From an uncultured Bacilli bacterium (lineage in GTDB: Bacteria > Bacillota_I > Bacilli_A > RFN20 > CAG-449): a stretch of 41,529 nt of DNA. The DNA is taken from assembly GCA_947626895.1 (NCBI GenBank), contig CANQTY010000007.1, positions 1 through 41,529 on the forward strand, written 5' to 3'. Shown one piece after another: positions 1-41,529 of the stretch. The notes below the pieces were generated by a model. That model was not told the DNA's origin, searched no databases, and saw nothing but the letters and a program-made list of their open reading frames with translations. Each line of letters starts with the position of its first letter. Position 1 is the first letter of the stretch. Made by a program: the position numbers and the translations under genes.

Positions 1-22
1 TATTTTGTTTAGCTAATTTTTT

Positions 23-51
23 TTGACAACTCCAAAAGGTTTGTATATACT
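23..51 (+). promoter_or_regulatory. Sigma-A type promoter for a small RNA
   Basis: A perfect -35 TTGACA (23-28) and a -10 TATACT (46-51) are separated by 17 bp. Predicted transcription starts near 57-58, exactly where a structured non-coding segment begins. No open reading frame starts between this promoter and the terminator at about 136-165. Confidence 0.75.
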
Positions 52-56
52 AAAAT

Positions 57-165
57 GGAAGGGCGAAAGCGTCCTTCAAAGTAGTTCGCTCCCGACCATG
101 CGAATCATAAATAGGTCGCGAAAAAGTTATTTTGCCTCTTGCTTTACATAGCAAGGGGTTTTATT
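57..165 (+). ncRNA. Candidate structured small RNA with pseudoknot
   Basis: About 110 nt between a consensus promoter and an intrinsic terminator. Visible structure: a hairpin 58-64/69-77 capped by a GAAA tetraloop; a second hairpin 85-89/100-104 (TTCGC/GCGAA) whose loop holds CGACC (93-97), complementary to GGTCG at 114-118, giving an H-type pseudoknot; then the terminator stem. I do not recognise the family. It does not show the SRP RNA core or a riboswitch consensus I can place. The next gene starts some 260 bases downstream, so it is more likely a free-standing RNA than a leader, though a terminating riboswitch is possible. Confidence 0.5.
135..165 (+). terminator. Intrinsic terminator of the small RNA
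   Basis: A stem of CCTCTTGCT against AGCAAGGGG (about 135-156, with a G-U pair) closes a loop of six and is followed by a T-rich stretch, TTTTATTTT (159-167). Confidence 0.75.
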
Positions 166-208
166 TTGAAAAATAAAAAGTATATGAATGTTTAAAGGTT
201 ATATAAAA

Positions 209-360
209 ATCATAATTTGCAAACGTGATATGAAAAAATTCCTATTTATAGGTCTTTTCAACAAATCTTCTTTTGAAATGTAATGCTTTTTTCAGTGAGT
301 TTTGCACATTTTGTAACTATAAAAAAACTATTTTTTCATATCACTTTCGTAGATTATGAT
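209..360. repeat. Imperfect 31-bp inverted repeat, 90-bp spacer
   Basis: The left arm (209-239) and right arm (330-360) are near-perfect reverse complements. They share ATCATAAT at the outer ends and GTGATATGAAAAAAT at the inner ends. A 21-bp direct repeat lies inside (261-281) and again just outside (379-399), both of the form ACAAATnTTCTTTTGAAnTGT. There is no reading frame in it. Together with the small RNA this accounts for most of the 427 bases before the first gene. It could be a large transcribed hairpin or a relic of a short mobile repeat. Confidence 0.6.
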
Positions 361-427
361 ATTTTTAAAAATTTTTTTACAAATTTTCTTTTGAATTGTC
401 TATTTATATATATGAAAGGAATTGGTT

Positions 428-1273
428 ATGAAAATTAGTTTATCCCTTGTTTTATTATTCACCTCATCTTTTGAAGGTAGTTATGTTGAAATTCATGGTC
501 CAAGTACCATTGAGCTTCCCTATTATCAAAATAACGGAGAAAAAGAACTTCTGAATCTTTTTGATATCGAAGGAAAAGTTTTACGTTATTCTTTTAGCCC
601 TCATCCTTTGTTTGCTAAGGTTGGAAAACAAAATTTAACCTTAAGAGTAGAAAATGGAAGTTATTATGATATCAAAAACTTTACTTTAAAGATTTTTGAT
701 GACATTCCTCCCTTTATTGATGGTCCATCATCTTTTACTTTTAGTAAGAATCATCTTCCTTCAAGTGAAACGCTTCTTTCCTATTATCATGCATATGATG
801 AAATCGATCACGAAGTGAACGTATCAATTCGTGAAAGTGATTATTCTTTTGATGTCGGAAAAGGAAGTTACTTTATTTCTTTATACGCTACGGATAAAGC
901 GAAAAATATTGGAGAAAAAGTCATCAATATTGAAGTTGTTGAACAGATAAAATCCATCTATTTTAATCAAAACCAAGAATTAAATTTGGCTTTGAATCAA
1001 GCTTATTCAGCTTATCAAATCGTGGCTTTATTAATCAAAAATCATCTTCTTGAACCTCTTGAAATTCAGCAAGCAACTTTTGAAAATCAAGATGCTTTAG
1101 TTCGCTTTAATCGCTTAGGAAGATTTCCTTTAAGTATGCACGTAAAGATAAATGATGAAGATCATCTTCTTTCCTTTTATGTTCTTATCAAAGATCAAAA
1201 AGAAAATGGTTCTTCATTATTTTCTAGAATCATCCAGAAAATACTTTCCTGGATAGAAAGGATTTTAAAATGA
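428..1273 (+). CDS. Exported protein with Ig-like domain, unknown role
   Basis: I do not recognise a named family. The ATG at 428 is preferred over an upstream TTG because GAAAGGA (414-420) sits seven bases before it. The product is about 281 aa with a short hydrophobic N-terminus (residues 1-18) that looks like a signal peptide and no lipobox Cys. Residues about 90-170 start with a DDIPPF segment, end with an ATDKAKN turn and alternate beta-strands, like the Ig-fold DUF5011/HYR-type domains of Gram-positive surface proteins. There is no LPxTG anchor; the C-terminus is a basic amphipathic helix. Its stop overlaps the start of the next gene (ATGA), so the two are translationally coupled and probably work together at the cell surface. 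Confidence 0.6.
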   Translation: MKISLSLVLLFTSSFEGSYVEIHGPSTIELPYYQNNGEKELLNLFDIEGKVLRYSFSPHPLFAKVGKQNLTLRVENGSYYDIKNFTLKIFDDIPPFIDGPSSFTFSKNHLPSSETLLSYYHAYDEIDHEVNVSIRESDYSFDVGKGSYFISLYATDKAKNIGEKVINIEVVEQIKSIYFNQNQELNLALNQAYSAYQIVALLIKNHLLEPLEIQQATFENQDALVRFNRLGRFPLSMHVKINDEDHLLSFYVLIKDQKENGSSLFSRIIQKILSWIERILK

Positions 1274-1983
1274 AAAAGTTATTTTTTATTATTCTTACCT
1301 TTGTTTTTGCTCTTGCTTTTAAAGGAATATTATTTATGTCCTTTAATACAAAGCAAAATCTTTCCTCATTTCATTATGAAATAGAAGAATTACCTACATT
1401 TAGTAAATCTTCTTATTCCATTAAGCAAGGAGAAACTATTTTTCTTAGCTTACAAAGCAAAGCAAAAAATGCTAGATATGAAGCATCAATCAAAGAAATT
1501 CAAATTGTAAAGATTAGTGAAACTGGTTGCTATATCTCTTGCAATGGTTTCTTTGAAAGTGGCTTTGTTCGAGTCTTTCTTGAAGACTATGAAGATGTCC
1601 AAGATAAGACTTATCTTACATATAAAAACGAGATTTTAGAGTTTCAAAATGTTCGTTTTCATCCTCTTTATCAAGATGAAGAGATTAAAATCGAAGAAAA
1701 CGTATATGGGATATATTCAAGTAAATATGAATTATCTTTTTATATTCTTTGGCAATTTTCTACTTTACCAATGGAAAGTGAAAGTATCAATGCCTTACAT
1801 GCAGAACTAAATTCCTTTTTTAAGTCTTCCTTTTACTGGACGTATCATAAGGATCGGTTTTATGAATATCAAGTGGATATTGATGTTGATAATTTCTTTC
1901 TTGATGCCTCTTTTGCGCATCTAAAACTTCAAATTGATCAGGGAGTATTAGAGTTAAACTTTCAAAAGGTCAGCTTAACTTAA
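1270..1983 (+). CDS. Membrane-anchored or secreted protein, unknown
   Basis: A 237-aa protein I cannot assign. Residues 3-24 are strongly hydrophobic after a Lys-Lys start and could be an uncleaved signal anchor or signal peptide; the rest is polar and beta-rich with no membrane segment. It contains two close cysteines (near residue 90, GCYISCN) but no metal motif. It overlaps the preceding exported-protein gene by four bases, so it is co-translated with it. Likely an extracytoplasmic partner of that protein; any more specific function would be a guess. Confidence 0.55.
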   Translation: MKKLFFIILTFVFALAFKGILFMSFNTKQNLSSFHYEIEELPTFSKSSYSIKQGETIFLSLQSKAKNARYEASIKEIQIVKISETGCYISCNGFFESGFVRVFLEDYEDVQDKTYLTYKNEILEFQNVRFHPLYQDEEIKIEENVYGIYSSKYELSFYILWQFSTLPMESESINALHAELNSFFKSSFYWTYHKDRFYEYQVDIDVDNFFLDASFAHLKLQIDQGVLELNFQKVSLT

Positions 1984-2038
1984 ATTTTTACTAGAAAGGA
2001 TACTTTAAAGTAATAAGTGATTGACAACAAAGAGTTAG

Positions 2039-2168
2039 GTTGTAAACCGTCCTAGTTTGAAAGTAATGTTTGAGAGTAATGTTAAAATAAGGGTTCTTAT
2101 AGAAATCAATTGATTTGGGATGTTAATAAAGCTAACCGAAAAGGTGAGTTAAAAGACATCCCATTTTT
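2039..2168 (+). ncRNA. Candidate orphan tracrRNA (type II CRISPR)
   Basis: The segment follows the tracrRNA plan. It opens with GTTGTAAACC (2039-2048), the complement of a repeat ending in ACAAC. An anti-repeat-like stretch follows and ends in TTAAAAT (2082-2088). Next come a nexus-like hairpin ATAAG-GGTT-CTTAT (2087-2100), a GAAATCAA stretch leading into the palindrome 2103-2116, and a terminal stem GGGATGT/ACATCCC (2117-2123/2156-2162) followed by ATTTTT. A 13-bp unit, TTTGAAAGTAATG, is tandemly repeated with one change (2056-2068, 2069-2081), which would bulge the duplex. No cas genes or repeat array are in the window. I cannot place its promoter with confidence. The similarity is from memory of S. 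thermophilus and S. pyogenes tracrRNAs, not an alignment. Confidence 0.4.
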
Positions 2169-2525
2169 GATGCTATAACGATTATGTGATTCATCTAAAG
2201 GGTATAACTCGAGTTTTGTATTTGTTGTGCTAAGGCCAAAAATAATTTTTAGATATGAAATAATCGATAGAGTATTTGTTATTGAATATTTATTAGAATG
2301 AATGGCTAAAAAAAGAATAATTAAAATCAAGTTACAAATTATTAATAGTAAGATTTTTATCAAGTAAAAGCTTTCACTTCTAACTATAAATTTGAATTCA
2401 ATTAATTTTTCTGGTTGTTTTCTGGCTGTTTTCTGGTCGTAACTAAATATGATAAGAGGAGTTTCATGCTTAAAAAGAAACAATTCAATAATATAAAGAA
2501 GAAAAGTATTATCTAAAAAAGACAT
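2106..2525 (-). CDS. Doubtful small membrane protein
   Basis: A 139-aa frame with one strong hydrophobic segment (about residues 53-75). 140 open codons are unlikely by chance at this base composition, which argues that it is or was coding. Against it: no Shine-Dalgarno site precedes the ATG, it uses ATA codons more freely than its neighbours, and its last 20 codons lie inside the terminator-like hairpin of the opposite strand. I recognise no family. It may be a decayed or horizontally acquired gene. Confidence 0.3.
   Translation of the reverse strand: MSFLDNTFLLYIIELFLFKHETPLIIFSYDQKTARKQPEKLIEFKFIVRSESFYLIKILLLIICNLILIILFLAIHSNKYSITNTLSIISYLKIIFGLSTTNTKLELYPLDESHNRYSIKNGMSFNSPFRLALLTSQIN
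2117..2168 (+). terminator. Terminator-like hairpin of the intergenic RNA
   Basis: The outer stem GGGATGT (2117-2123) pairs with ACATCCC (2156-2162), with an inner CTAACC/GGTGAG stem-loop around GAAAA, and is followed by ATTTTT (2163-2168). Orientation supports transcription from left to right. Confidence 0.55.
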
Positions 2526-2617
2526 AAAAATTCAAATTAAAAAGATTTTTGCTAAATAAAGTATTTCTCTAGTAATATTTAGTATAATTTCCAATGTAGA
2601 CATATGAAGGAGTCAAT

Positions 2618-3331
2618 ATGGGTATTATTCATAAAATTGTTAAAAAAATAACACAACCAATTGAAAATAATATACGCGGTAAAAGGGGAGAAAGAAAGGT
2701 AGATTCTGCTTTAAATCCTTTAATTTTTGGAAGAGTAAATCATCGTCAAATTAATAACTTAATTCTTTTAGATGAAAGAGGAAAAAGTCATCAAATAGAC
2801 CATGTGGAAATAAGAGAAAACGGCATTTTTTGTATTGAAACAAAAAACTATAAAGGCTATCTTTTTGGAGATGAATTTCAAGATCAATGGACGCAATCAT
2901 TATATAATGGAGAAAAGCATTCTTTAGTTAATCCTATTAAACAAAATAAATCCCATATTTATCACCTAAATAGAATCTTAGGAAATAAATATAAGATTCA
3001 TTCAGTGATTGTTTTAGTACAAAATAATGCTGAAAGAATGAATATTCCTTATGTAATAAATCTTAATCAATTAAAAGACTACTTAAAAAACTTTAATGAT
3101 GGAACTCATTTAACAAATGATGAAATGGATGAAATAGAAGAAACTTTATTAAGCAATGCCACGAAAATGAGTAATAGAGAACATGTTAAAAATATTAAAC
3201 AAACTCAAAAAGAATTAAAAAAGGGTATTTGTCCTCGTTGCGGAGGAAAATTAGTAGAACGAGATGGAGAACATGGTAAATTTATAGGATGTTCTAATTA
3301 TCCTAAGTGTAAATTTACAATAAAGAATTAG
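2618..3331 (+). CDS. NERD-domain nuclease-like protein with zinc ribbon
   Basis: A 237-aa protein with a NERD (nuclease-related) domain at about residues 20-140. Conserved stretches are GKRGE near the start, QIDHVEI with the catalytic-type Asp, and the FCIETKNYKG strand giving the E-x-K of the restriction-endonuclease fold. The C-terminus is a topoisomerase-type zinc finger (about residues 204-237) with CPRCGGKLVERDG, GCSNYPKC and a short tail, usually a single-stranded DNA-binding module. It is probably a DNA-processing or defence-associated nuclease. A good GAAGGAG site precedes the ATG and a TATAAT (2583-2588) may be its -10. It stands alone, with no operon partners. Confidence 0.8.
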   Translation: MGIIHKIVKKITQPIENNIRGKRGERKVDSALNPLIFGRVNHRQINNLILLDERGKSHQIDHVEIRENGIFCIETKNYKGYLFGDEFQDQWTQSLYNGEKHSLVNPIKQNKSHIYHLNRILGNKYKIHSVIVLVQNNAERMNIPYVINLNQLKDYLKNFNDGTHLTNDEMDEIEETLLSNATKMSNREHVKNIKQTQKELKKGICPRCGGKLVERDGEHGKFIGCSNYPKCKFTIKN

Positions 3332-3501
3332 TAAAGACTTAGTATTATAAAACTAAATATAAAAAAGTATGGTATATATTTTCTTATCCATGTTTTTTTG
3401 ACTTATCTTGAAAAATTTATTTTCATTTCCTTTATCGGCAAAAATAGTAAAAATTCAAAGTTCTACTAGATTATTTTAAAGTGAAATATTAATTAAAATA
3501 G

Positions 3502-3531
3502 AAAAAAAGAGATGCTTTTTTTCACACCTCT
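3502..3531 (-). terminator. Terminator of the MBL lipoprotein gene
   Basis: Read on the minus strand, AGAGGTG (3531-3525) pairs with CATCTCT (3514-3508) around an A-rich loop and is followed by seven T residues (3508-3502 on the plus strand are A). It lies directly after the stop of the lipoprotein gene. The rest of 3332-3540 shows no gene. Confidence 0.7.
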
Positions 3532-3540
3532 TTATTTCCT

Positions 3541-4959
3541 TTATTTATATAAGCTATCTACATTTGGCCAAGTTCGCATTTGAGAAGTCACACCATCTAA
3601 TGTAACTTTGGTATTAAACCATTCAGTATCTTTAAGTTTAGTATCATTGTTAGATCCATGTACCTCAAATGTTGTCGGTGTAGATGTAACGGTAATATCA
3701 CCATTCATTGATTTTCTAGTATAGCCAGATGAACTAAGAGAACCACCATCAGTTTTCCATCCTGTAGTTTGACTGGTAACATAGATTCTTTCAGTATATG
3801 GTGCCACGCGATTAATAAAATCTTGTGATGGAAATTGATTGTCTTTTGTTGGCGAATATTCACTTGTACCAGCACAACAACAAACGCATACAACTTCTGG
3901 TTTGACTTTAGAAAGAAGAACTTCATTTGATGAAGTATAAGATCCATGATGACCACCTTTAAAAACACGAACATGGGGCAAATCTGGATTTCTTTTTACT
4001 AAAGATTCTTCTCCTTCTTTTTCTAAATCACCAGTGAATAAAAAGTGATTATCTCCTTGAGAAATTAAACAACATACTGAGTGATTATTTTCCCCACTAG
4101 CTTTTTTATAGTAATAATCTTGATCTAAGATATTTAGTGTAATGCCTTTAGCAAGAGTATAAGTAGAAGTAGCTCCATTTGTTTTTTCCATACATTCTCT
4201 TGCTGTGTAATGAACAGCACCTTGCTCTACTTCCTTAGCTCGTTTGGCTTCATAATCTTTAGAGACTTGGGAAGTGGTGTTTTTACACGCATAATCGATA
4301 ATAGTGCCCGTTTCATATAAATCAAAAATGCCTTGATTGTCATCATCACCTACAAAACCAGCGATATGATCTTCATGAGCATGAGTAGCAATCACATATT
4401 CTAATTTCCCATCTTTGCAATATTTTTTAATATATGCATCAAGTGTTGGTGCACTATATCTTTTAGATCCTGCATCAATTAAAATATCGGTATCACCAGC
4501 TTTAATGTAGACACTATCTCCAGCATTAGCGTTTCCTAATTCTAAGAAGTGGATGTATAAATCATCATAATCCGCGGTTGCAGATGAAGTTGTAACTGAT
4601 GAAGTTAATGATTCGGATGTAGAAGTTTGACTAGAATTTCCTGCTGGATTACTAGATGTGGCAGCACTACTAGAAACTTGACTAGAAGAATCTTGAGTAG
4701 AACTACTAGAGGTTTTACTAGAAGTAGATTCTTTATTTTCTGAACTATTATTTTCATTAGACGATGAGCTATTTATTTCCTCTTCACTTGTGCTAATACT
4801 TGTAGAATCTATATTAGGTTCACTAGTAGATTCATCTGTAGTTTTCATAGAACTATCTTCAGAATGAGGTGAAGAAAAACTAAATCTATCTAGATTAAAC
4901 CCTTCACAAGAAACAAGGGTTAATCCAAGGATTAAAGATAAAAATACACGTCTTTTCAT
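3541..4959 (-). CDS. ComEC-like metallo-beta-lactamase lipoprotein
   Basis: A 472-aa exported lipoprotein. The N-terminus has a signal peptide ending in the lipobox LVSC (Cys at about residue 18). Residues about 28-125 form a Ser/Thr/Glu/Asn-rich low-complexity tether. The remainder is a metallo-beta-lactamase fold of the ComEC/Rec2 C-terminal type, with the metal motif HAHEDH, a downstream GDLEKEGE strand and the GGHHGSYTSS motif. Such domains hydrolyse phosphodiester or related bonds outside the membrane. No ComEC membrane channel is attached, so this is a stand-alone surface hydrolase; DNA or nucleotide breakdown is plausible but not shown. A GGAGG site and a TATAAT -10 precede it on the minus strand, and it diverges from the endonuclease IV gene. 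Confidence 0.8.
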   Translation of the reverse strand: MKRRVFLSLILGLTLVSCEGFNLDRFSFSSPHSEDSSMKTTDESTSEPNIDSTSISTSEEEINSSSSNENNSSENKESTSSKTSSSSTQDSSSQVSSSAATSSNPAGNSSQTSTSESLTSSVTTSSATADYDDLYIHFLELGNANAGDSVYIKAGDTDILIDAGSKRYSAPTLDAYIKKYCKDGKLEYVIATHAHEDHIAGFVGDDDNQGIFDLYETGTIIDYACKNTTSQVSKDYEAKRAKEVEQGAVHYTARECMEKTNGATSTYTLAKGITLNILDQDYYYKKASGENNHSVCCLISQGDNHFLFTGDLEKEGEESLVKRNPDLPHVRVFKGGHHGSYTSSNEVLLSKVKPEVVCVCCCAGTSEYSPTKDNQFPSQDFINRVAPYTERIYVTSQTTGWKTDGGSLSSSGYTRKSMNGDITVTSTPTTFEVHGSNNDTKLKDTEWFNTKVTLDGVTSQMRTWPNVDSLYK

Positions 4960-4982
4960 ATTTCATCCTCCACGTGGTTAAT

Positions 4983-5012
4983 ATTATAGCGAATTTAAAA
5001 AATATTTGTTAA
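4983..5012 (-). promoter_or_regulatory. Promoter of the MBL lipoprotein gene
   Basis: On the minus strand, TTAACA (5012-5007) and a perfect TATAAT (4988-4983) are 18 bp apart, about 24 bp before the start codon. It lies in the 93-bp divergent gap shared with nfo. Confidence 0.5.
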
Positions 5013-5052
5013 AATATTTTGTAGAAATTATGTATTTTTGTGAGGTTATTTT

Positions 5053-5883
5053 ATGAAAAGATTAGTTATTGGATGTCATTTATCTTCATCAAAAGGATAC
5101 CTAAATATGGGTCAAGAAGCATTAAGTATTGACGGAAATACTTTTCAATTCTTTACAAGAAATCCCCAAGGGGGAAGTAAAGCTAAACCATTAGATTTAG
5201 AAGATATAAATAAATACAATCAATTTGCTAAAGAACATGAATTTGGATATATTATCGCTCATGCACCATATACGATGAATCTTGCAGGGGAAGAAAACAT
5301 TAGAGCATTTGGTAAACAAATGATGAAAGATGATTTATATCGTTTACAATACGTATATCAAGCTTATTATAATTTCCATCCAGGAAGTCATAAAGGACTT
5401 GGTGAAGAAATTGGAATTCAAAATATCATCGAATCTTTAAATGAAATAATCACGTCTAATGAAGGTGTTATGGTCTTATTAGAAACTATGGCAGGCAAGG
5501 GAAATGAAATTGGAAGAACCTTTAAAGAAATAAGAAAAATCATAGATGGGGTTAACTTTCCTTCAAGATTTGGGGTTACCATAGACACCTGTCATATCCA
5601 TGATGGGGGTTATGATTTAACTCATTTAGATGATGTATTAAGTGAATTTAATAATGTGGTAGGAATTGAACGCTTAAAAGCTATCCACTTAAATGATTCA
5701 TTGAATGAAAGAGAAGCGCATAAAGATCGTCATGCACGAATTGGCGAAGGAAAAATCGGTTATGATGTTTTATATCAAGTAACTAGACATCCCTTATTAA
5801 AAGATTTACCTTTTATTTTAGAAACCCCAAACGATTTAGAAGGATACGCAAGAGAAATACAAATGATGCGAAAAGAGAAATAA
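5053..5883 (+). CDS. nfo: Endonuclease IV (AP endonuclease)
   Basis: A 276-aa protein matching the usual length of Nfo. It cleaves DNA 5' of abasic sites in base excision repair, using three zinc ions in a TIM barrel. Visible family landmarks: GCHLSSSKGY at the N-terminus, AHAPYTMNLA, LLETMAGKGNE, the zinc-ligand stretch TIDTCHIHDGGYDL, IHLNDS, and RHARIGEGKIG near the C-terminus. GTGAGGT precedes the ATG. One base separates its stop from the rsmE start, so it begins a translationally coupled run to mtaB. Confidence 0.95.
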   Translation: MKRLVIGCHLSSSKGYLNMGQEALSIDGNTFQFFTRNPQGGSKAKPLDLEDINKYNQFAKEHEFGYIIAHAPYTMNLAGEENIRAFGKQMMKDDLYRLQYVYQAYYNFHPGSHKGLGEEIGIQNIIESLNEIITSNEGVMVLLETMAGKGNEIGRTFKEIRKIIDGVNFPSRFGVTIDTCHIHDGGYDLTHLDDVLSEFNNVVGIERLKAIHLNDSLNEREAHKDRHARIGEGKIGYDVLYQVTRHPLLKDLPFILETPNDLEGYAREIQMMRKEK

Positions 5884-5884
5884 A

Positions 5885-6601
5885 ATGCAACGTTATTTTG
5901 TCGAGATGGAAAATCAAACTTTTAAATTATCGAATGAACAAGTTCATCAAATTTTGCATGTCATGCACACGAGGATTAATGAAGAACTTGAATTCATTAA
6001 TAATGACAAAGTTTACAGAGTTTTGCTTAAAACCATCTCTCCTTTATCTTTTGAGTTGTTAGATGAATATATTCCCTGTTCTGAGCTAAAATATGATATT
6101 ACTTTGCTATATTGTTTACCTAAAGGAAGTAAGCTTGAATTTGTGATACAAAAAGCCACCGAACTTGGTGTGAAAAATATCGTTTTAGTAGAATCATCAA
6201 GAACAGTGGTAAAGATGAGTAAAGAAGATGATAAAGTTATCAATAAGCTAAAACGATATCAAAAAATTGCTCAAGAAGCAAGTGAACAATGTGGTAGAGC
6301 CTCTATTCCAACCATTCAATTTTTAAATAAATTTCAAGATATTGATCACTTTGCTTCAGAGGCAAATTATATTGCTTATGAAAATGAAAAAGGATTAAGT
6401 CTTAAGCAAGAACTTATCTTACCAAAAAAATCAATTTCTATTTTGATTGGTGCAGAAGGTGGCTTTTCTTATGAAGAAGTATCTTTAGCAAATCAAAAAG
6501 GCTTTATTTCTGTAAGTTTAGGAAGTAGAATTTTACGTAGTGAAACCGCGGTAATTTATGCTTTAAGCTTAATTTCTAGCTTTCTTGAGGAGGATGAATG
6601 A
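5885..6601 (+). CDS. rsmE: 16S rRNA m3U1498 methyltransferase RsmE
   Basis: A 238-aa SPOUT-class methyltransferase that methylates N3 of U1498 in 16S rRNA. An N-terminal PUA-like part (about residues 1-70) is followed by the knotted SAM domain with KGSKLEFVIQKATELGV, ESSRTVV, EASEQCGRASIP, IGAEGGFSYEE and LGSRILRSETA, all RsmE signatures. It follows nfo by one base and overlaps the next gene by the ATGA junction. In Bacilli rsmE commonly lies beside the mtaB homologue, as here. Confidence 0.95.
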   Translation: MQRYFVEMENQTFKLSNEQVHQILHVMHTRINEELEFINNDKVYRVLLKTISPLSFELLDEYIPCSELKYDITLLYCLPKGSKLEFVIQKATELGVKNIVLVESSRTVVKMSKEDDKVINKLKRYQKIAQEASEQCGRASIPTIQFLNKFQDIDHFASEANYIAYENEKGLSLKQELILPKKSISILIGAEGGFSYEEVSLANQKGFISVSLGSRILRSETAVIYALSLISSFLEEDE

Positions 6602-7380
6602 TGACGATTTTTGATGCATTAAAGAAAAAGAAAAAGATGAATAATTATCAAAAAACAGAAGAATATATCTTTTATCAAGATAATAAGAGATTGATTGAAA
6701 AGGTACGTTCTACTTATCATATCTTTGAAGAACAAGATACAGGTTTCTTTTTAATTGAAAATAATCTTTTAATTAAAGCCTTTATTACTAAAGAAAAAAT
6801 AGAAGAACTCGTCACTATTTTTAACACATTAACTCCTAGTGAAAAAGAAAGTAAAATGGAAGAAATCTTAAGTGAAAGACCATATATAGAAAAAGATAAT
6901 GAAAAGATTTATTTACCTCAATTTCCTTTGGCTTTAAATTATATTTATATACATAGTCCAGAAAAATTATTAACTTATCCATATAATTTGCTCATTAAAT
7001 CCCCAGCAACATCATGTATTGATTTATTTGATGAATACGGCTATGAATTATTTTCTTCTTCATTTTGTAATTTAGATTTTATTGCTAAAGATAAAACCTC
7101 CGCGGCCTTTTATAATCAAAATTTTGAAACAATCTATGTGATCAATGATCAAGGTAGATTAGATATGGCTATTCCTTTATTTGATAAGTATTTAAAAAAT
7201 AAAAATAAAGAAGAATTAGATGAACGATTAAAAAGAGTTATGGAAAAATTCTATAGCAATGAAAGAACTGCTTTTATTAAAGCTCTTTTAGATGAAAAGT
7301 TAATCTCTGAAAAAATGCATAAATATCTTATCAAAAAAGTTTCTAAAAATAGAGCAAAAAGAGCAAAGAAGGAACAATAA
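6598..7380 (+). CDS. Conserved-position hypothetical protein
   Basis: A 260-aa cytoplasmic protein I cannot assign. It is rich in Lys, Glu and aromatic residues, has no membrane segment or signal peptide, and ends in a basic tail of about 15 residues (KNRAKRAKK) that could touch nucleic acid. Two adjacent ATG codons are possible; the second (6601) sits seven bases after GAGGAGG and is the better start. It is sandwiched and translationally coupled between two RNA-modifying enzymes, which hints at an RNA-related role without proving it. Confidence 0.7.
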   Translation: MMTIFDALKKKKKMNNYQKTEEYIFYQDNKRLIEKVRSTYHIFEEQDTGFFLIENNLLIKAFITKEKIEELVTIFNTLTPSEKESKMEEILSERPYIEKDNEKIYLPQFPLALNYIYIHSPEKLLTYPYNLLIKSPATSCIDLFDEYGYELFSSSFCNLDFIAKDKTSAAFYNQNFETIYVINDQGRLDMAIPLFDKYLKNKNKEELDERLKRVMEKFYSNERTAFIKALLDEKLISEKMHKYLIKKVSKNRAKRAKKEQ

Positions 7381-7381
7381 T

Positions 7382-8674
7382 ATGAAAACATTTAAAATCG
7401 TTACTTTAGGTTGTAAAGTGAATACTTATGAATCTGAAGTTATGGCAGAATCTTTATTAAAAGAAGGATTTATACCCGCAAAAAATAATGAAGATGTCGA
7501 TATTGTGATTATTAATACATGTACAGTAACACATGTTGCATCACAAAAATCGCGTCAAAAGATGCATCATTATAAAAGGATGTATCCTCATGCTTTAATA
7601 ATCGCTACGGGATGTTATGTACAAGATGAATCTTGTAAAAAAGATCTTTGTGATATTTATATTGGTACTCAAGGAAAGTCAAATATTGGTAAAATCATAA
7701 AAACGTATGTAAAAAATGAATCTCCTTTAGTGCTTTTAGATGAACCAAGAAAAAGAGATTGCTATGAAGAAATGACTATATCTTCTTATCAAGAAAACAC
7801 AAGAGCCTTTGTAAAAATACAAGATGGGTGCGATAATTTCTGTTCTTATTGTATTATTCCTTTTGTAAGAGGTAAATTTCATTCTAGACCTAAAAAGGAT
7901 GTTTTAAATGAAATTCATGAATTAGTACAAAATGGATTTCAAGAAATCGTTTTAACTGGTATTGACACTGCTGGATATGGAAAAGATATCCATGATTCTT
8001 TTACTTCCTTAATTCAAGAAATACTAAATCAGGAACCAAATTTAAAAAGATTAAGAATTTCTTCCATTGAGGCAAGTCAAATTGGCGATGAATTTATCGA
8101 ATTATTAAAAAATGAAGTGCGAATTGCTCGTCATTTACATATTCCCTTACAATCAGGATCACAAAGCGTATTAAAAAGAATGAATCGTAAGTATACAAAA
8201 GAAGAATTTAAAGCGCGTATAGATAAAGTAAAAGCCGCTTTACCTAATTTAGCTTTAGCATGTGATGTTATTGTTGGTTTTCCTGGGGAAACAGAAGAAG
8301 AATTTAAAGAAAGTGTAGAATTTATTAAAGCCTGTGGATTTGATTTTTTACACGTTTTTCCTTATTCTATAAGACCCCATACAGTCGCCGCTTCATTAAA
8401 ACCTCAGGTGGATAATGAAGTTAAAAAACAAAGAGTTCATGAATTAATCGAAGTAGGAAAAGAATTAGAAAAAGCATATCTATTAAAATTTGATAATCAA
8501 ATTCTTGAAGTAATCATGGAATCTTATGATTTAAAAACCTCTTCATGGAAAGGATATTCCTCGAATTACATTCCTATAGAGGTATCGAGTAAAGATAACC
8601 TTCATGGAAAGATGTGTAAAGTAAGATATCACTATAATAACAAGAGTGAATTATTAGAAGTTTTAACAAATTAA
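7382..8674 (+). CDS. mtaB: tRNA (t6A37) methylthiotransferase MtaB
   Basis: A 430-aa radical-SAM methylthiotransferase that converts t6A to ms2t6A at tRNA position 37. The N-terminal UPF0004 domain supplies three cluster cysteines (LGCKVNTYESE, NTCTVT, ATGCYV). The radical SAM domain has CDNFCSYCIIPFVRG, the CxxxCxxC signature. The C-terminal part (about 360-430) is the TRAM region. The LGCKVN start and the length favour MtaB (YqeV) over MiaB. It is the last gene of the nfo-rsmE-unknown-mtaB run; a weak hairpin TGGCT/AGCCA follows at about 8687-8702. Confidence 0.93.
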   Translation: MKTFKIVTLGCKVNTYESEVMAESLLKEGFIPAKNNEDVDIVIINTCTVTHVASQKSRQKMHHYKRMYPHALIIATGCYVQDESCKKDLCDIYIGTQGKSNIGKIIKTYVKNESPLVLLDEPRKRDCYEEMTISSYQENTRAFVKIQDGCDNFCSYCIIPFVRGKFHSRPKKDVLNEIHELVQNGFQEIVLTGIDTAGYGKDIHDSFTSLIQEILNQEPNLKRLRISSIEASQIGDEFIELLKNEVRIARHLHIPLQSGSQSVLKRMNRKYTKEEFKARIDKVKAALPNLALACDVIVGFPGETEEEFKESVEFIKACGFDFLHVFPYSIRPHTVAASLKPQVDNEVKKQRVHELIEVGKELEKAYLLKFDNQILEVIMESYDLKTSSWKGYSSNYIPIEVSSKDNLHGKMCKVRYHYNNKSELLEVLTN

Positions 8675-8727
8675 AAACCCCGATATTTGGCTAAAAGCCA
8701 TAAAAATTGCAAAAACGATTAATTAAG

Positions 8728-8756
8728 TTGACGAAAACAGAAAATCTCTTTATACT
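8728..8756 (+). promoter_or_regulatory. rpmF promoter
   Basis: TTGACG (8728-8733) and TATACT (8751-8756) are separated by exactly 17 bp, placing the start of transcription about 28 bases before the rpmF ATG, which has an AGGAGGTG site. Confidence 0.8.
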
Positions 8757-8790
8757 AAAAAGCGTGTCAAAACCTAGGAGGTGTTGAAAA

Positions 8791-8979
8791 ATGGCAGTAC
8801 CAGCGAGAAGAACATCAAAAACAGCGAAAAGAAAAAGAAGAACAAACATCAAACTTAGTGCACCGACTATGAGCCGTTGCAGCCATTGTGGTGCCCCTGT
8901 GGAACCTCATCACGTTTGCAAAAAATGTGGTTATTATAATGGCAAAAAGATTCTTGATGTCAAAACCGATGCTGAATAA
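8791..8979 (+). CDS. rpmF: 50S ribosomal protein L32
   Basis: A 62-aa basic ribosomal protein. The N-terminus ([16 protein letters not shown]) is the L32 signature. Cys pairs in CSHCGAP and CKKCGYY form the zinc ribbon of the zinc-binding (C+) paralogue type. It has its own consensus promoter and is followed by two tandem terminators, so it forms a single-gene unit. Confidence 0.96.
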
Positions 8980-8985
8980 GTAATT

Positions 8986-9006
8986 AACACGGGAAACCGT
9001 GTTTTT
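8986..9006 (+). terminator. First rpmF terminator
   Basis: AACACGG and CCGTGTT pair across a GAAA tetraloop and are followed by T residues (to 9006). Confidence 0.85.
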
Positions 9007-9021
9007 GTTTCCCTTAAAATA

Positions 9022-9047
9022 ACGCCTAAATTTAGGTGTTTTTATTT
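9022..9047 (+). terminator. Second rpmF terminator
   Basis: ACGCCTAAA (9022-9030) pairs with TTTAGGTGT (9031-9039, one G-U), followed by TTTTTATTT. It lies 15 bases after the first terminator, insulating rpmF from deoC. Confidence 0.7.
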
Positions 9048-9078
9048 ACTTTTACAAATTGTATTTAGGGGATTAAAC

Positions 9079-9106
9079 TAGACAAAAACTTTTAATATGT
9101 TAAAAT
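9079..9106 (+). promoter_or_regulatory. deoC promoter
   Basis: TAGACA (9079-9084), a 16-bp spacer and TAAAAT (9101-9106), preceded by an extended -10 TGT. It is followed by TTAGGAG and the deoC ATG at 9130. Confidence 0.6.
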
Positions 9107-9129
9107 ATTTTCGTTAGGAGATAATTTTT

Positions 9130-9783
9130 ATGAATTATGCAAGTTATATCGATCATACCTTATTAAAGGCTGATGCCAGTGACGAAGCAATCGATTGCCT
9201 TTGTGAAGAAGCAAAACAATATCATTTCGCTTCAGTATGTGTCAATCCATGCTATGTAGCAAGATGTTATGAAAATCTTAAAGGTACAGATGTTAAAGTT
9301 TGTACCGTGATTGGTTTCCCTTTAGGAGCAAATACATCTAGATTAAAGGAAAATGAAGCAAAAGAAGCCGTTTTTGATGGTGCAGAAGAAGTTGATATGG
9401 TCATCAATATTTCGCGTTTAAAAGCTCACGATGATATCTATGTCCGTGATGAAATTGCACGTTTAAGAAAAGGTTTAAGAAAAGATGTTATCTTAAAGGT
9501 CATTATTGAAACTTGTTTATTAACCGATGAAGAAAAAGTTAGAGCATGCTTACTTGCTAAAGAAGCAGGTGCAGACTTTGTAAAGACTTCGACAGGATTT
9601 TCAACAGGTGGTGCGACCAAAGAAGATATCGCTTTAATGCGTAAAACTGTAGGGCCTGACATGGGCGTTAAAGCTTCTGGAGGAATCCGTACTAAAGAAG
9701 CATTCTTAGAAATGATTGAAGCAGGAGCATCTCGTATTGGTACTTCTAGCGGAGTTAAAATCATCGAAGAATTAAATAAGTAA
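9130..9783 (+). CDS. deoC: Deoxyribose-phosphate aldolase
   Basis: A 217-aa class I aldolase, normal family length. It splits 2-deoxyribose 5-phosphate into glyceraldehyde 3-phosphate and acetaldehyde in deoxynucleoside catabolism. Landmarks: [10 protein letters not shown] at the start, [20 protein letters not shown], the Schiff-base strand [14 protein letters not shown] (Lys) and [10 protein letters not shown] with the second active-site Lys. It is alone, with its own promoter; the other deo genes are not in the window. The following LacI-family gene could regulate it, but no shared operator is seen. Confidence 0.96.
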
Positions 9784-9786
9784 AAC

Positions 9787-9830
9787 GTATCAAAAAAAAT
9801 AATTTTGTATAATTTTTTCTTTTTTGATAC
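9787..9830. repeat. Inverted repeat after deoC
   Basis: GTATCAAAAAA (9787-9797) and TTTTTTGATAC (9820-9830) are perfect reverse complements. It lacks a trailing T-run beyond the stem, so it is only a possible weak or bidirectional terminator. Another hairpin, GTAGTGA/TCACTAC, follows at 9840-9860. Confidence 0.5.
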
Positions 9831-9890
9831 ATATTAGAAGTAGTGATGAATATTCACTACATATCGTGTAGGATGTAAAAATCCTAAATA

Positions 9891-9919
9891 TTGACAGTTT
9901 GTAAGAAAAAATATAAAAT
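9891..9919 (+). promoter_or_regulatory. Promoter of the lacI leader
   Basis: TTGACA (9891-9896) and TAAAAT (9914-9919) are 17 bp apart. The predicted start (about 9926) overlaps GCGCTTACA (9926-9934), which resembles a LacI/CcpA-type half operator, suggesting autoregulation. The start lies about 160 bases before the coding start. Confidence 0.65.
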
Positions 9920-9925
9920 GAAAAT

Positions 9926-10070
9926 GCGCTTACAGTGTCAATAAATTCTCAAGATTAATGAACTTTTCTTACAAAAAAACAAAAAAGTAATTCATTCATG
10001 ATCTAAAAGAAGATACGAATGACAAAAGGTGAACGAAACATCACAAAAAAGCGCACAATGCGCTTTTTTT
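9926..10070 (+). ncRNA. Structured leader or small RNA upstream of lacI
   Basis: About 145 nt from a consensus promoter to a complete intrinsic terminator. Elements in order: a stem TCATTC/GAATGA (about 9993-10021) enclosing an inner ATCT/AGAT hairpin; GGTGA/TCAC (about 10028-10044); then GCGCA/TGCGC (10051-10055/10059-10063) flanked by A and T runs. The terminator ends four bases before the GGGAGGA ribosome site of the next gene. So either transcription of the regulator is attenuated or a separate small RNA is made. No ligand-binding family is recognised. Confidence 0.5.
10045..10070 (+). terminator. Terminator just before the lacI-type gene
   Basis: Six A residues, GCGCA, CAA loop, TGCGC and seven T residues (10064-10070). 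A textbook intrinsic terminator placed between the promoter and the ribosome binding site. Confidence 0.85.
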
Positions 10071-10086
10071 GTAGGGAGGAAGCAGT

Positions 10087-11097
10087 ATGGCATCTAGTAG
10101 TTTTAAAAATCGAGTTACTATTTATGAAGTTGCTAAAGTTTCAGGGTATTCTTTAGCTACCGTTTCTCGTGTTATCAATAAAAAAGATAATGTTACCCCT
10201 GAAACAAAGAAAAAAATATTAGACACTATTGAACGTCTTGGCTATAAGCCTTCCGCCTTAGCTCAAGGGTTAGCTACCTCAAAATCAACTAATATTGGTT
10301 TAGTTTTACCCGCGAGAAATTATGTTTATATTTCTAATGTTTTATCAGGAATGGTAGATATTGCAAAAATTTATGGATATCAAACCTCATTATTTTATAC
10401 GAAACCTGATCGAGATGAAGTAAAAGAAACTATCGAAAAACTCATTATGTCTCATGTAGATGGTGCTATTTTATTTGATGATGCCTTAAAAGAAGAAGAT
10501 TTTTCTGAATTAGCTAAATATAAAGTCCCTATCGTGGTCATTGGTCAAAATGTTTCGGGAGAAAATATTGCTTCCATCTTATTAGATTTTGATAATGCCT
10601 TAAGACAATGTATTCAAGAACATTATCAATATTTTAAAGAGCCAATTTACTTCTTACATGTGGAAAATCCTGGAGTTTTAGTAGAACATCTTGAACAAGT
10701 TGTCGTAGATGAAATGTCTAAATTACATCAAGAAAATAAATTCCATAAAGTTCCCGTCACAGATTCTTATGACGAAACTTATGATGTGATTTATAAGTTG
10801 TTAAAAGAAAAGAAAGAAGGATTTTTTATCGCTTCTAGAGATTCTTTATCTTGTGCAGTAGCAAACGCTAGTTTAGATTTAAATTTAACGATTCCAAATA
10901 ATGTACAAATTCTTTCCATTATAGGAACAAAATATTCTAAAATTATGCGTCCTAAATTATCTTCTTTAGCGTTAGATATGTATGAAGTAGGCTCCATTGC
11001 CATGAGAATGATGACAAAATTTTTAGAACAAACATTAAAACAAAAGACTTTCACCTTTACCGCGGAAGTTAATCATAGACAATCCTCAAGATTATAA
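10087..11097 (+). CDS. LacI-family transcriptional regulator
   Basis: A 336-aa regulator of typical LacI length. The N-terminal helix-turn-helix and hinge (about residues 9-65) read YEVAKVSGYSLATVSRVIN and RLGYKPSALAQGLAT. Residues 68-336 are the periplasmic-binding-like sensor (IGLVLP, VDGAILFDD, VPIVVIGQ). The C-terminal part is less typical and lacks an obvious sugar-binding signature, so the effector is unknown. The ATG follows AGGGAGGAAGC, just after a terminator, so expression probably depends on read-through. It may control itself, deoC upstream or the glycosyltransferase operon downstream. Confidence 0.88.
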   Translation: MASSSFKNRVTIYEVAKVSGYSLATVSRVINKKDNVTPETKKKILDTIERLGYKPSALAQGLATSKSTNIGLVLPARNYVYISNVLSGMVDIAKIYGYQTSLFYTKPDRDEVKETIEKLIMSHVDGAILFDDALKEEDFSELAKYKVPIVVIGQNVSGENIASILLDFDNALRQCIQEHYQYFKEPIYFLHVENPGVLVEHLEQVVVDEMSKLHQENKFHKVPVTDSYDETYDVIYKLLKEKKEGFFIASRDSLSCAVANASLDLNLTIPNNVQILSIIGTKYSKIMRPKLSSLALDMYEVGSIAMRMMTKFLEQTLKQKTFTFTAEVNHRQSSRL

Positions 11098-11218
11098 AAT
11101 GCCTATATGGGGTTAAATATGAAAGAAAATGGAAAGAGAAAATCTTTTCATTTTTTTGAAAATAGAAAATGAACAAATTCGTTTTTAAATGTTCTTTTAT
11201 GCATATTTGTTCTTTTTT

Positions 11219-11271
11219 TAGTTATGACTCTTTTTAAACTATTAAGTTTAAAAAAACTATAGTCATTACTA
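11219..11271. repeat. Long imperfect hairpin upstream of the GT operon
   Basis: TAGTTATGACT pairs with AGTCATTACTA (one mismatch) and an inner TTTTAAACT pairs with AGTTTAAAA, spanning about 11219-11271. The right arm runs into the -35 of the next promoter (11260-11265), so it could be an operator or the terminator of the preceding gene. The rest of 11098-11218 is AT-rich with no gene visible. Confidence 0.5.
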
Positions 11272-11288
11272 TGTTTTTTTGCTATTAT
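11260..11288 (+). promoter_or_regulatory. Promoter of the glycosyltransferase operon
   Basis: An extended -10 (TGC then TATTAT, 11283-11288) with a weak -35 TAGTCA (11260-11265) at 17 bp. It lies 36 bases before the first start codon, which has AAGGAG. Confidence 0.5.
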
Positions 11289-11323
11289 AGATATGGTCAA
11301 CTTACAAGATAAGGAGTATTTTT

Positions 11324-12508
11324 ATGAAAACAATAACGATAGTGATGGATCAGTATGGAAATCTCAATAATGGGACGACCGCTACAGCGATTCGTTTTGC
11401 CCGTGGATTAATGGAAAAAGGATTTAAAGTAAGAGTATTAACTTGTGAAGATTATAAGGGAGATTATGGTGAAGAAGTTTATCGTGTAAACCAATGGAAG
11501 TTTCCTATTTTTAATCCACTTGTTGAATCTCAAGGTATGAAATTTGCCGCTCCAGATGATGAAATTATTTTAAAAGCCATCGATGGCGCAGATTTAGTTC
11601 ATATTTTACTTCCTTTTAAATTAGGTTGTAGAGTTCGTAAGCTTTGTGAAGAAAGAAATATTCCTCATATCAGTGCTTTCCATTGTCAACCTGAAAATAT
11701 TACTTATACTTGCCATGTTGGAAAATTAGGTTTTATCAATAATATCATTTATTACTTCTTCCGTAAGTTTTATAACAAAATCGATTATATTCACTGCCCT
11801 TCAAAAATGATTGAGGAACAATTAAAAAAACATAAATATACTTCGGAAACTGTTGTGATTTCTAATGGCGTTATCGCTGATTTTAAACCGATGAAAGTGG
11901 AACGTCCTGAACCTTATAAAGATAAAATTGTAATTGTCTCTGTAGGTCGCTATTCAGGAGAAAAACGTCAAGATGTTATCATCAATGGTATTGTAAAAAG
12001 CAAGTATCATAAAGATATCGTTCTTATCTTATGTGGAAAAGGACCAAGAAGAAGAAAACTTGAAAGAATGTCTAATAGATTAGAAAATAAAGTAGAATTT
12101 AAATTCTGTAAGCAAGATGAGCTATTAGAAATCTTAAATTACGCGGATTTATATGTACATGCTTCAGATGCAGAAATTGAAGGAATTTCATGTATTGAAG
12201 CAATTTCTTGTGGTTTAGTTCCAATTATTTCCGATTCTAAATTATCCGCGGCCAATCAATTTGCTTTAGATGAACGCTCTTTATTTAAAGCAGGAAGTGC
12301 TGCTTCACTTGCTAGTAAAATCGATTATTTTATTGAACATCCAGAAGAAAAATTTGCTTTATCTAGTAAGTATGCTGAACTTGGTAAAGAATATGAAATT
12401 CATCATTGTATCGACCAGATGATAGAGCTTTATGAAAAAGCCATCAAAAAGCAACAAGAAAAGCAAGAAAATAAAACCGAAAGTAAAGAAAATAAAGAAG
12501 AAAAGTAA
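11324..12508 (+). CDS. GT4-family glycosyltransferase
   Basis: A 394-aa GT-B retaining glycosyltransferase. The N-terminal Rossmann half has NNGTTATAIRFARGL and AFHCQPENITY. The C-terminal half has SVGRYSGEKRQD and the family-4 E-x7-E region in EIEGISCIEAISCG (about 285-298). It has no membrane helix and ends in a highly charged Lys/Glu/Gln tail (last 30 residues). Members with this layout glycosylate lipids or cell-surface polymers; a diacylglycerol glucosyltransferase is one candidate. First gene of a tightly packed run to 21658; 11 bases separate it from the ABC ATPase. Confidence 0.85.
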   Translation: MKTITIVMDQYGNLNNGTTATAIRFARGLMEKGFKVRVLTCEDYKGDYGEEVYRVNQWKFPIFNPLVESQGMKFAAPDDEIILKAIDGADLVHILLPFKLGCRVRKLCEERNIPHISAFHCQPENITYTCHVGKLGFINNIIYYFFRKFYNKIDYIHCPSKMIEEQLKKHKYTSETVVISNGVIADFKPMKVERPEPYKDKIVIVSVGRYSGEKRQDVIINGIVKSKYHKDIVLILCGKGPRRRKLERMSNRLENKVEFKFCKQDELLEILNYADLYVHASDAEIEGISCIEAISCGLVPIISDSKLSAANQFALDERSLFKAGSAASLASKIDYFIEHPEEKFALSSKYAELGKEYEIHHCIDQMIELYEKAIKKQQEKQENKTESKENKEEK

Positions 12509-12519
12509 AGGAAATAAGT

Positions 12520-13215
12520 ATGTTAATAGCAAGAGATTTAAAAAAGATTTATCACATGGGTGAAATTGAAGTACACGCTCTTGATGGAGTTTCTTTTCAA
12601 ATTAATGAAGGGGAATTTTGTGTCATTGTCGGAGCGTCAGGTTCAGGAAAATCTACTTTATTAAATATTCTTGGAGGAATGGATAGTCCGACTTCTGGAG
12701 AATATGAATTAGATCATCAACTCAATACAAATTTTAACGCGAAAGCTTTATCAGAATTTAGAAGAAAAGATATTGGCTTTGTCTTTCAATTTTATAATTT
12801 ATTACCTTCTCTTACGGCTTTAGAAAATATCATGCTTGCCGAAGGTATTGCAGAACATCCCTTATCAAGTCAAGAAATGTTAGAATCTGTCGGTTTAAAA
12901 GAACGTGCAAATAACTTCCCTTCTGCTTTATCAGGTGGAGAACAACAACGTGTTGCAATTGCTCGTGCATTAGTTAAAAATCCGAAACTCATCTTATGTG
13001 ATGAACCTACAGGTGCTCTTGATTCTAAAACAGGAAAGACAATTATTGCTTTACTTCAAAAAGTAGCATTAGAAAATCATAAAACTTTAATTATGGTTAC
13101 TCATAATGGTTTATTTACAAAACTTGCAAATCATGTCATCCGTTTGCAAGATGGTAAAATTATTGAGGACTATTATAATGAAAAGCCCTTAACAGTCGAG
13201 GATATTGAATGGTAA
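12520..13215 (+). CDS. ABC transporter ATPase, MacB/LolD type
   Basis: A 231-aa ABC ATPase with Walker [11 protein letters not shown]-loop [14 protein letters not shown], signature [15 protein letters not shown], Walker [13 protein letters not shown] and H-loop VTHN. The EPTGALD form and the length place it with the MacB/LolD/FtsE-like group that pairs with FtsX-type permeases. Its last codons overlap the permease gene by seven bases, so the two are coupled. Together they likely form a mechanotransmission exporter acting on peptides, lipids or lipoproteins. Confidence 0.93.
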
Positions 13216-15737
13216 ATACAAAAGTACTTTTTAAAATGACTCTTCGAGAGATTAAAAGCAATTTTAAGCAATATATTGCGTTAATTTTAATCTCTTTTCT
13301 CGCGGTGACTTTATTTATTGGATTGACCTCTAATTCGAAAGCTCTTCAAGCTCGCGTTGATGATTTATATAATCAAAGCAATATTGCAGATGTTTTTGTT
13401 TATGTCGATTCTACAAAAGATGAAGAAAAAGGAAAGCTTTTAAATCTTGAAGGTGTTGAGTCTATTGAAGAAAGGTTAAATTGTACAGGCTATGCAGATT
13501 CTCGCGCGGCAACATTTTTTATCGCACCTGAAGATAATAAAATGAATCAATATTATTCTCTTGATGAAGGGGGAAGCCGTGGCTTTTTAATTGATGAACA
13601 TTATAAAGAACTTTCACAAAAGAAAGTTGGAGATAATATCATCTTTTCTTTACCCATCTCTTTAAGAGTTTTTCGCGATCAATTTATGTATGACTATATT
13701 GAAAATGATCCATTGGGTAGCCTTTTTAATTATGATTTATTATTGTCTACTATAAATGGTTGTTTAAAAGAAGGAGCTAGGGACCCATTTGATACGGATG
13801 AAATGAATTTAGAAACACCTTTAACAGGAATTATGAAACATCCTGAAGCCGCGGAAGTTTCCAGTGGTACTTCTTTAAGAGTGATGATGGATAGTGAACT
13901 TTTGCAAACTACAATTGTCGATACATTAACTAAAAGAGTTAATGATTCTTTTGATGATAGTAAACCATGGACTCCAATGATTAAAGAAAACATGTTAAAA
14001 GCAATAGAAAACATCAATGTTACAAATTTCTTTAATCAATATTTAATTAAGGTGAAAGAAGGAACAGACTTAACTGCTTTAAATAAAAAGATTAATGAAT
14101 ATTTTACAAGTGATGAAGAATCCTCAAAATTAGTTTCTTCCTTAACTGTTGAAAACTTACCTACGACAGTGACTTTGGAAACAGATGTTCATCAAGCAGA
14201 ACAATTGACACTTGTCTTCCCTGCAATTTTCTTTATTGTTGCAATTCTTGTAGTTTTAACTTCTTTATCGCAACTCATTTATCGTTCTAGAAGTGATATA
14301 GGTACGATGAAAGCCATCGGAATACCAAAATTAAGAATTCTTTCACACTATGTGTGGTTTGGGATGATTCTTTGCTTTATAGGTTGTCTTTTAGGGAGTA
14401 TTGTAGGTCCTTTATTAATTCCTAATATTATGAATCGTAAATATGATATTTTATATAATCTTCCTGTAGGTCATATTGTTTTTCCATGGGGACATATTAT
14501 TTTTTGTACTTTACTTTTCTGCTTATTAAGTGGATTTGTAAGCTTTTTAGTTTCTCGTGGAGAGGTCAATCTTTCTCCTGTTGAATCGATGAGACCAAAA
14601 CAAATGAAAGCTTTGAAAGCCCGTAAGAAAGAGGATAAAAAGAAGAAAACACCTTTTATGTTATCGATGAGGATGGCTTATCGAAATATTACGACGAATT
14701 GGACAAGAACGTTCATGGTTATTATCGGAGTAATGGGGTGTACGGCTTTACTCGTCTCAGGATTTGGCATCATGGATACAGTCAATTATGGAATTGATTT
14801 AGACTTTAATTCGCATATGGCATCGGATATTAACTTAACATATGGAACAAGTGGTAAAGAAAAAGAAGAGATTACAAAACTTGAAGGAATTCAGTATTAT
14901 GAACCCTATATGGCTTTACCAATTCAAGCCACCTTTAATGATAATGCCGTGGATGGAACGATTACTTTGTATGAGAATAGTAACCCCCATTCCTACGATT
15001 TTAATGATATGATTCAAGATGGAATTGTTCTTTCTTATCATACCGCGGAAAGACTAAACGTCACTATTGGAGATACTTTAAATATTGTTTATCTAGGAAA
15101 TTCCTATGCATTAAAAGTAGATGGTTTATTTGAATCTTCTTATCTTTTACAATTCTATACGAAAAAAGATAATTTAAAAGATATTGAATATTCCCCTTCT
15201 GGAGCGGATATCATCCTAAAAGAAGGTTATAATCAACAAGAAGTAAAACAAAAAATAGAGGATTTAGGTTTAAATATTAGTTCCATTGCTACTGCTGATG
15301 AATTAACCTCAAGAATCCATGAAATTTTAGGAAGTATAGAAATCATGTGTAATACGGTAAAAGTATTTGCTATTTTACTTGCCATTGTTGTTACATATAA
15401 TTTAGCTTTATTAAACTTTAATGATCGAAAAAGAGATATTGCTACTTTAAAAGTAATCGGTTGCAGGAGATGGGAAATTATGTGTTCCTTTATTGGTGAA
15501 ATCATGTTTTTAACTATCATTGGAGTAATCTTTGGCTTATTCTTAGGTTATCCTTTATTAGTGACGATATTAAGTGTAAATCAGACTTCCTTATTCTATT
15601 TCCTTTATCATATCTTCTTTGAAACGTATCTATTTAGCATATTAATCGCTTTAGGTAGCTCTTTAATTGTGAATCTCTTACTTGGAAGATTAGCCGCGAA
15701 AGTGGACGCAGTGATGGCTTTAAAGTCGGTGGAATAA
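13209..15737 (+). CDS. FtsX-type ABC transporter permease
   Basis: An 842-aa permease with two FtsX domains. A first transmembrane helix at about residues 20-40 is followed by a large extracytoplasmic domain (about 45-330). Three helices lie at about 335-450 with the cytoplasmic RSRSDIGTMKAIGIPK loop. A second single helix at about 502-525 follows a basic stretch, then another extracytoplasmic region, then three C-terminal helices with the matching NDRKRDIATLKVIGCR loop. The duplicated layout is the YknZ/BceB-like long-permease form found in Gram-positive bacteria. Partner of the overlapping ATPase gene. Substrate not deducible. Confidence 0.9.
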   Translation: MVNTKVLFKMTLREIKSNFKQYIALILISFLAVTLFIGLTSNSKALQARVDDLYNQSNIADVFVYVDSTKDEEKGKLLNLEGVESIEERLNCTGYADSRAATFFIAPEDNKMNQYYSLDEGGSRGFLIDEHYKELSQKKVGDNIIFSLPISLRVFRDQFMYDYIENDPLGSLFNYDLLLSTINGCLKEGARDPFDTDEMNLETPLTGIMKHPEAAEVSSGTSLRVMMDSELLQTTIVDTLTKRVNDSFDDSKPWTPMIKENMLKAIENINVTNFFNQYLIKVKEGTDLTALNKKINEYFTSDEESSKLVSSLTVENLPTTVTLETDVHQAEQLTLVFPAIFFIVAILVVLTSLSQLIYRSRSDIGTMKAIGIPKLRILSHYVWFGMILCFIGCLLGSIVGPLLIPNIMNRKYDILYNLPVGHIVFPWGHIIFCTLLFCLLSGFVSFLVSRGEVNLSPVESMRPKQMKALKARKKEDKKKKTPFMLSMRMAYRNITTNWTRTFMVIIGVMGCTALLVSGFGIMDTVNYGIDLDFNSHMASDINLTYGTSGKEKEEITKLEGIQYYEPYMALPIQATFNDNAVDGTITLYENSNPHSYDFNDMIQDGIVLSYHTAERLNVTIGDTLNIVYLGNSYALKVDGLFESSYLLQFYTKKDNLKDIEYSPSGADIILKEGYNQQEVKQKIEDLGLNISSIATADELTSRIHEILGSIEIMCNTVKVFAILLAIVVTYNLALLNFNDRKRDIATLKVIGCRRWEIMCSFIGEIMFLTIIGVIFGLFLGYPLLVTILSVNQTSLFYFLYHIFFETYLFSILIALGSSLIVNLLLGRLAAKVDAVMALKSVE

Positions 15738-18014
15738 ATGAAAATTTATATTATATCACCATTAGAAAAAGGTTTATCTATAGAATTTAAAAGTCGTTTT
15801 CCTTTTTGGGATGGGAAAACTTATACCATAGAGGAAGTCAAAAAAAATCTTTTAGGTAAATTAGATGAAAGAGCTCTCCTTTATTTAAAAAAGAAAGGGT
15901 ATTCTTTTTCAAATGCAGAACATTTAATGCCTTTTATTCTTTCTTGCTATGAAGGAAAATCAAGTGTAGGACAAGAATTAAAAAGTTATAAAGATGAATT
16001 TATCAAGTTAGGATATGTAGAAAAAAATCCTTATTTTGCTAAATATTTAATAATGAATGAAGTTTATATTACACGCCTTGGTGCCTCGAAAGAGATGCTT
16101 AGAATATTAGATAAAGAGAATATATCTTATACTTTAATTCGTGATTTAGAAAGTGAATTGATTGGAGGCTCTTCTAGAATAAATGAAGAAAAAATAGATT
16201 TTAAACATACTTTATATAAAGCGAATTCTATTGAAGAAGAAATTCGTTTCTTATTTTATTTAATCGCTAAAGAATATGAAAAAAGAGGAAGTTATGAAAA
16301 GATTAAATTATTAGTTCGTGATGATGATGCTTTAGAAATTTTAAAAAGACAAAATGAATTGAATCAATATCCTTTTGCTTTTTCTAAAAACGTTCCTTTA
16401 AAAAAGAAAAAAAGCTACATAGATTTTGAAATGGATTTATTAACTCTTTCTCTAGAGGATGCCATTTTAAATGCAGATGAAGAACTTCAAAGTGCTTTTA
16501 TTCGTCCATATTTAATCTTAAAAGATATTTATTCTAGTGAAGAAATTAAAGAATATTTTCTTTATTTAGCTAGTAAAGATCATAAAGAAAAAGAAGAAGG
16601 TATAGAAATTTACACGGATTCATATTTACCGAAAAGTGATGAAATTCTTTTTGTGCCTTCTTTTAATGCCACTTTATTTCCAAAATTAAGAAAAGATCAA
16701 TCTTATCCAAGCGATGAAATTAAAGAAGAATTAGGTTTTTTAACGACAAGCGAACAAAACGAAATGGAAAAGCTCTATTTTGATGCTTTATATTACACAC
16801 AAGGAGAAGTTATCTTTTTAAAACATCAAATGGGTTCTACATTAGAAAGATATCCCTCGCCTTATGAAGAAAAATATCAATTTAATGAAAAGGATATCGC
16901 CTTAAAATTCATATCTAAAAATGCCTATATTTATTATTTAGCACAAAAAGAAGATAATTATCGTCTTTATGGAAATGAAAATCCCTATTCTCACTTATTA
17001 ACTAGCGACATGCTTTATCGTAGTTATGATTATCATTTTGATAAAAGTAATGAATTCATTATTCAGCATGCTATTGAATTATCTTATACATCTGCAAGTC
17101 TATATATTGGTTGTCCTTTTTCTTATCTTTTAAAGAATATTTGGCATCTAGATGAATTTGAAGATACTTTAAATACGAAAATTGGTAATGTTTTCCATAA
17201 GATTTTAGAGGATCATACGAAAAGTATCTTTAAATCTCTAGATTGCTATATAAACGATAATTCCTTTAGTAAAAAAGAGAAATTCTTCATAAAAAAACTT
17301 TATCATCAACTGGAAGTTGCTTCTAGAAGGCATGATGAATTTTTCGCTGCTTCTTGCTTTAATATTGAAAAAGGTGAATTAGACTCTTTATATATGAATA
17401 TTGATGCTTCTACAATTCTTCAAGGAAGGATTGATTCTTTCTTAATTGATGAAACGCATCATTACATTGGTTTTTTAGATTATAAGACAGGTGCCCAACG
17501 ATTTTCACTAGATGGGGTTAAAAAAGGGATAGATTTACAGCTACCAATTTATTATTTATTAGCGAAAGAATGTTATCCAGATTATGAAATCATTGGTTTT
17601 TATATTTCGCCAATTTTAGTAAGTAAATATGAAAAGAATTTAGATCCGAAAGAATTTAATTTATGTGGAATGACGCGTTTGGAAAATAATTTATATGAAT
17701 TAGTAGATCCAAATATGGAATATCTAGCAGGCTATAAAAAGACAAAATCAGGAACTTTAGCTCAAAGAGGCTGTCGAATTTATGATGATAAAACATTTGA
17801 TGATGTATTAAATACAACATTAAATTATTTAAAAGAAACTGCGGATGGAATTCATCAAGGAAATTTTGAAATAAGTCCAAGAATTTATAATAGTGATAAT
17901 GCCCCGCATGGATGTGAATATTGTAATTATAAGGATGTTTGCTTTGTTAAACCAAAAGACTGGAAAAGAATTATTCTTGATAGTGAAAATTCACCTAAGG
18001 AGTCCGAATCATGA
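15738..18014 (+). CDS. addB: AddB-like helicase-nuclease subunit, short form
   Basis: A 758-aa AddB homologue, far shorter than the about 1170 aa of B. subtilis AddB. The C-terminal RecB-type PD-(D/E)xK nuclease is clear: GNVFHKILED, LQGRIDSFLID, FLDYKTGA (catalytic D-x-K) and DLQLPIYYLL. Iron-sulfur cysteines are present as GCPFSYLLK (first Cys) and GCEYCNYKDVCF (last three). The N-terminal Walker A of other AddB proteins is absent: the start reads IISPLEKGLS with no GxxGxGK(T/S). It adjoins the permease stop and overlaps addA by four bases. With AddA it would process double-strand breaks for recombination. Confidence 0.88.
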   Translation: MKIYIISPLEKGLSIEFKSRFPFWDGKTYTIEEVKKNLLGKLDERALLYLKKKGYSFSNAEHLMPFILSCYEGKSSVGQELKSYKDEFIKLGYVEKNPYFAKYLIMNEVYITRLGASKEMLRILDKENISYTLIRDLESELIGGSSRINEEKIDFKHTLYKANSIEEEIRFLFYLIAKEYEKRGSYEKIKLLVRDDDALEILKRQNELNQYPFAFSKNVPLKKKKSYIDFEMDLLTLSLEDAILNADEELQSAFIRPYLILKDIYSSEEIKEYFLYLASKDHKEKEEGIEIYTDSYLPKSDEILFVPSFNATLFPKLRKDQSYPSDEIKEELGFLTTSEQNEMEKLYFDALYYTQGEVIFLKHQMGSTLERYPSPYEEKYQFNEKDIALKFISKNAYIYYLAQKEDNYRLYGNENPYSHLLTSDMLYRSYDYHFDKSNEFIIQHAIELSYTSASLYIGCPFSYLLKNIWHLDEFEDTLNTKIGNVFHKILEDHTKSIFKSLDCYINDNSFSKKEKFFIKKLYHQLEVASRRHDEFFAASCFNIEKGELDSLYMNIDASTILQGRIDSFLIDETHHYIGFLDYKTGAQRFSLDGVKKGIDLQLPIYYLLAKECYPDYEIIGFYISPILVSKYEKNLDPKEFNLCGMTRLENNLYELVDPNMEYLAGYKKTKSGTLAQRGCRIYDDKTFDDVLNTTLNYLKETADGIHQGNFEISPRIYNSDNAPHGCEYCNYKDVCFVKPKDWKRIILDSENSPKESES

Positions 18015-21000
18015 AATTTACACAAAATCAATTAATGGCGATAGAAACGATTGGAAAAAACCTCATTGTTTCCGCGGGTGCGGGAAGTGGTAAAACACAA
18101 GTCTTAAATGAAAAAGTATATTACTTAATGAAAAAATATGGGTATCATTTAAAGGATATGCTCATTTTAACTTTTACAAATTTTGCTGCCGCGGAAATGA
18201 AACAAAGAATTCGTAAAAGAATCGCTAATGAGTTTCCAACGGAGGCTATTGAAATTGATACTGCAAATATTTGTACATTTGACTCCTATGCTTTAAATCT
18301 AGTAAAAAAATATCATATTTTACTCGGTTTAGATGAAAATATTTCTTTAGTACAAAGCAATGTCATGAATGTAAAGTGCCATGAATGGACAGAAGAATTA
18401 TTTCATGAACTTTATGAAAAAGAAGATAAGGATTTTTTATATCTTATCGATTATTTATGCTTTAAAAATGATCAAGATGTAATCAATTATATTTGTGATT
18501 TAGTGCATGAACAAAATCAAAATGAGCATGATTATTTAGCTCCTCTTGATCAAAAAGAATATGAGCAAATGATTGATGATTTAATTGCTAAAAAAGAGCA
18601 AGAATTAAACGAATTAAAAGATGATTTATATGGAACATTTTTGCTGGTAGAACATGAGAAATGGCAAGAAAAAATAAATGAAAGATTTGCTTCTGTTTTT
18701 TCCGCGAAAACCTTTAATGATTTTGTTTATTTAAAGGAAAATTATCCCTCTCTTGCGGGAACTTCTTCTTTAAAAGGATTTGATGATGCAGAATTAAAAG
18801 AAAAAAGACAAGCCTTTTCTACTTTATCTAGTGAATTAAAGGAAAAAATAGAAAATTTATCTTTAAAAGAAGAAATTGTAGATTGCTTTAAAGAAAAATA
18901 TAAATGTATTCAAATCTTACAAAAACTTGCAAAAATCATTTATGATAAGCAAGCTTCCTTTAAAAGAGAAAGACAATGCTTTGAATTTAGTGATATCGCC
19001 TATTTTGCTTATCAATTAATTAAAGAACATGATGATATTCGTGAAGAAATCGCTTCTTCATTAAAGATTATTATGGTGGATGAATATCAAGATACATCGT
19101 ATGCGCAAGAAAGATTTCTTTTAGAAATCGCAAGAGATAATTTATTTATGGTCGGAGATATTAAACAATCCATTTATCGTTTTAGAAATGCTAAACCAGA
19201 AATTTTTAAAGAAAAATATGAAAAATATTCTCAAAATCTTGGAGGAATTAAAATTGATTTAAATCATAACTTCCGTTCAAGAAAAGAAGTATTAAATGAT
19301 ATTAATACAATCTTTTCTCAAATTATGACTTTAGATATTGGAGATGCTGATTATCAAAAAGATCATGTAATTATTCCTGGAAATGAAAATTATGATAAGT
19401 TAAAAATCATTCCTCCTGAAACGACCTTTATTAGCTATGATCCAGAGCTTTATGAAATCAATAAAAATGAACTTGAAGCCAAATTTATCGCTAGTGATAT
19501 TCTTAAAAGAATTGAAGCAAAACAAAAGATTATGGTATTAAAAAAGGAGAATGGGGTTGAAAAATTCACTGAAAAAGAAGTTGATTACTCTTCATTTTGT
19601 ATCCTCATGGATCGTACAACAGATTTTTATGTCTATCAAAATGTCTTTAAAGATATGGGTATCCCCTTAATTGTTACAAAAGATGAAAATATTTTTGATA
19701 ATGATTTACCTAAAGTATTTAAAAACATTTTGACTTTATTAAATGAATTAAATGAAAACGAAGATTTATCTATTCATGCCTTAACTTCTATAGCGAGAAG
19801 TTTCCTTTATGATTATAGTGATAAAGAAATAAATCAGATGATTCAAAGTAATACTTTAGAAAGTTCTAAAATAGTCCAAGATTTAAAAGATATTTTAGAT
19901 TCTAGAAGCAATGAAACGCTTGAAGAACTCATCGATTTAGTTTATCAAAAACTCGATGTCTTTAATAAATTAGTCCATATTGGAGATATTCGTATCAATA
20001 GTGAATATCTATTTGCTTTCAAAAATGCTGTTTTAGATATGGATCAATTGAATTTTACTTTAGATGAAGCAATTCTATTCTTTGATCACCTTTCTCAATT
20101 TGATGAAAAATATAAAAATAAAACGCCTTCTGTCGAAGGAAATGCAGTAAAATTAATGAATATTCATCAATCTAAAGGATTAGAATTCCCTATTGTCTAT
20201 TATAGTGGTCTTTATAAAGAGTTTAATAAAACAGAAATTAAATCATCTTTCCAATTATCACCAAAATATGGAATGATTCTTCCCAATAAAAATGGAGAAA
20301 AATCTTTACTTCATGAAGAATATGCAAAAGATATCGAAAGAGAAGCATTATCAGAAAGAATTCGTATATTCTATGTAGCCCTTACTAGAGCAAGAGAACA
20401 GATGATCTTTTTAATGCCGTTTAAGAAAAATATTGTCGTAGATGTTGAAGATGCAAAAACAAATTATGACCTATTGACCTCAAGTGGGTTCATAGGTGAA
20501 GAAATCATGGGAACTATCGATAATTCTTCTAGAAACAACTTAAAAAATAGAAAAGAAGATTTAACCTATGAAGAAATCCGAATTCCTCGTGTAGAAAAGG
20601 AAATTAGAAAGGCTTCTAAAAATGTATCCTTAGAAAGCAATAGAGATGCTCTTTTATATGGTGAACAAGTACACTTTTTAATGCAAATGGTAGACTTTTC
20701 TAGTGATGATGTTTCCTTTATTGATTTACCATATCTTAGAAAAGTTATTTCACGCTTTTTATCTTCCTCTCTCGCGGATGAAATTCGTAAAGGAAAAATC
20801 TATCAAGAATATGAATTTGAAGATGTGTCCTCACGTGGAGTTATTGACCTATTTTCTCTACGCGATGATGATATCATTCTTGTAGATTATAAATTAAAAA
20901 ATATTGCAGATGAAGAATATAATAAACAACTAAAAACATATGCTCTTTATTTAGAGAAAGTCTTTCATAAAAAGGTAAAGGCATACCTATATGCTCTATT

Positions 21001-21028
21001 AACTGGGGAAGTATCTAATATATTTTAA
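18011..21028 (+). CDS. addA: AddA helicase-nuclease subunit
   Basis: A 1005-aa UvrD/RecB-like superfamily 1 helicase with C-terminal nuclease. Motifs in order: Walker A VSAGAGSGKTQVL (about 18-30), Ia LTFTNFAAAEMKQRI, II MVDEYQDTS, III VGDIKQSIYRFR, IV NHNFRSRKEVL, V NIHQSKGLEFPIVY, VI YVALTRAREQM. The nuclease reads RGVIDLF followed by VDYKLK with the catalytic D-x-K. It translocates DNA and digests ends up to a Chi-like site. It is about 200 aa shorter than B. subtilis AddA. The start is set by AAGGAG at 17998-18003. Confidence 0.95.
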   Translation: MKFTQNQLMAIETIGKNLIVSAGAGSGKTQVLNEKVYYLMKKYGYHLKDMLILTFTNFAAAEMKQRIRKRIANEFPTEAIEIDTANICTFDSYALNLVKKYHILLGLDENISLVQSNVMNVKCHEWTEELFHELYEKEDKDFLYLIDYLCFKNDQDVINYICDLVHEQNQNEHDYLAPLDQKEYEQMIDDLIAKKEQELNELKDDLYGTFLLVEHEKWQEKINERFASVFSAKTFNDFVYLKENYPSLAGTSSLKGFDDAELKEKRQAFSTLSSELKEKIENLSLKEEIVDCFKEKYKCIQILQKLAKIIYDKQASFKRERQCFEFSDIAYFAYQLIKEHDDIREEIASSLKIIMVDEYQDTSYAQERFLLEIARDNLFMVGDIKQSIYRFRNAKPEIFKEKYEKYSQNLGGIKIDLNHNFRSRKEVLNDINTIFSQIMTLDIGDADYQKDHVIIPGNENYDKLKIIPPETTFISYDPELYEINKNELEAKFIASDILKRIEAKQKIMVLKKENGVEKFTEKEVDYSSFCILMDRTTDFYVYQNVFKDMGIPLIVTKDENIFDNDLPKVFKNILTLLNELNENEDLSIHALTSIARSFLYDYSDKEINQMIQSNTLESSKIVQDLKDILDSRSNETLEELIDLVYQKLDVFNKLVHIGDIRINSEYLFAFKNAVLDMDQLNFTLDEAILFFDHLSQFDEKYKNKTPSVEGNAVKLMNIHQSKGLEFPIVYYSGLYKEFNKTEIKSSFQLSPKYGMILPNKNGEKSLLHEEYAKDIEREALSERIRIFYVALTRAREQMIFLMPFKKNIVVDVEDAKTNYDLLTSSGFIGEEIMGTIDNSSRNNLKNRKEDLTYEEIRIPRVEKEIRKASKNVSLESNRDALLYGEQVHFLMQMVDFSSDDVSFIDLPYLRKVISRFLSSSLADEIRKGKIYQEYEFEDVSSRGVIDLFSLRDDDIILVDYKLKNIADEEYNKQLKTYALYLEKVFHKKVKAYLYALLTGEVSNIF

Positions 21029-21040
21029 AAGGAGGATATT

Positions 21041-21658
21041 ATGAAAGTATTATTAGTAAATGGTAGTCCAAGAAAAGAAGGATGTACAAATCGAGCGTTA
21101 CAAGAAATTAGTAAAACACTAGAAAAAGAAGAAATTGATTCAGAAATCTTTTGGATTGGAGTACATAATCAAGGATGTGTTGCTTGCAATTTATGTAAGG
21201 AAAACGGCGAATGTATCTTTCATGATAATGTTAATGAATTTGCTTTAAAAGCAGAAGAGGCTGATGGATTTATTTTTGGTACACCTGTATATTACGGAAA
21301 CGCTACAGGTGGCATCACTTGTTTTATGGATCGCTTATTTTATTCTTCCGTCCGTTATCTAGAGGATAAACCTGTTGCAAGTGTTGTCTCTTGTAGGCGC
21401 GGAGGAGCAAGTGAAACTTTTGCTCAACTTAATATGTATTATATGATGAACAATATGCCTGTAATCTCTTCACAATATTGGAATCAAGTGCATGGGTATA
21501 CACCAAGTGATGTAGAAAAAGATGAAGAAGGCCTTCAAACGATGCGTACATTAGCCCTTAATATGGCTTGGATTTTAAAATCGATTGAGGCAGGCAAGAA
21601 AACAGGCTTAGAAAAACCAAAAAGAGAAAAGAAGATTCATACCAATTTTATTCACTAA
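21041..21658 (+). CDS. Flavodoxin-like NAD(P)H:FMN oxidoreductase
   Basis: A 205-aa flavodoxin-fold protein. The phosphate loop for FMN is NGSPRKEGCTNRAL at the N-terminus. A cysteine cluster GCVACNLCKENGEC (about 46-60) is of the type seen in iron-sulfur flavoproteins, followed by the FMN-contacting GTPVYYGNATGG. Likely an electron-transfer or quinone/nitro-type reductase; substrate unknown. AGGAGG precedes the start and only 12 bases separate it from addA, so it is the last gene of the long operon. Confidence 0.85.
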   Translation: MKVLLVNGSPRKEGCTNRALQEISKTLEKEEIDSEIFWIGVHNQGCVACNLCKENGECIFHDNVNEFALKAEEADGFIFGTPVYYGNATGGITCFMDRLFYSSVRYLEDKPVASVVSCRRGGASETFAQLNMYYMMNNMPVISSQYWNQVHGYTPSDVEKDEEGLQTMRTLALNMAWILKSIEAGKKTGLEKPKREKKIHTNFIH

Positions 21659-21683
21659 AAAAGGCGGGAAAATCCGCCTTTAA
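21657..21683. terminator. Bidirectional terminator
   Basis: GGCGG and CCGCC pair around GAAAAT (about 21663-21678), flanked by an A-run on the left and TTT on the right. On the minus strand it gives six T residues, a strong terminator for the lipoprotein gene, and it is weaker in the plus direction. Confidence 0.8.
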
Positions 21684-22684
21684 TCTTCTATATAGTGATT
21701 CGTTACAAGTGTATCATAAGGCACTTCAACTTCACTATCTAATTCTTTAGCCTCTTTAATAATGGTAATTAGTTTATCAAAGCTTTCCTTTTTAAATTTT
21801 AATGAACTAGACCAAGCTTCAATAGATAAATAGTTATGCATGACACTATTTAATTCTTCTTCACTACTAGAAGGGAAATCCTCTTTTAAATAAGGAATGA
21901 TTTCACTAGTTTCATGAGTCAATACATAATGAATTCCTTGCGAAATTGCTTTGGTAAATTTTTTTAATGTTTCTTCATTATTTTCCATATACGAAGTTAA
22001 ACTAGAAAAGCAAGTATAAGGAATTTCTCCTGAATCTTTACCTAAAGAAGCGACAATATAGCCTTTATTTAGCTGTTCTACTTGGCTTGCAACTGGTTCA
22101 AAAGCAGTCACATAATCCGATTCACCTGCAACAAAGGCACCAGACATCGCATCAAAAGAAACATCTGTTCTGATGTTTACTTCTTTACTAGGATCATCTT
22201 CTCCAAAATCGATTCCTTTTTCTCTTAAGATATGTTCTAAAATCATCAAGGGCATACCACCCTTTCTTCCTCCAATGATGGTGTTACCCTTTAACATATC
22301 ATAAGAAAAGTTATTTATCTTTTCTCTTCCTAACAAAAAGGATCCATCTTTTTGAGTTAATTGTGCAAAATTCACGGCATAGTCTTTTTGTCCTCGTTCA
22401 TAAACATAAACAGATGCCTCTGGTCCCATTAAACCAATTTGAGCATCTTTCGATAATAAAGAGGCCATAGTTTTATCTGCACCTGGGGTAGTAATGATAT
22501 CAATTTTTAACCCCATATCTTCAAAATAGCCTTTATTTTTTGCTACATACATCGGTGCATAAAATAAAGAATGAGTAACCTCGGCGATAGTAATATGATT
22601 ATCATCACTTTCACAAGAAGTTAAAGAAACAAGTGAAAGCATAGGAATTAAAGCTAAGCAAGTTGCAATTTTTTTAATTTTCAT
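21680..22684 (-). CDS. NMT1/THI5-like ABC substrate-binding lipoprotein
   Basis: A 334-aa exported lipoprotein. The signal peptide ends in LTSC (Cys at about residue 24). The mature part begins HITIAEVTHSLFYAPMYVAKNKGYF, the SsuA/ThiY/NMT1 pattern, with AQIGLMGPEA, GRKGGMPL and a helical C-terminus. It binds a small ligand such as a thiamine precursor or sulfonate for an ABC importer; the ligand cannot be read from the sequence. No permease or ATPase of this type lies in the window, so it is orphaned here. Confidence 0.85.
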   Translation of the reverse strand: MKIKKIATCLALIPMLSLVSLTSCESDDNHITIAEVTHSLFYAPMYVAKNKGYFEDMGLKIDIITTPGADKTMASLLSKDAQIGLMGPEASVYVYERGQKDYAVNFAQLTQKDGSFLLGREKINNFSYDMLKGNTIIGGRKGGMPLMILEHILREKGIDFGEDDPSKEVNIRTDVSFDAMSGAFVAGESDYVTAFEPVASQVEQLNKGYIVASLGKDSGEIPYTCFSSLTSYMENNEETLKKFTKAISQGIHYVLTHETSEIIPYLKEDFPSSSEEELNSVMHNYLSIEAWSSSLKFKKESFDKLITIIKEAKELDSEVEVPYDTLVTNHYIED

Positions 22685-22776
22685 AACACACCTTCTTACT
22701 CTTATAGCTATGCTATCTTTTCAAATTGGTGTATATAAAAAGATAAAAACGTATCAAAAATTTTATTTAGAAAAAT

Positions 22777-25700
22777 TTAATCATTTAAGTAGAGTAAACC
22801 ATTATCTAGATAGAGCTTGCCTCTTTCAAGTAATAAGGCCACTAAGTATTGTAAACGTTCTGTTAAACGTGCATTTTTATGGAAACCAAAGATATTTCCA
22901 ATTTCTTTATATAATTCTTGTTCTGTAGCGACGAGTCCTGCATTTAAAACATAAGTAATCGCAATTTCTAATTCTTCATCAGGAATATAATCGACTTTTT
23001 TCGATGCAGAGTCGAGTTTAGAACGATTTCTTACATAGAAATCTTGATTCATCTTCCAATAGATAAAGTCATTTTTAAGTTCAAAGCGTTCATCTTTTTG
23101 AGCTAGTTTATTGATTGTTTCGCTTTCTTCATCACTTAATTTATCCACATCAGCAATTTCACAAAGTCTTTTCTTTAAAAGCGCTAAGGGGATAGGAGAT
23201 TCTAAGCGTACAATCTTTTCGATATAAAGAGCCAATTTAGCATCATCATTTAAGATTAAAGGAGTTTGTTTTTTGGTAGTAAATTGTTCATATTCAACTA
23301 GATGTAGTTCAATTTTTTCTTCGCTTGATTCTTTATTTCTTCTTGATACTTTAAAGCTATATAAATCTCTATTAAGAGGTGGAAATTTAATTGGAGATTC
23401 TAAAATATCAAAGATTTTATCTAATTCACCTTTTGGATTTTTCACAAATTCTGAAGACCAAACGTGAATAACTCTCCAACCTCGATTACGTAATAATTGA
23501 CGACGAATCTTATCACGATCTAATAAATCTTCCATTTGATAATATACGCCATTATCAAGTTCAATACCTAAAATAAAGGGACTATTTTCTTGTTTAGCAA
23601 TGGCTAAATCTATACCGCATTGTTTACCGATTTCAGTATCAATATAATAGCCTTTTTCTGTGATTTTTTCATAAAGATAGTTGAGGAATGCATTATCTTT
23701 TTTCTTTGGTGTAGGTTTATTAGGTAATGTTCCTTCTTCTTTATTTTTAAGTGTTAATCTAGATTTTTCTTCAAGCATTCTTAACAAATCATAAAGATTT
23801 TTTATTCCTTTTGGTGTTTGATTGGTAATTTCTAAACTTTCACTATCTAAAGAAGAGAAGATGACGCACTTTCTTCTCGCTCCTGTGATAGCTACATTTA
23901 AGGCACTCATTCCTGAATCTGCCACTAAGGGGAAGAAATCTTCAACTAATTCACCATCTTTCTTTTTAGCATAGACAAGTGAAACAAAGATTACATCTCG
24001 ATCATCTCCTTGCGAAGCAAAGACATCTTTCATAAAGAAAGGCTCATTTTTATGAAGAGTAAAGAAATCTTTGATCTTTTGATCTTCTTCTTTTGCTAAT
24101 AATTTTTCTAGTTCAAGAGATAGTTGTACTTGCTGAGGTAAATTTAAGCAAATCACACCAAGAGATAAACTTGGATTATTTTTAGCATGATCTAAGCAGG
24201 CTTTAGCAATCTTTTTAACTTCTGGCAAATTGACTTTAGTTTTAGAATCATAAACTCCATTTGTTATCGTTTGTAAAACAAAGCTTTCATTATTATGATA
24301 TTCTTGCGCGGAAGGGAAATATAATAAGCGTTCATTATAATATTGTTGATTGACAAAATGTAATAATGAAGCATATAAACTACGATATTGATATCTTAAA
24401 TAGATTTCTTTTGCACCATTTTCCTTTAAAAAGTCCATTACACTTAAAGAATATAATAAGGAAGAATAACTATATTTTGAAGAAGGTGCAAATTCATTAG
24501 AGTCTCCGAAAGCGACAATACGTTTTGCTCTTAACATCGCATTTAATCCTTCATAAGCGCTTATTCTAGACGCTTCATTAAATACGACTAAATCAAAGAC
24601 CATATCCGAACCCATTAAGAAAGAAGATATCGATACAGGCGATGTAATAAAGATTGGTTTAATCTTTTGTACCGATTCATGTAATCGTAATAATAGTTTT
24701 TTCACAGGCATTTGATTACGTTTCTTTAATGTTTCTCTTCTTAAAATGTTCATTTCTTTCGCGTTATTTTTGACATTTTGCATTTCTTCGTAATGTGTCT
24801 TTACAATTTGTTTTGCATTTTCAATCATCGATTTTTGATCAAATTCAAGAAGATTATCGTAAAGTTTTTCAATACGAGTTCTTTTGATTTCATTTAATAA
24901 AGGATATTGTTTATAAGCATGTTCAATGAGTTCTTCATAATAAGACATCGTAAAGAAATCACCAAGGAATTTCATCTTTTTTGGAGATAGATGGATGTTT
25001 AAAATTGAATTGATTTCTAAATCCTTAATGCGTTCGATGATTGCATTATAATCTAAAATATAAGAAATATGATTTTCTTTTTCTTTCCATTCTGTAACTA
25101 GTTTTCTTAATTCAAGGAAGTTCATATCTTCATAAAATGTTTTAGAATCAAACTTAGCAAAACAATCATATTGAGAAACCTCTAAAAAAGTTTTTAAAGA
25201 TTTAACAAAGATATTTTTTGCTTGATTATATAAATGATTATATTCACTTAAAGTTTGAATTTTTTCTAAATCATTTATATAAGCTTTTGCCTGAGGTAAA
25301 ATATGACCTTCACTTACTAATTTTTGGAAAGCAATAGCTTCTTCAAGAAGTGCTTTTGCATTTGCGTAATCAAAAGTAAAAACATTCTCTGAATTTATGT
25401 TTTTAAAGATATGGAATAATAAAGTATAATCTTCTTCTTTATTGGCTTTAGTAAGTAAAAATGTTTGAACTTGTTTTAATTTATTTTCTAAATATAATTC
25501 GGAAGTAAAACATGCTTTTAAAGAGGTTAAATAGCATTCTTTTTTCTCGATAATTTCTTCATTGATATAACGATTATAAAGAGCAATATATCTAGATGGG
25601 GTTAAAAATACTTCTTTTTTTACATCTATTTTCCTTAAGAATTTTTGTGTTTTTTTAATGCGATTAATAATCTTTAAAATGGAATCAAAATAATTTTCTA

Positions 25701-27312
25701 ATTCTGTATCTTTCACATTGATATTTTTTAAACCTTCATGAGCTTTTAATGTGGAGATTGATTCATTAAAACGATTTCCATCTAAAATGGTAAGCATTGG
25801 TTTTGTCCAAATTTTAGACATTGCGCTAGCATTTTCCATCATCATATTTAAAGAGGTATCCATTGTATCTAAAGAAGATATTAAAGTATTTTTATTTGCT
25901 TCAGTATTCTTTTTTCCTTTGATATAAATAAAGGGATGTTTTTCTAAAATACCTAAATTTTTCGATAATTCACTATAGGTATGAATCGCTTTTAAACATT
26001 CTTCAAAATGAGCTTTACTCATTTCATCAAAACGGAAGATATTGATTTTAGGAATACGGATGTTTTCTTTTTCTAAAGCATCTTTAATTTCTAAATATTC
26101 ACCAAGAATTGTCGAAAAAGTCATATCAGAATTTGCAATTTTATAACTTAAGGATTCATAGATTTCTTGAATACGTTTCTTATTTTCTTCATATTGAGAA
26201 GATAAGGATTGATCTAAGATGTTTTTTGGACTGCCAAGCGCTAAAGTCTTTTCTATCTTTTTTAAAACATCTTTTTTATTGGTTTTATAAGTATGTAATT
26301 CTAAAACTAAATCCGCTAAACCCATCGTTTCTAAAAGGCGATTCATCTTATCAAGAGCAACTTTCTTTTTAGAAACATATAAAACAGATTTTCCTTGCGC
26401 TACATAAGAAGCTATTAAATTCGCAATCGTTTGAGCTTTTCCTGTTCCAGGCGCAGCTTCAATCACACAATCTTCATTTTGGAAGATGGTTTTTAAAGCT
26501 TCACGTTGATAAACATTCGCATTATAAATTCTTTTTTCTTCAATAACATCATTGTTTTTTATTACATTTTCACTAGATGAAGGATTTTTATCACTAGGAA
26601 AAAGTTTATTCATCATGTTATTTTGGAAAGGCCTTTTATCTTCCCAATAGGATAAATCAAGATCATCTGCAATTAAATAACGTCCATATTCAAATTGCGA
26701 TAATAAACCTTTATCTCTTTCTACTTTCCAGTCTTTTAAATTTCCTTTTAATTGCTTTTCAATGAAGACTAATTGGTCTTCGATAGTTTGTAAATCCTCG
26801 TCAGTTTTTAAGTCTAAATCAACCCCATATTCTAATTTTACCTTTTTTCTAAGGCACATGTTAAATAGGATACGTTCCCCACTATAGGAGATAAAGTAGT
26901 TAGAAAAGTTTTCTACACGACTAATTTCTACTGGAATTAAAATTAAAGGAGATTCAAGTTCATTTTCTTTGCTATCTTTCCATTTTAAAAATCCGACACA
27001 TAAAAATAGAGCATTTGTTCCATTTTCCTCGATGTAACGTTTTTGTTGACGATAGATTTTTGCTAAACAATCTAAAAATGCATCCCCAGATAAAGTCGCT
27101 TTTAATAAACCATTTGCCCGTGTTGTCGAGGCATCGCAAAAGGAAATGGATTTATTATCATTCACTAAATCATTATAGATTTGGATAGCATCCATTTTTT
27201 GGATGAGTAAACCATATTCATTATCCTTTTGATATTGAATAAAAGGATTATCAAGTGTTAAATTAATTGCTTCATTTCTTGAATTTTCTAGTTCTTTTTT
27301 TATATTTTCCAT
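22777..27312 (-). CDS. DUF4011 helicase-nuclease with degenerate ATPase motifs
   Basis: A 1511-aa protein: DUF4011 (about 1-240, with FLCVGFLKWKDS), split SF1 helicase core with a long helical insert (about 300-860), Vsr-like REase_MTES_1575-type nuclease (about 1215-1300) and a C-terminal DUF3320-like winged helix (about 1380-1511). ATPase motifs deviate: Walker A APGTGKA (Ala293 for Ser/Thr), Walker B VFNEAS (Asn912 for Asp), motif III GDSNEFAPS for GDxxQLPP, motif VI AITGAR (Gly1144 for Arg). The nuclease keeps Asp1235 (GIDLAI) and Glu1251/Asp1253 (GIELD). So it is probably a weak or dead motor with a live nuclease. GGAG precedes the ATG. It stands apart on its own minus-strand unit. Confidence 0.88.
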   Translation of the reverse strand: MENIKKELENSRNEAINLTLDNPFIQYQKDNEYGLLIQKMDAIQIYNDLVNDNKSISFCDASTTRANGLLKATLSGDAFLDCLAKIYRQQKRYIEENGTNALFLCVGFLKWKDSKENELESPLILIPVEISRVENFSNYFISYSGERILFNMCLRKKVKLEYGVDLDLKTDEDLQTIEDQLVFIEKQLKGNLKDWKVERDKGLLSQFEYGRYLIADDLDLSYWEDKRPFQNNMMNKLFPSDKNPSSSENVIKNNDVIEEKRIYNANVYQREALKTIFQNEDCVIEAAPGTGKAQTIANLIASYVAQGKSVLYVSKKKVALDKMNRLLETMGLADLVLELHTYKTNKKDVLKKIEKTLALGSPKNILDQSLSSQYEENKKRIQEIYESLSYKIANSDMTFSTILGEYLEIKDALEKENIRIPKINIFRFDEMSKAHFEECLKAIHTYSELSKNLGILEKHPFIYIKGKKNTEANKNTLISSLDTMDTSLNMMMENASAMSKIWTKPMLTILDGNRFNESISTLKAHEGLKNINVKDTELENYFDSILKIINRIKKTQKFLRKIDVKKEVFLTPSRYIALYNRYINEEIIEKKECYLTSLKACFTSELYLENKLKQVQTFLLTKANKEEDYTLLFHIFKNINSENVFTFDYANAKALLEEAIAFQKLVSEGHILPQAKAYINDLEKIQTLSEYNHLYNQAKNIFVKSLKTFLEVSQYDCFAKFDSKTFYEDMNFLELRKLVTEWKEKENHISYILDYNAIIERIKDLEINSILNIHLSPKKMKFLGDFFTMSYYEELIEHAYKQYPLLNEIKRTRIEKLYDNLLEFDQKSMIENAKQIVKTHYEEMQNVKNNAKEMNILRRETLKKRNQMPVKKLLLRLHESVQKIKPIFITSPVSISSFLMGSDMVFDLVVFNEASRISAYEGLNAMLRAKRIVAFGDSNEFAPSSKYSYSSLLYSLSVMDFLKENGAKEIYLRYQYRSLYASLLHFVNQQYYNERLLYFPSAQEYHNNESFVLQTITNGVYDSKTKVNLPEVKKIAKACLDHAKNNPSLSLGVICLNLPQQVQLSLELEKLLAKEEDQKIKDFFTLHKNEPFFMKDVFASQGDDRDVIFVSLVYAKKKDGELVEDFFPLVADSGMSALNVAITGARRKCVIFSSLDSESLEITNQTPKGIKNLYDLLRMLEEKSRLTLKNKEEGTLPNKPTPKKKDNAFLNYLYEKITEKGYYIDTEIGKQCGIDLAIAKQENSPFILGIELDNGVYYQMEDLLDRDKIRRQLLRNRGWRVIHVWSSEFVKNPKGELDKIFDILESPIKFPPLNRDLYSFKVSRRNKESSEEKIELHLVEYEQFTTKKQTPLILNDDAKLALYIEKIVRLESPIPLALLKKRLCEIADVDKLSDEESETINKLAQKDERFELKNDFIYWKMNQDFYVRNRSKLDSASKKVDYIPDEELEIAITYVLNAGLVATEQELYKEIGNIFGFHKNARLTERLQYLVALLLERGKLYLDNGLLYLND

Positions 27313-27489
27313 ACTTTTTTCTCCGTGAAAGGCAAATTCATTATATCATTTCTCAAAGAGAAGTAAAAAGAAGAACGTCTCATTTAGAAATTTCTTTTTT
27401 CATTATAATGAAAAAGAAAAATACGTTTCTTTTAGTATGTAAAACGTCTATGAAGTAATATAATAAAGGTGTTTTAGGAGTCAATAATT

Positions 27490-29241
27490 ATGGATGAACT
27501 TACATTATTAGAACCATTAAAAGCTTATGAATATTTAAGTCAAAAACATTATCAAAATGTGACAAAGTTTTTTGATGATTTAGTTTCTAATTCTAAAATT
27601 GATATCTCAAAAAACCATAAAACCATGGAAACGTATCAAAAAGTTTCATCTGTGCGTGAAAAAGAAAATGCTTCAAATAAAAAATATAAGGCGATTAAAA
27701 CAATCTTAAATATCTTTAGTATAATTTGCTTTTCAGTCGCTGCTTTTGCGCTTTTGTTTATTATTATTCCTCCTGAAAAAGAAATGCTTCCAATCTTATT
27801 ATTTATACTAACTTTAATTCTAGGAATTGCTTTACAGATTATTAATTTTCTAGTGCTTCGTCCTTTTATAAAAAATCAACAAATGAAGATTAAAGATTTA
27901 GATAAGAAACTACAAAACTTGCGAGAGGAAGGATTTAAAGAATTAAAATCCTTAAATGATAGTTATTATTTTAATATGCAATTAGATATCATTAATCAAT
28001 TAAATCCTTTATTGCATTTAGATCCATATGTAAGTGTAAGCCGTTATCAAGAAATGGTGGATGTTTTCCATTTAAAAAATGATTTGGATATGAATGAATC
28101 ATTAGTTTATGTGCAGTCTGGAACAATCAATGGAAATCCATTTTTAATTGAAAAAATTCTTTATCAAAGTATGGTTCCAGAAATTTATCATGGTCATTTA
28201 ACGATCCATTGGCAAGAAAGGGTACATGAAAATGGTAGATCTAGAACCATTACTAGGACTCAAACTCTGCATGCTTCCATAACACAACCTAAACCAATCT
28301 ATCGGACAGTGACACGCTTAATTTATGGAAATGAAGCTGCGCCTAATTTAACTTTTTCAAGAAATCCAACAAAGGCTAGCAATTTAGAGGATAAAGAATT
28401 AGATAAATATGTTAAATCGTTTGATAAAAAACTTGATAAGATGGTTGAAGAGGATATTAAAACAGGAGATGATACGCCTTTTACAAAACTTGCTAACACC
28501 AAATTTGAAGCACTATATAATGCTTTAGATCGTGATAATGAAGTTGAATTTAGATTATTATTTACTCCATTAGCCCAAAAGAATTTAATTGATATATTAA
28601 CTGCTGATTCACCTTTTGGTGATCGCTTCTTATTTTCTAAATCGCATATGTTAAATTATGTGATACATCTTGATACACAAGGTTTTGATTTTGCTGGTTC
28701 TTATTCTCGTTTCGTCAATTATAATTATGAAGAGGCAAAAGCCTATTTTATTCAATATAATATGGATTACTTTACGAATCTTTTTAGAAATTTAATTCCT
28801 GTATTAGCAATTCCTTTATATATTCAAACGAAGATGAGTGCTCGAAATGAAAAAAATGAGTATCCAACGAATGTTTCTCTTTTAGAACATGAAGTTTTAG
28901 CAAATGCTTTTGATAAAAAACTTTTAAGGCATAAAGAAACTGTCACAGATTTAATTTTAAAAACAAAATTTATTCAAAAAGATGGGGAATATGATGAAGT
29001 AGAAATTAAAGCATATTCATTTAGAAGTGATGAATTTGTTGAACATGTTACTGTTGTTGGAGGGGATGGTAGACCTCATGCAGTACCTGTTCCTTATTTA
29101 TTATATCGTCCCTTAGAAAAAGAATCTAAAATGATGATAAAATACGAGGTTTCACAAGATACTTTGTCGAATAATACTTCACAAGATAAAACAAATAATG
29201 CTAAAATATACCAAAGAGAATTATCTGCATATTTAAAGTAA
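27490..29241 (+). CDS. Membrane protein paired with LemA-like gene
   Basis: A 583-aa protein of no family I can name. Two transmembrane helices (about 72-93 and 99-122) form a hairpin, followed by a Lys-rich coiled-coil (about 125-160) and a large soluble C-terminal part of about 420 residues, probably cytoplasmic. It has a beta-rich region with VQSGTINGNPFLIEK and an alternating strand with many Thr and Arg (about 240-285). No catalytic motif is seen. A TATAAT at 27459-27464 and TTAGGAG precede it. It lies 18 bases from the LemA-like gene, so they form one unit that diverges from the 1511-aa helicase. Such pairs are membrane-linked and of unknown role. Confidence 0.6.
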   Translation: MDELTLLEPLKAYEYLSQKHYQNVTKFFDDLVSNSKIDISKNHKTMETYQKVSSVREKENASNKKYKAIKTILNIFSIICFSVAAFALLFIIIPPEKEMLPILLFILTLILGIALQIINFLVLRPFIKNQQMKIKDLDKKLQNLREEGFKELKSLNDSYYFNMQLDIINQLNPLLHLDPYVSVSRYQEMVDVFHLKNDLDMNESLVYVQSGTINGNPFLIEKILYQSMVPEIYHGHLTIHWQERVHENGRSRTITRTQTLHASITQPKPIYRTVTRLIYGNEAAPNLTFSRNPTKASNLEDKELDKYVKSFDKKLDKMVEEDIKTGDDTPFTKLANTKFEALYNALDRDNEVEFRLLFTPLAQKNLIDILTADSPFGDRFLFSKSHMLNYVIHLDTQGFDFAGSYSRFVNYNYEEAKAYFIQYNMDYFTNLFRNLIPVLAIPLYIQTKMSARNEKNEYPTNVSLLEHEVLANAFDKKLLRHKETVTDLILKTKFIQKDGEYDEVEIKAYSFRSDEFVEHVTVVGGDGRPHAVPVPYLLYRPLEKESKMMIKYEVSQDTLSNNTSQDKTNNAKIYQRELSAYLK

Positions 29242-29259
29242 AGGAAGGGAGAAAAAAAT

Positions 29260-29919
29260 ATGGCAAATGAATTAGATGAATTAACTGGAAATGTCAATGA
29301 TAGTGGTCGTGATGTAAACGTCATTGATAAACAATTAGAGGTTCATGTTGGGGTAGGCTCAATTGTTTTTGAAGTCTTATTATGGGTTTTAGGAATCATT
29401 CCTGGAATTGTCTTCTTATTTATGAAAATCAATGCTGGAAATTATTTAAGTAAGCTTCAACAAAAGATTCAACACGATGCTTCACAAATCGATAATTATT
29501 TAGAGCAAAGAGTAGTTATCCTACAAAACGTAGCAAAATTATTAGATAAAGCTATTGATTTAGATAAATCAACCTTTTCTGAAATTGCTTCATTACGTTC
29601 AGGAAATACACCCGATTCTTTAAATAACATGGCCAATAAAGTCGCTGATGTAAATGCAAAAATCAATGTTGTCGTAGAAAATTATCCAGATTTAAAAGCT
29701 CATCAAGAAATTATTGATGCAATGCAACAAAATGCATATTTACAAAAAGAAATCACCGCGGCTAGAGAAGCTTATAATGATACCATTCATCAATGGAATA
29801 CTGAAATTTATTCTTGGCCCACAAAGATGATCGTCGCTGCTAGAAGACACTATACGACAAGAATTCCATTTACCGCGGATAGTGAAACTAAAGCAAAAGC
29901 AAAAGACGTCTTCTTCTAG
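29260..29919 (+). CDS. LemA family membrane protein
   Basis: A 219-aa LemA-family protein: one transmembrane helix (about 32-55, preceded by a 30-residue acidic tail) and a four-helix cytoplasmic or extracellular bundle with GNYLSKLQQKI, QRVVILQN, DLKAHQEI and YNDTIHQWNTEIYSWPT, close to the LemA YN-x-N-T-x-PT-type end. LemA proteins often sit beside membrane proteases or TPM-domain proteins; here the partner is a 583-aa membrane protein. AGGAAGGGAG precedes the start and an intrinsic terminator follows. Confidence 0.85.
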   Translation: MANELDELTGNVNDSGRDVNVIDKQLEVHVGVGSIVFEVLLWVLGIIPGIVFLFMKINAGNYLSKLQQKIQHDASQIDNYLEQRVVILQNVAKLLDKAIDLDKSTFSEIASLRSGNTPDSLNNMANKVADVNAKINVVVENYPDLKAHQEIIDAMQQNAYLQKEITAAREAYNDTIHQWNTEIYSWPTKMIVAARRHYTTRIPFTADSETKAKAKDVFF

Positions 29920-29946
29920 AAAATCTTTATAAAAATAAGAATTTTT

Positions 29947-29977
29947 ACCTAGTATACCTATATATGCTAGGTTTTTT
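29947..29977 (+). terminator. Terminator of the LemA unit
   Basis: ACCTAG (29947-29952) pairs with CTAGGT (29967-29972), followed by six T residues to 29977. It overlaps an ATG at 29964 that would otherwise be taken as the next gene's start. Confidence 0.8.
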
Positions 29978-29999
29978 AAAGCAAATAGGAAATGTAATT

Positions 30000-30455
30000 A
30001 TGAAAGTTATCAATTATTTTGAAAGTGAAGGAAAAGAACATTGGTTAAATAAAATTGCTGAGTCTTCCTGGGATGCAGGTAAATTTTTATATGAATTACT
30101 ATCTAAAGGCACTTTTTTTGATGCAGTAGGAGATCATTCAAGAGTCTTGCTATTAGTTGAAGGGGATGAGTTAATTTCTTATTGCACTTATGCACAATAT
30201 GATGATATACAGCCTACAAATTTAACCCCATGGGTCGGTTTTGTATATACTTTCCCTCAATATCGTGGTCATCATTATATAAGATATTTGTTTCAAGAAA
30301 TTGAACGTATTGCGAGAAGTGAACATGTAGAAAATATTTATATATCCACGAATCATGTTGGACTATATGAAAAATATGGTTTTGAATTTCGCTCGATTAT
30401 GCAAGATATCGATGGTAATGATTCAAAAGTCTATTTCAAAAAAATAAAAGATTAG
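30000..30455 (+). CDS. GNAT-family N-acetyltransferase
   Basis: A 151-aa GNAT acetyltransferase using acetyl-CoA. Motif A appears as TFPQYRGHHYIRYLF (the acetyl-CoA loop Q/R-x-x-G-x-x), preceded by a strand ending WVGFVYT and followed by IYISTNHVGLYEKYGFE, the usual C-terminal Tyr region. The start at 30000 is chosen because AGGAAA lies eight bases before it; the upstream in-frame ATG (29964) lies inside a terminator stem with no ribosome site. Substrate unknown. It sits between the LemA unit and the tRNA. Confidence 0.82.
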   Translation: MKVINYFESEGKEHWLNKIAESSWDAGKFLYELLSKGTFFDAVGDHSRVLLLVEGDELISYCTYAQYDDIQPTNLTPWVGFVYTFPQYRGHHYIRYLFQEIERIARSEHVENIYISTNHVGLYEKYGFEFRSIMQDIDGNDSKVYFKKIKD

Positions 30456-30490
30456 TAGCACCTATTTTTAGTGGAGCGTCATCATTCTTC

Positions 30491-30519
30491 TTGAAAGTTA
30501 AAAGGAAACCCCCTAAAAT
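30491..30519 (+). promoter_or_regulatory. tRNA-Leu promoter
   Basis: TTGAAA (30491-30496) and TAAAAT (30514-30519) are separated by exactly 17 bp, putting the start about five bases before the tRNA. Confidence 0.75.
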
Positions 30520-30530
30520 AAACTTGCTAA

Positions 30531-30613
30531 GCTCTTTTGGCGGAATTGGTATACGCGCGTGACTTAGGATCACGTTCTTCGGAGTGCGGGTTCGAGTCCC
30601 GTGAAGAGCACCA
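30531..30613 (+). tRNA. tRNA-Leu (anticodon UAG)
   Basis: The acceptor GCTCTTT pairs with GAAGAGC (one G-U). The anticodon stem CGTGA/TCACG holds the loop CTTAGGA with anticodon TAG, reading CUN leucine codons. A class II variable arm is present, the T-arm has GTTCGAGTC, and CCA is encoded (30611-30613). It has its own promoter and terminator. Its 3' end faces the end of the helicase operon, 35 bases away, a common position for island insertion. Confidence 0.95.
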
Positions 30614-30624
30614 GAAAAAAATTG

Positions 30625-30644
30625 CGCCTATTTCTAGGCGTTTT
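30625..30644. terminator. Terminator between tRNA-Leu and the helicase operon
   Basis: CGCCTA (30625-30630) and TAGGCG (30635-30640) pair across TTTC, followed by TTTT in the plus direction. The A-run 30614-30621 on the other side lets it also terminate the minus-strand operon, whose stop is at 30648. Confidence 0.75.
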
Positions 30645-30647
30645 ATA

Positions 30648-33600
30648 TTATATAGAGCTTCTTAAGCATTCATTGATTACATTGAAGAGTTTTTGTACTT
30701 CATTTTTATAATCATAAAACCAAGGAAGTAAGAAGATATGATAAAGTTTCCATGCATATTTTCTTGTTAAAATTTGGTCTTTCAAACGAATGAAATCTCT
30801 TAAAGTTTGATGTTTTAATCCATCTTCATCAATGATGATACCTAAGACATAATTTGAATCATTTGCCTCTTTTTTAATACCGATTTGTACTTTATAGGTT
30901 GATAAACCAACATTGACATCATAATGAATATTGTTTTTATCAAGTAAAGAACAAATGCTTTTGCTAAATTCAGATATCTCATTATCTTCATATTTTTTAT
31001 AGGAAGTAGAGAAGGATTTTGCATATTTTAAGAAATCAAGAAGGACTTTTGCTCCTTCATTTTTTCCTTGGCTTTGAATAAGTGCGTTTTCTAAAACATC
31101 TATCTTTAAAGAGGTAAGGACAATCATTCTTTTTCTAGCTCTAGAAATTGCTACGTTGATTCTTTTTTGCCCATTTAAATTTCTTAAAGGCCCTAGATAA
31201 CTTAAAGAAAAGACATCTTCCTTATTAGCGCCATAAGTTGTAGATAAGATAATTGTATCTCTTTCATCACCTTGAATTGTATCTAGATTACAAAAGATAA
31301 TGGGTTCATTCTTTTTCGCATTATGCTCTTTCCACATTTGGATGCGTTCATCATTTGCGTGGCTATTTAAAAATTTATTCCATTCAGATTCAATATATTC
31401 TGCTTGAACTTTATTAAAGGCAACGACTCCAATAGTAAAATCTATACGGTCTAATGAAGTAATTTCGTTATAAAGCGTTTGAATGACTTTAATAGCTTCT
31501 TCTTTATTGATTTTTAACCCTGCAGAAAGATAAGTTCCATCTTCGACAAAATGATAAAAGATTCCGTGTCGTGAATCATGTTTACTTGCAGGGAAAGTGA
31601 TGAGGTTATTATCATAAAAATGTTTATTAGAAAAGTCGATTAAAGACTCTTCTTCACTTCTATAATGCCATTTTAAAGAAGCAACTTCACTAGATAAAGA
31701 AGAATGAATTGCACCATCAAGAATAGATTCATCCTCTAAAGTGAAATCTTCTTCTTCATATTCATCCGATGAAGAATAAATATCTCCACTACGACCAAAG
31801 TCAAAAGGTGGAAGCTGTTTATCATCTCCTGAAATGATGATTTGTTTACCTCTTACAATCGAGGCTAAAGCTTCTTCAAGGAAGATTTGACTAGCTTCAT
31901 CAAAGATTACCATATCAAAGTTACAAGATATATCTAAAAATTGAGAGACATTTAAAGGAGACATCATAATACAAGGAGTAATATGCTTAATTTGTTCAAA
32001 TCGATCCTTCATAATGGATTTTAAAGAGACTTTGTTAATCGTTGGAATGAGTTTTTCATTTGGATAAAGTTTAATAAAATCTTCATAAGCTTCTTTTTTA
32101 TATAAGGATAATTGATTATATAAAGCATAAGCATTTTCTTTTAAACGTAATTCATCTAATGAACAATATTTTTCAATATCATTTAGTGAACCTCCACGGG
32201 TAAGGAAGTGTCTAATCGTCGAATCAGAATCTAATAAGTACATCACACAAGTACTATAATAAGATTTCATAATAGCATTATAGGCATCTTCCTTAGAATA
32301 GCCGTTTTTTGCTATCTTTTTTGATAAATTCATTAAAATTTCATTATCTTTAATGGATTCTAAATAAAACTTTAATTGAATATAATTTGAAACTTTAGAA
32401 CGATTATTTAAAATAGAACAAATTTTTTCTTTAATGTCGTTCAGTTTCATTTTTGACAAATCGAAGTATTTAGAATCAAAATAGGGCTTTAAGTCTTCAA
32501 TATCTTTACTTAAATTTTCTTTTTGTTCCTTAAAATATTTTGTCCAAGTTTTTAGCTCATCAATAAATGTTTCATATCGACTTGCTTTATCTAAGCGTAA
32601 TAACAAGCAACGAATATACACATTTGTAGATTTACAAGTTTGAATTATTTGAATTGTTTTTTCATAATCATCAATCATTTCCTTAATAGGTAAATCATCA
32701 TTTTGAAGAGCAAAATGATAATAATTTTTTACTTCTTCAAGCTTTTTAAGGCATTCTTCTTTTTGATTATATGCATCAATATAATAAGGAATTTTCCTTA
32801 ATAATTCTTTATAATCTTGATACTTTAAATTATCTGGTTTAATTTTATAAACACTTTCAATCTTTTCTTTTAATTCGGCGTATTTTTTGTCAAATCTTGA
32901 TAAAAACGATTTATAGTTATCTAATAAGTTGTTACTTTCATTTACATCGAGATTTAAAAGGTTTTCTATGTTAAATAACTCTTCAACATTATTATAAGGA
33001 TTAGCGTTCATATCTTGAATTTTATTATAGATTGAAACTAGTCTATTTTTGTGTTCTATAAAGAAGTTTTCTAATTCCATATAACTTCGATTATTATATA
33101 GTGCTCTAAATGTATCATAAGATAATTTAGGGAAAGTAGAAAAAGCATCGAAAAATTGAATATAACGGTCAAAATCCCCTAGATAGAGCTCAAATATAGA
33201 GCGGTTGATAATTTGCTCAATTTGAAGTTTCATTGGTTTTCCTTCGAAAAGATGATTTCTAAATCGTTCCATAATATCAAGACTAGGTAAGGTTAAACTA
33301 TTATCCATATAACCTTGAAATATAGGATTTAAATCGGTGTGAGATACTTTATTTGCGATTTCATAGGCATAATAGTTTGATATGAAATTATCTATTTCAT
33401 AGGGTTTAATTTTTGTAACATCTTTTACATTAAAGAAATTTTCATCTTTTCTTCCAACATTATTTGTTTGTTTATTTGAAAAGCTTGACCATTTACCAAT
33501 GAGTTCATGAATGGTTAAATCATGAAGTTTTTGATCATCGGAAAAATCATAATAAGATTGTAATCTTTTTGTAACATCTAATAGATTTTCCTTTGTTGAA

Positions 33601-35390
33601 GCAATATTCACAGTATCAAACGAAGCAAAAGAACTATTATATTTTTGTTGAAATTTCTTTTTGGTAAAGTTTTTAGAGTCAATATTTAAAACAAATTCAT
33701 TTAATGAATGATTTTGATCAATTTTAATTTCAGATAAGTTTTTAAATATGATATTTCTAGCACTTTCTTTTTCTGTGACAAATAAGACACTTTTTTTATG
33801 TCCAATGGCATCTGTGATGATATTAGTAATTGTTTGAGATTTACCTGTTCCAGGAGGCCCTTGAAGCACAAAGCTTTTATTAGAGCGCATTAAATCAATG
33901 ACTTTTTGTTGGCTAGAATCAGCATCTAAAACAAGGTATTCTTGGGAATTTTCTTCACTAATTAGTTCTTCAGTATAGTGATCTTCTATATGTGTAATAT
34001 TTTGAATAATTGGATGATTCAAATAAAGATCAAAATGGTCTTCAAAATCTTTTTCAAGTTGTAATTTATGATAATAGAATTTTCCTAAAATCGCGCTTTG
34101 TTCTATCTTAAAATTCTTACTGACTGAAAATGAATTTAGATTCATACTAAGACGTAATAAATATTCGTTAATTGGTTCATCACTTAATAGTTCGGGAAGA
34201 GTAATGCTATAGGTTTTTGAATAGCTCGCTAGCATCTTTTTTAAGGTGTAGTTAATGGAAATAGGTTCATCTCCATTTGTATCGTCTAAAGAAATATAAG
34301 CTTTTCCTTTAGAGCGATCAATTCCAACATTCACTCTACAGAGTAATATAGGAGAATGATATTCTTGGCCATTTCTAGATGTCCAATTTAAAAAGCCTAA
34401 AGCAATATATAAAGGATGAAGTCCAAAGTTAAATTCTAGAGTATCATTATATTTTTTTAGACTTTCAATAGACTTCATTGTTCTTATATCATTATGGTAA
34501 GAAATGATATATGGGGTCGGTTTTTTTAATATTTTTTCATCTAGTAAGGGTGAATTTTTGATATGTAAATCCTTTCCACATTTTTGACAAGATAACGATA
34601 AATTAAGTTCATCAATTTGGTTAATTTCTTGACAAGATGAACAAGATAAAGAAATTGGTAAAAATAAAGGATCTTCTTTAATAGGTCTACATTGCTTTGT
34701 CTTTTTATTTTGATCACAATCTGGACAAGGTAAAGCATGAGAAGAAGAATTTCGATCATAAGGAACTAAAAATTGCTTGTGACAAGAACTACATTCATAA
34801 ACGATATGAGCATTCAAACTTTCCCAGCTTTCAATATAAACTTTTTCATTCTTTTTTAATAGCGTTATAAGGTTTTCTAGATTTGGATGAAGAAATGAAA
34901 CACTAGTTAATAAAGGTTTATAGTGTACTAAAGGATTCCCCCTGCTTAAATCTAATAACTTATTTTTATAATAATTTAATATAGCAGTAGAGGAAGTAAC
35001 ATCTATTTCTTCATCTTTTTCATCTAAAATATAAGGAATTAAATCCTCTCTTAAAGAACTGATATCAATATCCGTAGGAATATTTAAGGCATCACAAGTA
35101 AGTTTAATGACAAAATAATATGCCGATAAATAGACGCCATCCTCAGGGGAATTTAAACTTAATATAAGTTGAATGACATCATCTTGAGCAAGACTTTTTG
35201 GTGTTGTTACTAAGATTTTTTCATAAACTTTTGCACCGATTTTAATTAGCGCCATCTTTTGGTCATAAATATTTGCATCAAAAAAGTAATCTTTAATGAG
35301 ACTTCCCTTATTATCTTGATACCAATGAGGGAAGTCACTAATTAAAGTTTTAAAAGAGTTTAAAATGCTACTATATATGCCCCTATCCAT
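30648..35390 (-). CDS. Zinc-ribbon DUF4011 SF1 helicase, nuclease-degenerate
   Basis: A 1580-aa protein, last gene of the vWA-phosphatase-kinase operon, four bases after the kinase stop. A DUF4011 region (about 150-460; LLDLSRGNPLVHY, LYIALGFLNW) contains four CxxC pairs (Cys200/203, 222/225, 250/253, 268/271), i.e. two zinc ribbons. The SF1 core is intact: Walker A GPPGTGKSQTI (Lys517, Ser518), Walker B IFDEASQIF (Asp1164), motif III GDDKQLPP, motif V TIQGDERDTI, motif VI AISRARKR (Arg1417), with a helical insert at about 560-1130. The C-terminal Vsr-like domain is recognisable but lacks acidic residues: KVQIGI (Gln1502 for Asp) and LGIIID (Ile1519 for Glu). So it is a working motor with a probably dead nuclease. 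Likely a DNA-processing effector under kinase/phosphatase control. Confidence 0.88.
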   Translation of the reverse strand: MDRGIYSSILNSFKTLISDFPHWYQDNKGSLIKDYFFDANIYDQKMALIKIGAKVYEKILVTTPKSLAQDDVIQLILSLNSPEDGVYLSAYYFVIKLTCDALNIPTDIDISSLREDLIPYILDEKDEEIDVTSSTAILNYYKNKLLDLSRGNPLVHYKPLLTSVSFLHPNLENLITLLKKNEKVYIESWESLNAHIVYECSSCHKQFLVPYDRNSSSHALPCPDCDQNKKTKQCRPIKEDPLFLPISLSCSSCQEINQIDELNLSLSCQKCGKDLHIKNSPLLDEKILKKPTPYIISYHNDIRTMKSIESLKKYNDTLEFNFGLHPLYIALGFLNWTSRNGQEYHSPILLCRVNVGIDRSKGKAYISLDDTNGDEPISINYTLKKMLASYSKTYSITLPELLSDEPINEYLLRLSMNLNSFSVSKNFKIEQSAILGKFYYHKLQLEKDFEDHFDLYLNHPIIQNITHIEDHYTEELISEENSQEYLVLDADSSQQKVIDLMRSNKSFVLQGPPGTGKSQTITNIITDAIGHKKSVLFVTEKESARNIIFKNLSEIKIDQNHSLNEFVLNIDSKNFTKKKFQQKYNSSFASFDTVNIASTKENLLDVTKRLQSYYDFSDDQKLHDLTIHELIGKWSSFSNKQTNNVGRKDENFFNVKDVTKIKPYEIDNFISNYYAYEIANKVSHTDLNPIFQGYMDNSLTLPSLDIMERFRNHLFEGKPMKLQIEQIINRSIFELYLGDFDRYIQFFDAFSTFPKLSYDTFRALYNNRSYMELENFFIEHKNRLVSIYNKIQDMNANPYNNVEELFNIENLLNLDVNESNNLLDNYKSFLSRFDKKYAELKEKIESVYKIKPDNLKYQDYKELLRKIPYYIDAYNQKEECLKKLEEVKNYYHFALQNDDLPIKEMIDDYEKTIQIIQTCKSTNVYIRCLLLRLDKASRYETFIDELKTWTKYFKEQKENLSKDIEDLKPYFDSKYFDLSKMKLNDIKEKICSILNNRSKVSNYIQLKFYLESIKDNEILMNLSKKIAKNGYSKEDAYNAIMKSYYSTCVMYLLDSDSTIRHFLTRGGSLNDIEKYCSLDELRLKENAYALYNQLSLYKKEAYEDFIKLYPNEKLIPTINKVSLKSIMKDRFEQIKHITPCIMMSPLNVSQFLDISCNFDMVIFDEASQIFLEEALASIVRGKQIIISGDDKQLPPFDFGRSGDIYSSSDEYEEEDFTLEDESILDGAIHSSLSSEVASLKWHYRSEEESLIDFSNKHFYDNNLITFPASKHDSRHGIFYHFVEDGTYLSAGLKINKEEAIKVIQTLYNEITSLDRIDFTIGVVAFNKVQAEYIESEWNKFLNSHANDERIQMWKEHNAKKNEPIIFCNLDTIQGDERDTIILSTTYGANKEDVFSLSYLGPLRNLNGQKRINVAISRARKRMIVLTSLKIDVLENALIQSQGKNEGAKVLLDFLKYAKSFSTSYKKYEDNEISEFSKSICSLLDKNNIHYDVNVGLSTYKVQIGIKKEANDSNYVLGIIIDEDGLKHQTLRDFIRLKDQILTRKYAWKLYHIFLLPWFYDYKNEVQKLFNVINECLRSSI

Positions 35391-35394
35391 AATA

Positions 35395-36780
35395 TTACTC
35401 TAAAATTATTTGTATTTTTTCTGTAATTCGATTAGCAAAATATAAAATGAATTTATTTGTCAAACGAATTTCTTCTTGATACTTAATGTTTCCTTTCTTT
35501 CCTTGATCTTCATAACTAATTAAATAAGGTGAGGATGATTTAAAGAAATAGCCATTCTCTTTTTTTGTAATTGTACCCATCATCATTCGTATTCCATTAT
35601 TTGTATTCATTGGATTTACATCAAAGGTATCTTTTAAAGGAATACTTACTTTTGTTGCCAAAATGAGAATATGGGGTGCATTTTTAGTTACTCCTTTATT
35701 CATTTCATTTTCTTTTTTAGATGTTTCTTCTTTCTTTTTTGTATCGACTTTTACTTCAGTATCTTTTTTACCATTTAAAAGATTTTCAGTAAGTGTTCTC
35801 CACATACTTGCCGCGGGTCTTTTTAATCTTGATGCAAGATTTAAAGGATCACGGAAAGCATCTTCAAAATAACGTTTCATTTCATCTGGAACTAATTTAT
35901 ATAGTTTGATGATGTTACGTTGCCTTTCTTGAAAATCAGGCTTTTTATATAAAGTAGGAACAATTTCATTTACCTTATTATTTGGATCAAAAACATAAGT
36001 TAACCAATTATAGCCATAAGATGGATCATCTTGAGTATAATAGGCTGCACTTTTCATATCATCAGGCCTCATAGGGCGAGTATATAATTCTTTTCCATGA
36101 TATGGTGAATCCGTTGATGCCGTCATAATTTTATAAAATAAGGTAGCTAAAGCATATTGATCTGAATGAATATCGGGTAAATGCTTTTTAAATGCTACTT
36201 CAGGAGCGATATAAAATCCTGTTCCTAAAATCGTTTGAGTCTTTCCTAAGGATGTTTCTGAATTTGACGCAACATTATCACAATCGATTAAAACGGCATG
36301 ATGATCTTTTGTATACATCACATTTTTATGACTGAAATCTTGATAGCATAGACCGTTTTTCTGTAACCATTCCGCGGCACAAGAGATTCTATTAATCATG
36401 AGGAATTTATCATTTAATGGCATCGTCATAAATTTATTTTCTAGCATCATATGATTGATATCTTCCCCAGGTAAAAAGTTCATAATATAGCCAAAATCAT
36501 CTCCCTTTTCATAAATTTCTAAGGGAAGCGCGACATAAAAATTTTTATCGTTTAAAGAATTAATTAACATATTCTTTTTTAGATATAAAGCGCGAATATT
36601 TTGCATTTTTCTTCTTTTAGTCTCGGGATTTTTTTCAACGATTAATTTAAAAGCATATTCTTTTGTATCCCCTTCAAGTTTAGCAATAAAAACTTGACCT
36701 TGTCCTCCTTGTCCTAATGGACGAACGACTGTAAATTTTTTATTATTTTTAAGAGTATATGTTTTATTAACTTCAATCAT
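35395..36780 (-). CDS. Protein kinase of a TerY-P type triad
   Basis: A 461-aa Ser/Thr-type kinase. N-lobe: glycine loop GQGGQGQV (23-30) and Lys45 in YAFKL. C-lobe: catalytic loop YQDFSHKN (Asp148, Asn153; the usual Lys is replaced by Ser), metal loop IDCD (Asp166) in place of DFG, and GTGFYIAPE (Glu194). The YQDFSHKN and IDCDN forms are those of kinases found with vWA and PP2C partners. A Lys/Glu-rich linker (about 340-370) leads to a beta-rich C-terminal module (about 370-461) of unknown type. There is no transmembrane segment, so it is cytoplasmic. It overlaps the phosphatase gene by four bases (ATGA). All core catalytic acids are present. Confidence 0.88.
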   Translation of the reverse strand: MIEVNKTYTLKNNKKFTVVRPLGQGGQGQVFIAKLEGDTKEYAFKLIVEKNPETKRRKMQNIRALYLKKNMLINSLNDKNFYVALPLEIYEKGDDFGYIMNFLPGEDINHMMLENKFMTMPLNDKFLMINRISCAAEWLQKNGLCYQDFSHKNVMYTKDHHAVLIDCDNVASNSETSLGKTQTILGTGFYIAPEVAFKKHLPDIHSDQYALATLFYKIMTASTDSPYHGKELYTRPMRPDDMKSAAYYTQDDPSYGYNWLTYVFDPNNKVNEIVPTLYKKPDFQERQRNIIKLYKLVPDEMKRYFEDAFRDPLNLASRLKRPAASMWRTLTENLLNGKKDTEVKVDTKKKEETSKKENEMNKGVTKNAPHILILATKVSIPLKDTFDVNPMNTNNGIRMMMGTITKKENGYFFKSSSPYLISYEDQGKKGNIKYQEEIRLTNKFILYFANRITEKIQIILE

Positions 36781-38219
36781 AAATTTTCCTTCCTTTTGAT
36801 ATATACAAGACTTACATCATCTCCAGAGCCACCTTGATAATGGTTGCTAGAAGAGTATTGAAGAGCTAAATCAGTAAGTTTTTGATGTAAATCTCTTCCA
36901 TTTAAATTCTTTAATTCTTGCATGAATGCCTCGACTTCATGCACATTATTTTGATATTGGGGGAGTAAAACGTGATTAATTTCTTTATATCGAATCGCGT
37001 TTGCCCCATCTGAGGTCATTAATACAGCAGATATTTCACTTGGCTTAAAGAAATGGAGTTGTAACGCGCCTGGATTATCTAAAAGATGAGCGACACTGAC
37101 AATTGAAGAAGTCATAACTCCTGAAAAGCTATCATTTAAGAATAAATAGCCTTTCTTTCCTACGACGTTTCTAAAGATTTCTTGTTTTTCGACGATGAAA
37201 TTACCATCTCCAACCTGCCCTAAAACAATAAAATATCGAGTACCAAAGGTAAATAAAACGGTCGAAGCAAGTTTTCCAAAGTCATTATTTTGTAAAGCAT
37301 AACCTTGCTTTTTCATTTCTTTAACGCAGTGATTTCGCCATAATTTTCCTAAGGCATATCCTAACTCATAAAAGATATAATCCATGAGTTTTTCGCTATT
37401 GTTTTCATATTTTATATAGGCTTTATAAAGTAAATCCTCGAGAACCTCGCAAGCGACTTTAGAACCAATATGGGAATAAGGTGCGCTACCGACACCATCA
37501 CAAGAACAGGCAAACCATGTGGTTGGATTTAAAGCAGAAACTTTAGAAAAATCATCACATTTTGTATGATTTGACCCAATATATGAAACAGCATGTAATT
37601 CATATTTTCTCGTCGCTTTAAATGAAGATGTTCTTGGATATACTTTCTTTTTTTCGTTATTAAATTCTTGATTAATAAATTCTAAAAGATGCTCTTTATT
37701 ATAGAATTTTGTTCCATAATATTGCTCTTTTAAAAGGACAATACATGTAAACATTTCTAAAATATTTTGATTTTTTAAGGCACTTTGTTGTTTTAAAAGG
37801 TTGGTATATTGACCTTTAATTAAATAATCTAAACTAGATAAAAGATTGCTTTGTTCTAATGTAATTTTATTGGTTGCAAAGCTTTTTGCAAAATAATCCT
37901 TAGATAGTCTTTCAAATGTTAAATAATCATTTAGTTTATTTTGATTATTTTGAATTCCATAAAGATCATCAGGGAATTTTTTTGTTAAAAAGTAAATGAG
38001 ATAATAAACTAAGAATAAATTTAATTTAATCTTTTCATCATAACTTGAAAATAAGCCAAGACATCGGTTTTTAAAGACCTTTAATTCATCTTCAGTAACC
38101 AAAAGTAAGGAAGGTAACTGCTCTTCAAAATAAGATTGATAATTATCAATCGATGGTTCGGGTAATTTTGAAAGCAGTTGAATCAATTTTTTGTACATTA
38201 AAAATTCATTTCGATTCAT
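36777..38219 (-). CDS. PP2C-like protein phosphatase
   Basis: A 480-aa protein. Residues about 1-200 are helical and unassigned. From about residue 205 a PP2C_2-type phosphatase follows: a SNHTKCDDF strand, CDGVGSAP (metal-binding Asp-Gly), GQVGDGN, MTSDGANA and SGDDVSLVYI, with the metal Asp residues present. It would remove phosphate added by the adjacent kinase, to which it is coupled by a four-base overlap. The vWA gene upstream ends 35 bases before it. Together with the vWA and kinase genes it forms the TerY-P triad. Confidence 0.88.
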   Translation of the reverse strand: MNRNEFLMYKKLIQLLSKLPEPSIDNYQSYFEEQLPSLLLVTEDELKVFKNRCLGLFSSYDEKIKLNLFLVYYLIYFLTKKFPDDLYGIQNNQNKLNDYLTFERLSKDYFAKSFATNKITLEQSNLLSSLDYLIKGQYTNLLKQQSALKNQNILEMFTCIVLLKEQYYGTKFYNKEHLLEFINQEFNNEKKKVYPRTSSFKATRKYELHAVSYIGSNHTKCDDFSKVSALNPTTWFACSCDGVGSAPYSHIGSKVACEVLEDLLYKAYIKYENNSEKLMDYIFYELGYALGKLWRNHCVKEMKKQGYALQNNDFGKLASTVLFTFGTRYFIVLGQVGDGNFIVEKQEIFRNVVGKKGYLFLNDSFSGVMTSSIVSVAHLLDNPGALQLHFFKPSEISAVLMTSDGANAIRYKEINHVLLPQYQNNVHEVEAFMQELKNLNGRDLHQKLTDLALQYSSSNHYQGGSGDDVSLVYIKRKENL

Positions 38220-38254
38220 AGATTACCTCGTAATTTAATTTAAAGAATAAATGA

Positions 38255-38917
38255 TTATGAATTGATTGAAAGAGCAAGAGTACAAGATTTAATAACATCG
38301 ATTAAGGCTTGAGTGTCATCATCGGTACAATCGTAATAAGCTTGATGACCTGATTCGGCAATTGAAGAACTAATTCGGCCAAATTTCTTTAAGGATTCTC
38401 TACCTGCTTCATCGACTTGAATACCAATAGCAATTCGGTTTGAATAACGGAATGATGGAAAATAATTTGCATTTTCTTTATCGGCGTATTGTAAAACTTC
38501 TTCATAGGTTGGATTATCTCCATTTGGTTCACCATCAGAGAGTAATAAAATTGCACTTGCTACTGCGTCAGGATTATTTTCACCATAGCAGCCAGTTTTC
38601 ATATCGTCGATAACTGTTTTAATTGCTTCGCCAGTTGGAGTACCTCCATAGAAACTTTCGGAATCGATATCTAACCAATTGCCAGCGACGAGTTCCATTT
38701 TTGTTCTAGGAATGTGCCATTCGATTTTGGTCGAAGAAAATGTTAAGACAGCAATACTTAATTCTAATTCTGCGTCCTTTTCTTGAAGAACACGAGGTAA
38801 GACTTCGTTCATTACTTGAGACATGGCTTGATTGACAGCACTTGCTCTAGTATGTTCAGTTGTATCATGCATTGATCCTGATGTATCAATTAAGATGTAA
38901 ACGGTTTTTTGTTTCAT
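38255..38917 (-). CDS. TerY-like vWA domain protein, intact MIDAS
   Basis: A 220-aa stand-alone von Willebrand factor A domain. The MIDAS metal site is complete: DTSGS (Asp11, Ser13, Ser15), GGTPTGEA (Thr95) and LLSDGEP (Asp128). It is soluble, with no signal peptide. In the TerY family such domains serve as metal-dependent protein-binding adaptors; here it probably scaffolds the phosphatase and kinase encoded just downstream. GGAG precedes the ATG by about 12 bases, longer than usual. Two palindromes lie upstream (38961-38975 and 38980-39001). Confidence 0.9.
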   Translation of the reverse strand: MKQKTVYILIDTSGSMHDTTEHTRASAVNQAMSQVMNEVLPRVLQEKDAELELSIAVLTFSSTKIEWHIPRTKMELVAGNWLDIDSESFYGGTPTGEAIKTVIDDMKTGCYGENNPDAVASAILLLSDGEPNGDNPTYEEVLQYADKENANYFPSFRYSNRIAIGIQVDEAGRESLKKFGRISSSIAESGHQAYYDCTDDDTQALIDVIKSCTLALSINS

Positions 38918-38960
38918 AATATAAAAATTCTCCTTTTTTCTTTATTTTTATTCTACATTA

Positions 38961-39001
38961 CTAAGAAATTCTTAGCAAGACCATTTATTAATATAAATGG
39001 T
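38961..39001. repeat. Two palindromes between the vWA genes
   Basis: CTAAGAAATTCTTAG (38961-38975) is a 15-bp palindrome and ACCATTTAT/ATAAATGGT (38980-38988/38993-39001) is a 9-bp inverted repeat with a TAAT centre. They sit 45-85 bases before the start of the first vWA gene, where a regulator or a processing hairpin could act. Confidence 0.6.
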
Positions 39002-39079
39002 TTCAAATTTAAGGGTAAAATTTAGTTTAGCCACTTTTTAGTCATTTTAAGAAATAATGGTCTTTAATTCTTTACCCCA

Positions 39080-39757
39080 TTACCCCAAAAACATCTTAAA
39101 GCGATATAAAAGAATTGCATCCAAGATATCGAATAGGGTTTGAGCATCTAATTCGTCACTATCATAATAAGACTTGAATCCTGAGTCGATTAGTAGAGAA
39201 CTAATTCTACCAAATTTTTTTAATTCTTCTTTTCCTTTTTCATCTGCTTGGATACCAATAGCAACACGGGTTGAATAACGGAATGGTGGATAATAATTTG
39301 GATTTTCTTTATTGTTATATTGTAAAGCTTCTTCATAAGACGGATTGCCAACAAAAGATTCACCTGCAGAAAGTAATAAAATTGTACTTTCTATTGCGTC
39401 AGGATCTTTTTCACCATACAGACCATACAGATTAATGTTCATATCATCGATGGCTATTTTAATTGCTTCACCAGTTGAAGCATCACCACCAAAAATATTA
39501 TTATCGATATCTACCCAATTACCTAGAAGTGATTCTATATTAGTTATAGGAATGTACCATTCGATTTTTTCAGTAGAAAAAGCTAAAACAGCAAGAAATA
39601 ATTCTAATTCACTATCCTTTTCTTCAAAAATCTTTGGAAGTATATCGACTACTATCTGAGATAGGAGTTTATTAGCTATAGTAGCTCTAGAATGTTTTTC
39701 ACTATCCTGCATTGAAGATGAGGTATCAAGTAAGATATAAAAGGTTTTATTCTTCAT
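39080..39757 (-). CDS. TerY-like vWA paralogue with altered MIDAS
   Basis: A 225-aa vWA protein, plainly a tandem paralogue of the neighbouring vWA protein (long shared stretches such as FRYST/SNR-VAIGIQ-DE and KKFGRISS). The first MIDAS loop is present (DTSSS, Asp11) and Thr95 is kept, but the third site reads LLSAGES, with Ala131 where the paralogue has Asp128. A three-residue insertion (LYGLYG) comes from a 9-bp tandem duplication at 39413-39430. Metal binding may be weakened, so it may act as a decoy or structural partner, or be decaying. AGGAG precedes the ATG. It is the first gene of the minus-strand run. Confidence 0.88.
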   Translation of the reverse strand: MKNKTFYILLDTSSSMQDSEKHSRATIANKLLSQIVVDILPKIFEEKDSELELFLAVLAFSTEKIEWYIPITNIESLLGNWVDIDNNIFGGDASTGEAIKIAIDDMNINLYGLYGEKDPDAIESTILLLSAGESFVGNPSYEEALQYNNKENPNYYPPFRYSTRVAIGIQADEKGKEELKKFGRISSLLIDSGFKSYYDSDELDAQTLFDILDAILLYRFKMFLG

Positions 39758-39794
39758 AAGTTGTTAACTCCTTTCTTTAACTTTAAGATTTTCG

Positions 39795-39884
39795 TAAGTC
39801 AATTTTGTAAATGACTTAATACATAAGAGTAAAAGTGCACAATAAAAATTTATTTGAGCATATAAAAATCTATTATTTTGTGCC
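39795..39884. repeat. Inverted repeats upstream of the vWA paralogue
   Basis: TAAGTCA (39795-39801) and TGACTTA (39812-39818) form one inverted repeat, 38 bases before the start codon on the minus strand. A looser repeat, GCACAA with TTGTGC, lies at about 39837-39882. Either could be an operator or leader structure. Confidence 0.45.
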
Positions 39885-39954
39885 TCATTTTATATTGTTT
39901 TCTATTCTTCACCTCTTTATGAAAATGAAGGAATATATTAAATAACTGCATTGA

Positions 39955-40004
39955 TTTAACCCCCTTTTCTTACCAAAATTTATTTTATATTAAAAAGGGG
40001 TATA
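39955..40004. promoter_or_regulatory. Candidate divergent operator, AAAAAGGGG motif pair
   Basis: TTTAACCCCCTTTT (39955-39968) faces AAAAAGGGGTATA (39992-40004), an inverted pair in the 387-bp gap between the vWA operon and the transglutaminase gene. A third copy lies before the Hsp70-like gene at 41166-41180. A hairpin CAAATGA/TCATTTG (about 40101-40118) sits just before the AGGAGGG of the transglutaminase gene. The rest of the gap is AT-rich with no reading frame. Confidence 0.5.
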
Positions 40005-40144
40005 AGTAAATATAAATTGACAAGAAATTTTTTATAATTGCTTGTATCAACTTTTTAAGACAAATAGGGCATAAATTTTTACATTTTTTAGGAATCTTTA
40101 CAAATGATTTTTCATTTGCTAAACTTTTTTCAAAGGAGGGTTCC

Positions 40145-41146
40145 ATGTTAGCGCTTCAAGATAGATTTTTTTATTCATTTCTATCACTCGAGGAAAAGAA
40201 AGTATATCAACAATTATATTTTGGCTTGCTCGAAATGAAGACCCATTTTACTGGTTTATATGGTAGCATTAACATCAAAAAGATTATTGATGCTCTATTT
40301 TCAGATTGTCCTGAACTCTATCATGTGAATTTGATTGAACTTTCCTATAATCGTACGAATTTATGGGTTACTACAAGAGAACCATTTCTATATACTAAAG
40401 AGGAGTTGTCTTTACTGAAAAAGAGGATACATGAGGTCGTTTCTTCATTTCCTTTTGCAGATAATGATTTCACTAATGAAATCAATGTTCATAACTTTTT
40501 TGTGCAAAACTGTGAGTATAATTTTGAATATTTTTCTCACTTTGGTAGAGGTACAACAAAGGAATATGAAAATCATACAATCATTGGCCCTTTATTAAAT
40601 CACAAAGCCGTTTGCGAGGGCTTTGCTAAAGCCGCGCAATATCTTTTTATTCAAATGGGAATACCTGCGATTGTTATCACGGGACAAGAAAAAAATAGTA
40701 CCGTTCTTCATGAATGGTTAATTGTTAGAATAAACGGAGAATATTATCATTTAGATATTTCTCATGATGTGTGTTTATCAAAAGATTCTCCAATTCCTCA
40801 ATATAGTTATTTTAATGTTACTACTGAAGATTTGCTTAGCGAAAGAATTATTTTAGATACGAAAGCAAAGGACATTTTATGCACTGCGACTAAAGACAAC
40901 TATTACTATAAATTTCATCGATACTTTGTTTCGCTTAGTCAATTAAGAAATGCTTTACAAACTTATATTCGTTCTATCTCTCCCTATGAGACAAAAAGAA
41001 GATTTGATTTTCGCCTTATAAAAACTTGTACATTTGATGATGTAAAAAAAGCGGTTCATGAAATATTAAGTCAAGAAAATAAAGTTCAATCAGTTGATAT
41101 GGGGTCAGGAAGACTTAATACTTTTTCATTAATTTTACATCTTTAA
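40145..41146 (+). CDS. Transglutaminase-like cysteine protease-fold protein
   Basis: A 333-aa protein with a transglutaminase-like core at about 100-215. The triad is visible: Cys157 in KAVCEGFAKA, His189 in LHEWLIV and Asp204 in YYHLDISHD. No signal peptide, so it is cytoplasmic. Bacterial members act as proteases, amidases or cross-linkers. The N-terminal 100 residues and the C-terminal 100 are unassigned. AGGAGGG precedes the ATG. It diverges from the vWA operon and precedes the Hsp70-like gene, which suggests a protein-modifying or quality-control arm of the same system. Confidence 0.8.
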   Translation: MLALQDRFFYSFLSLEEKKVYQQLYFGLLEMKTHFTGLYGSINIKKIIDALFSDCPELYHVNLIELSYNRTNLWVTTREPFLYTKEELSLLKKRIHEVVSSFPFADNDFTNEINVHNFFVQNCEYNFEYFSHFGRGTTKEYENHTIIGPLLNHKAVCEGFAKAAQYLFIQMGIPAIVITGQEKNSTVLHEWLIVRINGEYYHLDISHDVCLSKDSPIPQYSYFNVTTEDLLSERIILDTKAKDILCTATKDNYYYKFHRYFVSLSQLRNALQTYIRSISPYETKRRFDFRLIKTCTFDDVKKAVHEILSQENKVQSVDMGSGRLNTFSLILHL

Positions 41147-41165
41147 TCACCTTGATAATATATTT

Positions 41166-41180
41166 AAAAAGGGGGTTAAA
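41166..41180 (+). promoter_or_regulatory. Third copy of the AAAAAGGGGGTTAAA motif
   Basis: AAAAAGGGGGTTAAA lies 31 bases upstream of the -35 of the Hsp70-like gene. It matches, in reverse complement, the element at 39955-39968. Confidence 0.5.
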
Positions 41181-41210
41181 TTTTAAATTTATATTTATTA
41201 AATAAATATG

Positions 41211-41239
41211 TTGATACAAAAATTGGATTATGTTAGGAT
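41211..41239 (+). promoter_or_regulatory. Promoter of the Hsp70-like gene
   Basis: TTGATA (41211-41216), a 17-bp spacer and TAGGAT (41234-41239) preceded by an extended TGT. Confidence 0.5.
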
Positions 41240-41291
41240 AAAAACGGTCGAAAAATGAGACATTTTAGGGATTTTAAAATTGGAGGTAAGA

Positions 41292-41529
41292 ATGAATAAA
41301 TTAGAAATATGCTTAGATTTAGGGAGTGATACTCTTAAAGTCGCATATGCCTATGAAAATAATGGAGAAACTTACTTTGGAAAACTTCCGATTTTAGACA
41401 TGGAAAATGAATTAAGTTCTGGAATTCCTGCGATTGCGTTTTATGATGAAAAAAATGAAAAATGGCTCTATGCAGATCAAGTAGATAAAGTACTTGATTC
41501 ATCCTTTACGCATGTAGTTAAAATAAAAG
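41292..41529 (+). CDS. Actin/Hsp70-like ATPase, cut by window end
   Basis: Only the first 79 codons are in the window. The frame opens LEICLDLGSDTLKVAYA, a phosphate-1 loop of the actin/Hsp70 ATPase superfamily (usually D-x-G-T/S-x-x-x-K/V), and continues with SSGIPAIAFYD, like the peptide after the loop in DnaK (PS-x-V-x-F). It resembles DnaK-like proteins with unusual substrate-binding ends more than MreB or FtsA, but the C-terminus is needed to tell. TGGAGG precedes the ATG by five bases. It has its own promoter and is the next gene after the transglutaminase. Confidence 0.65.
   Translation, partial: MNKLEICLDLGSDTLKVAYAYENNGETYFGKLPILDMENELSSGIPAIAFYDEKNEKWLYADQVDKVLDSSFTHVVKIK

Follow-up and report, generated by a model that had tools for sequence, protein, structure and literature searches.

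A solitary CRISPR repeat in an uncultured Bacilli genome as the likely deletion scar of a type II-A CRISPR-Cas locus

Positions 2039-2168 of a 41.5 kb contig, the whole of which was analyzed and is here termed the window, display a series of motifs that resembles the parts of a tracrRNA, and the question is what such an element represents where neither cas genes nor a CRISPR array accompany it. An earlier note had read it as a possible type II tracrRNA encoded on the plus strand; its derivation from a type II CRISPR system is upheld here, while its strand, extent and nature are revised, and the feature is recast as positions 2055-2103, probably with a decayed nexus to the left. The individual motifs do occur where the note had placed them, i.e., a tandem 13-mer (GTTTGAAAGTAAT followed by GTTTGAGAGTAAT) occupies 2055-2080, TTAAAATAAGG spans 2082-2092, AUAAG..CUUAU forms a small hairpin at 2087-2100, and the arms of a terminal stem, GGGATGT..ACATCCC, lie at 2117-2123 and 2156-2162 and are followed by TTTTT. 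The genome of the window (G000) is a 1.5 Mb MAG, 91.6% complete and distributed over 102 contigs, and for comparison a DNA search with positions 1995-2200 as the query was performed against 98 relatives, which returned matches to CRISPR arrays. The features to which these and the following comparisons lead are:

2020-2054, minus strand: possible decayed tracrRNA nexus, GGTTTACAACCTAA (junction-anchored alignment to the tracrRNAs of G002 and G031)
2055-2067, minus strand: partial copy of the repeat, interpreted as what is left of a tracrRNA anti-repeat (same arrangement in G001)
2068-2092, plus strand (sense): opening 25 nt of a solo type II-A CRISPR repeat (compared with array repeats of relatives)
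2093-2103, plus strand: degenerate 3' end of the repeat (alignment; terminal repeats of relatives are alike)
2117-2162, plus strand: stem-loop with T-run, outside the tracrRNA (homologue on contig C33, located 3' of an AlbA/Schlafen-type gene)

Identity and strand of the repeat

The segment 2068-2092, GTTTGAGAGTAATGTTAAAATAAGG, aligns with GTTTGAGAGTAATGTTAAATAAGG, which is found in the 36 array copies of G004, and with GTTTGAGAGTAATGCAAAATAAGG of G002, while array-repeat variants of it are also present in G012 and G024; it thus matches the repeats of relatives that carry type II-A cas genes. A 19-mer contained in it, GTTTGAGAGTRATGTTAAA, occurs in only six records among 257 Gb of bacterial and archaeal genomes (GTDB contigs), four of which are relatives from the window's family, where it lies in CRISPR arrays or solo scars, the other two being isolated matches in Bacteroidota. 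The match is not due to chance, the 19-mer is essentially confined to the window's family, and the identity of 2068-2092 as a CRISPR repeat is beyond reasonable doubt. The 19-mer is absent from IMG/VR, and the exact 24-mer of the window repeat is absent from both GTDB contigs and IMG/VR. In G004 and G002 the final array repeat likewise diverges past AAGG, as does the window copy at 2093-2103 (a segment that includes part of the small hairpin, called nexus-like in the note), and the solo repeat probably once closed an array as its terminal unit.

The statement of the earlier note that the window holds no cas gene and no array was confirmed, and extends to the assembly as a whole: G000 returned no match to the Cas9 HNH family, to TIGR01865 or to the Cas9 protein of a relative, nor any match to Cas1. 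Furthermore, G000 contains no repeat copies beyond 2055-2092, its two TTTGAGAGTAATGT-like sites both being located there, and these two copies abut without a spacer, so that they do not constitute a CRISPR array in the sense of at least two repeats with spacers. Given a MAG of 91.6% completeness in 102 contigs, a cas9 locus could still lie in unassembled DNA.

In the intact type II-A loci of relatives the array repeat reads GTTTGAGAGTAATG...AAGG, and therefore the plus strand of 2068-2092 is repeat-sense, so any tracrRNA would sit on the minus strand. Relatives with a located tracrRNA carry it just upstream of, and divergent from, cas9, in the order of anti-repeat (...ACATTACGAGTTCAAATAAA), nexus, then hairpin and T-run; read on the cas9-sense strand, the anti-repeat resembles the array repeat in degenerate form and runs the same way as the array. 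Duplex energies agree with this strand assignment, the family repeats pairing at -30 to -36 kcal/mol with the minus strand of the window and at -5 to -10 kcal/mol with the plus strand.

A functional plus-strand tracrRNA serving a distant Cas9 and array, as the earlier note had envisaged, is suggested by the superficial order of the parts and by the hairpin followed by a T-run. That order dissolves, however, when its parts are considered separately, since TTAAAATAAGG, taken in the note for the tracrRNA junction, is sequence of the repeat itself, and the terminal stem has a homologue of its own in the 3' flank of an AlbA gene. The orientation is also opposite to that of the cas9-linked tracrRNAs of the order, and G000 lacks cas9, cas1 and a complementary repeat: the repeat that the note had predicted, CAAACTAGGACGGTTTACAAC, is found nowhere else in G000 with up to 3 mismatches, and the repeats of relatives pair with the minus strand instead. 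A cas9 search of G000 and a tracrRNA model check, both proposed in the note, were equally negative. The model employed, R1, is a sequence-only model built from 12 cas9-linked tracrRNAs (RNAalifold gave no common base pair on which a covariance model could be based), and it matches neither strand of 2039-2168, while an Rfam search of 1800-2700 with E values up to 1 returned zero matches. Finally, the plus strand of 1900-2620 yielded no promoter-like site. The plus-strand reading is therefore largely refuted and is hardly credible, whereas the 'remnant' option of the same note is supported.

Intact loci and cas9-less scars in relatives

An intact locus is carried by G004, a MAG from the 'Lapin' set that derives from an uncultured Bacilli organism and in which 36 copies of GTTTGAGAGTAATGTTAAATAAGGTATCTAATTAAC at 66-base spacing directly follow cas9, cas1, cas2 and csn2, thereby defining a type II-A locus; its Cas9 is 1409 aa long and contains REC, HNH, RuvC and PI domains. 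G002, which belongs to the window's genus, carries the repeat GTTTGAGAGTAATGCAAAATAAGGTATAACTACAAC and cas1. The cas9 gene of G002 (L035 12106-16318, G002:C23) is split into two frames of 665 and 615 aa, which suggests that this locus is also decaying, or an assembly error. In G012:C21 (L033 1-960), a 15-repeat array lies at the contig end of a 65% complete genome in which no cas9 was found, this locus being cut by assembly.

Three relatives, i.e., G001, G007 and G010, display the arrangement proposed for the window, a tracrRNA stub abutting a repeat, and lack cas9. In G007 and G010 a tracrRNA terminator and nexus run straight into a repeat, and their flanks match those of G004 at about 96% and 99% on either side of the L032 999/9513 boundary. 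Relative to G004, an intact counterpart with the same flanks, these genomes lack 8,513 bp (L032 1000-9512), a stretch that begins at the nexus of the tracrRNA, reaches as far as the last spacer and comprises the anti-repeat, cas9, cas1, cas2, csn2, the leader and all spacers, and the deletion ends exactly at the first base of the terminal repeat. A scar from the window's own family can thus be set beside its complete pre-deletion form. In G001, a member of the window's genus without cas9 or cas1, a tracrRNA reading ...TTTGAACTCGTAA is joined to GTTTGAGAGTAATGTAAAATAAGG (starting GTTTGAG...), and its left part is recognized as a tracrRNA by R1 (E=1.5e-6). The corresponding junction in the window joins ...GTTTGAAAGTAAT to GTTTGAGAGTAATGTTAAAATAAGG.

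A census in which R1 matches were set against a Cas9 search in the same 98 genomes yielded two further cas9-less cases, G097 and G034, both of the form tracrRNA-(spacer-repeat)1-2. G097:C44 (L154 11700-11850) contains a tracrRNA, a full-length, hybrid-looking anti-repeat, one 30-nt spacer and a terminal repeat; G034:C11 (L153 7800-7960) is organized in the same way with two 30-nt spacers, and outside the tracrRNA core its anti-repeat does not differ from the neighboring array repeat. Such structures, with their possible hybrid anti-repeats, are what recombination between a tracrRNA anti-repeat and a near-terminal array repeat would be expected to produce. R1 matches in G095 and G041, and a second match in G007, were judged to be due to chance (weak scores, no adjoining repeat). 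Separately, in G053:C55:5412-5962 (L155) a tracrRNA-like match precedes the 5' part of a cas9 gene, which is interrupted by an internal stop; this is possibly another decaying locus.

The left half of the element and its surroundings

If the right half of the element is a repeat, what adjoins it on the left? The segment 2055-2067 meets the repeat exactly at the first base of the latter, and this left 13-mer has one mismatch to the repeat and is nearer to it than to tracrRNA anti-repeats. When the 13-mer is held fixed and the left flank is aligned from the junction, similarity to the tracrRNAs of G002 and G031 is obtained with p 0.011 and 0.004, respectively, and the maximum over five reference tracrRNAs has p about 0.018; unanchored or whole-stub alignment of the same flank to tracrRNAs stays at background level and is not significant. 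Because R1 misses this segment, the unanchored alignment is at background and the anchored value, p about 0.02, is only suggestive, the origin of the left half (2055-2067 plus flank) from a tracrRNA is graded as probable but unproven.

Whatever its origin, the element is probably not a working RNA. The AGTTCAAATAAA core, present in nearly all tracrRNAs of relatives, is broken in the window, where it reads TTTCAAACTAGG, and the minus strand has no T-run terminator; together with the missing R1 match, these features led us to reject a functional minus-strand type II-A tracrRNA. The broken core and missing terminator, the lack of an array and cas9, and the lack of a promoter-like site nearby underlie the non-functional reading; the promoter-like sites of the minus strand are confined to 2488-2608, at a clear distance from the element, and are as many as chance would give.

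The terminal stem is separate from the repeat. Its region is 72% identical over 86 nt to the homologue on C33, where the neighboring gene was assigned as AlbA/Schlafen-type by domain search, and in predicted folds the arms GGGATGT/ACATCCC of the window correspond to GAGATGT/ACATCTC on C33, with one compensated pair. This homology to an AlbA 3' flank places the stem at 2117-2162 outside the CRISPR feature, and its candidacy as the tracrRNA's own 3' terminator was rejected on the same ground.

Other elements are found in the same interval. Positions 2401-2440, comprising three tandem TTTTCTGGTTG-like units, are 95% identical over 40 bp to G000:C33:14695-14734; the C33 copy sits upstream of the AlbA/Schlafen-type gene, whereas no AlbA gene follows in the window, and the window copy may be the relic of an AlbA gene upstream of the NERD gene. 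A 52-bp element at 2203-2254, containing TTGTTGTGCTAAGGCCAAAAATAATTTTTAG, is 92% identical to G000:C67:214-265. The AlbA-type stem, the 40-bp unit related to the AlbA upstream region and the repeat shared with C67 make the interval 1984-2617 look like a graveyard of elements. It is bounded by a gene at 1270-1983 on the left and by the NERD gene at 2618-3331 on the right, and the neighbors in the window with a domain match are chromosomal-type genes. In G002 an AlbA-like reading frame is followed directly by the NERD orthologue, and orthologues of the left gene are present in G001 and G002, but other genes come next; no intact relative sharing the window's own flanks was found.

Probable origin as a deletion scar and place among known systems

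In our reading, held with a confidence of about 0.78, positions 2055-2103 are what remained after a type II-A CRISPR-Cas locus was deleted; the element is most likely a fossil stump, in which a terminal repeat is joined to the apparent stub of a guide-RNA gene, similar stumps being present in several relatives. The ancestor would have had the arrangement tracrRNA (minus strand)-cas9-cas1-cas2-csn2-array (plus strand). As the anti-repeat is a degenerate direct copy of the array repeat, recombination or slippage between the two is possible, and could have stripped out every cas gene together with the leader and most spacers in a single step, leaving the first base of the terminal repeat (2068-2103) directly next to the anti-repeat stub (2055-2067), with a decayed nexus probably to the left of the latter. 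The identity and orientation of the repeat, the lack of cas9, cas1 and an array in the assembly, and a scar of this type beside its complete form in the same family are shown; the tracrRNA origin of the left half and the recombination route are the two parts of this explanation that we infer. Counting against it are the missing intact relative with the window's flanks, the weak resemblance of the left half to tracrRNAs, the closeness of the left 13-mer to the repeat and the incompleteness of the MAG.

The main rival to the tracrRNA half is a plain 13-bp tandem duplication: an array would have collapsed to its terminal repeat, the flank being ordinary DNA without a tracrRNA stub. The single mismatch between the left 13-mer and the repeat, the non-significant whole-stub comparison and the absence of an R1 match all accord with this account, yet the recurrence of the same tracrRNA-repeat junction in G001, G007 and G010, and the anchored alignment to two tracrRNAs (p 0.004-0.012), speak against it, and we regard it as possible but doubtful. 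Assembly could also have collapsed an existing CRISPR locus, as arrays often break assemblies and the MAG is 91.6% complete; however, the repeat is flanked by genes within a 41.5 kb contig rather than placed at a contig end, and its junction recurs in other genomes, making such an artefact very improbable. A mobile element might instead express the solitary repeat as a Racr-like RNA anti-CRISPR, an idea for which a single sense repeat followed by a terminator-like hairpin and the known action of viral solitary repeat units (PMC10651486) may be cited, but it is similarly improbable: the plus strand of 1900-2620 has no promoter-like site, BLAST against phages and plasmids and the IMG/VR searches gave no match, the neighboring genes with a domain match are of chromosomal type, and the similar solo repeats of relatives sit exactly at deletion junctions.

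A variant concerns the route of the deletion. The first base of the repeat is the point that Cas1-Cas2 attacks in spacer integration. Because the scars of G001, G007/G010 and the window end exactly at this base, the zero-spacer scars might have arisen by the adaptation integrase joining a broken tracrRNA end to the terminal repeat, in which case the system would have excised itself rather than being lost by homologous recombination. With three or fewer independent events, the exact junction is only a lead in this direction, and we think self-excision unlikely.

A deletion scar of this type would matter since loss of CRISPR-Cas is common, yet its footprints are rarely recognized. In this gut Bacilli order, the anti-repeat appears to be a built-in direct repeat that enables deletion of the whole cas9 operon, and the tracrRNA-(spacer-repeat)n stumps that remain could be misread as orphan tracrRNAs or as solo repeat units, as well as being usable for counting past losses of CRISPR-Cas9 in genomes that now lack the system. 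Among open-licence papers, represented mostly by title and abstract, there was no description of an 'orphan tracrRNA', nor of tracrRNA-repeat recombination or fusion as a route or footprint of cas9-operon loss.

Compared with the intact type II-A loci of G004 and G002 (tracrRNA-cas9-cas1-cas2-csn2-array), the window shares the start and orientation of the repeat, and probably also the relation of anti-repeat to array repeat, the former being a degenerate version of the latter in direct orientation; unlike these loci, the window is devoid of cas genes, a leader, spacers and a functional tracrRNA. As in Racr (PMC10651486), a single repeat lies away from cas genes, but the window lacks the promoter-like site and the viral or mobile context, and in its relatives the solo repeat marks a deletion point. 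Degradation and loss of CRISPR-Cas9 are well described in Mollicutes (PMC6882279), and deletion escapers of Staphylococcus epidermidis lose CRISPR-Cas (PMC3784566); in these cases, as proposed for the window, the whole locus is gone and little or nothing is left. Those published deletions proceeded via IS elements, homologous genes or SCCmec excision, whereas in the window's order it is the tracrRNA and a repeat of the array that meet at the junction.
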